Below are positions 1-64,000 of a stretch of DNA of 64,000 nucleotides, piece after piece. Origin of the DNA: Agarivorans sp. Alg241-V36 (GTDB lineage: Bacteria; Pseudomonadota; Gammaproteobacteria; Enterobacterales; Celerinatantimonadaceae); assembly GCF_900537085.1 (NCBI RefSeq), contig NZ_UNRE01000004.1, forward strand, positions 1 to 64,000. The letters run 5' to 3'. A program made the position numbers and the translations under genes. Position 1 is the first letter of the stretch, and each line of letters begins with the position of its first letter. Below the pieces are notes generated by a model. The model saw only the letters and a program-made list of their open reading frames with translations, was not told the origin of the DNA and did no database searches.

Positions 1-349
<349 letters not shown>

Positions 350-450
350 AAAGTTTTTTCGCTCAAAGTTAAAAACTGAAATTATTACTGTTGTTACAGT
401 GCAAGACTCCAGTTCACTTAAGCTTAATTTTTTCGCTTAAGGCCCTGTGA

Positions 451-487
451 GTGCTCACACAGATTGCTTGATAAATTGTTAAAGAGC
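451..487 (-). promoter_or_regulatory. rrn leader antitermination site (boxA and boxC-like)
   Basis: On the minus strand this reads GCTCTTTAACAATTTATC, then AAGCAATCTG, then GTGTGAGCAC. This is nearly the E. coli rrn leader boxA (NusB/S10 binding) followed by a boxC-like GTGTGAGCAC. It lies about 100 nt upstream of the mature 16S 5' end, as expected for Nus-dependent antitermination of rRNA transcription. Confidence 0.88.
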
Positions 488-514
488 GTTGCTTCTTGTC
501 GAAGCGAGGTGCGC

Positions 515-542
515 ATTCTACGCTTTCCTCTGTGGCTGTCAA
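515..542 (-). promoter_or_regulatory. rrn P2 promoter
   Basis: The minus strand carries TTGACA (537-542), a 16-bp spacer and TAGAAT (515-520). The 16-bp spacing is characteristic of rrn promoters. An A/T-rich tract immediately upstream (about 543-575) is a probable UP element. The promoter sits just before the boxA leader. Confidence 0.85.
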
Positions 543-662
543 CCGCTTTTTAAAAGATTTTAAAAAGAAGTTTTTGAGCCGCTAATAAAGCCTCAGGCCT
601 TACCAACCCTGACTTAGCCTTGCTGCGCTTTAGTGCGCTGCGTGCCGTGTCAGTGGAGGTGC

Positions 663-690
663 ATTATAGGGAAGACATTTCTTAAAGCAA
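663..690 (-). promoter_or_regulatory. rrn P1 promoter
   Basis: The minus strand carries TTGCTT (685-690), a 16-bp spacer and TATAAT (663-668). A GC-rich discriminator follows, and the transcribed start region CCACTGACACGG is the same as in E. coli rrnB P1. An A/T-rich UP-like tract lies upstream (about 692-740). GC-rich discriminators of this kind underlie stringent and growth-rate control of rRNA synthesis. FIS sites were not identified. Confidence 0.85.
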
Positions 691-799
691 CAGTTATTTT
701 GCTTTTTTAGCGATTATTGAAAGATAAAACTAAATTAGATTACTTAATAAGCAAAAAGTCGCTATTTAAGCGCCTTTTATCCAATTAAGTACTATTTTG

Positions 800-1642
800 T
801 TATTTTTGGGGCTTGTCTTCGGAATCCGGTTCAATTGGCTGTTCAGCTTCTTTCACTTGGTTCTCCGAACGATGGCAATCTAAGTCTTCTTCATCACCAA
901 CAACGTGCTTAAACTTTAGATCCTTTACGGTGCGAACGGTATAGATTGGACCTGACACTGCATAGGCCGCAAACAGTGTAAATAGAATAACCGCGGGCTT
1001 AACCGCAATCACAATAAACACGAGTACGATAAGCAACACTGCAAAGAACGGTACGCGGCCTTTTAAGTCTATGCCCTTGAAGCTGTGGTATCGAAAGTTA
1101 CTAACCATTAATAGACCACTTATCACAGTGATAAAACAGGCTACGAACTCTAGGCTGTTACCAGTAAACTGGAGATCTTGAGCAAACCACACCATGCCCG
1201 CTATTAATGCTGCGGCAGCTGGGCTGGCCAAACCTTGGAAAAAACGTTTATCAGCAATGCCCACTTGAGTATTAAAGCGGGCTAAACGTAAAGCCGCTCC
1301 AACGGTATACACAAATGCGGCTAACCAGCCTATTTTCCCTAAGTCGTGCAGTGCCCAGTTATAAACTACCAGTGCAGGAGCTATACCGAAGGACACCATG
1401 TCAGCCATTGAGTCATACTCCGCGCCGAAAGCACTCTCGGTATTGGTTAAGCGGGCAACCCGGCCATCTACCCCATCAAAAATCATAGCCACAAAAATGG
1501 CGATAGCTGCTGCTTCGAATTGGTCGTTCATTGATGCCACTACGGCATAAAACCCTGAAAACAATCCAGCAGTAGTAAACAAATTAGGGAGTAAGAAGAT
1601 GCCTTTTTGGCGGGCGCCTTCGCTAACTTTTTGTTCAGTCAT
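800..1642 (-). CDS. pssA: CDP-diacylglycerol--serine O-phosphatidyltransferase
   Basis: This inner-membrane enzyme of the CDP-alcohol phosphatidyltransferase family makes phosphatidylserine, the precursor of phosphatidylethanolamine, from CDP-diacylglycerol and serine. The family signature DG-x-x-AR-x8-G-x3-D-x3-D is complete: D56, D59-G60, A63-R64, G73, D77 and D81. About eight hydrophobic segments follow. It is the integral-membrane type II enzyme (280 aa), not the larger peripheral PssA of E. coli. The C-terminal ~35 residues are acidic and probably disordered. It stands alone between the rrn promoter region and a divergent small ORF. The related phosphatidylglycerophosphate synthase is less likely, given the strong resemblance to PssA proteins. 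Confidence 0.9.
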   Translation of the reverse strand: MTEQKVSEGARQKGIFLLPNLFTTAGLFSGFYAVVASMNDQFEAAAIAIFVAMIFDGVDGRVARLTNTESAFGAEYDSMADMVSFGIAPALVVYNWALHDLGKIGWLAAFVYTVGAALRLARFNTQVGIADKRFFQGLASPAAAALIAGMVWFAQDLQFTGNSLEFVACFITVISGLLMVSNFRYHSFKGIDLKGRVPFFAVLLIVLVFIVIAVKPAVILFTLFAAYAVSGPIYTVRTVKDLKFKHVVGDEEDLDCHRSENQVKEAEQPIEPDSEDKPQK

Positions 1643-1819
1643 GTAAATACTCTATAAAACAGCCTTAAAACTTTGGCTAAAAATAGCATAAGCCCCTAAG
1701 TGTTAATAGCAATTCAAGGACAAAAGCGTAGCTATGAACTATATCTTAGACATGAGAATTAAATATTAGAGGGGGTTCATTTTTTAGGTCGACTAAACGC
1801 ACAAATTGGTAGTAACACT

Positions 1820-2080
1820 ATGGACATAGAAAGATTGACTAAACATTTGAGTTTAGATTCTCAGCAGATTAACCAATTTACTCAACTAGAACAGCGATAC
1901 AATCGCTTGATGGATGACTTGTTTGGTTTTGAAGGCGATAGAAAACAAATGTGGAAAGCAATGCGTGAGTTGTTAAAAGAAAAAGATCAAGAGATAACCA
2001 AGCTGCTTAGCGACAGCCAAACTAAAAGTTATTTCAACTTAAAACAACTTCAAAGCCAACAACGTAAGCAAGCTAATTAG
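1820..2080 (+). CDS. small helical hypothetical protein (86 aa)
   Basis: I do not recognise this gene. The product is almost entirely predicted helix, strongly charged and rich in Gln, Lys and Leu, with no signal peptide or membrane segment. The pattern of short helices with a late L-S-x-x-Q segment faintly recalls Spy/CpxP-type LTxxQ proteins. Those are periplasmic, and no export signal is present here. The start ATG has only a weak ribosome-binding site. It runs convergently toward clpB, and its 3' end lies inside a perfect 28-bp palindrome. It is probably real, because the frame is clean and the composition protein-like, but its function is unknown. Confidence 0.55.
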   Translation: MDIERLTKHLSLDSQQINQFTQLEQRYNRLMDDLFGFEGDRKQMWKAMRELLKEKDQEITKLLSDSQTKSYFNLKQLQSQQRKQAN

Positions 2081-2090
2081 CTTGCTTACG
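2063..2090. terminator. perfect 28-bp palindrome between convergent genes
   Basis: The segment is its own reverse complement over all 28 bases (CGTAAGCAAGCTAA, then its complement). It overlaps the stop codon of the small ORF (2078-2080) and ends 9 bp before the clpB stop. RNA from either strand would fold into a strong hairpin. No long U-tract follows on either side, so it is either a weak bidirectional terminator or a 3'-end stabilising structure. Confidence 0.55.
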
Positions 2091-2098
2091 CTCTACCC

Positions 2099-4669
2099 TT
2101 ATTTAAAGGCTAACTGGCCATCTTCGAGCTCGATACGAATCGTTCTCCCCGGCTCAATCTGTCCAGAAAGAATCGCTTGAGCTAAAGGGTTTTCTAGCTG
2201 CTGCTGAATAGCACGTTTAAGCGGCCTAGCGCCATAAACCGGGTCAAACCCAGCTTGTCCGAGTTTATCTAATACCGCATCACTAAATTCCAACTTATAG
2301 CCTTTCTCTTCAAGACGCGGCACCAAGCGCTGAACTTGTATTCCGGCAATCGTGCGGATCTGTTCATGAGCTAAAGGATGGAATACCACCGACTCATCAA
2401 TACGGTTAATGAACTCCGGTCTAAACTGCTGAGCTAACACTCCCATTAATGCCGTTTTAATCTCCTGATGGGTCATCTCGCCATGACGTTCTTGAATGAT
2501 GTCTGAGCCAAGGTTAGATGTCATGATGATCACTGAGTTGCGAAAATCAACGGTACGCCCTTGCCCGTCGGTTAAGCGGCCATCGTCAAGCACTTGCAAC
2601 AAGATGTTGAATACATCTGGATGCGCTTTCTCTACTTCATCCAATAAAATAACCGAATAGGGTCTGCGCCTTACCGCCTCAGTTAAGTAGCCACCTTCTT
2701 CATAACCTACATAGCCAGGAGGAGCACCTACTAAACGAGCTACCGAGTGCTTCTCCATAAACTCCGACATATCGATACGCACCATAGACTCTTCGGTATC
2801 AAACATAAATTCGGCTAAGGCTTTACATAACTCGGTTTTACCCACGCCAGTTGGTCCTAAAAATAGAAACGAACCAATTGGACGATTTGGGTCTGATAAC
2901 CCTGCTCTACTACGGCGAATGGCATTTGAAACAGCTTCTACGGCTTCACTTTGGCCAATCACCCTGTCGTGCAACTGTTGCTCCATACGTAACAGTTTGT
3001 CTCGCTCACCTTCAAGCATCCGATTAACGGGAATGCCAGTCCAGCGCGACAACACATCGGCAATTTCGGCATCGGTAACTTTATTGCGCAATAAGCTCAT
3101 ATCTTGCATTTCAGCTTGAGAAGCTAAATCGAGCTGGCGTTCTAGCTCTGGTATGCGGCCATACTGCAACTCTGACATACGATTTAGATCGCCAGCACGG
3201 CGCGCAATATCCATATCCAAACGAGCTTGTTCTAAATCTGCTTTGATATGTTGAGTGCCAGATAAAGCGGCTTTTTCTGCCTTCCATACCTCATCTAGCT
3301 CTTTAAACTTGGCTTCTTTTTCCACCAGCTCTTCGTCAAGCAAGGCTAAGCGCTTAACACTGGCACTATCGGATTCTTTTTGCAGCGCTTGGCGCTCCAA
3401 CTTCAGCTGGATTATTTTTCGCTCTAGCTTATCTAAAGCTTCGGGTTTGGAATCTATCTGCAAACGAATGCTGGACGCCGCTTCGTCAATAAGGTCGATA
3501 GCTTTATCGGGTAGCTGCCTATCGGAAATATAGCGATGCGACAAACTGGCCGCAGCAACAATGGCAGGATCGGTAATCTCTACTGAGTGGTGCAGCTCAT
3601 AACGCTCTTTTAAGCCCCGCAAAATAGCAATGGTATCTTCAACATTGGGCTCTTCCACCAGCACTTTTTGGAAGCGGCGCTCTAAAGCAGCATCTTTTTC
3701 AATGTACTGTCGGTACTCGTTTAAGGTGGTCGCGCCTACACAATGCAGCTCGCCTCGTGCCAAAGCGGGTTTTAGCATATTGCCGGCATCCATGGCGCCG
3801 TCCCCTTTGCCGGCTCCAACCATGGTGTGCAACTCGTCGATGAACAGTATCACTTGGCCTTCTTCTTGAGAAAGCTCGTTGAGCACTGCTTTTAAACGCT
3901 CTTCAAACTCGCCACGATATTTTGCCCCTGCTACCAAGGAGCCCATATCCAGTGACAATACACGTTTGTTTTTTAGGCCTTCTGGCACTTCGTGATTAAT
4001 AATCCGCTGGGCTAAACCTTCAGCAATGGCGGTTTTGCCCACCCCAGGTTCACCAATAAGTACTGGGTTATTTTTAGTACGACGCTGCAATACCTGCACT
4101 GTACGGCGAATTTCGTCATCACGGCCAATCACCGGGTCAAGTTTGCCCTGCTCGGCGCGCTCAGTAAGATCTATGGTGTATTTCTCTAACGCTTGGCGTT
4201 GGTCTTCGGCATTAGGGTCATCAACTTTTTGACCGCCGCGAATTTTGCCAATGGCTTTTTCAATGTTTTCTTTGGTTGCCCCAAGCTCGCGCATTATGTC
4301 GCCCAGCTTGCCTTTATCTTCGGTCACCGCTAAAAAGAAAATCTCGGAAGAGATAAACTTGTCTTTTCGTTTTTGGGCAAGTTTGTCGCAAAGGTTAAGA
4401 AGAACCACCAGCTGGTTGGAAAGTTGAACTTCTCCGCCTGTTCCTTCTACTCGAGGCAATTGCTCAAGGGCTTGAGAAAGCTGTGAGCGTAAAGCGCTAC
4501 CTTCTATGCCCGCTTCTACTAATAAAGGTCGCAGAGAAGCGGCATCTTGATTAAGCATGGCCGACATTAAATGCACCGGCTCTATAAACTGGTGGTCGCG
4601 TCCTAATGCTAAGGATTGGGCGTCTGAAATGGCTAATTGAAATTTGCTGGTGAATCTATCTAGGCGCAT
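2099..4669 (-). CDS. clpB: ATP-dependent disaggregase ClpB
   Basis: This Hsp100 AAA+ hexamer works with DnaK/DnaJ/GrpE to resolubilise aggregated proteins in the cytoplasm. The 856-aa product aligns with E. coli ClpB throughout. Visible parts are the N domain (about 1-145), Walker A GEPGVGKT and the first AAA+ module, the coiled-coil middle domain (about 410-525), the second Walker A GPTGVGKT with the pore loop GYVGYEEGG, and the C-terminal oligomerisation domain. The start is set at the MRLDRF methionine because GGAGGT lies 5 nt upstream. An ATG 15 nt earlier lacks this support. A sigma-32-like promoter lies upstream. Confidence 0.97.
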
Positions 4670-4702
4670 GTCACACCTCCGCATATATTAAGCTATTAGT
4701 GA

Positions 4703-4733
4703 TTATGTGGGATTAGATGCAAAAAAATTCAAG
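4703..4733 (-). promoter_or_regulatory. sigma-32-type heat-shock promoter for clpB
   Basis: The minus strand shows CTTGAA (4728-4733), a 16-bp spacer and CCCACATAA (4703-4711), close to the sigma-32 consensus CTTGAAA-N13-17-CCCCATnTA. It lies about 35-65 nt upstream of the clpB start and downstream of the pgeF terminator, giving clpB its own heat-shock promoter, as expected for this gene. Confidence 0.65.
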
Positions 4734-4744
4734 ATAAATGGCAT

Positions 4745-4770
4745 TAAAAAACCATCAAGACGATGGTTTT
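4745..4770 (-). terminator. Rho-independent terminator of rluD-pgeF
   Basis: A 9-bp stem (AAAACCATC paired with GATGGTTTT) with a 5-nt loop is followed on the minus strand by a run of T. It lies just after the pgeF stop and separates this transcript from clpB. Confidence 0.75.
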
Positions 4771-4783
4771 GTGAGCTTTATTG

Positions 4784-5515
4784 CTATTGACTAAGCCAAA
4801 TGGCTGCAGCCATTCGCCCAGTTTGACCATCACGCCGGTAAGAAAAGAAACGTGAGGCATTATTGAAGGTGCAGCTTTCATCGGCATAAACATCAACCAA
4901 ACCTAGCGCACTAAGGCGCTGTTTAGCCAGTTGATGGATATTGGCGTAATACTTACCGCTATTGGAGCTAGCCTTAAAAGCGCTGGCTGAGTGTGAGTCT
5001 TTAGCAACAAATTGCTGATAAACCTCTCCGCCCACTTCAAAGGCATCTGGGCCAATCGCTGGCCCAAACCAAGCCATTATCTCACTGGGAGCAATGTTCA
5101 TTGCTGCCACGGTATTTTCTAGCACGCCATCGAGTAAACCGCGCCATCCAGCATGTGCTGCCGCCACTACACTGCCTTGTTTATCGCAAAAAAGCACTGG
5201 CAAACAATCTGCCGTCATTACTACACATACTGCGTTGTTTTGCTTAGCGATGCTGGCATCAGCCTCGACAAACTGCATACTTGCGAGACTCGCATCTACC
5301 ACACGAGTGCTGTGAACTTGTTTTAACCAGCAAACTTGCGGTGGCATGTCTTGCTGAAAGTGCTGCCGGTTGGCTTGTACTGCGCCAGCCTCATCTTCTA
5401 CATGATCGCCCAAGTTATAGGAATCATAAGAAGATTCACTAAACCCAGCTAAGCGATCACTGTAGATGGCTTTAACATTGGCTGGACAGGGCCAGTCGAC
5501 CAGCAGCTTGGCCAT
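4784..5515 (-). CDS. pgeF: peptidoglycan editing factor PgeF / YfiH-type multicopper phosphorylase
   Basis: This is a YfiH/DUF152 protein (243 aa, full length). E. coli PgeF corrects L-Ser misincorporated for L-Ala in UDP-MurNAc, and homologues show purine nucleoside phosphorylase or oxidase activity. Recognisable motifs are QVHSTRV, the ADCLPVLF strand and AAHAGWRG, which carry the metal-binding His and Cys residues, plus a C-terminal ESCTFN and FFSYRRDG block. The gene begins 2 nt after rluD, so the two are co-transcribed, as in E. coli (bamD | rluD-pgeF-clpB). Confidence 0.92.
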   Translation of the reverse strand: MAKLLVDWPCPANVKAIYSDRLAGFSESSYDSYNLGDHVEDEAGAVQANRQHFQQDMPPQVCWLKQVHSTRVVDASLASMQFVEADASIAKQNNAVCVVMTADCLPVLFCDKQGSVVAAAHAGWRGLLDGVLENTVAAMNIAPSEIMAWFGPAIGPDAFEVGGEVYQQFVAKDSHSASAFKASSNSGKYYANIHQLAKQRLSALGLVDVYADESCTFNNASRFFSYRRDGQTGRMAAAIWLSQ

Positions 5516-5517
5516 TG

Positions 5518-6486
5518 CTAGCCTAAGTCTGGATTAAGTTTGTGATCAGCGCGTAAGGCTTCCGCAATATCCAACATATCTTGCGGCACTGGCGCGTGCC
5601 ACTCCATCATTTCACCAGTAATCGGGTGCTCTAAACGCAACATTACCGCGTGTAGAGCCTGGCGCTGAAAACCACGCATGGCAGCAATAAGCTCTTCACT
5701 TGAACCTTTAGGTAGGCGTAAACGACCGTAGGTTTGGTCGCCTAATAAAGAATGACCAATATGCGCCATATGTACCCGAATTTGGTGAGTACGGCCAGTT
5801 TCTAAGCGTAAACGAATACGGGTGTGTTGACGAAACTTCTCGGCGACGCGGTAATGAGTTACCGCAGGCTTGCCGGTATTCACAACCGCCATGTGAGTGC
5901 GCTTAGTGGGATGGCGACCAATGGGTTCGTCAACTAAGCCACCGGCTGTCATTACGCCCATGGCAATCGCTTCATACTCACGGGTAACATGGCGAGCTTG
6001 CAGTGCTTCAACCAAGTGAGTTTGAGCAGGAACGGTTTTAGCCACCACCATTAAACCTGAAGTATCTTTATCTAAGCGGTGCACGATACCCGCACGGGCA
6101 ACTTCGGCAATTGAAGGATAAAGATGCAATAAAGCATTTAATACAGTACCGCTATTGTTACCAGCACCAGGGTGCACCACCATGTTTATTGGTTTATTGA
6201 TAACTAATATGTCGTCATCTTCGTAAACGATGTCGAGTTTAATATCTTCGGCTTGGGCTTCAACCACGTCTTCCAACACGGTGTTTAATACAATTTCTTC
6301 CCCGCCAACCACCTTTTCCCTTGGCTTAACTTTCAATTCGCCGTCTAAGCGAACACATTCGCCTAGGATCCATTCCTTGATCCGTGAACGAGAATAATCG
6401 GGAAATAATGCAGCTAACGCCTGATCGAGGCGAGCTCCTGCTAGCTCATCATCAACGATTGCACGCAACTCTAATGGTTGACTCAT
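5518..6486 (-). CDS. rluD: 23S rRNA pseudouridine(1911/1915/1917) synthase RluD
   Basis: RluD modifies three uridines in helix 69 of 23S rRNA and matters for late 50S assembly. The product has an N-terminal S4 domain (SRSRIKEWI) and a RluA-family catalytic core with the motif GIVHRLDKDTSGLMVVAK, whose Asp is the catalytic nucleophile. The downstream ETGRTHQIRVHMAH motif is also present. The start is placed at the MSQPLELRA methionine, matching the E. coli N-terminus and having GAGGT upstream. An ATG 30 nt earlier has no ribosome-binding site. Confidence 0.95.
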   Translation of the reverse strand: MSQPLELRAIVDDELAGARLDQALAALFPDYSRSRIKEWILGECVRLDGELKVKPREKVVGGEEIVLNTVLEDVVEAQAEDIKLDIVYEDDDILVINKPINMVVHPGAGNNSGTVLNALLHLYPSIAEVARAGIVHRLDKDTSGLMVVAKTVPAQTHLVEALQARHVTREYEAIAMGVMTAGGLVDEPIGRHPTKRTHMAVVNTGKPAVTHYRVAEKFRQHTRIRLRLETGRTHQIRVHMAHIGHSLLGDQTYGRLRLPKGSSEELIAAMRGFQRQALHAVMLRLEHPITGEMMEWHAPVPQDMLDIAEALRADHKLNPDLG

Positions 6487-6732
6487 CTTAGGTTTTACCT
6501 CTATCGGGAAGGCCAAAACGGGCTATTGTAATCATTCTTAGCTTAAAGCATAGAAGAAAATGGTTTGTTAGATGCACCTCCCACTATATATGTCACTCGG
6601 TGATTGACGGTTTAAGTGGCATAGAGGATACTGTTTGCCCATTATTTGAGGTGTATAACCTAATACTTTTCGACCTTGAGACAAGTATTGCTATGTGGTT
6701 ATCACAGAAACAACAAAGACGATTTTTAGTCC

Positions 6733-7470
6733 ATGATACGCGTTTATAAGCAAACAATTTCAGTAATACTGCTCGGCTTAATACTTGGAGCCTGTTCTTC
6801 AAACTCGAAAGAAAAGCCAAAGATCCCAGATAAACCTGCGTCTGAACTGTATGCAGAAGCTCAAACCGCCATTAACAATGGTGCTTTTACTGATGCAGTA
6901 GAAAACTTAGAAGCCTTAGATACTCGTTATCCATTTGGCCCTTATTCTAATCAAGTACAGCTCGACCTTATCTACGTATATTACAAGCGTAGCGATACTG
7001 CGATGGGCTTAGCCAGCACCGATCGCTTTATTCGCAACAATCCAACTCACAGCGAGTTAGATTACGTGTATTACATGCGTGGCCTCACTAATATGGCGGC
7101 GGACTACAACTTATTCCAAAGTGTTGTTGGCATTGATCGTTTCGACCGTGACCCAAGCTTCTCTCGCCAAGCCTTTAACGATTTTAAAACCTTGATTAAT
7201 CGTTACCCGCACAGTGATTATGCAGCTGATGCCAAACAACGTATGGTTCATTTGAAAGATAACTTAGCACGCTATGAAGTATCGGTAGCCCGTTACTATA
7301 TTAAGCGCGAAGCGTATATTGGAGCGGTAAATCGTGCCCGCTATATTATTGAAAACTTCCCAGATACACCTTCTGCACGTGATGCGCTCAAGGTGATGGA
7401 AGACGGATACAAAGCCTTAGGCATTACCGATAAGGCAGAACAAACAGCACTGATACGAAGTGTGAATTAG
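6733..7470 (+). CDS. bamD: outer membrane assembly lipoprotein BamD
   Basis: BamD is an essential lipoprotein of the BAM complex, which inserts beta-barrel proteins into the outer membrane. The signal peptide ends in a lipobox L18-G-A-C21, and the residues after Cys are S-S, giving outer-membrane sorting. Five TPR-like repeats fill residues ~35-235. The length (245 aa) is typical. It is divergent from rluD, the same arrangement as in E. coli, with a ~245-bp shared promoter region (6487-6732) in which I could not assign a clear promoter. A strong terminator follows. Confidence 0.96.
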   Translation: MIRVYKQTISVILLGLILGACSSNSKEKPKIPDKPASELYAEAQTAINNGAFTDAVENLEALDTRYPFGPYSNQVQLDLIYVYYKRSDTAMGLASTDRFIRNNPTHSELDYVYYMRGLTNMAADYNLFQSVVGIDRFDRDPSFSRQAFNDFKTLINRYPHSDYAADAKQRMVHLKDNLARYEVSVARYYIKREAYIGAVNRARYIIENFPDTPSARDALKVMEDGYKALGITDKAEQTALIRSVN

Positions 7471-7485
7471 TATTGAACAAGCATT

Positions 7486-7514
7486 AAAAAAGGCGAGCTA
7501 AGCTCGCCTTTTTT
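7486..7514. terminator. bidirectional terminator between bamD and glnB
   Basis: A run of A, then GGCGAGC-TAA-GCTCGCC, then a run of T. The GC-rich 7-bp stem is flanked by A and T tracts, so it works in both directions for the convergent bamD (+) and glnB (-). Confidence 0.92.
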
Positions 7515-7528
7515 GCATCTGACTCTAA

Positions 7529-7957
<429 letters not shown>

Positions 7958-8160
7958 TTAATTATCAAAACCACACAAAAAGTAGTAAAAAGAGAGCTTA
8001 TTCACTAGTTAACAACATGTTTCTTAAAGTTTTTCTTCTCTCGCTGTACTAGGTACGCCTTTTCTCATTTAAGTCACTCGAAATTATACAGCGATGACAA
8101 AACCAACCCACGATTATTAAATGCTGTATCAATTAGCGCGTAATCTCAGCCATTCAAGGT

Positions 8161-10185
8161 TTACACCTTAAATGCAGCAAGGCTTTCCCCTTGCTCATTA
8201 GCAATAGCGGCTACCTGATCTGATTGCACTGATAGCTGATCAATTTGAGATTGGCGCAGCTGGCTTTGTTTCACTAAATCGTCCACCGCTTGATTAACAT
8301 GGTGGCTGGCTTGGTTCTGCTCTGTAGTTGAGCGGGAAATACTAATTGTTTGCTGGCGAACCGTGCACACCGCCTGTTCAATATCATTCATGGCTAAGGA
8401 TAAACGCTCACTGAGTTGCTGAGTTGACTGCATTTCATTTTGACAAGATGCCATCGACTCTCGCGCTTTATTGGTTGCACTATGCAGCGTATTAATCAGC
8501 TCACTGATGGAATCGGTTTGTTCACGGGTTTGCCCTGCTAATTTACGCACCTCATCAGCCACTACGGCAAATCCACGACCGTGCTGACCTGCACGCGCGG
8601 CTTCAATAGCAGCATTCAAAGCCAGCAAGTTAGTGCGCTCGGCGATGCTATTTATCACTTGAACCACCTCTCCCACTTGATCAACTTGTTGATCTAACTC
8701 ACTCATTCGCTGAGCGTTTCGCTGCATTTTGTCGGCTAAGCCTTGCAAGTGAGCACTAGTATTTACCAAGGTTTGCTTGCCTTGCTCAGCCAACTCCGCG
8801 GACAACTGACTATCTTGTGCGGCGTTATTACCGGCGTTTGCAATGTCTCCCATGGTGGCATCCATTTGCACCACTGACGAGGCGATTAAAGCTATTCGGT
8901 TTTCTTTCTCAGCCAGTTGCTGCTGTTGGCTATGGGTGATTTTAGCACTAGCTTCAGCAGCTTGTTTAAGCTCAATACCGCGCTCTCTAAGTTGAGCGAT
9001 ATTACTTCGATTATGATCGCTAGCTTTATTCAACCAATTCGCTAGCTGCCTAAACTCTCGAGGACTCGATACATTACAACTATGGGTGAAGTCCCCTTGA
9101 GAAAGCTTATGGATAGCTTGGCCTATTTGTTTGATTCGACCGCGAACCAAACGAACAATGGCAATACACAAACCCACAAACACAACAATACCCACAGCGC
9201 TTAGCCCCAGCAATAAACGCTGACTACGTAACATGGTAGATTGGGTGTTTTGCTTAGCACTATCAATAATGACAGCGCCTTCAGCTAGCAGCTGCTATAA
9301 ATGAATCTGGAGAATATCTAGAGGCTCCGACAGCTTGGCAATGTCTTTACTAATGGCATCCTTTAATATTACTTGCTGCGCCTGCAGACCAAATAAGCCG
9401 CTGTCCAACACTGCTTTTTCTAGGATACCGATGGCCATAGATACACTTGGGTACTCAGCCAATTCATGATTGTCATTTAGCAGAATATTGTAGTTAAAAC
9501 GTAGCCTCGATACGTAACTCTGAATTTGCTTTAACTGGGTTTGCGCATTGCGCGGCTCTTGGGTGGTAACCAACTCTAACTCAGCATTCATTAAACTGGC
9601 CGCATCCGCGATAAAGGCATCATAAGCCATTTTCGATTCAGCAATATCGGCAAATAATATCGGCACTAAACGCGACATTTCGTCTCTGGCTGAGCCCATA
9701 GCATACAATACTAAACCTTGCGTAGCGGCAATTTCATGCTCTAACTCTAAACGCTTTTCTACACTCGCTAGCAAGCTCTGCATCTCTTGATTTAGCTCAC
9801 CAACACTGCCAGTTATAAGCGCTTCCTCATCGCTTAATAGCTCTAAACCCTGGCTAAAATGAGTGAATACATTCAAGGCTAAAGTCACGGTATTTAGCTG
9901 CGCATCAAACAATTCACGTTGTTGGGAAAAAACCTCAGAGTTGGGGCTGCTAATGGTATTTCTCAGCTGTCGATCTAATTACAGGGCCGCTCTGTCAATT
10001 TGCGCCGCTAACTCAGCAACCGGTAAAGCCTGTTCATCTAGCTGCTTAAATGAGTGGCTAAGTTGATTCATTCCCCAAAGCGCAATCATCACAATGCCAG
10101 AGGCAATCGCAAATTGTAGCGCCATAGATAATGCAAGATGGTGGACTAAAGTGAGCTGTTTTTTGAAGGGCGGTTGTAAAAACAT
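8161..10185 (-). pseudogene. methyl-accepting chemotaxis protein gene with two in-frame stop codons
   Basis: One reading frame of 675 codons encodes a complete chemoreceptor, interrupted by TAA at 9979-9981 and TAG at 9295-9297 with no frameshift. In order it holds a cytoplasmic start and TM1 (codons ~18-40), a long helical periplasmic sensor, TM2 (followed by [10 protein letters not shown]), a HAMP region and the signalling domain. The signalling hairpin ([33 protein letters not shown]) is well conserved. Both stops sit in helical, Gln-rich context and are one transition from CAA/CAG. The three fragments are 68, ~205 and ~357 codons. The last fragment has an ATG start just before TM2, so it might still yield a truncated receptor. 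The gene is probably dead unless the stops are read through or are sequence errors. Confidence 0.85.
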
Positions 10186-10415
10186 GTTTTGTTACCGCTA
10201 GAGATCCGCGGCCAGTTATAGGGGAGCTTTATGACACTTTTATGACCCACCCAAAGACATGAGATTAATCACACAAAGGCATGATTATTTTTTGTTAAAA
10301 ACCGCAATTAGTTGAAAAAACATCTATAAAAATCAACTAAACCGACGACAAAAGCAGCAAGCCAACAATAAGGGTATACACTTAAAGTAACCACATTGTC
10401 CTGCCGAGAGCCTGC

Positions 10416-10934
10416 ATGAAGCAAACTGGATTTACCCTGCTTGAACTAATGATAACCATTGCAATTGCCGTGGTACTTCTTGGCATAGGTGTACCCAGCA
10501 TGAACAGTTTGTTTCAATCCATGGCAGCTGATGCATCAAGCAACCGGATGATGCGAGAAGTGCGTTTTGCTCGAAGCCAAGCAATTAACCTAAATCAACG
10601 AGTCGTAGTTTGCGCATTAAAGGCAAATGGCAGTGATTGCGGTGGAGAAGTGAATGCTGGTTTAAGCGTATTTGCCGACGATAACAGCAATGGCAAGTTG
10701 GATAGCGGAGAGAAAGTTTTGCTGGCAGCCGAGCCTTTTACTAAGGCTGGCAATATAGATTTTAAGGGTTCAATAGATTCATTTTCCTTTCAGAGCGATG
10801 GTTTAATTGCCGGAGCCTCTGGTAGCCTCTACTTTTGTTCTAGTGATAATAGCTACATTGAAGGCGTAGTTATCTCAAAAGGCGGCAACATTCGTTTTAT
10901 CACCGACAGTGAAAAAAATAGTTGCCCTATTTAG
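10416..10934 (+). CDS. type IV pilus minor pilin, FimT/FimU (GspH) family
   Basis: This is a prepilin-like protein with the cleavage and methylation motif GFTLLELMITIAIAVVLLGIGVPS near residue 5, followed by the N-terminal alpha-1 helix. A GspH-type domain follows, with the typical MREVRFARSQAINLNQRVVVCAL segment and Cys pairs. Length is 172 aa, normal for the family. PilD would cleave before F6 and methylate it. FimU-type pilins prime pilus assembly together with PilV/W/X/PilE. It is convergent with the other minor pilin genes, whereas in most genomes it heads the same operon. Confidence 0.85.
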   Translation: MKQTGFTLLELMITIAIAVVLLGIGVPSMNSLFQSMAADASSNRMMREVRFARSQAINLNQRVVVCALKANGSDCGGEVNAGLSVFADDNSNGKLDSGEKVLLAAEPFTKAGNIDFKGSIDSFSFQSDGLIAGASGSLYFCSSDNSYIEGVVISKGGNIRFITDSEKNSCPI

Positions 10935-10947
10935 ACGCCTACTTTAA

Positions 10948-11238
10948 TTAATATTCGAGCTCTGCAAATCGTACATTGGCAATATCACTGCTAAACACAC
11001 TGTTGAATTCAACACATTCTATTTGAGAAATAGTGCCAAACTTTTGTGCGCTAGCGGCGTGGTCGGTATACCGTTGTTTTATTTCGGCTGTAATCTCCGC
11101 CATAGATTCTAGCCCCTTAGGCGAGGCGATCACTACTTGGTCATAACCTGTTGAGCCGGCCATATAACACTTAACGGTAATAGCCCAGCTTGAAGACATA
11201 GGCAAAATTACACATAACAAAATAACCAAACGTTTCAT
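10948..11238 (-). CDS. TapY2-like secreted protein of the type IV pilus cluster
   Basis: A 96-aa protein with a clear Sec signal peptide (KRLVILLCVILPMSSSWA) and two cysteines in the mature part (KCYMAG, IECVEF) that could form a disulfide. It is the last gene of the pilV-pilW-pilX-pilY1-pilE series, starting 3 nt after pilE ends. Position, size and the mature N-terminus resemble TapY2, the small protein encoded next to TapY1/PilY1 in Aeromonas and Shewanella. The assignment rests on context and resemblance only. Function within pilus assembly is not established. Confidence 0.6.
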   Translation of the reverse strand: MKRLVILLCVILPMSSSWAITVKCYMAGSTGYDQVVIASPKGLESMAEITAEIKQRYTDHAASAQKFGTISQIECVEFNSVFSSDIANVRFAELEY

Positions 11239-11241
11239 AAA

Positions 11242-11673
11242 TCACCAACAATCAGCATTTGAATTGCCCGATGAATCTTCAGCAGATTTGCTGCCTTCAT
11301 CATCGATAGAGAAAATTTTACAATCGCTATCAGCACTTAGCTGAGTGCCTAAGGCGGTGGCCTGGGCTGTAAAAGTACTCGCCGCCGCAGAGCTACTAAC
11401 TGTAATAGCGTAATAGCCGTTCTCGGAGTTGTAAGAACTTGCACCCGAGGCCGCTAAACTCAAACTGGCGAGGTTAGCTGCATAGCTCGCATTGTCTGCA
11501 TAATATTGTTCTTGTAATACCGCTAAGGTTGCCAGCTCTTTTTTAGCTTCACTACGCCGAGATTCGGCGACAAAAGAGGTATAAGCTGGGTACGCTACCG
11601 CCGCTAATATGGCAACAATAGCCACCGCAATCATTAGCTCCATTAAGGTCACACCACGCATCGAGTGTTTCAT
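11242..11673 (-). CDS. pilE: type IV pilin-like protein PilE
   Basis: A prepilin with a short leader and the G/VTLMELMIAVAIVAILAAVAYPAYTSFVAESRRSEAK segment (alpha-1). The C-terminal DSDCKIFSIDDEGSKS...ADCW holds the Cys pair that forms the D-region disulfide. Length (143 aa) fits minor pilin PilE rather than a GspG-type major pseudopilin. The residue before the cleavage-site V is Gly, as required by PilD, although position +1 is Val instead of the usual Phe. It is directly downstream of pilY1, with one base between the genes. Confidence 0.88.
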   Translation of the reverse strand: MKHSMRGVTLMELMIAVAIVAILAAVAYPAYTSFVAESRRSEAKKELATLAVLQEQYYADNASYAANLASLSLAASGASSYNSENGYYAITVSSSAAASTFTAQATALGTQLSADSDCKIFSIDDEGSKSAEDSSGNSNADCW

Positions 11674-14600
11674 TTAGCCCTCATCAAAATAGAAGTAAAT
11701 TTGTTTTGGACTCATGTCCATATTGGCTTCTCTAGAGCCTTCCTTACACTCGCCGGCATTTTCACAAGTATGATCCTTGTCTTCGTCTTGGTCATCAAAC
11801 TCTAAGTCCTCGCCGGGGTCTCCACCAAATACCCTTACCACAGACTCGCCTTGCTCATCCTCGCCGGAGTGAATAATCAGATCATCGGGCACTTTATTAT
11901 CTACATCATAGTAGCGACTGTTATTGATACTGGTCCCTATGTGCATGTCTACTGCGTAAGTACGGCCTTTACCAATGGTTGGGATAGTACAGGTTGCCGA
12001 GTTAGTCGTTTCAGGAATGAACGAGGTGAAATACAGCTCTCCGCCTAATACCAAGGCCGCTCCCAGCGATTTTTCACCATCCTCCACCAAGTTGTATACC
12101 CAACCTTTGGAAGCACCTAGGGCAATGAGTTGTGTTTCAATGGCGGTTTCATCACTTAAGGCACCAATCGGATCGCTAGTAATGTTGTAGAGATCGTTAG
12201 AAACAATTGCAGTGGGCTGAGCATCGTCGTCAAGTGCGCCAAAATCGGTAACCTGAACATTGTAGTCGCGGAACATATAGAAGCGGTTATCCACTCCGTT
12301 GGGATCTTTATCACTCACGGGTTTTGTTCTATCTCCCGTTCCAATTAACACCGCATCGTAAGGGATCTGCTGAGAATCCGTAATCGTCACTTGGTTACTA
12401 CCTTGCCCAGTGGTGATTCGAGTGAGCTTTTTCAGATAGGTTCTAACAATTACCGGCTCCGTGAAAAATTTACGCTTATCGGTAAGCACCGAGCTATCGC
12501 TAATGCTTGCCAAAGCGGTCATTTTCCACTTCGATTGGGTGGCTGAAAATAAATCCACTCGCCATACTTGCCCTCCGGTATCACCAAAGTACAAGCGATC
12601 AATATTGCCATCTCCGTCGCTGTCTAAGGTAGCGACTCTAGCCGGTATGCTGTGAGTCAAGCGGTCATCATCAGCTTCGGTAATGCTCCACACTAAGCTG
12701 CCATCTAAGGCATCAACAATAAATACGCCGCGACCTCTATCATCATCGCCAGGGGTGGTTAAGTCTTGGTTGCTATCGTAGCCACCACCAAATATCACAA
12801 CTGGGTTACTATGGCCTGGTACATACCCGACTGTAGGTTGAGACCAGCTTTGACCAAGCTCAGACATGCCAGTACTTGAGCTGTCAATCCGCCACAACAT
12901 TTTAGGTAAGTCAGGTTTAGTTAAGTCCATCGCATAATAGCCATCGCCGCCGCGGCGTAGCCCGGTAAACACCAGCACTTTGTCGCCACTGCTGCTGTAC
13001 TTACCATCATTATCGGTATCTTTGAGTAATACCGTTGGCGTGCCGTCTACGCCATATACGTGTTGCGAACTAGCGATGTTGTTACGCAGGGTAAGTTGTC
13101 TGCCCAGTAGCTCATAAGGGAAAAAGGCCCAGCTTTCAGCAACGCTTGAGCCGGTATCTTTAAACATATGCATAGCACCACCATTAGTGCCTACAAGGAT
13201 TCTTATGTCCATGTCATCAGGGTCAGTGCTATCAGCGGCAGCACCGCTACGTAAACCATAGTTAATCACTAAGGGACGTGAATGCAGCGGATCGCCCATT
13301 AAGTCACTGCGAATAGTGGTATTGGTATCTCCATCATCGTTATCAACGTCAGTACCACGGATCCAGCTAACATGCTCTGCTATATCGTCTTCAACTACAC
13401 CGAGCTGATTGGCTAAATTGGCATTGCTACCCGCCTTTGAGACCAAGTTACTGGTAGTTAGTGTGGTGAAGCTGCCACTATCAGTTTGATTGAAATACAC
13501 CATTCGCGCGTCATTACTGAGCAAGGTTTCAGAGACCCCTCCTAGCTCAACATTATTACCATCTTTAACTGAGGACCAAAACGTCTTGGCTTCGTCAATA
13601 ATAGAACCATCTGCGCCAATAGCCGGGTTACCATTTTGATCCACCATATAGCCCTCAGAAGACAGCTCCAGCTTTTTCAAGTTGCCGCGCCAACGCGGGT
13701 TTAGTGAAGGCTTGAACATGGCGTAATACACTCTATCTAGCGTACGAGTGCGGTCAAAGTTGTTACTGGTTACTGCTGGAGAAACTAAAGAAGAGCTTTC
13801 TTCATAGATTCCGATTAAGGCCTGGCGAAAAGCCGCCTCTAAAGAGACACCATCCTCCGCAGGGTAAAAGCTTCCCTGAGCATTTTCGGCGGTAGCAGTT
13901 AACATTGCCGTGCCGCCTTCAATGACATCTTCACCAAAACCAATAGTAGATATTTTTGCGTACTGCCTACCCGTCATATTGGAGTTTATATCGTTGGTAT
14001 TCATCCACTTAGATAACACCGGTAAATAACTGGTTGAGCTACCGGTGCCAAAACCAACCGGGTCTTTCCAAGTACAACCATTTACCGTAGTGGCATTATC
14101 ACAGCCAAATACATTGTCAGTATTAATTGGTAGATTTTTGATATTGTCATTTTCACCGGCATCAACACTAGGAGTGCCATCGGTGACATAGATGATGTTA
14201 ATTGAGCTATCACACCCCACTTCATAGGGTGACAAATAGCTACTAGATCCTCCGGAGGGTGTCTCGATAGTTTTATCTCGATCGTTCTTTTCGTTGTTAT
14301 TGCCCCTATCGCCATAATCCACTGCTTCTCCAGCAAAGTAGTGCTTGGCCTCCATTAGCGTCTCAACCAAAGGGGTACCCCCATCGGCGGTGAGCTCAAT
14401 AATGTCTGATATAAGATCCTGATTATCGTCGGACGCTTGAATTCCCCTAATCACTCTGCCGCCATCATTAGAGCGATTAAACACCATCAAACCAAACTTG
14501 ACACCATTGATAGTGTTGAGCGCATTCTCCATGGCTTCTTGGGCGATTTCGATACGAGGTCGAGTAGTGGTTGCATCAGAGTGATGGTACCAACGAAGGT

Positions 14601-15408
14601 AATTAGCTGAATAAAGAGTAATTAGATAGCCATCATCAAAGCTGTCTTTGGTGGTTTGCTCGGCGTTGGCTTTATTTAGGGTATAAAAGTCTTCGGTATT
14701 ATTTGCCGCGCCATTAATCGGGTAGCCCTGCGGAGCATCTACATAAGAGTTATTACTCTCGCGATATTGACCAGGGTTAATTGTGGAAACTACCTTATCC
14801 ACAAAACTCCCGTCGGAAGCCTGCAGTTTTACTGTAAATGAACGAGGGTCTCCTTCGTCATCCAGTAAGCGACCATCACTTGCATGACTGTCAAGCTCGT
14901 AGTCATCCATGCAATCTAAAACAGTGTAATTTGCGCCATTATTTAGACGAACATCATCCCAGGCACCTGTGCCTCCTTGAACCCGATGCTCACGAAAGTA
15001 ACCAGTAAAAATACCGTTTTTTGCTAAGGCTTCGTAAGAGGCAGCACAGTTATTGATATCCCAAACAAAGCGACGATCATCATTGGCACCAGTGGGAATA
15101 TAGGAGCCATCAACACCGTTAACGGTGAAATAAATAAAGTCATTATCGAGGCTATTTTGAGAGCTCGCCGCAATGGGATAATTTTGATAACTAATATCGC
15201 CATTGCTGTCTCGGTTATACCCTTGGCGAGTGGTGATATTCCAAGCCATGCTGCCCGAAGTATCAAATATAATTAACACCTTAGGGTCGGCCGAACTTAA
15301 GCTATTAAAATCAAATAAAAATAACTCTGTATCATCAGCCCACACTGGAAGAGTTACTGCTGTGGAACACAGCCATGCAAGCAGTCCCGACTTTAACCGA
15401 CCGTTCAT
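11674..15408 (-). CDS. pilY1: type IV pilus tip adhesin / assembly factor PilY1
   Basis: A large secreted protein (1244 aa) associated with the pilus tip, needed for pilus extension, adhesion and surface sensing. After a signal peptide (cleavage near A24), a von Willebrand A-like region holds a MIDAS motif D49-T-S51-G-S53. The C-terminal half is the PilY1 beta-propeller, with quinoprotein-like blades and Asp-rich calcium-binding loops such as DTDNDGKYSSSGD and DSDGDGNIDR. It lies between pilX and pilE in the normal minor pilin order. The final ~60 residues are very acidic. Confidence 0.93.
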   Translation of the reverse strand: MNGRLKSGLLAWLCSTAVTLPVWADDTELFLFDFNSLSSADPKVLIIFDTSGSMAWNITTRQGYNRDSNGDISYQNYPIAASSQNSLDNDFIYFTVNGVDGSYIPTGANDDRRFVWDINNCAASYEALAKNGIFTGYFREHRVQGGTGAWDDVRLNNGANYTVLDCMDDYELDSHASDGRLLDDEGDPRSFTVKLQASDGSFVDKVVSTINPGQYRESNNSYVDAPQGYPINGAANNTEDFYTLNKANAEQTTKDSFDDGYLITLYSANYLRWYHHSDATTTRPRIEIAQEAMENALNTINGVKFGLMVFNRSNDGGRVIRGIQASDDNQDLISDIIELTADGGTPLVETLMEAKHYFAGEAVDYGDRGNNNEKNDRDKTIETPSGGSSSYLSPYEVGCDSSINIIYVTDGTPSVDAGENDNIKNLPINTDNVFGCDNATTVNGCTWKDPVGFGTGSSTSYLPVLSKWMNTNDINSNMTGRQYAKISTIGFGEDVIEGGTAMLTATAENAQGSFYPAEDGVSLEAAFRQALIGIYEESSSLVSPAVTSNNFDRTRTLDRVYYAMFKPSLNPRWRGNLKKLELSSEGYMVDQNGNPAIGADGSIIDEAKTFWSSVKDGNNVELGGVSETLLSNDARMVYFNQTDSGSFTTLTTSNLVSKAGSNANLANQLGVVEDDIAEHVSWIRGTDVDNDDGDTNTTIRSDLMGDPLHSRPLVINYGLRSGAAADSTDPDDMDIRILVGTNGGAMHMFKDTGSSVAESWAFFPYELLGRQLTLRNNIASSQHVYGVDGTPTVLLKDTDNDGKYSSSGDKVLVFTGLRRGGDGYYAMDLTKPDLPKMLWRIDSSSTGMSELGQSWSQPTVGYVPGHSNPVVIFGGGYDSNQDLTTPGDDDRGRGVFIVDALDGSLVWSITEADDDRLTHSIPARVATLDSDGDGNIDRLYFGDTGGQVWRVDLFSATQSKWKMTALASISDSSVLTDKRKFFTEPVIVRTYLKKLTRITTGQGSNQVTITDSQQIPYDAVLIGTGDRTKPVSDKDPNGVDNRFYMFRDYNVQVTDFGALDDDAQPTAIVSNDLYNITSDPIGALSDETAIETQLIALGASKGWVYNLVEDGEKSLGAALVLGGELYFTSFIPETTNSATCTIPTIGKGRTYAVDMHIGTSINNSRYYDVDNKVPDDLIIHSGEDEQGESVVRVFGGDPGEDLEFDDQDEDKDHTCENAGECKEGSREANMDMSPKQIYFYFDEG

Positions 15409-15464
15409 CTGCTCTCTCCTTGTTGTATTGCCTGCTTGCTATGCAAGCAACTTTCCCGTTTTGG

Positions 15465-15929
15465 CTATAGCATCGGCTGCTCTATACCGGCAGCTATTGA
15501 CGTTGAAGCTCGATTAGCCTTTCCATATGTTTTTGTTGCATCTACTCGTATGTAGCGGCATTGAGTGATGGCGTTATTACTACTGGCAGTAAAACTGCGC
15601 GCGCACACGCTATCTACAGTATGAACCATGCTCCCATCAGCCCCAGTGACCATAGTAGATACCGCCATAGACGCTGCAGGCGTCATCGCACCAATCACGC
15701 CTTGAAGGCTAGGCTCTAGAATTAACTCATTCATTTCACCTTCAAGTGAGTGTTCTGCGCCTACTCGGTCTCCCATTGCCGACACCACTTTTAATCCTTG
15801 GTTCGCGCTACTTAGTAACACCCCACCTAAAAAGCTTAAAATGAGCAAAAATAGCATTGCCACAAACAATGCTGCTCCATGCTGGCTTGTAGCCGTTTTT
15901 TGGCTAAACAAAACAGTTACTTGCATCAA
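15465..15929 (-). CDS. pilX: type IV pilus minor pilin PilX
   Basis: A 154-aa protein with the PilX N-terminal pattern: polar leader, then HGAALFVAMLFLLILSFLGGVLLSSANQGLK. The cleavage site is the Gly before AALF, and the Phe+1/Glu+5 of classical pilins is absent, as usual for PilX. It overlaps pilW by 4 nt (ATGA), showing translational coupling. PilX, PilW, PilV and FimU form the tip-priming complex with PilY1. Confidence 0.85.
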   Translation of the reverse strand: MMQVTVLFSQKTATSQHGAALFVAMLFLLILSFLGGVLLSSANQGLKVVSAMGDRVGAEHSLEGEMNELILEPSLQGVIGAMTPAASMAVSTMVTGADGSMVHTVDSVCARSFTASSNNAITQCRYIRVDATKTYGKANRASTSIAAGIEQPML

Positions 15930-16936
15930 TACACCATATTTCTTAGGGATACGACAGACTCAAACAAGGCACGTCGATAATGGTCATTAGCAGCAGCCAC
16001 GCTCAAATCGCCCAATTCGTAACTATTCCCATTAGTATAGTTTTTATCCTCGGTTAAGGAGCGAACCAGCAAAAATACTTTGGCGCCAATCACTCGGCCT
16101 TCACTCCATTGCTGAGGAGTCACGCTATCTGATGATACAAAGTCATTCACCACACCATCTTGAGTGGTATCGGTATCAACCCCAAGCAATACACGCATTC
16201 GTTCAATGCCTTCCACTAAAGGGCCAGAGCCCAAGATTTGCATGCCGCTGTTGTTATCAAGATATAGTTGACGCAACACTGGCAAACCCGATTGAGCGCT
16301 TACATCCAAGTAGTAAACAATATGTTGGTATTCCCATATTTGCCTACCTGGCATAGCCGCTTCGGTAGGCCAAGTATCATTAGAAGTAAATATCTGGGCG
16401 CTGGCAGCGTTTGCAGCAAAGTAGTAACGGTTAGCATCTAATGCCCCAGCGGATTGGATGGGCGAACCAATCACTCGTTTGATGCCGATAACATCGGAAT
16501 CTACAACCAAGTTGCTACGGTTACTCACGCAACTGTATTGGCCGTTTAGAGAGTTTGAGTTATTAATCTGTCCTACAAACAGGGAGCTGAATCGGCCATC
16601 CACAGAGGGGAATGAGCCCTCTGGGGTACCGCCAACCCAATCTATTGTGCAATCATTTGCTGCGGTAACATCGCTGGCGACTAGCTCAACGCCAGATCCA
16701 CGCACCATTGGGTTACCGGTATATTCGCCAAAAAAACCCACCATTCTTAAATCGCGGGTAATCAAGTGCATGGCAATACGGCCGCTCTCCATCAATTGTT
16801 CACTATGGTAGGTAGATTCGGTACTGCGTTGTGAGGCAACTAAAAAACTACTGATCCCCGCGGTTAAAAATAAGCCAATCACAATGGCAATTAGCCACTC
16901 AATAAGCGTAAAGCCTTGCTGAGTATGCTTGCTCAT
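15926..16936 (-). CDS. pilW: type IV pilus minor pilin PilW
   Basis: A 336-aa prepilin with leader peptide and the motif QQGFTLIEWLIAIVIGLFLTAG, characteristic of PilW. A long C-terminal domain follows with EQLMESGRIAMHLITRDLRMVGFFG, the conserved second helix of PilW proteins. Several cysteines (about C93, C137) may pair. It overlaps pilV by 4 nt upstream and pilX by 4 nt downstream. Confidence 0.9.
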   Translation of the reverse strand: MSKHTQQGFTLIEWLIAIVIGLFLTAGISSFLVASQRSTESTYHSEQLMESGRIAMHLITRDLRMVGFFGEYTGNPMVRGSGVELVASDVTAANDCTIDWVGGTPEGSFPSVDGRFSSLFVGQINNSNSLNGQYSCVSNRSNLVVDSDVIGIKRVIGSPIQSAGALDANRYYFAANAASAQIFTSNDTWPTEAAMPGRQIWEYQHIVYYLDVSAQSGLPVLRQLYLDNNSGMQILGSGPLVEGIERMRVLLGVDTDTTQDGVVNDFVSSDSVTPQQWSEGRVIGAKVFLLVRSLTEDKNYTNGNSYELGDLSVAAANDHYRRALFESVVSLRNMVY

Positions 16937-17493
16937 GAAGCCACCCGCGTGGTTAATGCCATCTTGCGACGCTTATCTGATTGTGAGCCGCAATTGGCAG
17001 TAACCGTATTGCTACTGGTAATGCTACTAAAAGACTGCCTAGACAACCAAGTAACCACTACCGTGAGCTCTCCATTAGCGCTTAACAATACGCAACCATT
17101 TGGCTTAACTAAACCCCCCTTCGCCCCGGCGGCTTTGGCATAGAGACCATACTCCCAATGGTAGAGATCGTAATTCACAACATCGGCAAGGCTGCAGGCT
17201 GTCATTAGCCCACTATTTTCAGCGCAAGCCGGCTTTGCTCTGGCTGTTTGCCCATCGCCCACGGTAACAGTGGCAGGATTATTAGCTTGCCAAGCAATAT
17301 GGTTAAGGCGAACTCGTTCAACCATGTCTTCAGCTAAGATCATGGCAACGGTGCGTTGGTGAGTTTCGAAACTAGAGCGCTTGGCAACTGCTTGCATGGC
17401 AACTACCGCCAGCAGGCCTACCGCCAATATAAAAGAGGTTATGATAACCTCAATCAGAGTAAAACCTCTGACAGATGATGATATTGCTTGCAT
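16933..17493 (-). CDS. pilV: type IV pilus minor pilin PilV
   Basis: A 186-aa prepilin with motif RGFTLIEVIITSFILAVGLLAVVAMQ, then the conserved block E-T-H-Q-R-T-V-A-M-I-L-A-E-D-M-V-E-R-V-R-L-N. It is the first gene of the minor pilin operon, preceded by GGTAGGG as a ribosome-binding site. The upstream terminator of ispH lies ~80 bp away, so a promoter for the pil operon should sit in 17494-17570, but I could not assign it. Confidence 0.9.
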   Translation of the reverse strand: MQAISSSVRGFTLIEVIITSFILAVGLLAVVAMQAVAKRSSFETHQRTVAMILAEDMVERVRLNHIAWQANNPATVTVGDGQTARAKPACAENSGLMTACSLADVVNYDLYHWEYGLYAKAAGAKGGLVKPNGCVLLSANGELTVVVTWLSRQSFSSITSSNTVTANCGSQSDKRRKMALTTRVAS

Positions 17494-17574
17494 CCCTACC
17501 TACCCATCCTTGAAGCTGGTTTAGCGTCCGATAGTTCTGCCTTTCGAATCGACCAATTACTTAGGGTATAGCGC

Positions 17575-17601
17575 AAAAAAGAAGGCTATGCCTTCTTTTT
17601 T
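17575..17601. terminator. terminator of the murJ/ribF-ispH transcript
   Basis: An A run, then GAAGGC-TAT-GCCTTC, then a T run. It lies 24 bp after the ispH stop, between ispH and pilV, and is U-rich on the minus strand. Confidence 0.88.
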
Positions 17602-17624
17602 AATTTAAATGAGAGTTAACTCAA

Positions 17625-18572
17625 TTAGTTAGTTTGGGTAACGCGTAGCTCTGCGGGGACTTCAAAAATGGTGTTTTCTTCACGGCCTGGATTTTCGACA
17701 ACTGTTACGCCGCCCATCGCCTTAAGGCCAGATACTACTTCTTGAACCAGTACTTCGGGTGCGGAAGCACCGGCGGTAACACCAATGCGGCTATCAGCTT
17801 TAAACCACTGACAGTTAATGTCGCTAACCCCGTCGATAAGGTAGGCAGCCGCGCCAGACTTCTCAGCTTTTTCGCGTAGCCGGTTAGAGTTAGAAGAATT
17901 TTTAGACCCCACCACCAATACCACATCAGACTTTTCTGCAAGATCTTTTACTGCATCTTGACGGTTCTGGGTAGCGTAGCAAATATCGTCTTTACGCGGT
18001 CCTTGAATCTCTGGGAAGGTATCACGCAGGGCGTCAATAATTGCCGAGGTATCATCAACAGACAGCGTGGTCTGAGTACAGTAAAACAGTTGCTCTGGTT
18101 TTTTTACCTGCAACTTAGCTACATCTTCTACAGTTTCTACTAAGTAAATACCACCGTCAGCGTTGTCATACTGGCCCATAGTGCCGTTTACTTCAGGATG
18201 GCCGTGGTGGCCAATCAAGATACACTCAATACCTTTACGGCTAGCGCGAGTGACTTCCATATGCACTTTAGTCACTAAGGGGCAAGTTGCATCAAAGATC
18301 TTAAGGTCACGTTGTTTGGCTTCTGCACGAACAGCTTGAGAAACACCATGAGCACTGAAAATGCAAATACTGCCTTCAGGCACATCGCTCAGTTCATCAA
18401 CAAATTCTGCACCACGTTTACGCAAGCCATCTACCACGTAGCGGTTATGAACCACTTCATGGCGCACATAAATTGGCGCGCCAAACATCTCTAAAGCGCG
18501 TTCTACAATAGAAATGGCGCGATCTACACCAGCACAAAAACCACGAGGGTTAGCTAACAGTATTTCCACCAT
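17625..18572 (-). CDS. ispH: 4-hydroxy-3-methylbut-2-enyl diphosphate reductase
   Basis: This cytosolic iron-sulfur enzyme catalyses the last MEP-pathway step, reducing HMBPP to IPP and DMAPP. The 315-aa product matches E. coli IspH, including the cluster ligands C12 (RGFCAGV), the Cys in [11 protein letters not shown] and the Cys in [11 protein letters not shown]. The substrate motifs [16 protein letters not shown] and SKNSSNS are present. AAGGAG stands 4 nt before the ATG. It is the last gene of the ribF-ileS-lspA-fkpB-ispH order shared with E. coli. Confidence 0.97.
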
Positions 18573-18578
18573 CGCTCC

Positions 18579-19004
18579 TTAATTAACCGCTAAGATTTCT
18601 ACTTCGAAAATGACCGTTTGACCAGCTAAAGGATGATTAAAATCAACCGTTACTGAATCACCAGTTACTTCACGTACGATGCCCGGAATTTCACTTCCAT
18701 CTGGTTGAGCAAAAGCAATAATGCTGCCTTCTTCGGCTGGCGCTTCATCACCAAATTTGCTGCGCTCAAAGTACTTGATGTTATCAGGATTACTTTGGCC
18801 AAAAGCCTGCTCAGCCGTGAGTTCAAACTGGCTTTTATCACCAGTTTTTAAACCCAGCAAACAAGTTTCAAAACCCTCAGTCAAACTTCCATCACCCATT
18901 ACCAGTTGAGCAGGCTTTGGGTAGTTGTAGGTACTTTCGGCAATCGAGCCATCACTTAGCTTTAGAACGAAGTGCAGCTCTACTGTGCTTCCTTGCTGAA
19001 TCAT
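18579..19004 (-). CDS. fkpB: FKBP-type peptidyl-prolyl isomerase, SlpA type
   Basis: A 141-aa SlpA/FkpB protein, a cytosolic FKBP with an inserted-in-flap (IF) chaperone domain. The family features are the V-x-L-H-F start strand, LVMGDGSLTEGFETCLLGLKTGD, and the F-x-P/H-x-L-A-G-x-T-V-x-F-E-V end. Its start overlaps the lspA stop (ATGA), so it is translationally coupled to lspA, as in E. coli. Confidence 0.93.
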   Translation of the reverse strand: MIQQGSTVELHFVLKLSDGSIAESTYNYPKPAQLVMGDGSLTEGFETCLLGLKTGDKSQFELTAEQAFGQSNPDNIKYFERSKFGDEAPAEEGSIIAFAQPDGSEIPGIVREVTGDSVTVDFNHPLAGQTVIFEVEILAVN

Positions 19005-19513
19005 TTAGTGTCCTTGGTTTGTGGTGACAAAAAGCTATCTAATACCAATAGTACTGCCCCTACACAAATGGCTGAGTCTGCAACGTTGAATGAAGGCCAG
19101 TGGTAAGAGCCAACATAAAAATCGAGGAAGTCGATAACGTAACCAAACACAACTCGGTCAAATACATTGCCAATGGCTCCGCCAAGTACTAAGGCGTAAG
19201 CAATCGCTGGCCACTTTTGCTCGGCAGGCGTTTTTTTCATCCACCAAACCAATAAGCCACTTACAAATATGGCAATGGCAGTGAAAAACCAGCGTTGCCA
19301 GCCACCAGCATCACTTAAAAAGCTAAAGGCTGCGCCGTAATTGCGCACCGATACCAAGTTAAAGAATGGCGTTACAGCAAGCGATTCATACAAGTCGAAA
19401 TTTTTGGCAATGGCAAACTTGGTAACTTGGTCGACAATGAACACCACCACACTTAGCCATAGCCAACGCAATCCAGTGCTGTTTGATTTACTCACTGTGG
19501 CTTCATTATGCAT
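19001..19513 (-). CDS. lspA: lipoprotein signal peptidase (signal peptidase II)
   Basis: This inner-membrane aspartic protease cleaves diacylglyceryl-modified prolipoproteins. Four transmembrane helices are visible. The catalytic aspartates lie in [14 protein letters not shown] and FNVADSAIC, and the DQVTK and [10 protein letters not shown] motifs are conserved. The start is set at MHNEAT, inside the last codons of ileS (8-nt overlap), with GGTGAG 10 nt upstream. A GTG 21 nt further upstream would add seven residues and is less likely. Confidence 0.94.
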
Positions 19514-22337
19514 AACTACGAGACTCACCTTCACCGGCTACGTTGGTTACACAGCGACCACATAAACTTGGGTGCTCGGCGTTTTGGCCAACATCTTCAC
19601 GGTGGTGCCAACAGCGGTCACACTTCGCACCACTTGCCACTTCTACCATTACTTTAAGATTATCAAGCTCGGTAGCAGCCGCGCTATCACTTGCCTCAGT
19701 CAGTGCTTGTAAGCTTACTTCTGAAGTAAGTAGAACAAAACGTAACTCATCGCCAAGCTGGCTGAGTACTTGTTCTAGCTTGCTATCTACATAAAGGGTT
19801 ACTTTAGCTTCTAGCGTGCCGCCAATTTTCTTATCACGACGCGCTTGCTCAAGATTTTTATTTACTTCATCACGAATGGTGATCAATTGAGCCCAGAACT
19901 CATCGTTCATCTGGCGGTCTTGAGGAAGTGCAGTAAGCCCTTCGTACCAAGCTTCAGTAAATACAAATTCGCTACGCTCACCTGGCAGTGCCTGCCAGAT
20001 TTCGTCAGCAGTAAAGCTTAAGATTGGCGCAATCCAACGAGTTAGCGCTTCAGCAATGTGGAATAGCGCCGTTTGACAAGAGCGACGCGCTAAGCCATCG
20101 GTTTTAGCGGTATATTGACGATCTTTAATGATGTCTAAGTAAAAGCTACCCAATTCGATAGAACAGAAGTGCATTAGCTTTTGATAAACAACGTGGAATT
20201 GGTATTGCTCGTAAGCTTCTACAATTTCTTGTTGAACAGCAGCCGCACGACCCACAACCCAACGATCAAGCTCTACCATATCTTCACTAGCAACCAAGTG
20301 CTGCTCAGGCTCAAAACCAGCTAGGTTAGCAAGCAAGAAGCGCGAAGTATTACGAATACGACGATAAGCATCGGCGCTACGTTTGAATACTTCATCCGAT
20401 ACACTCATTTCTGCAGTGTAGTTGGTTGATGCAATCCACAAACGCAGAATATCAGAACCTAGTTTGTTCCAAACATCTTGCGGAGCAATACCATTGCCTA
20501 ATGATTTAGAAAACTTATGGCCATTAGCATCAACGGTAAAGCCGTGAGTAAGTACTTGCTGGTATGGTGCTTTACCATTAATCGCAGTAGCAATCATTAG
20601 CGAAGACTGGAACCAACCACGGTGTTGGTCAGAGCCTTCTAAATACATGTCTGCTGCTTGGCCGTTAAACTCTTCACGGGCTGCAACCACACTTGAATGA
20701 GTTGAACCTGAGTCAAACCATACGTCTAAGGTATCTTCTACCTTACGGTATTGCTCAGCATCATTACCCAACAGCTCAGTGGCATCTAAATCCCACCATG
20801 CTTGAATGCCACTTTGTTCAACACGTTTAGCCACTTCTTCCATCAGCTCTACTGCGCGAGGATGCAATTCGTTGGTTTCACGATGAACAAACAAAGCAAT
20901 CGGCACGCCCCAAGTACGCTGACGCGAGATACACCAATCTGGACGATTCTCTACCATGCTTTCAATGCGGCTTTGGCCCCAATCTGGGATCCACTGGGTT
21001 TTCTCAATTTCTTGCATCGCTTGCTTACGCAAACCATTTTGATCCATGCTCACAAACCACTGCGGCGTAGCACGGAAAATGATTGGCGTTTTATGGCGCC
21101 AACAATGTGGGTAGCTATGACGGTAAGCGTGATGATGTAGAAGTGCGCCAGTTTCTTTTAATTTTTCAACTACGTTGTCGTTGGCTTTAAACACATGCTG
21201 ACCACCAAAGAATTCGGTATCGGCAAGGTAAACACCATTGTCACCCACTGGGTTGGCAACTTCTAAGTCGTATTTTTGGCCTACCGCGAAATCTTCTTGA
21301 CCATGGCCAGGTGCGGTGTGGACACAACCGGTACCAGACTCTGTAGTCACATGGTCACCTAAAATCACAGGAACTTCAAAATCGTAAAATGGGTGCTTAA
21401 CTTTAATCAGTTCAAGCGCCTCACCTTGGCAGTAACCTAAAGCATGGAAATGCGTTGCACCAAAGCGCTCTACACACTCTTCCATCAAGTCACGCGCTAA
21501 AATTAAGCGCTCTTTGCCAGCTTCAGTTTCAATTTGTACCAATACATACTCAAGATGAGCATTTAAGGCCACCGCGCGGTTAGCAGGTAAGGTCCACGGC
21601 GTTGTAGTCCAAATTACCGCAGAGATAGGACCTTCTCCGGTCACGCCTTCTGGGTGATCAAACTTGGCCAATACTTGCGCGTCATCCACAGCGGTAAAAC
21701 GCACGTCGATAGCAGGAGAGGTTTTATCTTCATACTCAACCTCTGCTTCTGCTAACGCACTGCCACAGTCGGTACACCAATGCACTGGTTTAGAACCTTG
21801 CAATAAGTGGCCGTTATCGATGATTTTGGCCAAAGCACGGATGATATTGGCTTCGGTATCAAAGTTCATGGTTAGGTAAGGATTTTGCCAATCACCTAGG
21901 ATACCCATGCGGATAAAGTCTTTACGTTGCCCGTCAATTTGCTTAGCCGCGTAGTCACGACACTTTTGACGAAACTCAGCAGCGGTTACTTTTTTACCCG
22001 GCTTGCCAACTTTCTTTTCTACTTGCAGCTCGATAGGTAAACCGTGACAGTCCCAGCCAGGTACATAAGGAGAGTCGTAGTCTGACAAAGTCTTCGACTT
22101 AATGATGATGTCTTTAAGCACCTTGTTAACCGCATGGCCAAGGTGAATATTGCCGTTGGCGTAAGGAGGGCCATCGTGCAAAATAAAGCTCTTCTTACCC
22201 TTTTTGGCCTGTCTAATTTGGCCGTACAGATCCTTTTCGCTCCAACGCTTAAGCATTGCAGGTTCGCGGTTGGCTAAATTACCACGCATCGGAAATTCAG
22301 TATCAGGTAGATTAAGAGTATCTTTATAGTCGCTCAT
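19506..22337 (-). CDS. ileS: isoleucyl-tRNA synthetase
   Basis: A 943-aa class I aminoacyl-tRNA synthetase. The HIGH-type motif is NIHLGH, the KMSKS-type motif is KFSKS, and a large CP1 editing domain lies between them ([27 protein letters not shown]). The C-terminal zinc knuckle CDRCW...CGRC is complete, as in the E. coli enzyme. It lies between ribF (20-nt gap) and lspA (overlap). Confidence 0.98.
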
Positions 22338-22357
22338 CGAATCACTTTTCCAGTCAA

Positions 22358-23296
22358 TTACTCTGCAAGGCCATAGTAGGCTTTTGCACGCTTAATATCG
22401 AGATTCACCTGAGCTTTCAGTGCGTCAAGCGAATCAAATTTTTGTTCATCTCGTATTTTTAACTGCGGTTCAACCACTAAACGTTGGCCATACAGATTGG
22501 CATCAAACTCAAATAAATGAGCTTCCACCAATAAATCTTTTCCTGCGGCGGTTGGCCGCCAACCAATATTAGCAATGCCCGAAAAGCGATGCTCTGGCTG
22601 ATGTTGCACGTAAGCTTTAACCGCAAACACCCCGTGTAAGGGGCATACGTGGCGCGCTACTTTTAAGTTTGCGGTGGCAAAACCTAACTGGCGCCCCAGT
22701 TTTTGGCCATGAATTACCTTGCCATTAAAGCTAAATTTTCTACCCAGTAATTGAGCCACGCTAGAAAAATCAGCCTCGGCCAAATGCTGACGCAATAAGG
22801 TACTGCTAACTCGTTGCTGGTTTAAACAAAACGAGTCTGTCGCAGTAAGCTCAAAGCCATACAGTTTTTTAGCGGCTTGCAGGCTAGCAAAATTGCCTTC
22901 GCGCCCTTTACCAAAATGGAAGTCATCTCCCACCGCTAGGTATTTAATACCCAATAACTCTACCAGTAACTGGCGGACAAAATAGTCGGCACTCTGTTGC
23001 GCAAACTCATGACTAAATCGCACTACCAATAAGCGGTCAACACCTAAGTTTTTTAGCTGTTGGTACTTATCGCGAAATCGGCTAATCCGAGCAGGCGCTT
23101 TATCTTTAGCAAACACTTCAAGCGGTTGAGGCTCAAATATCATAACCACAGCGGGCAAAGCACGCTGGCGAGCTTGTTCAACTAAACGCTTTATCACTTG
23201 TTGATGGCCTAAGTGCACACCATCAAAATTGCCAATACTTAATGCACAGCCATAGTGACGCGCTTTAATGTTGCGTATTCCGCGAATTAACTCCAT
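22358..23296 (-). CDS. ribF: bifunctional riboflavin kinase / FAD synthetase
   Basis: This enzyme converts riboflavin to FMN and FMN to FAD. The N-terminal FMN adenylyltransferase domain has [12 protein letters not shown]. The C-terminal flavokinase domain has the motif [16 protein letters not shown] and a terminal [14 protein letters not shown] block. Length is 312 aa, as usual. It lies between murJ (42-nt gap) and ileS. Confidence 0.96.
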
Positions 23297-23338
23297 TCCC
23301 GCGCCTATTTCGTCAAAAACCGACGGATTATAGCTTGT

Positions 23339-24916
23339 TTAGTCCGCAGTTACAGCCCCGAAACTGCTTTTCAAGTGCGCTAATCTTATCCCTAGGCAAA
23401 ATAGCAAAACTAGGTAGCCTGCCACTGCCGCAGCAACACAGATTAAAAGTTGCCAAACGCTCTCTGCCCAAGTTAGGGCAAACCATTGTTCAGCCATGGG
23501 AGATAGCCACAAAATCAGCCCGCCCATTGCCAGTGACGCAGCCACAATTTTGGCTAAACACACTGTTGTTGCAGCACTAAGTTTGTAAACACCTTGTTTA
23601 TATAGGCCACGATAAAGCAGGCTGGCATTCAATAGGGCTGACAGCGCTGTGGCAATGGCCAAACCAACATACCCATAAGGAATAGCAAAAATAAAGTTAA
23701 AGCCCATATTGCTCACCATGGCAATGATGCCAATTTTCACCGGTGTTTTGGTATCTTGTCGTGAGTAATAACCTGGCGCTAGCACCTTCACCAGCATGAA
23801 AAACAGCAATCCACCGCTGTAGGCCATTAAGCTGTATGAGGCGTTAAGCACATCTTGCTGATCAAAGGCACCACGCATAAACAGTACTTGTAAAATTGGC
23901 TGGCCTAACAAAGCTAAGCCCACTGTTGCTGGAACGCCTAAAAAGCAAACCATGCGTACAGCCCAGTCCATGGTTTGCTGAAACTGCTGCGGGCTTTTAT
24001 CTACATGACGCTGCGAAAGGCTGGGTAATATCACTGTCGCAATGGCGATGCCAAATAAGCCGAGCGGAAACTCCAACAAGCGATCAGAGTAATACAACCA
24101 CGATATAGAACCGGTGATGAGGAAGCTGGCGATTAAGGTATCTAGCAACAAGTTAATTTGGCTTACCGATACACCAAACAATGCCGGGATCATTAAGGTA
24201 CGAATTTTCACCACACCGGGGTGCTTCCAACCCCAACTTGGCTTGCGCAACAACTTAAGCTTAAACAAGAACGGCAATTGAAATAGAAACTGAATTAAGC
24301 CGCCAAAGAAAACTCCCATAGCCAAGCCAACTTCTGGTTGCTCAAGCTTAGGTGAAACGAAAATAGCAAAACCAATCACCGCTACGTTTAGTAGCACTGG
24401 GGTAAAGGCCGCCACGGCAAAACGGCCAAAGGCATTAAGAATCGCGCCTGATAAACCTGTGAAGGTGACAAACCATAAATAAGGAAAGGTAATTTTTAAT
24501 AAAAATGCCGACAACTCAAACTTTGCTGCATCAGGGCCATCATTTAACCAAGAGATAAACCAACCGGTGCCAAATAGTGCGGCAATCAAGGGCGAACCAA
24601 TAACGCCGAATAAGGTAACAATGGTAACCGCCAAGCCCAGCGTGCCGCTAACTTTAGCCACAAGCTCTCTTACTTCGTCTTCAGAACTCTTTTGCTTGTA
24701 TTCGGTAAGCACCGGGACAAATGCTTGGGCAAAAGCGCCCTCTGCAAATAGGCGGCGCAAAAAATTGGGAATTTTATTGGCAAAGAAAAATACATCGGCA
24801 GCAACACCCGCTCCCATTAAGTTAGCTATCACCACATCGCGAGCCAAACCTAATATGCGGGAAATCAGGGTCATGGCGCTAACAATGGCGCCAGATTTTA
24901 ACAAGGTTTTACTCAA
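23339..24916 (-). CDS. murJ: lipid II flippase MurJ
   Basis: A 525-aa MOP-superfamily transporter that moves lipid II across the inner membrane for peptidoglycan synthesis. About 14 membrane helices are visible, and the N-terminal MurJ signature SRILGLARDVVIANLMGAG...FFFANKIPNFLRRLFAEGAFAQAFVPV is strong. The start codon appears to be TTG (24914-24916) with AGGA ~8 nt upstream; no ATG fits the family N-terminus. It is divergent from rpsT. Confidence 0.95.
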   Translation of the reverse strand: MSKTLLKSGAIVSAMTLISRILGLARDVVIANLMGAGVAADVFFFANKIPNFLRRLFAEGAFAQAFVPVLTEYKQKSSEDEVRELVAKVSGTLGLAVTIVTLFGVIGSPLIAALFGTGWFISWLNDGPDAAKFELSAFLLKITFPYLWFVTFTGLSGAILNAFGRFAVAAFTPVLLNVAVIGFAIFVSPKLEQPEVGLAMGVFFGGLIQFLFQLPFLFKLKLLRKPSWGWKHPGVVKIRTLMIPALFGVSVSQINLLLDTLIASFLITGSISWLYYSDRLLEFPLGLFGIAIATVILPSLSQRHVDKSPQQFQQTMDWAVRMVCFLGVPATVGLALLGQPILQVLFMRGAFDQQDVLNASYSLMAYSGGLLFFMLVKVLAPGYYSRQDTKTPVKIGIIAMVSNMGFNFIFAIPYGYVGLAIATALSALLNASLLYRGLYKQGVYKLSAATTVCLAKIVAASLAMGGLILWLSPMAEQWFALTWAESVWQLLICVAAAVAGYLVLLFCLGIRLAHLKSSFGAVTAD

Positions 24917-25077
24917 TGCACTGTCCTGTTGCTAATTTACACAAATTCCTCTGCCCTAACATTAAAAATGCTGGTAGAATCGCGGCACAGTTTAACCGCC
25001 TATAAAGATCGATGCTACGATCATGACGTTTAGTTAGGTTTTCCTTGCTTTGATATTTATACTTGGTTAAAAATTGT

Positions 25078-25106
25078 TTGACATAAACATGAAAAACGGG
25101 CATATT
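25078..25106 (+). promoter_or_regulatory. rpsT promoter
   Basis: TTGACA (25078-25083), a 17-bp spacer and CATATT (25101-25106), followed by a GC-rich discriminator (CCACGG). It lies ~50 bp upstream of rpsT. The -35 is perfect and the -10 matches at 4 of 6 positions. GC-rich discriminators are typical of stringently controlled ribosomal promoters. Confidence 0.6.
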
Positions 25107-25154
25107 CCACGGCCTTAAAATTCATAATTCCAAGACAAAGTTCAGGAGTTACAC

Positions 25155-25415
25155 TTGGCTAATATTAAGTCAGCTAAAAAACGCGCTATCCAAGCTGAAA
25201 AGCGTCGTCAACATAACGCTAGCCGTCGCTCTATGATGCGCACTAATTTGAAAAAAGTTATTGCAGCTATCGAAGCAGGCGATAAAGAAGCAGCTACAGC
25301 AGCATACCAAGCCGCTCAACCTATTTTAGACCGTTACGCGTCTAAAGGTTTGATCAGCAAAAACAAAGCAGCTCGTCATAAGAGCCGCATTGTTGCGAAA
25401 ATCAACGCACTTTAA
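25155..25415 (+). CDS. rpsT: 30S ribosomal protein S20 (TTG start)
   Basis: An 86-aa, highly basic helical protein that binds 16S rRNA early in 30S assembly. It matches E. coli S20 from [20 protein letters not shown] to the end. Translation starts at TTG (25155-25157) with AGGAG 6 nt upstream. E. coli rpsT also starts with UUG, and the inefficient start there is part of autogenous control by S20, so the same control is likely here. A strong terminator follows. Confidence 0.98.
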
Positions 25416-25430
25416 TTTAAAGCGCTTGAT

Positions 25431-25460
25431 AAAAAAAACCGGCCTTAGCCGGTTTTTTTA
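25431..25460. terminator. rpsT terminator
   Basis: An A run, then AACCGGC-CTTA-GCCGGTT with a following T run. It lies 16 nt after the rpsT stop and could also act on the converging regulator gene. Confidence 0.93.
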
Positions 25461-25480
25461 TATCTGCAGTTTAGTGCGGG

Positions 25481-25774
25481 TTACTTGCAATACAGCTCGT
25501 GAAGCTTCCCTAGCACCGCTTTAGCCTCATCACTGGCTATTGAGTAGTAAATGGTTTGAGACTCCTTACGAGTGCTCACAAGCTGATCTTTTCGCAACCA
25601 TGCTAAATGTTGAGATAAAGCAGACTGACTTAAGGTTACCCTTTGATTCAGCTCGCCTACCGTTAACTCCCCTTCCACCAAGTGGCATAAAATCATTAAA
25701 CGGCTTTCATTAGCTAGGGCCTTTAATAACTTTAATGCAGGTTCGGCATTTTTTTGCATGTCTTGAATGTTCAT
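25481..25774 (-). CDS. ArsR-family regulator with BigR/SqrR-type dithiol (putative persulfide sensor)
   Basis: A 97-aa winged-helix repressor of the ArsR/SmtB family, with recognition helix S-Q-S-A-L-S-Q-H-L-A-W-L-R-K and wing T-R-K-E-S-Q-T-I-Y-Y-S. The metal site ELCVCDL of ArsR proteins is absent. The only two cysteines are C30 (LMILCHLV) and C96 (LHELYCK), 66 residues apart. That is the same spacing as the redox pair of Xylella BigR (C42/C108) and Rhodobacter SqrR (C41/C107), which sense reactive sulfur. The assignment to this subgroup is inferred from the cysteines and sequence style. No sulfide-oxidation gene is adjacent, so any targets lie elsewhere. It may bind its own upstream region. 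Confidence 0.8.
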   Translation of the reverse strand: MNIQDMQKNAEPALKLLKALANESRLMILCHLVEGELTVGELNQRVTLSQSALSQHLAWLRKDQLVSTRKESQTIYYSIASDEAKAVLGKLHELYCK

Positions 25775-25868
25775 CTTTCTACCTACTAACTCACTTAGGC
25801 CAAACTATACGTGAATTGGCTATAGCTCGCTAGGTTAATGCACAGGACTTGGCTTTTAGCACAACCAC

Positions 25869-25893
25869 AAAAAAGCCGCAGTTAAGCGGCTTT
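25869..25893 (-). terminator. terminator of the GH57 gene
   Basis: AAGCCGC-AGTTAA-GCGGCTT with a run of six T on the minus strand. It lies ~20 nt past the stop codon of the large glycoside hydrolase. Confidence 0.88.
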
Positions 25894-25912
25894 AATTGAG
25901 CAAAGCAATGTC

Positions 25913-28900
25913 TTACTGAGCAATGATTCGATATTGCAAAGTCGCATCGTTGACTTCAACAACATAGCTTCCAACAATACCAGTGAAAATATCACCACCG
26001 GTTTGCTCAAGCGTGCCGTCGTTGTTGTTGTCACCATAGTTCGTTGACCAATCTCCGTTTAGATCAAACTTAAAACGTTGATTATTCTGGCCATCAAAGT
26101 CTACGCTAACTTGCCAAGTATTGTTTGCCACTAATGACATCGCCGAGGTTTGCCAAGCGTTAGCTGTACCACGGAAATACAATTGCTCGAAGTTACTGGT
26201 GAAATTAGCGTTAGGGTCAATGACCTCAACCACCACTGAGGCTTGCGCCGTTTTACCGCCATCATCCGTAACGGTTAAACCGATACTGTTAGAGCCTGCA
26301 GTATTATAGGTAACGGTGGTGGTTTCGCTGGTATCACCATTACTCCACAAATAGCTGGCAATAACCCCATCGCTGTCACTGGATCCCGCAGCACTATAGG
26401 TGATGCTTTGGCCAATATCGACTTGGGTTGTCGAAGCTCCAATTATCGCGTTTGGCGCTTGGTTAGCGTTAAGCTCAGTAATGCTGTAAGCCAAGGTTTG
26501 GTCATTCACTTCTAACAAGTAAGAACCCACCACATCGGTGAAGATATCCCCCCCAGTTTGCTCTAGAACTCCATCACTATTGGTATCACCGTAGTTTTGG
26601 GTCCAATCACCGCTCACATCTAACTTAAAGCGTTGCTCAGCTTGGCCGTCAAAATCAATCACAGCTTGCCAAGTATTATCCGCCACTAAATCCATGGCTG
26701 TTGTTGCCCAACCATTGGCAGTACCGCGGAAATAGAGCTGATTAAAGTTCTTAGCTTTCTCATCACTTTCAACACTTAACACGGCTTCTGCTGTTGCAGC
26801 AGCGCCTTCGTTGTCGGTTACCGTTAAGCTAATAGTTTGGCTGGCATTCACAACTACCGAAATCGAGCTAGTGGTTGCACCGGTGCTCCACAAGTAACTG
26901 GCAATTGAGCCATCTTCATCGCTTGAGCCTGCACCATCTAAAGTGACAGTAGTACCTGCTGCAACAGTTTGATTAGCAGGAGAAATACTCGCAACCGGTA
27001 CTTTATTCGGGATTACCGTTAGGGTTACCGAGCTAGTAGCTGTTTTTCCTTGGTTGTCGGTAACGGTTAGGCTAATTGTTTGGGTATCATTAACAGTTAC
27101 AGAGATCGACTCAGTAGATTCGCCTGTACTCCAACTGTAGCTAGCAATACTGCCGTCACTATCGCTAGAACCAGCACCACTTAAAGTAACAACAGTGCCT
27201 TTTGCTACCGATTGACTAGCAGGGCTAATTACTGCAACAGGCGCATTGTTGCCATCTAAACCATCAGGAATACCAGCAACAATTGCACCACCAGCTACGT
27301 TCCAGTCACCTTCGTCAATCTGGTAATTTTGACCACCGTTATTATCCCAAGCACCACTACAGTTATTGGTTACAAACTCTAGTTGGTTACCGTCTTCTAA
27401 ATCAACGGTCAGGCTATACCAGTTATCACCCAAGCTTTGCATTGGTTCGCCAGGAGCGGTGGTCCAAGTTACTGTTCCATCTACAGAATAGTGCAAGCAA
27501 ACTTGTCCCCAACCATTGGTATCTTGGTAATACAAGGTACTGGTTACAGATTGTCCGATAATTCGATAGGTCACACTGGTAGAAGCTTGTTGGCCAACGC
27601 TATCGGTAACAACTACCGAAATAGTAGTACGCTCGTTTAAGGTGACAGTAATGGAAGGGCTAGTTTCACCAGTACTCCATAAGTAGCTAGCAATTGGACC
27701 TTCTTCATCACTAGAACCGGCTGCACTTAAGGTAACAACCGTTCCTAACTCAACCTCTCCACCACTAGCGTCAATAAGCGCCGTAGGACGTTTATCACCC
27801 ACCACTACATTGTCGGTAAAGAACATCGCTTCACCAGCAATAGCGCCATTTACATCTTCAACGGTTTTACCGCCAACGCTGCTAAATTGACCAGCGCCTA
27901 CGTAAACTTGTTGGATCTCAGAGCGGCTTACGTTGCCTTTAGCGTCAGTTGCTTCAATGTAATAATCCAGCAACTGCTCTTGGTATTGGTCAATGTAGGT
28001 GAAGTACATGTTGCCGATTTTCTCAGCGGGTACAACTTCAAACATCTCTTTACCAGAAGGCTGCCAATCCACTCCATTCATATCACCGTTTAAGTCACGT
28101 TCGGTCATACTAAAGGTTTGCCATTCGCCAACCCGAGATGGGTCTACGTTAGGGTCGCCAGCATGCGCGCTTGGGTCGTAAAGCTTAAAGGTTTTATCGG
28201 TAGCAGTAGCCCACTTGTCTTTATGAACACGCACCTTAACTTTAATGTCTTGAATACCGCTTACGTCATAACCGTAGGTGTAAATCGCAAACTTGGTGTC
28301 GGCATATACGGTTGCCCAACCTTCCGCTTTACTTGAGTTAGCACTACCTGGGTTATAAGGATAGCGTTGTGGCCACCAAACAGAGGGGCCTGTTTTGTCT
28401 TGACCAAGGTTTGCTTCAACGTAAGGGGTAGTAAAGTGCAACGATTGGTTAAACGAAATAGTAGGTTTTACCCCATCATCAACGTTTTCATCGTAGTAAC
28501 CAAAGCCCGAGTCGATTGAAGCCATTAAGAAGTACCAACCCAACTCTGCTGGGTTTGCACCGCCGGCATAGTTGTTCGCCTCATCGCCCTTAACTGGGTA
28601 AGACATCATCCAAGGGTTAAGCTGGTTGCCTGGGTAAGTGACTTCGTTATCCCGAGCGGTAGACGGGCTCCAATAGTTTGGATTATTGTCTAACCAAATT
28701 TGCTCTGCTGTTTTGGCATAGTTTTCAGCCGCTTGCAGTAAAGCAAAGTTACGCTCAAGATAATGGTAACCTAACTCTAGCGATACCATGTGCTCACGAG
28801 TGGCCACAAAATCAGTGCCATTCACGGTATTAAAGTCGGCCATTTGACCACGCCATACACCCATTGGGATATGCCAGTGGTACCAAGTTGGATCAGCAGA

Positions 28901-30169
28901 CGAATCACGTGTATCAATCCAAGAACCGTCTTGAACATGCACAATGTCATCAGCGGGAATTGGGTAAGCTTTTAGGTATTCATCAACCCCCATACCTCGA
29001 ACCGAACTATCAGCATAAGTAACATTGCCAGAGTTAGCCCAAGTGCCGCCATCACCAGCGCGGCCAGAGGAGTTATCGCCATCATGTGCAATGGTGAAAT
29101 ACTGAGTACGACCCAATGCTGCTGCGTCGCCCTCAAAGGCTTTTAGTACATCGGCAGTAATAGAGCCTTGATAACCCTCTTCCCAAGAGCTGGCTTGCTC
29201 TACAGGAATACCGGCTACTTTATGCTGCTCACCGGTTTCCGGATCAATGTATTGAACCCAGTGCGGAATAGACGCAAACGGGAACTTGTTATAAGTCACC
29301 TGCTGCTCATTGAACATATGTAGCTCTGTCCAAGCACCTACGTTACTCTCATTCTGTAAGTCGGCGCGGTTAGGCGGCGAAATCAAAGTATCTTTACCCG
29401 GATCATTTAAGTAAGGGTAGTCACGCAAAGTTCGAGAATAATGCACATTCCCGAGTACCGACCATTCAATACCCAACTTGGTTAATACTGGAATAATTCG
29501 CTCAGAAAAACCTAATTCGGTGGGGAAAAAGCCTTTAGATGATTTAAACGAATCACCCAGGAAGTAGTCCTGCGCTAAGGTAACATTTTGGTAGATAAGA
29601 TCTTTTAAGAAATAGTCATTACCTACTAATGGTCCCATGGTGTGGTGACCAGAAAAGTGGATGGTATCTAGAGCATTATAACCGCCACTGGTTTTAGTAC
29701 CATTTTGGGTATCACGCCAGTAAGCGCCCCAACCTAAATTGTAACCGTCTAAATTACCTAACTCGCCAAAACTCTGCACATTGTTAATCACTGATGCAGA
29801 CATGGTGACATGCGTTTGGCTTTGCGGGTGGTTACCATTGTTGTTTCTGGCCGTATCCATTGGCCAGCTCAGATAAGCGCCTTTTTTAGCGTGATGCTGA
29901 TAATAAGATACCAAGTCATCATGCGGCATGGGCGCACCGCTGCCAGGAATATAGAACGTGTAGTTTGCTGGAGGGTTGTTTTTAAGGTTAATGACTTGGC
30001 CGTCGTAGGTATACCGAATTGGATCACCTACAGCTAAACCTTCGTATTGGCTTACATCGTAGTAAGGCCAAAAATTTGGCATGTGGTTATGGTAGATATG
30101 GGTTGCTGCAATTTCCGCTTGCGCAGAGATCGACGCAGCCACCATACTTAAGGCGAACACCTTTTTCAT
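25913..30169 (-). CDS. secreted multimodular GH57 glycoside hydrolase (alpha-amylase/amylopullulanase-like)
   Basis: A 1418-aa exported protein, presumably acting on starch or glycogen-type alpha-glucans. A signal peptide (cleavage after ISAQA, ~18 aa) is followed by a GH57-like catalytic region (~20-550) with H27-N-H29-MPNFW, FFPTE218LGFSE (candidate nucleophile) and H362-D363-G-D365 (candidate acid). Four PKD domains (~792-867, 975-1053, 1055-1133, 1239-1318) are interleaved with a CBM25-like module (~870-960). Two nearly identical starch-binding-like modules follow (~1141-1230 and ~1322-1418, LYFRGTAN start). The start at MKKVFALS has AAGGAAG upstream; an earlier ATG adds 11 residues and would spoil the signal peptide. 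No neighbouring gene is involved in glucan use. Activity is inferred. Confidence 0.85.
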   Translation of the reverse strand: MKKVFALSMVAASISAQAEIAATHIYHNHMPNFWPYYDVSQYEGLAVGDPIRYTYDGQVINLKNNPPANYTFYIPGSGAPMPHDDLVSYYQHHAKKGAYLSWPMDTARNNNGNHPQSQTHVTMSASVINNVQSFGELGNLDGYNLGWGAYWRDTQNGTKTSGGYNALDTIHFSGHHTMGPLVGNDYFLKDLIYQNVTLAQDYFLGDSFKSSKGFFPTELGFSERIIPVLTKLGIEWSVLGNVHYSRTLRDYPYLNDPGKDTLISPPNRADLQNESNVGAWTELHMFNEQQVTYNKFPFASIPHWVQYIDPETGEQHKVAGIPVEQASSWEEGYQGSITADVLKAFEGDAAALGRTQYFTIAHDGDNSSGRAGDGGTWANSGNVTYADSSVRGMGVDEYLKAYPIPADDIVHVQDGSWIDTRDSSADPTWYHWHIPMGVWRGQMADFNTVNGTDFVATREHMVSLELGYHYLERNFALLQAAENYAKTAEQIWLDNNPNYWSPSTARDNEVTYPGNQLNPWMMSYPVKGDEANNYAGGANPAELGWYFLMASIDSGFGYYDENVDDGVKPTISFNQSLHFTTPYVEANLGQDKTGPSVWWPQRYPYNPGSANSSKAEGWATVYADTKFAIYTYGYDVSGIQDIKVKVRVHKDKWATATDKTFKLYDPSAHAGDPNVDPSRVGEWQTFSMTERDLNGDMNGVDWQPSGKEMFEVVPAEKIGNMYFTYIDQYQEQLLDYYIEATDAKGNVSRSEIQQVYVGAGQFSSVGGKTVEDVNGAIAGEAMFFTDNVVVGDKRPTALIDASGGEVELGTVVTLSAAGSSDEEGPIASYLWSTGETSPSITVTLNERTTISVVVTDSVGQQASTSVTYRIIGQSVTSTLYYQDTNGWGQVCLHYSVDGTVTWTTAPGEPMQSLGDNWYSLTVDLEDGNQLEFVTNNCSGAWDNNGGQNYQIDEGDWNVAGGAIVAGIPDGLDGNNAPVAVISPASQSVAKGTVVTLSGAGSSDSDGSIASYSWSTGESTESISVTVNDTQTISLTVTDNQGKTATSSVTLTVIPNKVPVASISPANQTVAAGTTVTLDGAGSSDEDGSIASYLWSTGATTSSISVVVNASQTISLTVTDNEGAAATAEAVLSVESDEKAKNFNQLYFRGTANGWATTAMDLVADNTWQAVIDFDGQAEQRFKLDVSGDWTQNYGDTNSDGVLEQTGGDIFTDVVGSYLLEVNDQTLAYSITELNANQAPNAIIGASTTQVDIGQSITYSAAGSSDSDGVIASYLWSNGDTSETTTVTYNTAGSNSIGLTVTDDGGKTAQASVVVEVIDPNANFTSNFEQLYFRGTANAWQTSAMSLVANNTWQVSVDFDGQNNQRFKFDLNGDWSTNYGDNNNDGTLEQTGGDIFTGIVGSYVVEVNDATLQYRIIAQ

Positions 30170-30616
30170 GATTGCTTCCTTTCCCGCACTCGTAGCTCTC
30201 AAGCCACTAATACGCTTTACTCGCTGATTAAAATGCAGAAGCCAAACATGGGAAGTTTAGTGTTAACCGTATTTTTGTTGCCCTACTACCGTTTGTTTCT
30301 GCGCTCAGATGCTAAATAGCATCACTCGCCAAACTCAGTTGAGATGGTCTGGTTTAGCGAGGCTTCTGTACAACAGCTCGATGAAAGGATGCTTATATTT
30401 GCTACCGCGACAAAGAGTTACCAGAAACATTCTTGCAGGTTAGTACTTGCTAACCCTTATAATTATTTTACCTACTCAACTTAAACATTATTTTTTAAAT
30501 TCGCCCAAGCTTAGTAGGATATTCTGTAATCTAGCGTAGCGCTAAGACGATGAATAATTAAGCAAGCAGAGCGTTAAACATGCGTTAGTTCAAACAAATA
30601 ACCTGGTCGAACCGGT

Positions 30617-30638
30617 TTATTTGATATAAATCACAATA
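30617..30638. promoter_or_regulatory. CRP-like site in the 548-bp gap upstream of the GH57 gene
   Basis: TTATTTGATATAAATCACAA has the CRP layout TTTGA-N6-TCACA, with one perfect half-site and one half-site of 4/5. It lies ~450 bp upstream of the GH57 start and ~80 bp beyond the end of nhaR. The rest of the gap (30170-30717) is AT-rich; I see no gene in it. The distance to the GH57 start makes the regulatory link uncertain. Confidence 0.35.
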
Positions 30639-30717
30639 GGATTAGGTTTCTACAAGGGAATATAAAAGCCAAGCCTGATAGTTAAGTATTATGAATCTAG
30701 CTTGCTTGGCTTAGTGC

Positions 30718-31656
30718 TTATTTTGAGCTGAAGTTTAGAATGGCATCAACGTTTTGTAGCTGCTGCTCTCCCGAAAACAAGGGAGAAAAGTCGCTGTTAC
30801 ATAGCTGTTTAACCGAGGGGTGTTGAATCATACGCTCAGCAAATAATACGTGATACTCCTCGCTTAGGTCATGAGTAACACCGAGCAAACGGGTATTAGG
30901 GTTAGCCAAGATCTCTTCGGTATAAATAGCTGGTGCAACAAAAATACCATCGGTATAGGCGCCAAATGCCTTCATTAATGCTGCATCATCAAACTCGCCC
31001 AATACCGAGACCTTTAAACCCAATTCATCAAACCAAGTCCAAAGCTTTCTTCCCAAAGAACTGCGCCGTCCCGGAAGTAACAAACTGCGCTGTTCTAAAC
31101 AGGCAGGAAATGGCAGCAAAGACATTGGCTCGTTAGCAAAAAATGCAATTCCGCTTTCTCCCAATTTTTTGCTAAGTACGCCGTCTTGCTGCGCGTTGTC
31201 TAAGCCGCAATCAGACAAAATCATATCAAGCTTGTGCTCGGCCAATTGTGATAACAACAGCTCGTGAGTTGACTCAACACAACGCAAACGGATATTGCCA
31301 TCAGGCGGGACAGCCGATAATAAAATTCGACTGGCTAAGCGCTTAGATAAAGCATCGGCCACGCCCACTTCAAACAGCAGTTTTTCTTGCTGAGAGTAGT
31401 TAACAATATCCAACATCTCATAGCTAAGACTAAACATGCGGTCTGCATATTTGTAGACCAATTGGCCCAATTCGGTAGGGGTAATCTTAGGACCACGGCG
31501 AATAAACAACTCGCCGCCTAAACGCTGTTCTAACTGCTTGATTTGTCCAGTAACGGTTTGTGGAGTAAGAAACAGTGCTTCTGCCGCCGCGGTAACAGAG
31601 CCGCGTTTATAGGTCATCCAGAAGTAGTAAAGATGATTGTAATTTAAGTGTGACAT
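30718..31656 (-). CDS. nhaR: LysR-family activator NhaR
   Basis: A 312-aa LysR regulator with the N-terminal helix-turn-helix ([33 protein letters not shown]). It closely resembles E. coli NhaR, the Na+-responsive activator of nhaA, including the start [20 protein letters not shown]. It lies 65 nt downstream of nhaA in the same orientation, as in E. coli. The segment between them contains a hairpin. Confidence 0.92.
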
Positions 31657-31669
31657 ACCTTACCTAATA

Positions 31670-31692
31670 GCAAACCCCTTAACGGGGTTTGC
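31670..31692. terminator. intercistronic hairpin between nhaA and nhaR
   Basis: GCAAACCCC-TTAAC-GGGGTTTGC is a perfect 9-bp stem with a 5-nt loop in the 65-bp gap. The minus strand has no U-tract after it, so it may be an attenuator, an mRNA-processing or stabilising structure, or a weak terminator that lowers nhaR relative to nhaA. Confidence 0.55.
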
Positions 31693-31721
31693 TTAAACAG
31701 GGTACAGCCTTCACTTATCAA

Positions 31722-32945
31722 TTACACAGAAGACGTACTCAATGTATTGGTTTTGCCTTGCTCTTGCTCGGCAATTTTAGCGGCTTCTTCACGGGTAGAC
31801 CAATGAAGTAAACCATAGCCAATTAGGGCTGCAGTTACCGACCCCGCCAATATAGCTAATCGCGACAAGCCTATCAAATCGGTTTGCCCAGCAAAGGCTA
31901 AAGACGAAATGAAAATAGACATAGTGAAACCAATACCACAGAGCATTGAAGTAGCCAACAATTGCATATTATTGGAACCCTCAGGCAGTTTTGCCCAACC
32001 CGCTCGAATAGCCAAACGGCTACAGGTATAAATACCCAGGGGTTTACCCACTAACAAACCTAGAATTACACCAAGCGCTAACGGACTCTGGAAGCTCTCT
32101 AAGCTAATACCTTCTAATGGAACACCAGCGTTGGCAAAGGCGAATACAGGAACAATGAAAAAGCTCGATGCTGGATGTAAAGCATGCTCTAACTTCTTCA
32201 ACGGAGAACCGCCAGAGTTTGCTTTAATTGGAATCATAAAGCCGACAATAACACCTGCTAAAGTGGCATGAACGCCAGACTTAAGCACCGCAACCCAAAG
32301 CACTAAACCAAGCAGCATATAAGCGCTTAGCCCGCTATGCCCACGACGGTTGAGTAACCAGAGTCCTACAGTAGCAGCCACTGCCCAAACTAGCGGCATA
32401 ATCGCTACTTCACTGGTGTAGAACAAGGCGATAACTACAATAACGCCTAGGTCATCGGCAATCGCGAGTGCTAGCAGGAACACTTTTAAACTAGCTGGTA
32501 CTCGCTTACCTAACAAGGCCATGACACCTAAAGCAAAAGCAATATCGGTTGCCGCAGGAATAGCCCAACCCTTAGCTAACTCGCCATCACCTATGTTAAA
32601 TAGTAGGTAAACAGCGGCAGGTACAACCATACCACCCACAGCAGCCACTACCGGTAATAGGGCACGCTCTTTTGAAGATAACGCGCCTTCTACTAGCTCG
32701 CGTTTAACTTCCAAGCCAATGACTAGGAAGAATATGGCCATTAAGCCATCGTTAATCCAAAGTAATAAGGGCTTATTTATATCTAGCTCCGCGATACGAA
32801 CTTGGAAAGGCGTATCGAGAAAAGCAAAATAGGCAGGTGATAGCAAATTACTGTTTGCCATAAACATGGCTACCACAGCGGCAAGCATAAGTAAGATACC
32901 GCCAGCAGCTTCCATTCTTAAGAAACGTTCAAGAAATGATTTCAT
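31722..32945 (-). CDS. nhaA: Na+/H+ antiporter NhaA
   Basis: A 407-aa inner-membrane antiporter exchanging 2 H+ in for 1 Na+ out, for salt and alkaline pH homeostasis. Twelve membrane helices are visible. The ion-binding Asp pair is in [11 protein letters not shown], and the discontinuous helix motif [11 protein letters not shown] is present. Length fits the family (E. coli 388 aa). It is the first gene of an nhaA-nhaR unit. Confidence 0.96.
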
Positions 32946-33092
32946 AACAGCTCACTGAGAAAAATTAAGCCATTATTTTACTGAGTAGGAGTTTAAAACA
33001 TATTCACTTGTAATTGCGCTTACTATCGGAAAAACCGAGTATAAGTAAAACATACCAAGGTTTGAATGTTAGATAATACAAATATAGTTAGA

Positions 33093-33120
33093 TCGACCAA
33101 GTACCACAGCACTTGGTCGA
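33093..33120. terminator. hairpin after thyA
   Basis: TCGACCAAGT-ACCACAGC-ACTTGGTCGA is a perfect 10-bp stem with an 8-nt loop, 11 bp past the thyA stop codon. It lacks a U-run on the minus strand, so it may be a 3' stabilising stem or a Rho-assisted terminator. Confidence 0.5.
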
Positions 33121-33131
33121 CTTACTGTGCT

Positions 33132-33983
33132 TTACACCGAAAATGGGTAAGCGATAGGGTCGTGGAACTGGTAATCAGTCACTTCAAAGTCATCCAGTGT
33201 TACCCACGTTTCTAAGTCTTCTAAAGACTTAATCTTTGGATTGATATGTAACTTAGGTGCAGCAAACGGTTCACGCTTTAGCTGAACGTCTCTCATCAAT
33301 TCCAGCTGATCTTCATAGATGTGGGCATTAACAATTTTGTGATAAGCCTTACCAGGTTTATGACCAGTGATTTGTGCCATCAAAGCCAAGAAAGTGTAGA
33401 CCTGAATTTGGTTAAAATTCTGCCCAAGCGGCACATCACAAGAACGTTGGGAGGACGTAAGGTAAAGTGTGTCACCCACTAAAGAAAAGGTATGCGTGTG
33501 CATACAAGGGCGCAAACAGCCTAAGTGAAATTCACCAGGGTTATAAAAGGATAGTATTTCACCGCGATCATCAATGCCATTAGATAAGTCATCAACAATT
33601 TTCTTAAGCTGGTCCACCGAGCCGCCTTCTGGCTTGCGCCAAGAGCGGCCTTGTACACCGTAAACCCGCCCCATGTCATTTTCGCCTTTACGGGCTGGGT
33701 TGCTCAACCACGCTTCGTTTTCGTTAGCGTTAGCCAACCAAGTAGGCGTGCCAAGTGCCTTAAAATCGGCAGCATTATCCAAACCGCGAATATAACCAAG
33801 TAGCTCGGCAATTGCGGCTTTCCAATAGCTTTTACGGGTAGTCACTAGCGGGAATTCGTTATTAGCAACATCATATTCAAGATCAGCATTAATTACCGTT
33901 AAACAACGCTTACCGGTACGTTTGTTTTCAATCCAAGTGCCTTCATCAACAATGCGTTGGCATAGGTCTAAATACTGTTTCAT
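33132..33983 (-). CDS. thyA: thymidylate synthase
   Basis: Converts dUMP to dTMP with 5,10-methylene-THF. The 283-aa product carries the active-site Cys C160 in [10 protein letters not shown], and the motif [12 protein letters not shown] contacts phosphate and substrate. The central region is longer than in E. coli ThyA (264 aa), as in several marine gammaproteobacteria. The start overlaps the lgt stop by 4 nt (ATGA), showing coupling. Confidence 0.96.
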
Positions 33984-34783
33984 GCTTTACTCTCTTTGGT
34001 GTTGCGACGATAGGCCCAAGTGATAAATAAGGCGCCAAATATAATCATAGGCAACGACAAAATTTGTCCCATGCTCATACCTAAACTTAACAACCCTAAA
34101 TGGCTGTCGGGCTCTCGGAAAAACTCAATAATGAAGCGGAAGCTACCATAGCCCAGCAAGAACGCACCAGAGATAGCCCCCATTGGCGGCTTGCGTTTGA
34201 CATAAACCAATAAAATCACCAGCAGCAATACACCTTCTAAGGCAAACTCATAAAGCTGCGATGGGTGCCTAGCTACCAAGCCACCACTTGGGAAAACCAT
34301 TCCCCAAGGCATATCGGTTGCACGCCCCCATAGTTCGCCATTCATAAAGTTGCCGAGTCGCCCTGTGGCTAAGCCAAAGGGGATTAATGGCGCAATAAAG
34401 TCAGCAACCGTGAAAAAGTGACGCTTAGTGCGGTGAGCAAACCACATCATGGCGGTAATTACACCTAACAAACCACCGTGGAATGACATGCCGCCAGTCC
34501 AAATTTTGAATAGGTATAAAGGATCATCTAAAAACTGCGGAAACTGATAGAACAGCACGTAACCAATACGGCCGCCTATAATCACACCGACGAAACCATA
34601 GAAAAGCAAATCACTAACTTCGGCGCGTGTCCAACCGCTACCGGGCTTATCGGCCATACGGTTGCCTAACCACATCGCAAATAAAAAGCCAAATAAGTAC
34701 ATTAAACCGTACCAGCGTACGTCTAATGGACCGATGCTAATCGCAATCGGATCAATCTCAGGAAATTGCAAAGGTGTAGACAC
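33980..34783 (-). CDS. lgt: prolipoprotein diacylglyceryl transferase
   Basis: The inner-membrane enzyme that attaches diacylglycerol from phosphatidylglycerol to the lipobox Cys, the first step of lipoprotein maturation (LspA, encoded in this window, acts next). Seven membrane helices are visible, and the Lgt signature [14 protein letters not shown] is intact. Start is GTG (34781-34783) with a weak ribosome-binding site. Order ptsP-lgt-thyA matches E. coli. Confidence 0.95.
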
Positions 34784-34870
34784 GATAATTTGCTCTATTT
34801 AGGGAATAAAAAGAATGGGCATTTTGCAGTGAAAGTTGCCATGAAACAAGCTTTGACTCATGGCAAAACA

Positions 34871-37138
34871 TTAATGTTTACTAACACGTACCAATTGCGA
34901 CAAGTTCTGCTTCTTCAGGTACTCATACAATAAACTGTAGATAGCCGAACCACTTTGGCTTTGCAGGATTTGCTCTCGCAAAGCACTTAAGTCATTAAGG
35001 TTTACATGGCGAATTATGTACTTAATTTTGGCTAAGTTAAAACTCGACATACTTAAGCGGCGGTATCCTAATGCCAAAACCAGCAACGCGCCAACGGGCT
35101 CACCCGCTAGCTCACCACAAAAGCTTACCGGAGTATTATGTAAGTTAGCTTGCTCAATAATTTGCTTTAATGCGCGAACCACAGCCGGATGGAAAGTATC
35201 AAACAGCTCTGCAACGCGGGTATTGTTTCTATCTACTGCTAATAAGTACTGGGTTAAATCGTTGCTGCCTACCGACCAAAAGTCGACCCGCTGGGCTAAC
35301 TCTGGCAACAAAAACAATACCGAAGGCACTTCTAACATCACACCATGCTTTGGCCGCTCTGGTGGCTCGCGCAAATCTAGTTCATCAACCACTTCAGCCC
35401 AGGCTTGCTCTAGCAAACGCGAGGCTTCGTCTACCTCATTAAGGCAACTTATCATCGGCAACATAATGCTCAAATTTCCGCATTCGATGGCGGAGCGATA
35501 CATCGCCCTTGCCTGCACCAAAAATATCTCTGGATGATCAAGGGTTAAGCGAATGCCACGCCAACCTAAAAATGGGTTTTCTTCCACAATAGGGAAATAC
35601 GGAAGCTGCTTATCGCCGCCAACATCAAGGGTGCGCATACAAACATCTTTCCCACGATAGCTATTTAGAATATCGCGATAACGGACAAACTGTTCGTCTT
35701 CAGAGGGAAAGCGATCCTGCATCAAAAATGGTACTTCGGTACGATACAAACCCACGCCATCGGCACCCGCATTTATCGCAATGTCGCTATCGGCACTAAG
35801 GCCAGCATTAATCAACATTTCAACGTTTTCACCGTCGATACTTACGGCAGGTTTATCTAAATCTTGCTGAACTAAACTATTTAGCTCACTCTCTTGGGCT
35901 AATAATGCAATGTACTCATCACGAACAATTTTGTCTGGCTCAACAAATAGCTCACCGGAATAGCCATCTAAAATAAGCTCGCAGCCGCGCAACTTATTAA
36001 CATTAAAACTTAAACCCATTAAGGCAGGAATGCCCATGGCGCGCGCTAAAATAGCTGCGTGCGAATTTGCCGCGCCTCGCTGAGAAATAACCCCGGCCAG
36101 AAACTTACGCGGGATTTTAGCAAACATAGTGGCCGTCACTTCTTCCGCAACCACTATCACCGGCTCACTAGGAATGACTTCCGCACTAGGCCCTAACTCC
36201 AGCGCATGCAATAAACGTAAACCAACATCTTTTACATCCACCGCCCGCTCTTTTAAGTAGGGGTCGTTCATTTCTTCAAACTGTTGCACATAGTGTTCTA
36301 TCACTAAACGCAGCGCGCCTTCGACCTGATAACCCTCATTAATTTTGCGGCGAATATCTCCAGCTAAACTGGCATCAGCCAACATGTGTTGATAAACATC
36401 GAAAATGGAGGCGACATCTTTGGGCAACTGCTCAGACAGCTTAATCGCTAAACTATGAAATTCGTCTCGAGTAATCTCTAAGGCAACATCAAAGCGTTGT
36501 AATTGATGCTCGCTGTCCTCAGCTTTCTCTACGACTTGCTGTTCTAAGGCTCCGGTAGAGCGATTTATCCAGGCCTTAGCAATGGCAATCCCACTGGAGC
36601 TAGAACCGGCCTTAATGGCTTCAGTCCACTTATGTTTGGTAGGTTCTTGTAACACCGTTTGAAAATCGGTATTGGCTAATACCCCAGCTAAATGCGCAGC
36701 CAAAGTGACTAAAAACGATTCTTCACTTTGGTCAAAACTGCGGGTTTCTGATTGCTGAACAACCAATACACCCAATACTTTTCGCTGATGGGTTATTGGG
36801 GTACCAAGAAATGAAAAGAAACCGTCTTCGGCGGTTTCTGGAAGATATTTAAAATGCGGGTTTAAGCGAGCGTCGGCTAGGTTAATCGGCTCTTCACGAA
36901 CGGCAACTTGACCCACCACCCCTTCACCTAAGGGCATAATAGCTTTGCCAACAGCTTCGCTGGCAAGACCATGAGTTGCTCGCAGCACTAGATTTTGCTG
37001 CTGCGAGTCCATAACGTATACCGAGCAACAATCGGTATGCATAGTGAGGCGAATCTTTTCAACTAAGATAGCTAAAGCACTGTCGAGAGTATCGGCATTG
37101 CTTACCTGTTCAACAATGGCGCGTAACTCTCCTAACAC
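34871..37138 (-). CDS. ptsP: phosphoenolpyruvate-protein phosphotransferase of the nitrogen PTS (EI-Ntr)
   Basis: A 755-aa enzyme with an N-terminal GAF domain (~1-160), then the EI phospho-carrier and PEP-binding domains. It transfers phosphate from PEP to NPr in the regulatory PTS-Ntr cascade. The phospho-His motif is G-A-A-N-S-H-A-A-I-L-A-R, and the PEP site (GVGLYRTE, PMIS, GSNDLTQY, CGELAG) is complete. Start is GTG right after the rppH stop codons (AAGGAG upstream). It lies between rppH and lgt, as in E. coli. Confidence 0.96.
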   Translation of the reverse strand: MLGELRAIVEQVSNADTLDSALAILVEKIRLTMHTDCCSVYVMDSQQQNLVLRATHGLASEAVGKAIMPLGEGVVGQVAVREEPINLADARLNPHFKYLPETAEDGFFSFLGTPITHQRKVLGVLVVQQSETRSFDQSEESFLVTLAAHLAGVLANTDFQTVLQEPTKHKWTEAIKAGSSSSGIAIAKAWINRSTGALEQQVVEKAEDSEHQLQRFDVALEITRDEFHSLAIKLSEQLPKDVASIFDVYQHMLADASLAGDIRRKINEGYQVEGALRLVIEHYVQQFEEMNDPYLKERAVDVKDVGLRLLHALELGPSAEVIPSEPVIVVAEEVTATMFAKIPRKFLAGVISQRGAANSHAAILARAMGIPALMGLSFNVNKLRGCELILDGYSGELFVEPDKIVRDEYIALLAQESELNSLVQQDLDKPAVSIDGENVEMLINAGLSADSDIAINAGADGVGLYRTEVPFLMQDRFPSEDEQFVRYRDILNSYRGKDVCMRTLDVGGDKQLPYFPIVEENPFLGWRGIRLTLDHPEIFLVQARAMYRSAIECGNLSIMLPMISCLNEVDEASRLLEQAWAEVVDELDLREPPERPKHGVMLEVPSVLFLLPELAQRVDFWSVGSNDLTQYLLAVDRNNTRVAELFDTFHPAVVRALKQIIEQANLHNTPVSFCGELAGEPVGALLVLALGYRRLSMSSFNLAKIKYIIRHVNLNDLSALREQILQSQSGSAIYSLLYEYLKKQNLSQLVRVSKH

Positions 37139-37141
37139 TTA

Positions 37142-37681
37142 CTAAGCTCCTTTTCGCTTTTTATAACGCCGGCGTTTATCTTTGCCTTGGTGTTTCTCCG
37201 AGCGGTTAAACGGCATGGCTGCAGTTACAAACTCTTTTAATGCTCGGCGATAAACCTCCCGCTTAAAAGACACTACCTGCCTTACGGGATACCAATAACT
37301 CACCCAACGCCAATCATCAAACTCTGGGTGGCCACAGCGATCAAATTTTATATTAGATTCTTTGCCCACTAAGCGGAGCAAAAACCATTTTTGCTTTTGT
37401 CCGATACAAACCGGCGGACTATCCCAACGAATTAAGCGCTTTGGTAATTTATAACGCAGCCAATGTCTGGTTGTTGCTACAATCTTTACATCTTGCGGCA
37501 ACAAGCCGACTTCTTCATGTAACTCACGATACATCGCTTGTTCAGCAGACTCTCCCTCGTCCACGCCTCCCTGAGGGAACTGCCATGAATGTTGACCATA
37601 TCTACGTGCCCATAAAACTTGGCCACGCTGATTACAAATAACGATGCCTACGTTGGGACGATAACCATCCCCATCAATCAC
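37142..37681 (-). CDS. rppH: RNA pyrophosphohydrolase
   Basis: A Nudix hydrolase that removes pyrophosphate from mRNA 5' ends and so triggers RNase E decay. The Nudix box [23 protein letters not shown] is intact, and the first residues [27 protein letters not shown] match RppH. Length is 179 aa, with a basic C-terminal tail. Start is GTG. It is divergent from mutH across a 638-bp gap. Confidence 0.95.
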
Positions 37682-38319
37682 TGAAACAACCTTCAGCTAA
37701 AAAACTATAGATAAACTGATTCTTTCACAGAATCACAAGCGCGGCAAATACGCCTATCACAAAGGGAGTAAATTGTAATAACGCAGGTTTAATTAAAGTT
37801 ATTCGACTTATCTGTGAGAAATCCTGTGCATAACTTGGGTTAAACCTCCTATAGACAAATTAAAAGTTCTAACCCGCTCAAAAAACACCCCAAACAAACT
37901 TCATAAAAAACATTAAAAACAAAGAGTTAAATATAAACAGTCTTAATAAGTGTTATTTTCAACAGGTTAAAACTGTTTATAAGTCATAGCGTTTAAAAAA
38001 CACACAGTTCTAGATTATGGGCCAAGCGGAGACATTTTTTGACCAAAAATAAACCAACCTTGACTAAAAAGTATAATTCTGTGAATAAAATACAAGTTAA
38101 TAACAATGGAGAAGAGTTATCCCTAGTTTATGTGGACAAAGCTGTTAGTAAACTCACATTAGTTATGAATAACGCACAGCACAAGTTAACCAGCCCTATA
38201 GTCAGTAATAAAAATCCTTTTTAAACATAGCCTTAGCTATATTCACTTAAGCGTTTATGGGTTACTGCAATTATTGAACAGCTTCTATACAATAGTGTTT
38301 TTGTTGGCGCTAGGCATGC
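37682..38319. other. AT-rich rppH-mutH intergenic region with DnaA-box-like sites
   Basis: 638 bp with no convincing gene. A 61-codon frame at 38039-38224 has a TTG start, no ribosome-binding site and low complexity, and I rejected it. The region holds two matches to TTATNCACA on the minus strand: TTATGCACA (37825-37833) and TTATTCACA (38080-38088). A near match is TTGTCCACA (38131-38139). Promoters for both rppH and mutH must lie here, but I could not assign them. Confidence 0.4.
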
Positions 38320-38988
38320 ATGACCGCTAAACCACAAAGTGAAACAGAACTCTTCAAACGCGCTCAGTCTTTAGCGGGATTAAGCTTGGGCGAACTCGCT
38401 CATCGCGAAGGTTTTGCTATTCCGAAAGATTTAAAAAGAGAAAAAGGCTGGAGTGGGCAATTGCTCGAATGGTGCTTAGGTGCCAGTGCCGGTAGCAAGC
38501 CCATTCAAGATTTTCCAGAACTGGGCATAGAACTCAAAACCATCCCTATTGATGCTGCGGGCAAACCACTAGAAAGTACTTATGTATGTATTACTCCACT
38601 ATGCAACGTAACCGGCTCAACCTGGCAAAACAGCAATGTGTATAACAAGCTATCACGGGTATTGTGGATCCCAATTTTGGCGGAGCGGCATATACCTTTA
38701 GATCAGCGCGTTGTGGCTAATCCCATTCTTTGGAGCCCAAATGCCCAACAAGAACAACTGCTCCGATCAGACTGGGAAGAAATAATGGAAATGATTGCAT
38801 TCGGCCAGATTGAGCAAATTACCGCGCGCCACGGCCAAGTACTGCAGTTACGCCCTAAAGCCGCTAATAACAAGGCTCGCACTAATGCGATTGGTCCAAA
38901 TGGCCAGCTTATTCAAACCCTTCCTCGCGGATATTACCTACGAACAAAGTTCACCGCCGCTCTGCTTCAAGACTACTTTCAACTGTAA
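38320..38988 (+). CDS. mutH: DNA mismatch repair endonuclease MutH
   Basis: Nicks the unmethylated strand at hemimethylated GATC sites in methyl-directed mismatch repair, activated by MutS-MutL. The 222-aa product has the MutH/Sau3AI-type core with [13 protein letters not shown] (E and K of the catalytic D-ExK motif). E. coli length is 229 aa. It is divergent from rppH, the same order as E. coli. Its presence implies a Dam methylation system elsewhere in the genome. Confidence 0.94.
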
Positions 38989-39086
38989 AAAAATTAATCA
39001 ACTATTGACCAAGCTCTCACTTTTTTGAAAGAATCGATATTGGTCACATAGTACACGGATTTATATTATCTCTCGGAGGAGAAACC

Positions 39087-39407
39087 ATGCCGTTGAAGAA
39101 GCAATACCTAAAATCGAAGCCAGAAGTAAAAGTAACGTTTGAAGTTGAGAAAGAAGCCACTCAAGAAGCGGAGCAAATTTTCTTGCTAGCTGAGTTTAAC
39201 GAATGGCAACCTATTGAGCTTACTAAACTAAAAAACGGTAAGTTCAAAGTGGTGGTAAACGTGCCAACAGATCAACAAAGCAGCTACCAGTTTAAATACA
39301 AACTTTGCTTGAGCGACGGTGCAGAAGCCTATGACAATGACTGGGCAGCAGACAGCTACCAGCCAAATGGCGTGGATGGTGACAACTCTGTACTTGAAGT
39401 GGCCTAA
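39087..39407 (+). CDS. stand-alone glycogen-binding (CBM48/isoamylase N-terminal-like) protein
   Basis: A 106-aa cytosolic protein made of one E-set/CBM48 domain: K-V-T-F-E-V, then A-E-F-N-E-W-Q-P-I-E-L, Y-Q-F-K-Y-K-L, then N-D-W-A-A-D-S-Y. These are the conserved Trp and Lys positions of the glycogen-binding domain in AMPK-beta and branching enzymes. No catalytic domain follows. GGAGGA precedes the ATG. Such isolated 'isoamylase early set' proteins are common in Vibrio and Shewanella, and their role is not established. Confidence 0.8.
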   Translation: MPLKKQYLKSKPEVKVTFEVEKEATQEAEQIFLLAEFNEWQPIELTKLKNGKFKVVVNVPTDQQSSYQFKYKLCLSDGAEAYDNDWAADSYQPNGVDGDNSVLEVA

Positions 39408-39418
39408 ACCACAGACAT

Positions 39419-39449
39419 AAAAAAAGCCCGCTACTGCGGGCTTTTTTTA
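39419..39449. terminator. bidirectional terminator between CBM48 gene and rplS
   Basis: An A run, then AGCCCGC-TACT-GCGGGCT, then a T run, between the convergent CBM48 gene (+) and the rpsP-rimM-trmD-rplS operon (-). Confidence 0.93.
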
Positions 39450-39466
39450 TTCTCGAAGAAAAGGGC

Positions 39467-39817
39467 TTACTTAGCCAATTTTTCTTTAATACGCGCTTTC
39501 TTACCAGAAAGTTCACGCAAGTAGTAAAGCTTAGAGCGACGAACGTCACCACGACGCTTAACAGTAATACTCTCAACTAGCGGGCTATGAGTTTGGAATG
39601 CACGCTCAACGCCTTCACCGCTTGAAATTTTACGTACAGTAAATGCAGAGTGTAAACCACGGTTACGCTTAGCAATTACTACACCTTCAAACGCCTGTAG
39701 ACGCTCACGGTTACCTTCTTTTACTTTTACCTGAACTACAACTGTGTCACCAGGTGCGAACGCAGGTACGTCTTGCTTCAATTGCTCTTCTTCGAGCTGT
39801 TTAATGATATTGCTCAT
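39467..39817 (-). CDS. rplS: 50S ribosomal protein L19
   Basis: A 116-aa ribosomal protein at the 30S-50S interface. It starts [35 protein letters not shown] and holds [11 protein letters not shown] and [14 protein letters not shown], all strong L19 matches. It is the last gene of the rpsP-rimM-trmD-rplS operon, identical in order to E. coli. Confidence 0.98.
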
Positions 39818-39844
39818 TACTATTTCCTAGAATTAACTGAATCT

Positions 39845-40618
39845 TTATTTACTATCCAAGGGCGTTTGCTCTTGGATAAACTCAGCAAGAATCTTCTCTT
39901 GCTTGTCAGTCAGAGCTAGATTCTCCAATAACTCCGGTCGCCTCAAGTAGGTTCGCCCAAGTGCTTGTTTGTAGCGCCATTCTTCAATTTTTTTATGGTT
40001 ACCACTTAACAGTACCTCGGGTACTGTTTGCCCATCCAAAACTTCTGGACGAGTATAGTGTGGACAATCCAACAATCCATCAGAGAATGAATCCTGCTCA
40101 GCTGAAGCTTTATCCCCCAGTACTCCCGGAATTAACCGCGAGACGGCGTCTATCATATTCATTGCTGGCAGCTCACCACCACTTAACACATAATCACCAA
40201 TCGACCATTCTTCATCAACTTCCGCTTGAATCAAGCGTTCGTCAATGCCTTCATAGCGACCAGCAACTATAATCAGCTTTTGCTGTTGAGCTAACTCTAT
40301 TACTCCATCTTGCTTCAAGGTACGCCCTTGCGGTGACATATAAATCACCTTTACCCCATCACCAGCAGCCTGTTTAGCAGCATGAATAGCATCCCGTAAA
40401 GGTTGCACCATCATTAACATGCCAGGTCCACCGCCGTAAGGTCGGTCGTCCACTGTACGATGTTTGTCATGAGTAAAATCACGAGGATTCCAACACTCAA
40501 TCTTAATAAGGCCACGTTTTACCGCACGCCCCGTTACACCGTACTCGCTTATGGCAGAAAACATCTCCGGGAATAGACTTACTATTCCCACCCACAATTG
40601 TGGTGTTTGCTCAGCCAT
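39845..40618 (-). CDS. trmD: tRNA (guanine37-N1)-methyltransferase
   Basis: An SPOUT-class methyltransferase that makes m1G37 and prevents +1 frameshifting. The trefoil-knot SAM site is present ([20 protein letters not shown]). The 257-aa length is normal. It follows rimM by 8 nt and precedes rplS by 27 nt. Confidence 0.97.
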
Positions 40619-40626
40619 AAAGGAAC

Positions 40627-41157
40627 CTAGAAACTAGGGTCCCAATCAACAGTAATAGTTTGAGACTCGCGATCGACGTTATCAATTATCTGAGACTCTA
40701 TGAACGGGATTAACCGTTCCTTTTTGCCAAAGGCATCTTTTAAATTGGCTTTCACAACCAAGACATCATTAGAACCTGTTTCCATTAAATCGGTCACATG
40801 TCCGAAGTTATACCCACTGCGATTAACCACTTGCATGCCCATAAGGTCACGCCAGTAATATTCATCTTCAGCTAGCTCCGGCAGAACTTCCGGCAAAGCC
40901 GCAATATCCATTCCGGTTAAACTCTGTGCTTGTTCTCTTACATCATAGCCCGCAAGCTTAACGATGAAAGATTTGCTGTGTCGCCGCCATTCTGTCACTT
41001 CAATTGAAGTATATTCGCCAGAACGACCTATCAACCAAGGCTGATAGTTAAATACAGCTTCTGCATCTTCAGTGAACGAGTTAACTTTTAGCCATCCTTT
41101 AATACCGTAAACGGCACCGAGGCGACCCAGCACGATGGGCTGTTCTTTATTGCTCAT
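40627..41157 (-). CDS. rimM: ribosome maturation factor RimM
   Basis: Binds S19 and helps assemble the 30S head. The N-terminal RimM domain starts with [18 protein letters not shown], and a PRC-barrel domain follows ([11 protein letters not shown]...[17 protein letters not shown]...LIPFI). The 176-aa length is normal. It lies between rpsP and trmD. Confidence 0.96.
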
Positions 41158-41181
41158 CTTAACTCCACTAAAAAGGCTAAA

Positions 41182-41427
41182 TTAAGCTGCTTTTGAATCT
41201 TTGATTAGCTTAGCTACACGGTTAGAAACCGCAGCGCCTTGGCCAACCCAGTGATCAATGCGGTCTTGTTCCAAGCGAATACGCTCTTCTTGACCTTTTG
41301 CGATCGGATTGAAAAAACCTAATTTTTCAATGAAGCGACCGTCACGTGAATTACGGCTATCAGTAACAACTACTTGATAGAATGGACGCTTCTTAGCGCC
41401 GCCACGTTGCAAACGAATGGTAACCAT
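41182..41427 (-). CDS. rpsP: 30S ribosomal protein S16
   Basis: An 81-aa protein ([21 protein letters not shown]), clearly S16, a 30S assembly protein. First gene of the operon, preceded by GAGGA. A good promoter lies 68-95 bp upstream of its start. Confidence 0.98.
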
Positions 41428-41494
41428 ATCGTCCTCATACTAGTTAAAAAATTTAAGGTCCCAAAATGGGATCCCCGCTAATTGAAGCCGCGGA

Positions 41495-41522
41495 ATTGTA
41501 CTCCTTTTTTGCTTAATTGCAA
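41495..41522 (-). promoter_or_regulatory. rpsP operon promoter
   Basis: The minus strand has TTGCAA (41517-41522), a 16-bp spacer and TACAAT (41495-41500). It is followed by a ~70-nt leader. The other strand of the 41428-41710 gap must carry the yjjG promoter, which I could not place. Confidence 0.6.
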
Positions 41523-41710
41523 GCTATAACCCGCTTTGACGAGTATCTAAATTGCTAGTGTTTACTGGGGCTAAACAACCGATACTTAGAATGGCTGTTT
41601 TGGCTGCCAAAAAAGGCAAGCGACTCAAGCCACTAAGCGAGTCTTTGACTTAGCCCTAGGCTTCTACCAACATAAGTGCTTATCTTTATTAATTGCTGGG
41701 CCATTTGTTT

Positions 41711-42388
41711 ATGAAGTACCAATGGATATTGTTTGATGCCGATGAGACCTTGTTTCATTTTGACGCCTTTGCTGGCCTACAACTAATGTTCTCTCGCTAT
41801 GGCGTTAAATTTGAGCAACAAGACTATCAACATTATCAAACCCGCAACCTGCCCCTGTGGGAAGCCTATCAAGCTGGCCAGGTGAATGCAGAGCAGCTTC
41901 AACAGCAACGTTTTGAGTATTGGGCTAATCAGCTTGAACAACACCCACAACAGCTCAATGACGCCTTCCTAGAGGCTATGGCAGAGATATGCAGCCTATT
42001 ACCTGGCGCTAAAGACCTGCTCGATGCACTTAAAAGCAAAGTGAAAATGGGCATTATTACCAACGGTTTTACCGCACTGCAAAAGATTCGTTTAGAGCGT
42101 ACCGGTTTGAGCGGCTATTTCTCGCCCTTGGTTATCTCTGAGCAAGTGGGCGTTGCAAAACCACATAAAGATATATTTGAGCATGCCTTTGCCCAAATGC
42201 AGCAACCGGAGAAACATCGGGTATTAATGGTGGGAGATAATCCACACTCGGATATACAGGGTGGTATTAATGCGGGGATTAGAACCTGCTGGTTAAACCG
42301 CCACGGAGAGGAACGGCCAGAGGGTATAGAACCTCACTATGAGGTGAGCTCGCTTAAACAGCTACAAACTCTGTTAGAAGCCGCTTAG
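41711..42388 (+). CDS. yjjG: pyrimidine 5'-nucleotidase YjjG (HAD family)
   Basis: A 225-aa HAD-superfamily phosphatase that cleans non-canonical nucleoside monophosphates (dUMP, modified pyrimidines) in E. coli. Motif I is F-D-A-D-E-T-L, motif II is I-T-N-G-F, and motifs III/IV are KPHKDIF and MVGDNPHSDIQGG. The match to E. coli YjjG is high throughout. The start ATG gives MKYQWILFDADE; a TTG 18 nt upstream is possible but unlikely. The 3' end overlaps arfA on the other strand by 35 nt. Confidence 0.93.
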   Translation: MKYQWILFDADETLFHFDAFAGLQLMFSRYGVKFEQQDYQHYQTRNLPLWEAYQAGQVNAEQLQQQRFEYWANQLEQHPQQLNDAFLEAMAEICSLLPGAKDLLDALKSKVKMGIITNGFTALQKIRLERTGLSGYFSPLVISEQVGVAKPHKDIFEHAFAQMQQPEKHRVLMVGDNPHSDIQGGINAGIRTCWLNRHGEERPEGIEPHYEVSSLKQLQTLLEAA

Positions 42389-42590
42389 TTTTAGCTAAAG
42401 CCAAAAAGTCGAAAGGGGCATTGCCCTTCAGCTTATGCCCCTTTCTAGTGTATGAACCTTTGCCTTTCTTCGGCCGTTCAACTTTTGATTTAAATAACTG
42501 GCTGGTAACCAGCGCCTTAATTGCATTGTCGTTAATTTGCCCACGACCGTGCTCATGCGCTAACAACTTAGCGACTTTTTTCTTAGCCAT
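42354..42590 (-). CDS. arfA: alternative ribosome-rescue factor A
   Basis: ArfA rescues ribosomes stalled on non-stop mRNAs by recruiting RF2, as a backup to tmRNA. The core G17-Q-I-N-D-N-A-I-K-A-L-V (with K-V-E-R-P-K-K-G-K-G-S-Y-T-R-K-G) matches E. coli ArfA. The annotated frame gives 78 aa, but a hairpin within codons 49-60 probably truncates the mRNA. The functional protein would then end near residue 50-60, and the remaining codons overlap the converging yjjG end. The N-terminal ~14 residues are longer and more basic than in E. coli. Confidence 0.88.
   Translation of the reverse strand: MAKKKVAKLLAHEHGRGQINDNAIKALVTSQLFKSKVERPKKGKGSYTRKGHKLKGNAPFDFLALAKTKRLLTEFVAV
42411..42445 (-). terminator. 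intragenic hairpin/terminator within arfA
   Basis: GAAAGGGGCA (42411-42420) pairs perfectly with TGCCCCTTTC (42436-42445), with a 15-nt loop. It lies inside codons 49-60, and on the minus strand a T-rich stretch (GACTTTTTGG) follows. In known arfA genes an RNase III-cut stem or an intragenic terminator makes a non-stop mRNA. tmRNA then tags the product while it is active, and ArfA accumulates when tmRNA fails. Confidence 0.75.
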
Positions 42591-42731
42591 AATCTTTCTC
42601 TCAGTTCACTAGCAGCCTCAATAGCCACCAGAGTCGGCTAGTGTAAACCAAAACAAGCAGCAAGCCCTAGCTTTGTTGCTACGGCTGGAAACTTATCGCG
42701 TTTAATACCAAATAAAATCGGCAGGATGCAA

Positions 42732-42761
42732 CCAAGAAGCCAGCCTTCGCCAGCTTCTTGG
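42732..42761 (-). terminator. hairpin downstream of the amide gene cluster
   Basis: CCAAGAAGC and GCTTCTTGG form a perfect 9-bp stem with a 12-nt loop, 17 bp past the end of the zinc-ribbon gene, before arfA. The U-tract is short (TTG), so it is a probable but weak terminator of the urt-fmd operon. Confidence 0.5.
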
Positions 42762-42777
42762 ATTATCCTATACCCGT

Positions 42778-43134
42778 TTAGTGGCTAATCATCCAAGGCC
42801 GCATAGAAGGGAACATTTTCTCTCCGTTAGCCGTATACAGCAGCTTAGAGCCACCGCGCTTGGTATGCTTACAGCCGCAGCCTTTTTTAAGCTTTTCGGC
42901 ATTTTCGGCCCGTGTATCCACCGTTGAATGCTGCGGCTCATGCCGCGCTTTCTCGTTACGCTCAATTGCTTGCTTGGTTTCAGCGGCCATATCCAATATC
43001 TCGGGAGGCAACATAATAACCCTAGCAGACAAAGCCTCACACTTTGGGCACTTCGCAGGTTTTGCGCTATCGGCCATGGTGGCGAGTTCGTAGAACAAAC
43101 CATGTTCGGCACACTTATAGTCATAAACTGGCAT
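42778..43134 (-). CDS. fmdB: FmdB-type zinc-ribbon protein
   Basis: A 118-aa protein beginning MPVYDYKCAEHGLFYELATM, then CPKC. These are the two Cys pairs of the FmdB/CxxC_CXXC_SSSS zinc-ribbon family. It lies 11 nt downstream of formamidase. In Methylophilus methylotrophus fmdB is likewise adjacent to fmdA and is thought to regulate the amide genes. The C-terminal half (KKGCGCKHTKRGG) is basic with extra cysteines. GGAGGTGA precedes the start. Confidence 0.85.
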   Translation of the reverse strand: MPVYDYKCAEHGLFYELATMADSAKPAKCPKCEALSARVIMLPPEILDMAAETKQAIERNEKARHEPQHSTVDTRAENAEKLKKGCGCKHTKRGGSKLLYTANGEKMFPSMRPWMISH

Positions 43135-43145
43135 AGCTCACCTCC

Positions 43146-44381
43146 CTATTTATCTAAATCTGGAGCCAAAGGCATATCTACGCTGCCATCTAAATACTTA
43201 GTTGGCCCATCGGCATTCGGCTTAATGTCAAACTCAAAGATATCGGTTGGTAGCCACAGCGTGGCACAAGAGTTAGGTACATCCACCACCCCACTTAAGT
43301 GGCCCTGTACTGGCGCTGTACCAAGCAGTGAATAAGCCTGCGCACCGCTGTAACCAAATTTCTTGAGGTACTCAATGGCATTTAAACAGGCTTGGCGATA
43401 AGCCACGTTGGCATCTAAGTAATGCTGTTTGCCATGTTCATCAACCGAGATACCTTCAAAGATTAGATAGTCGTCGTAGCGCGGCGTAATTGGGCTTGGC
43501 TTAAAGATTGGGTTTTTAATCGCATACTTAGACATACCGTCTTTAATTAAATTAACCCTTAAGTGGATCCAGCCTGCCATTTCAATAGCACCACAGAAGG
43601 TAATTTCGCCATCACCTTGGCTAAAGTGTAAATCGCCCACCGACAAACCCGCGCCCTTTACATATACCGGGAAGTAGATTTTAGAGCCACGCGATAGATC
43701 TTTAATGTCACAGTTACCGCCGTGCTCACGTGGCGGAACGGTTCTGGCACCTTCCTCGGCGGCTACCTTTGCATCATCGGGCTTCATTTTGCCCATGTGA
43801 GCAGTTGGTGCGTAAGGCAGTGCTGCTAACATCGGTACTCGTTCAGGGTCTGTATCAAACAACTCCTTCTCACGACGGTTCCACTCATCTAACATCTTTT
43901 TATCGGGCAAGCAGCCAATTAGACCGGGGTGAATCAGCCCGGCAAACTCTACCCCAGGAATATGACGGGATTTAGTGAACATACCGTTGAAATCCCAAAT
44001 CGACTTTTGCGCTTCAGGAAAATGCTCAGTTAAAAAACCACCGCCATTTTGCTTAGAAAAGAAGCCATTAAAGCCCCATTGCGAATCATCAAAAGTGCCA
44101 ATATCGAGAATATCCACTTCCAACAAATCGCCAGGTTCTGCGCCTTCTACTCCAACCGGGCCAGATAAAAAGTGCACCTGAGATAAATCTACATCGCGCA
44201 CATCTGAGGCATCGTCATCGTTTTTGATTTGCCCGCCGGTCCAATCTACACATTCCAAAATGAAATCGTCACCCGGTTTTACGGTGGCCGCCATAGGAAT
44301 ATCTGGGTGCCAGCGATTGTGTAGCTTTTCGTTTTCGTAAGCCGATTTGTTTAAGTCAATCTTGATTATTGTTTCTGCCAT
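43146..44381 (-). CDS. fmdA: formamidase (acetamidase/formamidase family)
   Basis: Hydrolyses formamide (possibly other short amides) to ammonium and the acid. The 411-aa product matches the FmdA family from MAETIIKIDLNKSAYENEKLHNRW onward, including H-F-L-S-G-P-V-G-V-E-G-A-E-P-G-D-L and P-R-E-H-G-G-N-C-D-I-K. The start at MAETI has AAGGAG ~7 nt upstream; an upstream extension of 38 codons in frame lacks family similarity and overlaps urtE. The gene follows urtE and precedes fmdB, forming one operon with the transporter. Confidence 0.93.
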   Translation of the reverse strand: MAETIIKIDLNKSAYENEKLHNRWHPDIPMAATVKPGDDFILECVDWTGGQIKNDDDASDVRDVDLSQVHFLSGPVGVEGAEPGDLLEVDILDIGTFDDSQWGFNGFFSKQNGGGFLTEHFPEAQKSIWDFNGMFTKSRHIPGVEFAGLIHPGLIGCLPDKKMLDEWNRREKELFDTDPERVPMLAALPYAPTAHMGKMKPDDAKVAAEEGARTVPPREHGGNCDIKDLSRGSKIYFPVYVKGAGLSVGDLHFSQGDGEITFCGAIEMAGWIHLRVNLIKDGMSKYAIKNPIFKPSPITPRYDDYLIFEGISVDEHGKQHYLDANVAYRQACLNAIEYLKKFGYSGAQAYSLLGTAPVQGHLSGVVDVPNSCATLWLPTDIFEFDIKPNADGPTKYLDGSVDMPLAPDLDK

Positions 44382-44415
44382 GGTCTTTCTCCTTGAATGT
44401 AAATTGTCCAGCAAG

Positions 44416-45105
44416 CTATACCGACAAGTACGCGGCCACTTGCTGTTCATCAACGTCATCGCGCTGCACGTCATGCACGATTTGTCCTTTTTCAATCACC
44501 AGTATTCGGTCCGCCACATCAAGGGCGAAGCTCAATACCTGCTCCGACACCACTATCGACAAACCACGCTGGTCGCGAATTTGTTTTAGGGTTTTCGCCA
44601 TATCTTTAATAATTGAAGGTTGAATACCTTCGGTGGGCTCATCCAATAGCAGTACGCTGGGGTTGCTGGCTAAAGCCCGAGCAATGGCTAGCTGTTGCTG
44701 TTGTCCGCCAGACAAATTGCCGCCTCTACGGTGGCGCATTTCCCATAACACCGGGAAAATGCTGTAAAGGTCATCCGGCACTTTGTTTTCGCCGGTGCTG
44801 GTTAAGCCGGTTTCAATGTTTTCTTGCACCGTCATGGTGGAGAAAATCATTCGCCCCTGCGGCACAAAACCCAAACCAGAAGCCACCCGCTGATGGCTCT
44901 TTTTCTCTACTAAGGGCTCTCCATCTAAATTGGCTTCGCCGCTTTTACTGGGAATCATGCCAATCAGCGATTTCATTAAGGTGGTTTTACCCATGCCATT
45001 GCGGCCAAGAATCGCCACAATCTCATTTTTCTTAAGGCTAAAATTCATCCCGCTTATCACTTCACTCTGGCCATAGGCCACGTGGTAATCGCTTAGTTCT
45101 AACAT
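44416..45105 (-). CDS. urtE: amide/urea ABC transporter ATP-binding protein UrtE
   Basis: The second ATPase of a LivF-like type, 229 aa. Walker A is GRNGMGKTT, the signature LSGGQQQQL and Walker B LLLDEP. Start at ATG 45105 keeps the ribosome-binding site AAGGAG at 6 nt; a GTG one codon earlier is possible. It follows urtD by 10 nt. Confidence 0.93.
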   Translation of the reverse strand: MLELSDYHVAYGQSEVISGMNFSLKKNEIVAILGRNGMGKTTLMKSLIGMIPSKSGEANLDGEPLVEKKSHQRVASGLGFVPQGRMIFSTMTVQENIETGLTSTGENKVPDDLYSIFPVLWEMRHRRGGNLSGGQQQQLAIARALASNPSVLLLDEPTEGIQPSIIKDMAKTLKQIRDQRGLSIVVSEQVLSFALDVADRILVIEKGQIVHDVQRDDVDEQQVAAYLSV

Positions 45106-45115
45106 CACTTTCTCC

Positions 45116-45877
45116 TTAATGGCCTAGGTAAACTTCGACCACTTTAGGGTCATTTTTCACCCGCTGCATCGAGCCCTCAGACAGTACCTTCCCTTGGTGT
45201 AACACCGTCACTCGGTCGGCGATGTCTTCGACAAACTGCATGTCATGCTCAATCACCAACACCGAACGTTGCTTGGTAATGCTTTGCAGCAATTGCGCGG
45301 TTTGTTTACGCTCGGCCACCGACATACCCGCCACTGGCTCGTCTAACATCAGCAGTTCAGGGTCTTGAATAAGCAACATGCCTATCTCTAACCACTGCTT
45401 TTGACCATGGCTAAGCAAATCAGCCTGGTGATTTAGCTTGTCGCTAAGAAATACCATCTCGGCAATTTCCATAATCTTGGCGTGCACCGCTTCATCACGC
45501 TTAAAGGTCAGCGCGCCCCACACGTTACGGCCACGGGGATATGAGATTTCTAAGTTTTCAAAAACACTCAGGTCTTCATAAATGGAAGGGGTTTGAAATT
45601 TACGCCCTACCCCGGCATGCACAATTTGGTGTTCTTTCAGCTTGGTAAGCTCTTTTTGCTTGAACTTAATCGAGCCAGTTGTGGCTTTAGTACGACCACA
45701 TATCAGATCCAATACTGTGGTTTTGCCGGCGCCATTAGGGCCAATAATCACCCTAATTTCCTGCTCTTCAACGTATAGCGACAGGTCATCAACGGCCTTA
45801 AAGCCATCAAAAGACACGGTTAAACCTTCAACGCTGAGCACAAAATCTTTGTTCTTTGATGAGTTAGGCTGGGGCAT
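45116..45877 (-). CDS. urtD: amide/urea ABC transporter ATP-binding protein UrtD
   Basis: The LivG-like ATPase of the importer. Walker A is GPNGAGKTT, the signature is LSHGQKQWLE and Walker B is LMLDEP. The start at MPQPNSSKN with AAGGAG upstream gives 253 aa and overlaps the urtC 3' end by 14 nt. The frame extends 32 codons further into urtC, but without family similarity. Confidence 0.92.
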   Translation of the reverse strand: MPQPNSSKNKDFVLSVEGLTVSFDGFKAVDDLSLYVEEQEIRVIIGPNGAGKTTVLDLICGRTKATTGSIKFKQKELTKLKEHQIVHAGVGRKFQTPSIYEDLSVFENLEISYPRGRNVWGALTFKRDEAVHAKIMEIAEMVFLSDKLNHQADLLSHGQKQWLEIGMLLIQDPELLMLDEPVAGMSVAERKQTAQLLQSITKQRSVLVIEHDMQFVEDIADRVTVLHQGKVLSEGSMQRVKNDPKVVEVYLGH

Positions 45878-47075
45878 TTGGGCTCTCCTTAAGTGATGGC
45901 GAAGTGCTATCCGTTTCCGGCTCAGCGGCTTGAATAGCCTTCTTAGTCGGTTCAGGTTTATTGGTGGCAGCACGTTTAAACAGGCGCTTAAACCAAGGCT
46001 GAATGTAGGATTGATAGAGGCCGGCTAAACCATCTGGGAAGGCTAATACCACACCAATAAATAGCGCGCCCATGGCAAACAACCACAACTGAGGGAAGGA
46101 TTCAGAGAAGCTGGTTTTAGCAAGGTTTACCAGCAAGGTGCCGTATACCGCACCAAGCAAAGATAAACGCCCACCCACGGCACAAAAAATCACCATTTCG
46201 ATGGAAGGAACAATGCCCACAAAAGATGGTGACATAAAGCCAACTTGCAAGGTAAACATCGCTCCACCAATGGCGGCAAAGGCAGCACCAACACAAAAGA
46301 TGAAGATTTTAAAACTGGCAACGTTATAGCCAGAAAATCGAACCCGATCTTCTTTCTCTCGCATCGCCACCAGCAAACGGCCTAATTTACAGCGCTTAAT
46401 GTATAAGGCGATAAACAGGCAGGCGAACAACAATACTGCGTTAACAAAATACAGTAGGTATTGGGCCGACTCGGTACGAATATCCCAGCCTAAAAAGGTG
46501 CGTAAATCGGTAATGCCGTTTACCCCACCGGTATAACCTTGCTGGCCAATAATCAAAATGGTGAGAATGGCCGCAATAGCTTGAGTAATAATGGCGAAGT
46601 ACACCCCACCCACTCGGCGGGTAAACATGGCAACACCAATTATGAAGGCGAACAATACCGGCACCGCTATCACCGCAACCAAGGTAAAGGCTAAGCTATT
46701 AAAGGGCTGCCAAAACCAGGGCAGCTCGGTGAGCTGATTCCAATCCATAAAGTCAGGAATGCCCGGTGTCGATTGAATTGCGGTCGCCTCGGGGCTTGAT
46801 GCTTCAAGCTTCAAGAACATCGCCATGCAATAGCCACCTAAGCCAAAAAACACGCCCTGACCTAGGCTTAAAATACCGCCACAACCCCAGCACAATACTA
46901 AGCCGATAGCGACAAAGGCGTAAGTTAAGTACTTGCCAATTAAGTTGAGTCGGAAAATGTCCAAGGACAAGGGCAACACAATGAAAATAATCGCGGCTAA
47001 CAGTAGATACTTCCACCAATCAACCTTACTGGTATTTTGTGCTGCAGTAGCACTAATTTGAGATAACATCATCAT
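45864..47075 (-). CDS. urtC: amide/urea ABC transporter permease UrtC
   Basis: A LivM-like inner-membrane permease of 403 aa with ~9-10 membrane helices, G-G-Y-C-M-A-M-F-L and an EAA-type R-V-R-F-S-G-Y loop. Three consecutive ATG codons (47075, 47072, 47069) follow a GGGAG sequence, and the third has the best spacing. The C-terminal ~45 residues are a hydrophilic Pro/Ser/Thr-rich tail overlapping urtD. Confidence 0.92.
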   Translation of the reverse strand: MMMLSQISATAAQNTSKVDWWKYLLLAAIIFIVLPLSLDIFRLNLIGKYLTYAFVAIGLVLCWGCGGILSLGQGVFFGLGGYCMAMFLKLEASSPEATAIQSTPGIPDFMDWNQLTELPWFWQPFNSLAFTLVAVIAVPVLFAFIIGVAMFTRRVGGVYFAIITQAIAAILTILIIGQQGYTGGVNGITDLRTFLGWDIRTESAQYLLYFVNAVLLFACLFIALYIKRCKLGRLLVAMREKEDRVRFSGYNVASFKIFIFCVGAAFAAIGGAMFTLQVGFMSPSFVGIVPSIEMVIFCAVGGRLSLLGAVYGTLLVNLAKTSFSESFPQLWLFAMGALFIGVVLAFPDGLAGLYQSYIQPWFKRLFKRAATNKPEPTKKAIQAAEPETDSTSPSLKESPNAPA

Positions 47076-47080
47076 TCTCC

Positions 47081-48007
47081 CTAACGACGAACCTTGAGCG
47101 AAAACAGACCTTGAGGACGCAGCATTAAAATGCCAACCACGGTCAATAAGGTGAGAACTTTGGCCATCGAACCACTAAGGAAAAACTCCATGGTTGATTG
47201 CGCTTGTGAGATGGTAAAGGCCGATGCAACGGTACCAAGCAAGCTTGACGCGCCACCAAATACCACCACTAAGAAGGTGTCTACAATGTAGAGCTGCCCA
47301 GCTGTTGGACCGGTTGAACCCACCATGGTAAAGGCCGAGCCTGCAATGCCAGCAATACCGCAACCTAAAGCAAAGGTATAACGGTCAACTTTTTCGGTGT
47401 TAATCCCTACAGCGCCTGCCATTGCGCGGTTTTGTACCACTGCGCGGGTCTGTTTACCTAAGCGAGATTTTTGCATGAGCAAGTACACGCCAATGGTAAT
47501 CATGATGGTTAATGCCATCACAAATATGCCGTTAATCGGCACTTCGATAATGTCGGTAATCGCGTAAGAGCCCATTAACCAATCGGGTAAGCTCACTCCT
47601 ACTTCTCGAGCTCCAAATACGGTGCGATAGAGCTGCTGCAAGATAAGGCTTAAACCCCAAGTGGCTAACAAAGTATCTAGTGGACGCTTGTACAAATGGC
47701 GAATCATCGCCCATTCCACCAGCGCGCCAAGCGCCGAGGTGACAATAAACGCCAGCAACATTGCCACAAAGAAATAGCCATCAAACAAGCCAGGGAGGTA
47801 ATTGCTAAATAACTGCGAAGTAAGGTAAGTAATGTAAGCACCTAGGATCATAAACTCGCCATGGGCCATATTAATTACGCCCATTTGACCGAATATAATG
47901 GCTAGACCTAGGGCCATAAGAACAAATACAGAAAACAAAATAAGACCGGCAAATCCCTGCATGGCGAAAATGGCGGTTAGCTCTGAGCTGGTATAATCGG
48001 CAAACAT
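47081..48007 (-). CDS. urtB: amide/urea ABC transporter permease UrtB
   Basis: A LivH-like permease (308 aa) with 8-9 membrane helices. The start region F-G-Q-M-G-V-I-N-M-A-H-G-E-F-M and the loop Q-N-R-A-M-A-G-A-V-G-I-N are typical of UrtB. It follows urtA by 65 nt and precedes urtC by 5 nt. Confidence 0.94.
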   Translation of the reverse strand: MFADYTSSELTAIFAMQGFAGLILFSVFVLMALGLAIIFGQMGVINMAHGEFMILGAYITYLTSQLFSNYLPGLFDGYFFVAMLLAFIVTSALGALVEWAMIRHLYKRPLDTLLATWGLSLILQQLYRTVFGAREVGVSLPDWLMGSYAITDIIEVPINGIFVMALTIMITIGVYLLMQKSRLGKQTRAVVQNRAMAGAVGINTEKVDRYTFALGCGIAGIAGSAFTMVGSTGPTAGQLYIVDTFLVVVFGGASSLLGTVASAFTISQAQSTMEFFLSGSMAKVLTLLTVVGILMLRPQGLFSLKVRR

Positions 48008-48072
48008 CTTCAGTCCCTCTTAAAAGCTAGCGAAAGAACAAGTGGCTCAGCGAACTGAGCCACCTACAGCGG

Positions 48073-49335
48073 TTACTGGTAACCTTTAGGGAATGGGTTT
48101 GGTTCAATTAAATCTGCAGTTTCATAAACGATGTTGTATTGACCATCGGCTTGAGCATGACCAATTCGCGTTTTAGACCATAGGTGATGATTTTCATGAA
48201 CTTTCACATAACCTTCTGGCGCAGTGGTTAGCTCTAGGTTTGGCGAGGCAGCACGTACTTTGTCGATATCAAACGAGCCGGCTTTTTCTACCGCAGCTTT
48301 CCACAACCAAGGGCCAAGGTAGGCAGCTTGCGTTACGTCACCAATCACAATGTCGTCACCCCAGCGCTTCTTAAAGGCTGCAACAAACTCTTCATTGTTT
48401 TGGTTAGTTAAACTTTGGAAGTACTTCATGGCAGCGTAAGCACCTTGAATGTTTTCACCACCAATGCCCAAGATCTCGTCTTCAGTTACCGAAATAGTGA
48501 GTACCAGTGGCTTCTCTTTGTTCATGTCGATGCCCGCGGCTTTAAGCTGCTTGTAGAAAGCAACGTTAGACCCACCCACAACAATGGCGTAAATCACATC
48601 AGGCTTTTTCAGTTTAATTTTGTTTATCACCGAGTTGAACGAGGTATGACCTAGTGGGTAATACTCTTCACCCACTACTTTCAAACCCAGTTTTTCGATG
48701 TGTTTGCGGGCAATTTTGTTAGAGGTACGCGGCCAAATGTAATCAGAACCTAACAAGAAGAAACTCTTAGCGTCTTTGGTGTCGGTTACCCAATCAATAC
48801 CGGCAATAATTTGCTGAGTTGCTTCTTGGCCGGTGTAAATTACGTTAGGTGATTGCTCTAAGCCTTCGTAGAAAGTTGGGTAATAAAGCATGCCGTTATA
48901 TTGCTCAAACACTGGCAATACCGCTTTACGAGAAGCAGAGGTCCAGCAGCCAAATACCGCCGCAGTCTTATCTTTAACTAGCAGCTTCTTCGACTTTTCA
49001 GCAAAGGTTGGCCAGTCACTGGCACCGTCTTCTTGAATGTATTCAATTTGGCGTCCTAATACGCCGCCCATTGCGTTGATTTGCTCAATGGCTAGCATCT
49101 CGGCTTGTACTGAACCCGTTTCACTAATCGCCATGGTGCCAGTTACCGAGTGCAGAATACCTACCTTAACCGTGTCGTCGGTTACGGCTAAGCCGGTGGT
49201 ATTTACTTCAGCGGTGCTAGGAGCTGCTGCAAAGCTTAGTTGTGAAACAAGAATCGCGGCGGGCAAGGCCATCATTCCTTTTAACAGATTACGGCGTAGC
49301 GAATTGCTTAAGCCTGTTTTCTTGAGATTGTGCAT
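48073..49335 (-). CDS. urtA: amide/urea ABC transporter substrate-binding protein UrtA/FmdD
   Basis: A periplasmic binding protein (420 aa) of the LivJ-like Urt/AmiC/FmdD family, with signal peptide (N-terminal RRNLLKGMMALPAAILVSQLSFA). The family motifs V-G-I-L-H-S-V-T-G-T-M-A-I-S-E-T and G-A-S-D-W-P-T-F-A-E-K are present. FmdD of Methylophilus binds short-chain amides and urea, while UrtA binds urea. Because fmdA is co-transcribed and urease is absent from the window, short amides are at least as likely as urea. Confidence 0.92.
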   Translation of the reverse strand: MHNLKKTGLSNSLRRNLLKGMMALPAAILVSQLSFAAAPSTAEVNTTGLAVTDDTVKVGILHSVTGTMAISETGSVQAEMLAIEQINAMGGVLGRQIEYIQEDGASDWPTFAEKSKKLLVKDKTAAVFGCWTSASRKAVLPVFEQYNGMLYYPTFYEGLEQSPNVIYTGQEATQQIIAGIDWVTDTKDAKSFFLLGSDYIWPRTSNKIARKHIEKLGLKVVGEEYYPLGHTSFNSVINKIKLKKPDVIYAIVVGGSNVAFYKQLKAAGIDMNKEKPLVLTISVTEDEILGIGGENIQGAYAAMKYFQSLTNQNNEEFVAAFKKRWGDDIVIGDVTQAAYLGPWLWKAAVEKAGSFDIDKVRAASPNLELTTAPEGYVKVHENHHLWSKTRIGHAQADGQYNIVYETADLIEPNPFPKGYQ

Positions 49336-49441
49336 AGTGGTATCCCTACTGAGTGTTTAAGACAAGGTGTCCGTACTTGGTGAATACCATGATGCGAGAT
49401 TACAACGGTGAGCAAAATTCGCCGTTCACCCTAGCGACCTA

Positions 49442-49453
49442 CGTCATTTGACG
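49442..49453. promoter_or_regulatory. palindrome in the urtA / permease-kinase divergent region
   Basis: CGTCA-TT-TGACG in the 309-bp gap (49336-49644) between two divergent transcription units. It may be an operator, for example for the downstream LuxR-type regulator, but this is a guess. I looked for a sigma-54 promoter (TGGCAC-N5-TTGC) for the urt operon and did not find a clear one. Confidence 0.3.
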
Positions 49454-49644
49454 CATAGCAGTGAAGAGGAGATTGATTTAGGGTCAAGATATTAAAGAGA
49501 GTGGCAAGCCGCTACCAACAAACAACTCAGTTAAGCAAGCATAACAGTCTGATTTTAATAACCATTTTAACAAAAGGGTGATAAAGCCACGGCGCGAAAA
49601 ATGCTTATAAAACCTATGAATTCGCAAAGGAAGGCGTTTAAGGG

Positions 49645-52600
49645 ATGAAGGACCAGCATGTATTTAAAGCGCGTAGAAACTATAACCGCTGGGTAGCCAA
49701 CCAAACTTTAGAAGATTATGCCCTAAGGTTTACCTCTAAAAATGCTCGTAAGTGGTCGGTTGCACGCGTCTCCAATACCGCCTTGGGCGCAATATCTTTT
49801 TTAGCCCTAGAAGCCATTGGTGGCGCGCTAATCCTTAACTTTGGTTTTAATAATTCGTTAATTGCCATATTGCTGGTATCGGCAATTATATTTTTCTGCG
49901 GGCTGCCAATCTCATACTACGCTGCACGCTATGGCGTCGACATAGACTTGCTCACGCGCGGCGCGGGCTTTGGCTACATTGGCTCTACCATTACCTCGCT
50001 CATTTACGCCTCGTTTACCTTTATCTTTTTTGCCATTGAGGCGGCCATTATGGCCTCGGCTTTGGAGCTGTTATTTAATATTCCCTTAAGCATTGGCTAC
50101 TTAATTAGCGCAGTTGTAGTGATCCCCTTAGTAACCCACGGCATCACCTTCATCAGCCGTTTTCAACTGTGGAGCCAACCAATATGGCTGGTACTGCAGG
50201 TGGCGCCGCTAATTTTTATTTTGTGGCATGAGTCCAGCGCCATTAACAACTGGTTACAGTTTGAAGGCAAGCAAGAGAGCGGCAGTTCGGGGGAATTTAA
50301 CCTGCATTTATTTGGTGCAGCATCGGGGATCTTATTCTCGTTAATGGCGCAAATTGGTGAGCAAGTAGACTTCTTGCGTTTTATGCCCGAAGCCAAGAAA
50401 AAACATCGTGCCTGTTGGTGGGTAGCGCTGTTATCGGCAGGCCCCGGATGGATTATTGTTGGTGCACTTAAAATCCTCTTAGGATCGTTTTTAGTGGTAC
50501 TAGCCATTAATGCCGGAGTGGCCGAGGATGTGGCCGGAGATCCTATTCAAATGTACCAGGTGGCCTTTTCCTACATGGCCCAATCTCCTCTGCTTGCGCT
50601 CTCCTTGGCGGGTATTTTTGTTTTGGTTTGTCAGCTTAAAATTAACGTAACGAACGCCTATGCCGGCTCTATCGCCTGGTCAAACTTCTTCTCTCGCTTA
50701 ACCCATAGCCACCCAGGTCGCGTAGTGTGGCTGGTATTTAACGTGATTATTGCCCTGCTGATTATGGAGCTAGGCATCTATGCCGCGTTAGAAGACATCC
50801 TCGGCATTTACTCGAATGTGGCGGTTGCTTGGGTTGGCGCATTGGTGGCGGACTTAGTCATCAACAAACCCTTGGGTTATAGCCCCAAGCACATTGAATT
50901 TAAACGTGCTCACCTCTACGACATCAACCCTGTTGGGGTTGGCTCAATGGTGATAGCCTCTGTTTTGAGTATTTATTGTTATACCGGAAATGCTGGTGAC
51001 ACCGCCCAAGCACTGGCGCCTTATATTGGCTTAAGCACGGCTTTTGTATGCTCTCCCATCATCGCCATTTTAACCAAAGGCCGCTACTACTTAGCGAGAG
51101 AGCCCGATCTACCGCAGGCCCACCAAGGGGAATGCACGGTTTGCCAAAATCATTTTGAAATAGAAGACCTTGCCAGCTGCCCAGCCTATGGCGGCGCAAT
51201 ATGCTCGCTATGTTGCACCCTAGATGCACGCTGCCATGATCAATGTAAAGAAAACGCCCGCTTTGGTCAGCAACTAAGTCAATTTGTTAGCCTGGTGCTT
51301 CCTAAAGCAGTGTCATCCTTAATGAATACTCGCCTGCTGAATTTCTCTGGCTTAATGGCGCTCATTGCCTTGCTGATTGCCAGCTTGTTTTACTTAGTCT
51401 ATTCGCGGATCCCAGTAACCGAATTTGCCACTAAAGTGGCAGTGTCGGCAACGCTTAGCCACGTATTTTTCTTATTGATGATTATTGTTGGCGTGCTGGT
51501 TTGGCTATTTGTTTTAGCCAACGACAGCCGCCAATTTGCATTAGATGAATCGCAGCGCCAAACCGAGTTACTTAGCCGCGAGATATCTGCCCACGAGGTT
51601 ACCGACCAAGCCTTGCAGCAGGCCAAAGAAACGGCCGAATCAGCCAACCAAGCTAAAAGCCGCTACCTCACTGGCATTAGTCATGAGCTTCGCACCCCGC
51701 TTAACTCGGTGCTGGGTTACGCACAGCTCTTAGAAAAATCGCCAAGTTTAGCACCCGAGCATAGCGCCAAAGTCTCGCTTATCAAACGCAGCGGCGAACA
51801 CCTCGCCGACATAATTGAAGGCCTATTAGATATCTCGCGCATCGAGGCAGGCCGCATCGAATTACAACGTGACGAAGTGGCCATTGGTGAATTGCTGGAT
51901 GACTTGGTAGATATGTTCAGCCTTCAAGCCAAAAGCAAAGGCATTTCCTTCGTTTACAATCCCAGCCCTTACCTGCCCAACTGGGTAACCGCAGATGAAA
52001 CTCAACTACGGCAAATACTCATCAACCTGTTGTCCAACGCAGTTAAGTTTACCCAACAAGGTTCAGTAACCTTAGACGTTTATTACCGTAATCAAGTCGC
52101 AGAATTCACCATTACCGACAGCGGCGTAGGCATTAGCGAACAAGATATCGAGCGAATATTCAAACCCTTTGAGCGAGTAGAGAAAAGGGACATACCCAGC
52201 TCTCCTGGCACCGGCCTAGGCTTAACCATTACTCAGTTGCTTACCGACATAATGGGTGGAAACATTAGTGTAAGCAGCGAGATTGGCAAAGGTAGCAGCT
52301 TTAAACTGAGCATAATGCTAGCTAGCTTAAACAAAGAGCAGCAGCCGAAATCTGTGCAAGCGCCAGTAAACTCAATCAAAGGCCCTAGCAAAACCGTAAT
52401 GGTGGTAGACGATGACCCTAATCACCGTAACTTAGTATCAGAAATACTCTCGCCGCTGGGCTTTGTGGTTCATGAAGCCAACGATGCTTTGTGTTGTTTA
52501 AGCAATACCTACTTAAGTGCCATTGACCTGTTTTTGCTCGACATATCCATGCCCGATATGAATGGCTGGCAACTACTTAAAAAACTTCGTAGCAATGGCA

Positions 52601-53022
52601 TTAGTGTACCGATCATCATGGTGTCGGCCGATGCCACAGAAGCGCCTTATTTCAATGCCGCTGAAGAAATTCACGAGCCAGCATTGCACAACGACTACCT
52701 GGCTAAGCCAATGCGCGATAACGCGCTACTGGAAAAAGTTGCCAAAGCCTTAGCCATAGATTGGAACTACCAAAACACCCATACGCAAAGCGCCTCGCCC
52801 GAGTTGCAAGCGCCAAACATTCAACTAAACCAAAGCCAGCGCGAACAGCTGCAAGAAATAGCCGAAATGGCACAACTTGGCTTTGTACAAGGGATTGATA
52901 GGCTAATAAAAAACCTAGAGAAAGACAGCGCGTTACACACCATTACTCGCGCCCTAAGAAAGGAATTAGAACAGTATCAATTTGCCAGCATTACCGCTTA
53001 TTGTGAAAAGGTCGTAATCTAA
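49645..53022 (+). CDS. hybrid sensor histidine kinase with NCS1 permease-like sensor
   Basis: A 1125-aa inner-membrane hybrid kinase. Residues ~10-475 form an NCS1 nucleobase/hydantoin permease-like module (R-V-S-N-T-A, F-F-C-G-L-P-I-S-Y-Y-A-A-R-Y-G), with ~12 membrane helices. A Cys-rich segment (C497-V-x-C, later C-S-L-C-C and C-H-D-Q-C) looks like a metal or redox site. Two more membrane helices, a coiled coil, HisKA (phospho-site H680 in HELRTPLN), HATPase_c (N-box LINLLSNAVKF) and REC (D922-D924, phospho-Asp D966) follow. The last ~65 residues are helical with no HPt-type His. It is divergent from urtA, and its stop overlaps the next start (TAATG). It may sense nucleobases, hydantoins or amides and control urt-fmd; this is inference. 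Confidence 0.9.
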   Translation: MKDQHVFKARRNYNRWVANQTLEDYALRFTSKNARKWSVARVSNTALGAISFLALEAIGGALILNFGFNNSLIAILLVSAIIFFCGLPISYYAARYGVDIDLLTRGAGFGYIGSTITSLIYASFTFIFFAIEAAIMASALELLFNIPLSIGYLISAVVVIPLVTHGITFISRFQLWSQPIWLVLQVAPLIFILWHESSAINNWLQFEGKQESGSSGEFNLHLFGAASGILFSLMAQIGEQVDFLRFMPEAKKKHRACWWVALLSAGPGWIIVGALKILLGSFLVVLAINAGVAEDVAGDPIQMYQVAFSYMAQSPLLALSLAGIFVLVCQLKINVTNAYAGSIAWSNFFSRLTHSHPGRVVWLVFNVIIALLIMELGIYAALEDILGIYSNVAVAWVGALVADLVINKPLGYSPKHIEFKRAHLYDINPVGVGSMVIASVLSIYCYTGNAGDTAQALAPYIGLSTAFVCSPIIAILTKGRYYLAREPDLPQAHQGECTVCQNHFEIEDLASCPAYGGAICSLCCTLDARCHDQCKENARFGQQLSQFVSLVLPKAVSSLMNTRLLNFSGLMALIALLIASLFYLVYSRIPVTEFATKVAVSATLSHVFFLLMIIVGVLVWLFVLANDSRQFALDESQRQTELLSREISAHEVTDQALQQAKETAESANQAKSRYLTGISHELRTPLNSVLGYAQLLEKSPSLAPEHSAKVSLIKRSGEHLADIIEGLLDISRIEAGRIELQRDEVAIGELLDDLVDMFSLQAKSKGISFVYNPSPYLPNWVTADETQLRQILINLLSNAVKFTQQGSVTLDVYYRNQVAEFTITDSGVGISEQDIERIFKPFERVEKRDIPSSPGTGLGLTITQLLTDIMGGNISVSSEIGKGSSFKLSIMLASLNKEQQPKSVQAPVNSIKGPSKTVMVVDDDPNHRNLVSEILSPLGFVVHEANDALCCLSNTYLSAIDLFLLDISMPDMNGWQLLKKLRSNGISVPIIMVSADATEAPYFNAAEEIHEPALHNDYLAKPMRDNALLEKVAKALAIDWNYQNTHTQSASPELQAPNIQLNQSQREQLQEIAEMAQLGFVQGIDRLIKNLEKDSALHTITRALRKELEQYQFASITAYCEKVVI

Positions 53023-53930
53023 TGAACGCCACAAACTCAAAGGGACTAATCCTCGTTGTTGACGATGCTACCGAATCGGTGGCGATGCTTAACACCGCTT
53101 TAATTGAACAAGGCTACACCGTATTAATTGCCATGGATGGGCAACAAGCACTCAACATTAGCCAACGCATTACTCCAGACTTAGTACTCATGGACGCATT
53201 AATGCCGAATATGGACGGTTTTGAAGCCTGCCAGCAACTAAAACAAAATACTCAACTCAGCGATATTCCAGTAATTTTCATGACTGGATTAAGCAGCAGT
53301 GAGTCGGTGGTTAAGGGCCTAGAATCTGGCGGAGTAGACTACATCAACAAACCAATAAAACTTGATGAACTATTTGCCCGCATAAAAGTACATATTAGCA
53401 ATGCTCGCCTCACCCGCAGTGCCCATGGTGCCCTAGATGAAATAGGCCAAGCTAGCTTTACCGCCAATAGCCGAGGCGAAATGATTTGGGTAAGCGCCAA
53501 AGCAAGCGAAACACTGGCATCGCAGGAGGATTTACCTGCCACAGCAGCCGAGGTGATTAGCCCTCAACTTAAGCAGTGGTTAGCCTATACCCCAGCTAAA
53601 CACAGTATGCTATCGCTTAAAAACCTCAATACTGCACTGCAGCTGCGTTATTTGGGTCAGTCATCACCAGGGGAACACCTGCTGCGCCTAGTAAATAACG
53701 ACGACTAAAGCCAGCGCGAGTCTTTGCGCCAGCGCTTCAGCTTAACCGAGCGAGAATCAGAAGTGGTGCTGTGGCTAGCACGGGGGAAAACCAATCGAGA
53801 AATCGCGCAAATTTTAGACATGAGTCCACGAACCGTAAACAAACACCTTGAGGCGGTATTTCACAAACTTGCAGTAGAAAACCGAACCAGCGCAACGGCG
53901 GTTTGCTTAGCTCACTTAAACGACAGCTAG
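53022..53930 (+). pseudogene. LuxR-family response regulator gene interrupted by an in-frame stop
   Basis: Codons 1-228 encode a REC domain (D14-D15, phospho-Asp D58 in LMDALMPNMDG, K in NKPIKL) plus a linker. A TAA at 53706-53708 stops the frame. The same frame continues without frameshift into a complete LuxR/GerE helix-turn-helix: LTERESEVVLWLARGKTNREIAQILDMSPRTVNKHLEAVFHKL. The full product would be ~302 aa. TAA lies in a hydrophilic linker where CAA (Gln) would fit. Alternatives are a free REC protein plus an internal TTG-started DNA-binding domain (53724), or readthrough. It is coupled to the upstream kinase by TAATG. Similar kinase-regulator pairs are known, and the ligand here is unknown. 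Confidence 0.8.
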
Positions 53931-54097
53931 CTTAAAGCTCGCGGCTACTAAAGCGGTTTAGCTCGCCTTAACTTAGGTGCCGCCCAATTGCTTTGCTGTA
54001 AACAAATGCAGACTACACACAGCAACTCGCTAGCAGCTAAATAGCGTTTTTGTGCACTTAAATTTTAAAAATCTCCCTGCCCGCACTACGCTTATTA

Positions 54098-54360
54098 GGG
54101 TCTGTTGAACTTTCGCGGTTAAATTTTGTTCGAGATAAAATCGTTTTAGGCGCGGCAAGGTGTGTGCTGCTTAGTTATTCTAAGCAAATACTCCTTAACA
54201 AAGCATAAAGCGATTTTAGCCGAACCCTTCGGGCAGTGTTTGTGGCTCATTTCTACTGCGTTATCGGCTTCTCATGTAGCTTAGCTACACATCAAAGCGT
54301 TTGGCTGAATAAATAAGCCACAAACTGCTGCAAAAATCAGCTCGAAAGATCCACAGACCC
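54098..54360. mobile_element. MITE-like element, 263 bp, flanked by TA
   Basis: Terminal inverted repeats of ~22 bp: the left end starts GGGTCTGTTGAACTTTCGCG and the right-end complement starts GGGTCTGTGGATCTTTCGAG (about 3 mismatches). Both ends are flanked by TA (54096-54097 and 54361-54362), the target duplication of IS630/Tc1-mariner elements. An inner pair GTTTGTGGCT (~54238) / AGCCACAAAC (~54315) makes a hairpin. No transposase is encoded. It ends ~20 bp before the PP-loop gene pair and so occupies its promoter position. Repeats with a similar end sequence may occur in other marine gammaproteobacteria (recollection, unchecked). Confidence 0.75.
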
Positions 54361-54379
54361 TAGTCAGCAAGGAGGCTTT

Positions 54380-55519
54380 ATGAAGATTTCCCAAATCCGC
54401 ATTGAGCAGCACCCCGACCACGCCATTCTTCGGGCCGATTGCGCTGGCTTCGACTTATGGTATAAATTCCCCGCCCCGCTACAGCCTCGTTTAAGTGCCG
54501 ACCCATTTATTGCCGCTTGCCTGCTGATTTGCATGGCAAAAAACCAAAACTTAGAAATAGAAGCTAGCGCCAACTACTCCCCCATCTTGCTAAACAACCT
54601 CGAACAGCTACAAAACATTTTTGCTTATTGGCAAGACTACCTTGGCCACACCATGCACCATATTAAGATAATGGGCGGAACCGCCAAGGAAGAGCCTTTT
54701 CCCTGCAACGATAAGGTGTCGTTTTTCTCCGGAGGCGTCGACGGTTACCACACCTACCAACAAAACCAGCAAGACATTGATTACCTGCTGTTTGCCAAAG
54801 GCATTGATATGCAACTGTCGAGTGATACCCTCTATCAGCACGCCTTTAACAGCAACAAAGACTACTTACTCAGTAAACATAAAACCCTATATCCCATAGA
54901 AACCAACGTGAGATTTCTTGGTTACCATAACCAACTTAAATGGGGAGTGTGTTTTGGCGGGGGCCTATCTAGCATCGCCTTAGCATTGGGGGTTAAAAAG
55001 TGTTACATCGCAGCCGGCCTAACCTATCAAAACAACATCCCAGAAGGTTCCAACTACATTACCGACCATTTGTGGAGTAATCATCAAACCCAAATTGTCC
55101 ATCACGGTGCCAATGTAAAACGTATCGACAAACTAAAAGAACTCACCAATGATCCTGAGTTCTTAGCCATTCTAAGGGTTTGCTGGCACGACCATGGCTA
55201 CAACTGCGGCGAATGCGAGAAATGTTTGCGCACCATGAGCAGCCTGCGTTTATTGGGTATAGAAACCGATACCTTCCCTACGCTGAGTGACCACTTAGTT
55301 AAACATAAACTGCGAGATCTAAAGCTGTACAACATTCACGATGTGCAGTTTCTTGAAGAGAACCTCGACTTAGCCATCGCAGTAAATGACAGTGTGATGA
55401 TAGAAGCCCTGCAGCACATCAAACATAATTTTGAACTGCGCGCCTTAATCAAACAAGCCGATGAACTTATCTTGCATGGTTATGCTCACAAACTAAAACA
55501 GCTGATTGCGCGGCACTAA
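54380..55519 (+). CDS. QueC-like PP-loop protein A (function unknown)
   Basis: I do not recognise a named family. The 379-aa product has an N-terminal domain (~1-105), then a PP-loop-like motif F-F-S117-G-G-V-D-G122. A Zn site follows, C268-x7-C276-G-E-C279-E-K-C282-L-R-T. Both motifs resemble QueC (7-cyano-7-deazaguanine synthase) and other adenine-nucleotide alpha-hydrolases. The last S of SGGxDS is Gly here, and the protein is longer than QueC (231 aa). GGAGG lies 6 nt before the ATG. The stop overlaps the next start (TAATG). The two proteins are paralogues with nearly the same motif spacing. Asparagine-synthase-like or nucleotide-modifying roles cannot be separated by eye. Confidence 0.65.
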   Translation: MKISQIRIEQHPDHAILRADCAGFDLWYKFPAPLQPRLSADPFIAACLLICMAKNQNLEIEASANYSPILLNNLEQLQNIFAYWQDYLGHTMHHIKIMGGTAKEEPFPCNDKVSFFSGGVDGYHTYQQNQQDIDYLLFAKGIDMQLSSDTLYQHAFNSNKDYLLSKHKTLYPIETNVRFLGYHNQLKWGVCFGGGLSSIALALGVKKCYIAAGLTYQNNIPEGSNYITDHLWSNHQTQIVHHGANVKRIDKLKELTNDPEFLAILRVCWHDHGYNCGECEKCLRTMSSLRLLGIETDTFPTLSDHLVKHKLRDLKLYNIHDVQFLEENLDLAIAVNDSVMIEALQHIKHNFELRALIKQADELILHGYAHKLKQLIARH

Positions 55520-56766
55520 TGAAAATTCAGCAACTTAGCTTAGAGAAAACCGAAAAATACCACAAACTATCGGCCATGCTGGGCCCCTTCCCCTTATGGT
55601 TTAAAACCAGCAGCGATTGCCTAATTGCCTGTAACGATGCCAGTCCATTTTTATGCTCCGCGCTGATTCCTGCGATGTTTATGGGCGAAGATATCGAAAT
55701 TGATCGCCAATACTATGTATCGGCCAGTTTGTTAGCAAAACTGCCAGAGATCCAAACCATGATGCACGCTTGGAACCCCATCTTTAAGCCCATTAAAGTT
55801 ACCGCCAATACCCAAGTATTTAAGCCCTCTGCTAGCCAACTGGGTGACAGCGCTTTTTTCTCTGGCGGGGTAGATGGCACCTACAACCTTATTAAGCATC
55901 AAGAGCAGCTCGACAACTTAGTTCTCATTAATGGCTTCGACTTCTCAATGCCCCAGCACTCCTGGCAACAGCTGGTTGCCCGCTGCCAAAAAACCGCCAA
56001 GCTGTTTAACAAAAAGCTCATTTGCGTAGAGAGTAATTTAAAAGAATTTACTGGTTGGACAGGCCTAGCCCGCTTCGCCAACTTTGGCGCGTCCTTAGCC
56101 AGTGTTAGCTTACTGCTCAACCCCAGCAGCATGACCATAAGTGGCGCAGTAACCTTTGATGCAATTAATCCCTCTAACAGCCACCCCTTGTTAGACCCTT
56201 TGTGGTCGAGCGAATCGTGCAGAATTTTGCACCTTGGTTTAGAAGCCGACCGAGCCGCCAAAATAGCCTTAATAAAACACTACCCAGAAGCCTTAGATAA
56301 CCTTTGGGTATGCTGGGAAGACCCAAGCAGCAATTGCGGACGCTGCTCCAAATGCCACCGCACTTTTATGGCTTTGCAGCTTAATAACATTTCCCACTTT
56401 CAGTTCTCCCAAGAAGTAGAGTTTTCCGCACTAAGCAAACTCAGCCCTAAAAGTGACGAAGACTTATCCTTTTACGAATACCTCTACCAGCTAGCCATTA
56501 AGCAACATAATCGCCAGCTAAACCGAGTACTGCGCAAAATCATCTGGCGTTATCGCGCCAAAGCCTTTCTGCGCGAAACCGACCGCTTACTGCTTCACTC
56601 GCTATGGAGCAAATGGCGACGCAAAACGGTGGCTCAGCACCAGCTGGCCGATGTTAGCGTATTTCCTAAATACAGTGACGCTATCCAACTAAAGTTACTG
56701 CAGCAAAGGCTTAAGCAGCATCCAAAGTTTATATCTAGCGCCAACATCGGCAGTATTTACGATTAA
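55519..56766 (+). CDS. QueC-like PP-loop protein B (paralogue of the preceding gene)
   Basis: Also unassigned. The 415-aa product repeats the layout of protein A: an N-terminal domain, F-F-S115-G-G-V-D-G120, and a Zn-like motif C265-x7-C273-G-R-C276-S-K-C279-H-R-T. The motif spacing is 150 residues, against 151 in protein A. A ~65-residue basic C-terminal tail (W-R-Y-R-A-K-A-F-L-R, W-S-K-W-R-R-K) is extra. Translation is coupled to protein A by a TAATG overlap, so the two are probably made in a fixed ratio and may form a heterodimer (inference). No queuosine pathway gene (queD, queE, queF) is adjacent. It is convergent with the SRPBCC gene, 2 bp apart. Confidence 0.65.
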   Translation: MKIQQLSLEKTEKYHKLSAMLGPFPLWFKTSSDCLIACNDASPFLCSALIPAMFMGEDIEIDRQYYVSASLLAKLPEIQTMMHAWNPIFKPIKVTANTQVFKPSASQLGDSAFFSGGVDGTYNLIKHQEQLDNLVLINGFDFSMPQHSWQQLVARCQKTAKLFNKKLICVESNLKEFTGWTGLARFANFGASLASVSLLLNPSSMTISGAVTFDAINPSNSHPLLDPLWSSESCRILHLGLEADRAAKIALIKHYPEALDNLWVCWEDPSSNCGRCSKCHRTFMALQLNNISHFQFSQEVEFSALSKLSPKSDEDLSFYEYLYQLAIKQHNRQLNRVLRKIIWRYRAKAFLRETDRLLLHSLWSKWRRKTVAQHQLADVSVFPKYSDAIQLKLLQQRLKQHPKFISSANIGSIYD

Positions 56767-56768
56767 GC

Positions 56769-57254
56769 TCATGCGGCATTGGCCGCACTAAACGACAAAC
56801 CTTCGACTCGAGTTTTTATCGCCGAGGCTGTTTGCGGTAACGAGCCCTTAAGCTTTTTACGCATCACCAAGGCGTGTAGCAAACGGCCAAACAAGCCAAA
56901 ACGAAGATCGTAGCTCAATACAATATTTACTCGGCTATTCTCCCCTACTTTTTCAATCCACCAGCTGCTATGGCCATGATTTAAAGGGCCAAGCGGAGAA
57001 ACGTTATACACAAACCCTTGCCCTTCCGACCACTGGGTAATGTACTCATCTATTTCGCCAAAACCTTGCAAGGCGCAATGTCTGCCTGCTCCCACGCCTA
57101 AGTCGGCGCGACCAATTGGGTGAGAGGCGGTTACACCGGGTGCCCACGCCACATTGGTAAAATCCCCTATCACCGCCCAAACCTGCTCAACTGGTGCGTT
57201 TATATCTACCGACGTTTCAACTTTGTATTTGCCTTTAAGATAAATGTTAATCAT
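56769..57254 (-). CDS. SRPBCC (START/polyketide cyclase-like) family protein
   Basis: A 161-aa protein with the SRPBCC pattern: K-V-E-T-S-V-D-I-N-A-P-V-E-Q-V-W-A-V-I-G-D-F at the start, then W-A-P-G-V, a central beta-sheet and a long C-terminal helix. The family binds hydrophobic ligands in a deep pocket. No specific ligand or reaction can be assigned. It is divergent from a LysR-type gene, which probably controls it. Confidence 0.75.
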   Translation of the reverse strand: MINIYLKGKYKVETSVDINAPVEQVWAVIGDFTNVAWAPGVTASHPIGRADLGVGAGRHCALQGFGEIDEYITQWSEGQGFVYNVSPLGPLNHGHSSWWIEKVGENSRVNIVLSYDLRFGLFGRLLHALVMRKKLKGSLPQTASAIKTRVEGLSFSAANAA

Positions 57255-57320
57255 CCCTTTCTCCTTAAATAGTTGGCACTAACACAAAAAATAGATTGCT
57301 CATTTATGCTAGCCCGCGTA

Positions 57321-57332
57321 ACCAAGCTTGGT
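57321..57332. promoter_or_regulatory. palindrome between SRPBCC gene and LysR gene
   Basis: ACCAAGCTTGGT is a perfect 12-bp palindrome in the 174-bp divergent region. It could be a LysR operator, which typically lies in such a gap. It lies 67 bp upstream of the SRPBCC start and 97 bp upstream of the LysR start. Confidence 0.4.
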
Positions 57333-57428
57333 AAGAAGCAATAAATCCAACTATTGGTGCAAAAATTATCCACCTCATAAACACCAAGGTCAGCTAGGCT
57401 TAAGGTTTGCAAATTATTAGAAAACAGC

Positions 57429-58328
57429 ATGAACTGGGATGATTTAAAGTACTTCTTGGCGGTATGCCGCAACGGCTCAATTAGAGCCGCAGCCACCGAG
57501 CTACAGGTTAACCACGCTACGGTGTCGCGCCGTATCAACAGCTTTGAGGCCTCTTTAGGCCGGCGACTATTTGAGCGAAGCCCCCAAGGTTACCAATGCA
57601 CTGCCATGGGAGATGAAATTTTTGCAGAGGCCGAAAAACTCGAACAAAGCCTAAAAGCGGTAGAGCGCAGAGTAGCGGGCAACGATGCCAGCATGGTAGG
57701 CGAAATAAGAGTCACCAGCCATCAAATTATTGCCGAGCATTTGTTAATGCCAGCAATAGCCGAGTTTTGCCAGCTCTATCCCGACATTCATATCGAAATT
57801 ATTGATTCTTTCAAACTGCTTAGCATTAGCAATCGCGAAGCCGACGTAGCCTTTAGGCTGTGCGACTCACCACCAGAACACTTAATTGGCCGCAAGCTCG
57901 CCACCATTCACCGCGCCTGTTATATCGCGGCCAACAAGCAAGCTAAACTTGCAGACCCTACATGGCTAGCCCAGCAAAACTGGTTAGGTTGGTCCGACAA
58001 ACAACAACGACCAATAGGAAAAATTGCCAAAAGCTACCCCAAATTAGTATCTCGCCACAAACTGCTTAGCCCCAGTTTGCAAGTAGCAGCCTGCAAACAA
58101 GGAATGGGCGTGGCCATATTGGGCTGCTTTATTGGCGATACCAGCAAAGACTTAGTGCGTATACCGCCCTATTTGTCGGTGCCCAAATATGACCTTTGGG
58201 TACTCAGCCACCCAGACCTACAGCAAAACAAAAAAGTGTTAACCTTTGTACGCTTTATGACCCAAAAGATCCTCGCCCAACGCGAGCTAATCGAAGGAAA
58301 GCAATTTACAACACCAAGCAGCGATTAA
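57429..58328 (+). CDS. LysR-family transcriptional regulator
   Basis: A 299-aa LysR protein with a winged-helix N-terminus (M-N-W-D-D-L-K-Y-F-L-A-V, N-H-A-T-V-S-R-R-I-N) and substrate-binding domain. It is divergent from the SRPBCC gene and probably controls it, as is common for LysR pairs. The N-terminus resembles YafC/DsdC-neighbour type LysR proteins, but no target-specific feature is visible. The 217-bp gap after it (58329-58545) holds no gene I can support. Confidence 0.85.
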   Translation: MNWDDLKYFLAVCRNGSIRAAATELQVNHATVSRRINSFEASLGRRLFERSPQGYQCTAMGDEIFAEAEKLEQSLKAVERRVAGNDASMVGEIRVTSHQIIAEHLLMPAIAEFCQLYPDIHIEIIDSFKLLSISNREADVAFRLCDSPPEHLIGRKLATIHRACYIAANKQAKLADPTWLAQQNWLGWSDKQQRPIGKIAKSYPKLVSRHKLLSPSLQVAACKQGMGVAILGCFIGDTSKDLVRIPPYLSVPKYDLWVLSHPDLQQNKKVLTFVRFMTQKILAQRELIEGKQFTTPSSD

Positions 58329-58626
58329 GCACTGTTACTAACTTGGCATTGCCTAGGCACAACGCACAGCCACCAACTACCCGCACATTTTGTCTTCCTT
58401 AAGATCGCAAAACACTGTAGCTAACTACAGATTGCGTTTCCTTGCTTCCACAATTACTTTCCTTATGGCTAGCTGATGTTTTTGTTACTTTTAGAGCTAG
58501 GTGGCTGATGTAGCTTAGGAAAGGTGGTAATCTGGTTTTTGTCATATGAATAAAAAGAGGGGATGCTCCTTGTTTCAACAAGGAAGTTTTCTCTTAATGA
58601 GCTGTTATCCGCTAGAAGGAGGTTTA

Positions 58627-59394
58627 GTGAATCTAATTTCAAAGAGAATTATACAAGTCATTTTGTCTAAGCCAGCACCTATGCAAATCCCTCGGACGGG
58701 CGAACGTGCTAAGTCTGTAGATTGCAACGTACTTTATGTTAGAACTAAGGACGAGTCTTGGTCAATGCTAATTGATAGTGCAAATGACAAAGGGTTAAGC
58801 GGTAAGAAGTGGCAAGGGGAGCAAACAGATGATATAGCATCTATAGATTATCAAGAACTAAAAAATTCAAACACTTACCTCGACATTACACATTTTTATA
58901 ATATTTATGATTTTAAATTCTCTAGCCTAAAAGCGTATTTTTTTAGGTCCATACTTCCCATAAATAAGTTTAGAGTTCTTCTTGATAAGGCAGGGATATT
59001 TGCAGCCAATAGAAAGAAATTGGTTCGCACAGAGCGAATGGAAACTTTGCAGCTAATTCTTGAGAGAACCATTGATGATATGAATTATAAAGTCAATGCA
59101 GTTTCAATGATGAACTTGTTGCATTCTCAAATATGGGTTTATCACCCTGATAGAAATAGACAAATTTCTTATAACGATTTGCTTCTTAAATCATTGATGA
59201 AAACTGGTGAATTAAAATTAGTTGATGGCAGTTACCAAATCACAGAGATTGCTCTCGACACTCTTTCTTCGCATGAACTCGAGTTAAAAAAGCACAAACA
59301 AACACTAAATCAAGCAAAGGCTATTACGTGGTTAACACTGGTCTTGATTGTTGTCGGGGTCATACAGGCCTTTGTCGCATCTAAATCAGGTTAG
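58627..59394 (+). CDS. cassette-like hypothetical protein with C-terminal membrane anchor
   Basis: A protein of unknown family, AT-richer than its neighbours. The start GTG at 58627 (AAGGAGG just upstream) gives 255 aa; an ATG at 58546 without a ribosome-binding site would add 27 residues. The middle is globular and basic. A winged-helix-like segment (S-Y-N-D-L-L-L-K-S-L-M-K-T-G-E-L, then G-S-Y-Q-I-T-E-I-A-L-D) precedes a coiled helix, and one membrane helix (W-L-T-L-V-L-I-V-V-G-V-I-Q-A-F-V) lies at the very C-terminus, a tail anchor. An attC-like element follows 7 bp after the stop. Confidence 0.6.
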   Translation: MNLISKRIIQVILSKPAPMQIPRTGERAKSVDCNVLYVRTKDESWSMLIDSANDKGLSGKKWQGEQTDDIASIDYQELKNSNTYLDITHFYNIYDFKFSSLKAYFFRSILPINKFRVLLDKAGIFAANRKKLVRTERMETLQLILERTIDDMNYKVNAVSMMNLLHSQIWVYHPDRNRQISYNDLLLKSLMKTGELKLVDGSYQITEIALDTLSSHELELKKHKQTLNQAKAITWLTLVLIVVGVIQAFVASKSG

Positions 59395-59400
59395 CTAAGT

Positions 59401-59432
59401 CGCATAACAAACGCTTCAAGCGGGCGTTATGT
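59401..59432 (+). other. attC-like recombination site
   Basis: CATAAC-AAA-CGCTT-C-AAGCG-GGC-GTTATG is an imperfect palindrome of 29 bp: outer 6-bp arms, inner 5-bp arms and a 3-nt internal loop. The left half CATAACAAACGCTTCAAG and the right half GCGGGCGTTATG resemble the two ends of Vibrio-type integron attC sites with the long middle missing. It falls exactly between two same-strand ORFs, where cassette junctions lie. No integrase is in the window. Confidence 0.5.
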
Positions 59433-59447
59433 CTATAAAGGAAGCTT

Positions 59448-60191
59448 ATGAGTAAAGTTAGAATCAAGCTAGTATCGATTGGGCACTTACCTTTGGAGTT
59501 CCAGTCAAAAAAAATTAAGAATTGGTCGTCTAAGACTTTCGAGGTTGTCGAGGATGTCGACAACTACTCGCTTCGTTGTGACTCTGATGGTTTTGATTGG
59601 GAGTTCTCCGATAGTGCAGTAAAAGGACAACTCCCTAACCTGTTTAATGCTGACTTTATGATCGCTATTGTAAACGTTCCAATTGAAGACAACTGGTATT
59701 CGAGAAGGCTCGGAAATAATCAGATTGTATTTACGTTTCATCAAATCAAAGACATCCTCGAACACTACAATATTCCGCTAGAAAATGTTGTTTACCGTTT
59801 ACTATATGCTTACACGCTTTTGTATCGGCGCACGGGAAACAAGATCCCTGATTTTGATGAGGCGCCAGGTTTTACCCACGACGAGACGCGTGGATGCCTC
59901 TTTGACATGAATGGCATAAAGACCGATCTAGTCGCTTCTTGCCATAACCCACAAATATGTGATGAGTGCCAAGAGAGATTGAAGCAGGAAAGAGTATCTA
60001 AATCTGATATTGATAACACCCAAAGTGACATTAAACGCATCAAAAAAGATTTATATTTCAGAATAATTGGTCACGTAAAAAAGCATCCTATTGCAGCACT
60101 GGTTTTATCTAGTATGTTTGCATTAATGCTTGGTATTACCGGCTCAGTCACCGGTTCGTTTGTTTACGAATATCTAAAGAGCCGAGCATGA
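59448..60191 (+). CDS. cassette-like hypothetical protein with zinc-ribbon-like Cys and C-terminal membrane anchor
   Basis: A 247-aa protein of unknown family, AT-rich. AAGGAAG lies ~4 nt before the ATG. A globular part with W-Y-S-R-R-L-G-N-N-Q-I-V-F-T-F-H is followed by H-D-E-T-R-G-C150-L-F-D-M-N-G, then C165-H-N-P-Q-I-C171-D-E-C174, a plausible Zn site. The C-terminus holds a membrane segment (A-A-L-V-L-S-S-M-F-A-L-M-L-G-I-T-G) and a short charged tail. It resembles, by layout, membrane-anchored defence or stress effectors, but I assign no function. It is on the same strand as its cassette-like neighbours. Confidence 0.6.
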   Translation: MSKVRIKLVSIGHLPLEFQSKKIKNWSSKTFEVVEDVDNYSLRCDSDGFDWEFSDSAVKGQLPNLFNADFMIAIVNVPIEDNWYSRRLGNNQIVFTFHQIKDILEHYNIPLENVVYRLLYAYTLLYRRTGNKIPDFDEAPGFTHDETRGCLFDMNGIKTDLVASCHNPQICDECQERLKQERVSKSDIDNTQSDIKRIKKDLYFRIIGHVKKHPIAALVLSSMFALMLGITGSVTGSFVYEYLKSRA

Positions 60192-60228
60192 GGCAACCAA
60201 GACATAATAATCACAGGTACAGTGACAG

Positions 60229-60250
60229 CTTTTCGTTGCGGGCGTTAACC
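60229..60250 (+). other. right-half attC-like sequence
   Basis: TTTTCGTTGCGGGCGTTAAC resembles the 3' part of an attC site (GCGGGCGTTA core) and is followed by the next ORF, as at cassette junctions. A matching left half (RYYYAAC type) is not obvious upstream, so this may be decayed. Confidence 0.35.
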
Positions 60251-60270
60251 TTATAAAACAAAGAACTGAT

Positions 60271-60618
60271 ATGCCATTAAAACTAGAAATAAAATCAATA
60301 ATTAGTCCCGATTTAGACTTTGGTAAAACACCGATGGATCCAGATATCTGTGCAGTATTTATTGAGGTCGAAATTGGGGAAAGAAACAGAGAAAGCTGTG
60401 ATATTTTTAGCTTCACTGCTATCACAGCAAAGTTTATGACTGCTAATCCAGTGACAAGTTGGGGCCGTGGCTACTTATTGATGGAGTCTTTCTCGTGGTC
60501 AGGAGTAGAATTAATGCTTAATAAACTACTTAGTTTTGTGCGTGCAGAAACCTGGGATGGAGTAGTACAGAACCTAACTAAAGAATTGCACTGGGAATAT
60601 GATAATTACCAACCGTAA
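60271..60618 (+). CDS. Imm8-like immunity protein, cassette-like
   Basis: A 115-aa acidic protein with the look of immunity protein 8 (Imm8) family members: a beta-strand start (M-P-L-K-L-E-I-K-S-I-I-S-P-D), E-S-C-D-I-F-S-F-T-A near the middle, a helix-strand core, and Trp near the end (W-D-G-V, W-E-Y). Imm8 proteins counter contact-dependent or polymorphic toxins. No toxin gene is adjacent. Proteins of this type are often carried singly in integron cassettes, where they may act as immunity factors against neighbours. Confidence 0.6.
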   Translation: MPLKLEIKSIISPDLDFGKTPMDPDICAVFIEVEIGERNRESCDIFSFTAITAKFMTANPVTSWGRGYLLMESFSWSGVELMLNKLLSFVRAETWDGVVQNLTKELHWEYDNYQP

Positions 60619-60721
60619 AACTGCTAACGGGGCTTTTTTAACCAACACATGAAGTTGCTCCAATTAAATAAGCATTTCACTAAAACAAAATTAGTTAATG
60701 ACCTCACTTGAAAAAGCTAAC

Positions 60722-60750
60722 AAAAAGACCCAGCTAAGGCTGGGTCTTTT
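60722..60750. terminator. terminator of the glpP-Q-V operon
   Basis: AGACCCAGC-TAAG-GCTGGGTCT, with T-rich sequence following on the minus strand, 16 bp past the glpV stop. A perfect 9-bp stem. It separates the importer operon from the converging cassette-like genes. Confidence 0.9.
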
Positions 60751-60765
60751 GATTTACTGGTTTGC

Positions 60766-62490
60766 TTATTGGGCGATTAAATCTTTATAAGCAATGGTTT
60801 TACCCTGTGGCTTCTCCTTGGCTAACTTGGCTTTAGGCGAGCCAGGTTGGTTTAGCCAGTAAGAGGCGTCTTGTTTAGGATTAAGCTTAGGACCACACTC
60901 GCCTTGTGCACCACTGCGCTCTAAGCGTGTTAGTACTTTGTCTTGTGCGGCGGCTAGGCCGTCCATTGCTTCTTGTGGGGTTTTCTCACCACTGGCCGCT
61001 TCTGCCACGTATTGCCACCAAAGTTGCGCCAGTTTTGGATAGTCTGGCACGTTGGTGCCGGTTGGCGTCCATTGTACGCGGGCGTCGCTGCGATAAAACT
61101 CGACCAAGCCACCTAGCTTAGGTGCGGCGTCGGTCATGGCTTGCGAGTTAATATCAGACTCACGAATCGGTGTTAAACCCACCAAGGTTTTCTTCAGCGA
61201 TACTGATTTAGACACTACAAACTGAGCATACAACCAAGCTGCTTGGCGTCTGTCTAGCGGGGTAGAGTTTAAGAAGGTCCACGAACCGGTATCTTGATAA
61301 CCCAGCTTCATGCCTTCTTCCCAGTATGGGCCGCGTGGCGACGGTGCCATGCGCCATTTTGGCGTGCCATCTTCGTTAACCACTGGTAATCCGGGTTTGG
61401 TCATATCTGCGGTAAAGGCGGTGTACCAGAAGATTTGCTGGGCAACACTGCCTTGTGCTGGCACTGGGCCGGCTTCGCCAAAGGTCATGCCTGGGGCTTC
61501 TGGTGGCGCGTATTTTTTAAGCCACTCTACATACTTGGCAGTGGCGTATACTGCGGCAGGGCCGTTGGTGGCACCACCACGCTCTACGCTTGAGCCAACT
61601 GGGTTACAGCCTTCTACCCGAATGCCCCATTCATCTACCGGAACACCGTTAGGAATGCCTTTGTCGCCAGCCCCTGCCATAGACAACCAGGCATCGGTAA
61701 AGCGCCAGCCTAGTGATGGATCTTTTTTACCGTAATCCATGTGGCCATAAACCCGTTCGCCATCAATGGTTTTTACTTTTTCTGAGAAGAATTCGGCAAT
61801 GTCTTCATAGGCAGACCAGTTTAGTGGCACCCCTAACTCGTAGCCGTATTCGGCTTTAAACTTCTCTTTTAGGTCGCTGCGCTCAAACCAGTCGGCGCGG
61901 AACCAATAAAGGTTGGCAAACTGTTGGTCTGGAAGTTGGTAGATTTTTCCATCTGGCCCGGTGGTAAAGCTTAAGCCAATAAAATCTTCTAGATCTAAGG
62001 TTGGCAGGGTAACGTCTTTACCCTCGCCTTTTATAAAGTCACTAATCGGGACCACTTTACCGTAGCGAAAGTGAGTACCAATTAGGTCTGAGTCGTTTAC
62101 GTAAGCATCGTAAATGTTACGGCCCGACTGCATTTGGGTTTGCAGTTTTTCAACTACATCACCTTCTTGAATAAGGTCGTGATTAACCTTAATACCGGTT
62201 ATCTCAAAAAATGCCTTGGCTAAGGTCTTACTTTCATATTCGTGGGTGGTGATGGTTTCTGAGGCTACGTTTATTTCCATACCGCGAAATGGTTTTGCCG
62301 CTTCAATAAACCATGCCATCTCATCCATTTGTTGCTGCTGGCTAAGGGTAGAAGGGCTAAACTCTTCTCCCACCCAACGCTGGGCTGCATCACTGTATTG
62401 ATCTGCTAATGCTAAACTGCTGCATCCGGCGATAACCATGGCTACACTCAAGCGAGCCAGTTTAAACACTGATTTTTTGTAGTAGGGCAT
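60766..62490 (-). CDS. glpV: glycerol ABC transporter substrate-binding protein, GlpV-like
   Basis: A large periplasmic binding protein (574 aa) of the family-1 extracellular solute-binding type. The length and the block P-S-L-G-W-R-F-T-D-A-W-L-S-M-A-G-A-G-D-K-G fit GlpV of the rhizobial glycerol importer GlpSTPQV. The signal peptide (K-L-A-R-L-S-V-A-M-V-I-A-G-C-S-S-L-A-L-A) could be cleaved by Sec peptidase after A-L-A, but it also contains a lipobox-like I-A-G-C. The adjacent DUF2160 gene strongly supports the glpV call. Confidence 0.85.
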   Translation of the reverse strand: MPYYKKSVFKLARLSVAMVIAGCSSLALADQYSDAAQRWVGEEFSPSTLSQQQQMDEMAWFIEAAKPFRGMEINVASETITTHEYESKTLAKAFFEITGIKVNHDLIQEGDVVEKLQTQMQSGRNIYDAYVNDSDLIGTHFRYGKVVPISDFIKGEGKDVTLPTLDLEDFIGLSFTTGPDGKIYQLPDQQFANLYWFRADWFERSDLKEKFKAEYGYELGVPLNWSAYEDIAEFFSEKVKTIDGERVYGHMDYGKKDPSLGWRFTDAWLSMAGAGDKGIPNGVPVDEWGIRVEGCNPVGSSVERGGATNGPAAVYATAKYVEWLKKYAPPEAPGMTFGEAGPVPAQGSVAQQIFWYTAFTADMTKPGLPVVNEDGTPKWRMAPSPRGPYWEEGMKLGYQDTGSWTFLNSTPLDRRQAAWLYAQFVVSKSVSLKKTLVGLTPIRESDINSQAMTDAAPKLGGLVEFYRSDARVQWTPTGTNVPDYPKLAQLWWQYVAEAASGEKTPQEAMDGLAAAQDKVLTRLERSGAQGECGPKLNPKQDASYWLNQPGSPKAKLAKEKPQGKTIAYKDLIAQ

Positions 62491-62588
62491 TGCTTCATTC
62501 CTTTTAATTTTTAAGTGCGTCTTGTTTTTTTAAGGCACCCCTTGATGCCTTTGCACATCCTTAATTTGCTCTCGAGTTTTTGCTGGTC

Positions 62589-62861
62589 TCACCCCCATCT
62601 CATAACAATAAACAGCCACACCACTGCCACCGCGAACGGTAGCCAAATGCTCAGTTCAGTCATCCCGATAAAACCGAGGTGAATAAACGCACTGCTTAAC
62701 AAACCAATAAACAATCGATCGCCACGGGTAGTAGCTATCGGTAAAAAACCTTTGCGAGCCACACAGGGGCTCTTAAGTTCCCAACAGGTCATCACAAACA
62801 AAATGCAGGCGATGCCGGTAAAAAATAGTGCTGATGGTGTTGTCCATGCCATCCAGTTCAT
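62589..62861 (-). CDS. DUF2160 small integral membrane protein
   Basis: A 90-aa protein with three hydrophobic helices and the motif C-W-E-L-K-S-P-C-V-A-R-K-G-F-L-P. DUF2160 genes are found between glpQ and glpV in glycerol ABC operons, exactly as here. Function is not known. It follows glpQ by 10 nt. Confidence 0.85.
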   Translation of the reverse strand: MNWMAWTTPSALFFTGIACILFVMTCWELKSPCVARKGFLPIATTRGDRLFIGLLSSAFIHLGFIGMTELSIWLPFAVAVVWLFIVMRWG

Positions 62862-62871
62862 GTTGTTTCTC

Positions 62872-63672
62872 CTATACCCGACCTAGGGCAAAGCCCTTGG
62901 CTACGTGATTTCTAACAAACCAAATAACTAATACACCTGGCAAAATGGTGAGCACACCGGCGGCTGCCAGCACTCCCCAATCAATACCAGAGGCACTTAC
63001 CGTGCGGGTCATTACTGCAGCGATAGGTTTGGCGTCTACCGAGGTTAAAGTTCTGGCCAATAGCAGTTCTACCCAACTAAACATGAAACAAAAGAAGGCG
63101 GTAACCCCAATGCCAGAGCGGATTAGCGGGATAAAAATTTTGACGAAAAAGCGCGGAAAACTGTAGCCGTCGATATAGGAGGTTTCGTCGATTTCTCTTG
63201 GCACGCCCGACATAAAGCCTTCTAAGATCCACACCGCTAGTGGCACGTTAAACAAACAATGTGCGAGAGCCACGGCGATGTGGGTATCAAACAAACCTAC
63301 CGATGAGTAGAGCTGAAAGAAGGGCAGCAAAAATACCGCTGGCGGCGCCATTCGGTTGGTGAGTAACCAAAAGAACAGGTGTTTGTCGCCAATAAAACGA
63401 AAGCGCGAAAAAGCATAGGCCGCAGGCAGCGCCACCGCCAAGGTAATCACCATGTTTAGCGATACGTAGTAAATCGAGTTTACGTAGCCCATGTACCAGC
63501 TGGCGTCGCTAAAAATGGTGGCGTAGTTGGCAAAGGTAAAGTGTTCTGGCCAAAAGCTAAGCCCGCCTAGTATCTCTTGATTACTCTTAAACGACATAAT
63601 CAACAACCAATAAATGGGTAACAGCAAGAACAAGATGTAAGCGCTCATTCCCAGTGTTTTTTTCATGTTCAT
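62872..63672 (-). CDS. glpQ: glycerol ABC transporter permease GlpQ-like
   Basis: A 266-aa MalG-type permease with six membrane helices and the EAA loop E-T-S-Y-I-D-G-Y-S-F-P-R-F-F-V-K-I-F-I-P. Forms the channel with GlpP. It starts MNMKKTLG; the second Met is an alternative. It follows glpP by 21 nt. Confidence 0.85.
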   Translation of the reverse strand: MNMKKTLGMSAYILFLLLPIYWLLIMSFKSNQEILGGLSFWPEHFTFANYATIFSDASWYMGYVNSIYYVSLNMVITLAVALPAAYAFSRFRFIGDKHLFFWLLTNRMAPPAVFLLPFFQLYSSVGLFDTHIAVALAHCLFNVPLAVWILEGFMSGVPREIDETSYIDGYSFPRFFVKIFIPLIRSGIGVTAFFCFMFSWVELLLARTLTSVDAKPIAAVMTRTVSASGIDWGVLAAAGVLTILPGVLVIWFVRNHVAKGFALGRV

Positions 63673-63693
63673 AATTGCATCCTTTCGCCGCGC

Positions 63694-64000
63694 TTATTTG
63701 CCGTCGTTATGAGTCATGGCGGTGTAGAACAGCCAGCTAACCAACAAAATGATTAAGAAATAAATGATCGAGAACGCCCCTGCTGGCCCAATATCAAACT
63801 GGCCTACTGCCATTTTGGTAAGGGTTTGGCTGAGGAAGGTGGTGGAGTTACCGGGGCCACCACCGGTGAGCACAAAGGGTTCGGTATAAATCATGAAGCT
63901 GTCCATAAAGCGCAGTAATACGCCAATTAGCAGCACATTCTTAAGCTTGGGAAGTTGGATAAAACGAAATACCGCCCAGTTAGAGGCACGGTCGATGCGA
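63694..64000 (-). CDS. glpP: glycerol ABC transporter permease GlpP-like, C-terminal part
   Basis: A MalF-type permease truncated by the window end. The frame stays open to 64000, where the minus strand encodes R-I-D-R-A-S-N-W-A-V-F-R-F-I-Q-L-P, the EAA loop that touches the ATPase. Two membrane helices follow (R-F-M-D-S-F-M-I-Y, S-I-I-Y-F-L-I-I-L-L-V-S-W-L-F). The ATPases glpS and glpT should lie beyond the window. Confidence 0.85.
   Translation of the reverse strand, partial: RIDRASNWAVFRFIQLPKLKNVLLIGVLLRFMDSFMIYTEPFVLTGGGPGNSTTFLSQTLTKMAVGQFDIGPAGAFSIIYFLIILLVSWLFYTAMTHNDGK

Follow-up and report, generated by a model that had tools for sequence, protein, structure and literature searches.

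The window, by which we mean the whole 64,000-nucleotide stretch of Agarivorans DNA analysed here, contains two adjacent genes, which we call A and B. Their features are the following:

54369..54379, forward strand: ribosome-binding site region of gene A, AAGGAGGCTTT, 5' of the ATG (from sequence)
54380..55519, forward strand: gene A, encoding a 379-aa PP-loop protein of the QueC/QatC superfamily (ORF, AlphaFold2, VIA-align)
54722..54745, forward strand: PP-loop of A, FFSGGVDG, residues 115-122 (from sequence; S, G and D conserved family-wide)
55181..55225, forward strand: zinc-type motif of A, C268-x7-C276-x2-C279-x2-C282 (from sequence; the four Cys and N275 invariant)
55519..56766, forward strand: gene B, encoding a 415-aa paralogue of A (ORF, AlphaFold2, VIA-align)
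55855..55878, forward strand: PP-loop of B, FFSGGVDG, residues 113-120 (from sequence; S, G and D conserved family-wide)
56311..56355, forward strand: zinc-type motif of B, C265-x7-C273-x2-C276-x2-C279 (from sequence and family alignment)

Both reading frames are open and intact, in agreement with the first-pass annotation, which had described a coupled PP-loop pair with a TAATG overlap. The overlap amounts to one base, the last base of the A stop codon TAA (55517-55519) being the first of the B ATG, and the ATG of A is preceded by a strong ribosome-binding site, AAGGAGG. A and B are 28% identical over 383 aa (E 1e-43). Each protein carries the loop FFSGGVDG and, about 150 residues beyond it, the motif C-x7-C-x2-C-x2-C, just as that annotation had read them. 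Protein A consists of an N-terminal domain (residues ~1-105) and the PP-loop core (~107-300), followed by C-terminal helices.

Orthologous A+B pairs occupy the corresponding site in three further genomes of the Agarivorans group, with A identities of 88, 74 and 72%. The closest named relative found was Agarivorans sp. Toyoura001 (74% for A), and a search of genome contigs with A as the query returned one very close relative only. The TAATG overlap was not kept in the three other genomes, where A and B are separated by 5, 8 and 5 bp. Calculated from unsaturated dS only, dN/dS was 0.08 for A and 0.06-0.09 for B; the two genes are under purifying selection and are therefore real and maintained. 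These ratios, together with the orthologous pairs in three genomes and the residues invariant across ~77 relatives, exclude chance. The pair is accessory within the genus: it was absent from two genomes of the same genus (G003 and G004), and in another (G001) a truncated B alone was left at the site.

Positions 54090-54368 hold an element of ~270 bp whose terminal inverted repeats are imperfect (GGGTCTGTTGAACTTTCG...) and which ends just 5' of the ribosome-binding site of A and has 25 full or partial matches across the same genome. It is a MITE-like repeat that may affect the promoter of the operon. The stretch 49645-53708 further upstream holds the gene of a 1125-aa protein in which a long N-terminal half, by eye apparently membrane-embedded and transporter-like, is fused to a histidine kinase and a receiver; a receiver-domain gene comes after it, and genes for a urea/amide-type ABC transporter and formamidase-like genes adjoin. 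On the other side, what separates the pair from the ABC-transporter genes (56769-60620) varies among sister genomes (L023-L026), and this region looks like an insertion hot spot. In one of the sister genomes (L025) the variable stretch holds an FRG-domain gene matching the candidate defence family PDC-S15. PADLOC returned no match for the window genes downstream of the pair, two of which (58546-59394 and 59448-60191) also had no Pfam match and encode proteins with, by eye, a hydrophobic C-terminal stretch each. The pair in the window is an orphan at a strain-variable site.

We predicted the structures of A and B with AlphaFold2 from an alignment of the window proteins with Agarivorans and viral-contig relatives. 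The pLDDT was 92.6 for A and 83.3 for B, the last ~40 residues of B being uncertain, and both models showed a PP-loop core plus an extra N-terminal domain. In VIA-align searches the top match was QatC for A (Z 14.2, 289 aa, rmsd 4.8) as well as for B (Z 15.3, 283 aa, rmsd 4.5). Both alignments started at residue 1, so the N-terminal extension is probably common to QatC and the pair. QueC came second (Z 11.2 for A and 13.6 for B, over ~180 residues); Cap9 scored Z 10.9 and 13.0, other PP-loop enzymes Z 8-10 and ArtA Z 7.9-8.2. The two models superposed on the cores of QueC, QatC, TilS, LarE and MnmA. Foldseek gave zero matches at E<=0.001 against the PDB, the top rows being aldolases with TM <0.16, that is, noise; against viral models its named top matches were phage 7-cyano-7-deazaguanine synthases (best E 8e-6). 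Profile-profile comparison of the family with QueC yielded E 1.4e-8 and a probability of 95.5% over a span from the PP-loop to the Cys motif. The same comparison with QatC was weak and limited to the Cys motif, because only three QatC sequences were used, and a profile search of PDB sequences gave weak matches only, all of them to PP-loop enzymes and at the loop. In both proteins SGGVDG stands at the start of the Rossmann-like core, where the superfamily has its SGGxDS-type loop, with Gly in place of the last Ser. Structure prediction and profile comparison thus bear out the QueC-like PP-loop fold proposed earlier. A and B are almost certainly members of the PP-loop superfamily, and they belong to an undescribed subfamily within the QueC/QatC group of PP-loop ATP pyrophosphatases.

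Across ~77 relatives the invariant or nearly invariant positions, in A numbering, are the loop S-x-G-x-D, G141, R248, K251, C268, N275, C276, C279 and C282. Every one of them is present in A and in B, so neither protein resembles an obvious pseudoenzyme. The four-Cys site is probably a structural zinc site. Members at six loci had no SGGxD loop recognisable by pattern, four of them on viral contigs (L095, L097, L098 and L101) and two elsewhere (L039 and L047); the Cys motif was kept in all of these but L039, and L097 (603 aa) has an additional N-terminal part.

Relatives were sought in about 1280 genomes and also in plasmids and viral contigs, those outside Proteobacteria via plasmid and viral records. 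These searches gave some 80 distinct members, and the family extends over Proteobacteria, cyanobacteria, Bacillota, haloarchaea and phages; its hosts include Gammaproteobacteria, other proteobacterial groups, Azospirillum, Gemmobacter, Gloeothece, Nostoc, Priestia and Halorientalis, in addition to viral contigs. For 16 of the 71 members in 45 genomes, a gene for a polysaccharide pyruvyl transferase (PF04230) lay no more than 3 kb away, when 0.22 were expected from its genome-wide frequency; this is only 23% of members, and the count includes sister species and represents roughly ten independent lineages. The PF04230 gene was adjacent or one gene off in Gloeothece, Azospirillum, Gemmobacter and Priestia (on plasmids) and in G008/G009, G026, G691 and G1097. 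A Pfam tally of 139 neighbour proteins from 39 loci was led by Glycos_transf_2, PF04230 and the Wzx-type flippase, followed by ATPgrasp_ST, Asn_synthase, polysaccharide deacetylase and FemAB-type GNAT, and exosortase genes were close to members at three loci (L040, L064 and L071). We found no literature tying QueC or PP-loop proteins to PF04230 genes. No glycan gene stands beside the pair in the window, and members at four other loci (L033, L041, L063 and L065) are orphans of the same kind. The statement that the pair has no known partner pathway therefore holds for the window site and fails for the family, in which surface-glycan genes recur; a link between the family and such genes is likely.

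The genome itself provides an example. It encodes a third member (C4:449515-450666, or L022:8989-10191) with the loop FSAGVDS, situated within a large exopolysaccharide cluster that has a flippase, glycosyltransferases and an acyl-CoA-ligase-like gene, with a PF04230 gene 2.8 kb off. Each of the seven genomes of the genus has a further family member outside the pair site, and another Agarivorans cluster that holds the third member (L030) has a UDP-sugar dehydrogenase gene.

Family members were also found beside phage genes on IMG/VR contigs. These viral members were detected with two DNA patterns for the Cys motif, which outdid the locus search; with B as the query, the latter returned nothing from viral contigs. 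At L088 the member lies antisense between tail-fibre and endolysin genes, with a baseplate gene upstream; at L089 and L090 it adjoins genes for tail-fibre or J-like proteins, at L091 and L100 tail genes and lysis or moron genes are close by, and at L098 a PF04230 gene follows directly behind it. The contigs of L086 and L091 may include some host DNA. The interval between tail and lysis genes is a typical position of phage accessory genes, and genes of this sort often serve to change the surface glycan.

Neighbouring family members are found in other genomes as well, so the homologues are not always single. Some are recent duplicates, 48-71% identical (Priestia, G306, G1057 and G881), and others are old, divergent pairs, 26-29% identical (Agarivorans, G080 and G151). 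In the phylogenetic tree, whose distant rows were long-branched, A grouped with sequences of G858, G080 and G861 and B with those of G080 and G151. A recent tandem duplication was rejected: the topology with Agarivorans A and B as one clade had an AU p of 0.001. A and B have separate ancestries, and each possesses its own orthologue in another family. G080 has one gene of each type, their 3' ends facing each other across 7 bp, within a cluster of glycosyltransferase, sulfotransferase and FemAB-type GNAT genes, and the A-type gene overlaps the FemAB-type GNAT gene by 4 bp. Since both types are paired again there, their association predates the Agarivorans operon and has a glycan setting elsewhere. 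A-type genes without a neighbouring B-type gene were found in G858 and G861, A-type proteins stand alone at L063 and L064, and in G151 the B-type gene is paired with a different partner. An obligate heterodimer is therefore unlikely for A-type proteins, and a strict one is not required.

PP-loop enzymes adenylate an oxygen of their substrate at the expense of ATP, and pyrophosphate is set free. From this chemistry and the glycan neighbours we infer that the enzymes most likely act on a carboxylate or amide of a surface-glycan precursor, and A and B probably spend ATP on modification of a surface sugar and not of DNA or tRNA. According to the full model, to which we assign a probability of about 45%, each of A and B would bind ATP at its SGGxD loop and adenylate a carbohydrate on the oxygen of a carboxylate or amide, with release of pyrophosphate. 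The target could be a uronic acid, a pyruvate ketal or an acylamino group carried by a precursor of the surface glycan. The carboxylates might come from the products of uronic-acid genes such as those near the third member and from the pyruvate ketals made by PF04230-type enzymes. Ammonia or an amine would then displace AMP to give an amide, an amidine or an amide-linked substituent. In the wider family this would be a step in exopolysaccharide, exosortase-type or O-antigen-like pathways, of which phages would carry an accessory copy. In the Agarivorans-type lineage two differently specialised forms would share one small operon outside the glycan clusters and act in trans; A and B would work on the surface glycan of the cell that encodes them, whether by forming a complex or by serving two related substrates.

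Should this model hold, polysaccharide synthesis in bacteria would include a tailoring step of a new type, and phages would have a way to alter the host surface. A broader version, which we consider rather unlikely, is that a widespread family with the QatC fold caps or amidates carboxyls of surface polysaccharides, often in pyruvyl-transferase pathways, and that temperate phages carry it to alter the receptor glycan of the host. A and B would then be a two-enzyme version, and the QatC defence enzymes a protein-directed branch of a mainly glycan-acting group.

Enzymes of the QueC fold serve in deazaguanine base synthesis and, as found recently, in the activation of phage-defence proteins. The main rival to the glycan model, unlikely in our estimate, is a QatC/Cap9-like function, in which a small molecule, of the deazaguanine type or another, would be joined to a protein at the expense of ATP, perhaps for phage defence or superinfection exclusion. 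QatC is the top solved match to A and B over almost the whole chain, the CDG-binding Tyr/Asp motif is missing in the family as it is in QatC (PMC13279940), members are carried by phages, and in a sister genome the FRG-domain gene, a PDC-S15 defence candidate, adjoins the pair. However, neither A nor B matched any PADLOC model, that of QatC included, at E<=0.1; qatA, qatB and qatD were not among the genes flanking the pair, and no QatC was found elsewhere in the genome at the threshold used. No constant small substrate protein was seen beside members either, the recurrent neighbours being glycan enzymes. The role in DNA modification or defence that had been suggested thus gained neither a partner gene of that kind next to the pair nor a PADLOC match of either protein.

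We regard as quite improbable a peptide or natural-product substrate, with amide or nitrile formation in secondary metabolism. ATP-dependent nitrile enzymes of the same fold exist (QueC/ToyM and ArtA; PMC13060819), and the Gloeothece members lie beside NRPS genes, but the Agarivorans site lacks a biosynthetic gene cluster, and families of this type do not rank with the commonest neighbours elsewhere. On the Gloeothece plasmids (L018 and L079) the family gene and a PF04230 gene stand between glycosyltransferase and non-ribosomal peptide synthetase genes, and the product of these clusters is possibly a glycosylated peptide.

It is more improbable again that A and B are relics with weak catalysis or a regulatory role, encoded by an accessory operon in decay and left with a degraded PP-loop. 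The exchange of the final loop Ser for Gly, the absence or truncation of the pair in G003, G004 and G001 and the repeat element just upstream of A would suit such decay. Against it stand dN/dS values of ~0.06-0.09 and the retention of all invariant loop, R, K and Cys residues in both proteins. Gly at the loop end could reduce activity, but in 71 members with a recognisable loop the last residue was Ser in ~38, Gly in 19 and Ala in 14. SGGxDG is thus no oddity of this pair, and while the Gly noted in the first pass is indeed seen in both proteins, its occurrence, or that of Ala, in about half of the family makes it weak evidence for altered ATP handling.

Least probable of all is the modification of a nucleotide, tRNA or DNA by strict QueC-like chemistry, which the remote homology to QueC would favour. 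Against this reading, the motifs YxQxHxxE, VPxRN and YPDC are absent, a separate contig of the same genome already encodes queC, and no deazapurine or DNA-modification family is among the commonest neighbours.

Compared with QueC (PF06508), A and B share the PP-loop core and the C-xn-C-x2-C-x2-C motif, with a first spacing of x7 versus x8 in QueC, but they are longer by about 160-190 residues and their loop is SGGxDG and not SGGxDS. At the curated PF06508 cut-off of 22 bits A had no match, and B reached 13.5 bits, below it. The QueC substrate motifs YxQxHxxE, VPxRN and YPDC, as described in PMC13329287, were absent from A and from the family consensus in a profile alignment with 12 QueC sequences. 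The genome's own queC is on contig C1, and no queD, queE or other deazapurine gene was found around the pair or among the commonest neighbour families, which confirms the earlier remark that preQ0 genes are lacking nearby. Canonical QueC was accordingly rejected. The group is apparently new, in that none of the members tested reaches the PF06508 cut-off and the available text of a 2026 survey of PF06508 (PMC13329287) describes none such.

With QatC, a component of the qatABCD anti-phage system (PDB 9y01 and 9y02), the pair shares a near-full-length fold, a similar length, the PP-loop and a CGxC-xx-C motif near the C-terminus. The Cys spacing differs, and the TRTTHP motif of QatC is absent from A and B. 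In QatC two Thr replace the CDG-binding Tyr and Asp, and its reaction is unsettled (PMC13279940); in that region the family has a consensus of its own, P-x-G-S-x-P. The QatC fold predicted for A and B does not equal QatC function. A glycan-tied family with the QatC architecture does offer a testable idea on the origin and chemistry of that architecture.

Two further families showed partial likeness. Of 17 family members, 10 matched the profile of DUF6395 (PF19932) weakly (best 7e-5), and A and B did not match it at E<=1; we found no literature on DUF6395. One DUF6395 gene is present in the Priestia plasmid region that carries family members. The QueC-like phage moron phrog_1550 matched B, L090 and L100 in part (E 2e-5 to 5e-4) and A not at all.

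For the proposed chemistry, the enzymes that offer a model are the N-acetyl sugar amidotransferases (WbpG/LpNASAT). No sequence match of A or B to them was found, and their motif CxxC-xn-[GN]xCxxC does not occur in that form in the pair, which has the single tight cluster C-x7-CxxCxxC. By analogy, however, a PP-loop enzyme with a zinc tetracysteine that acts on a surface sugar in O-chain synthesis (PMC10607449) would be the nearest functional counterpart of A and B.
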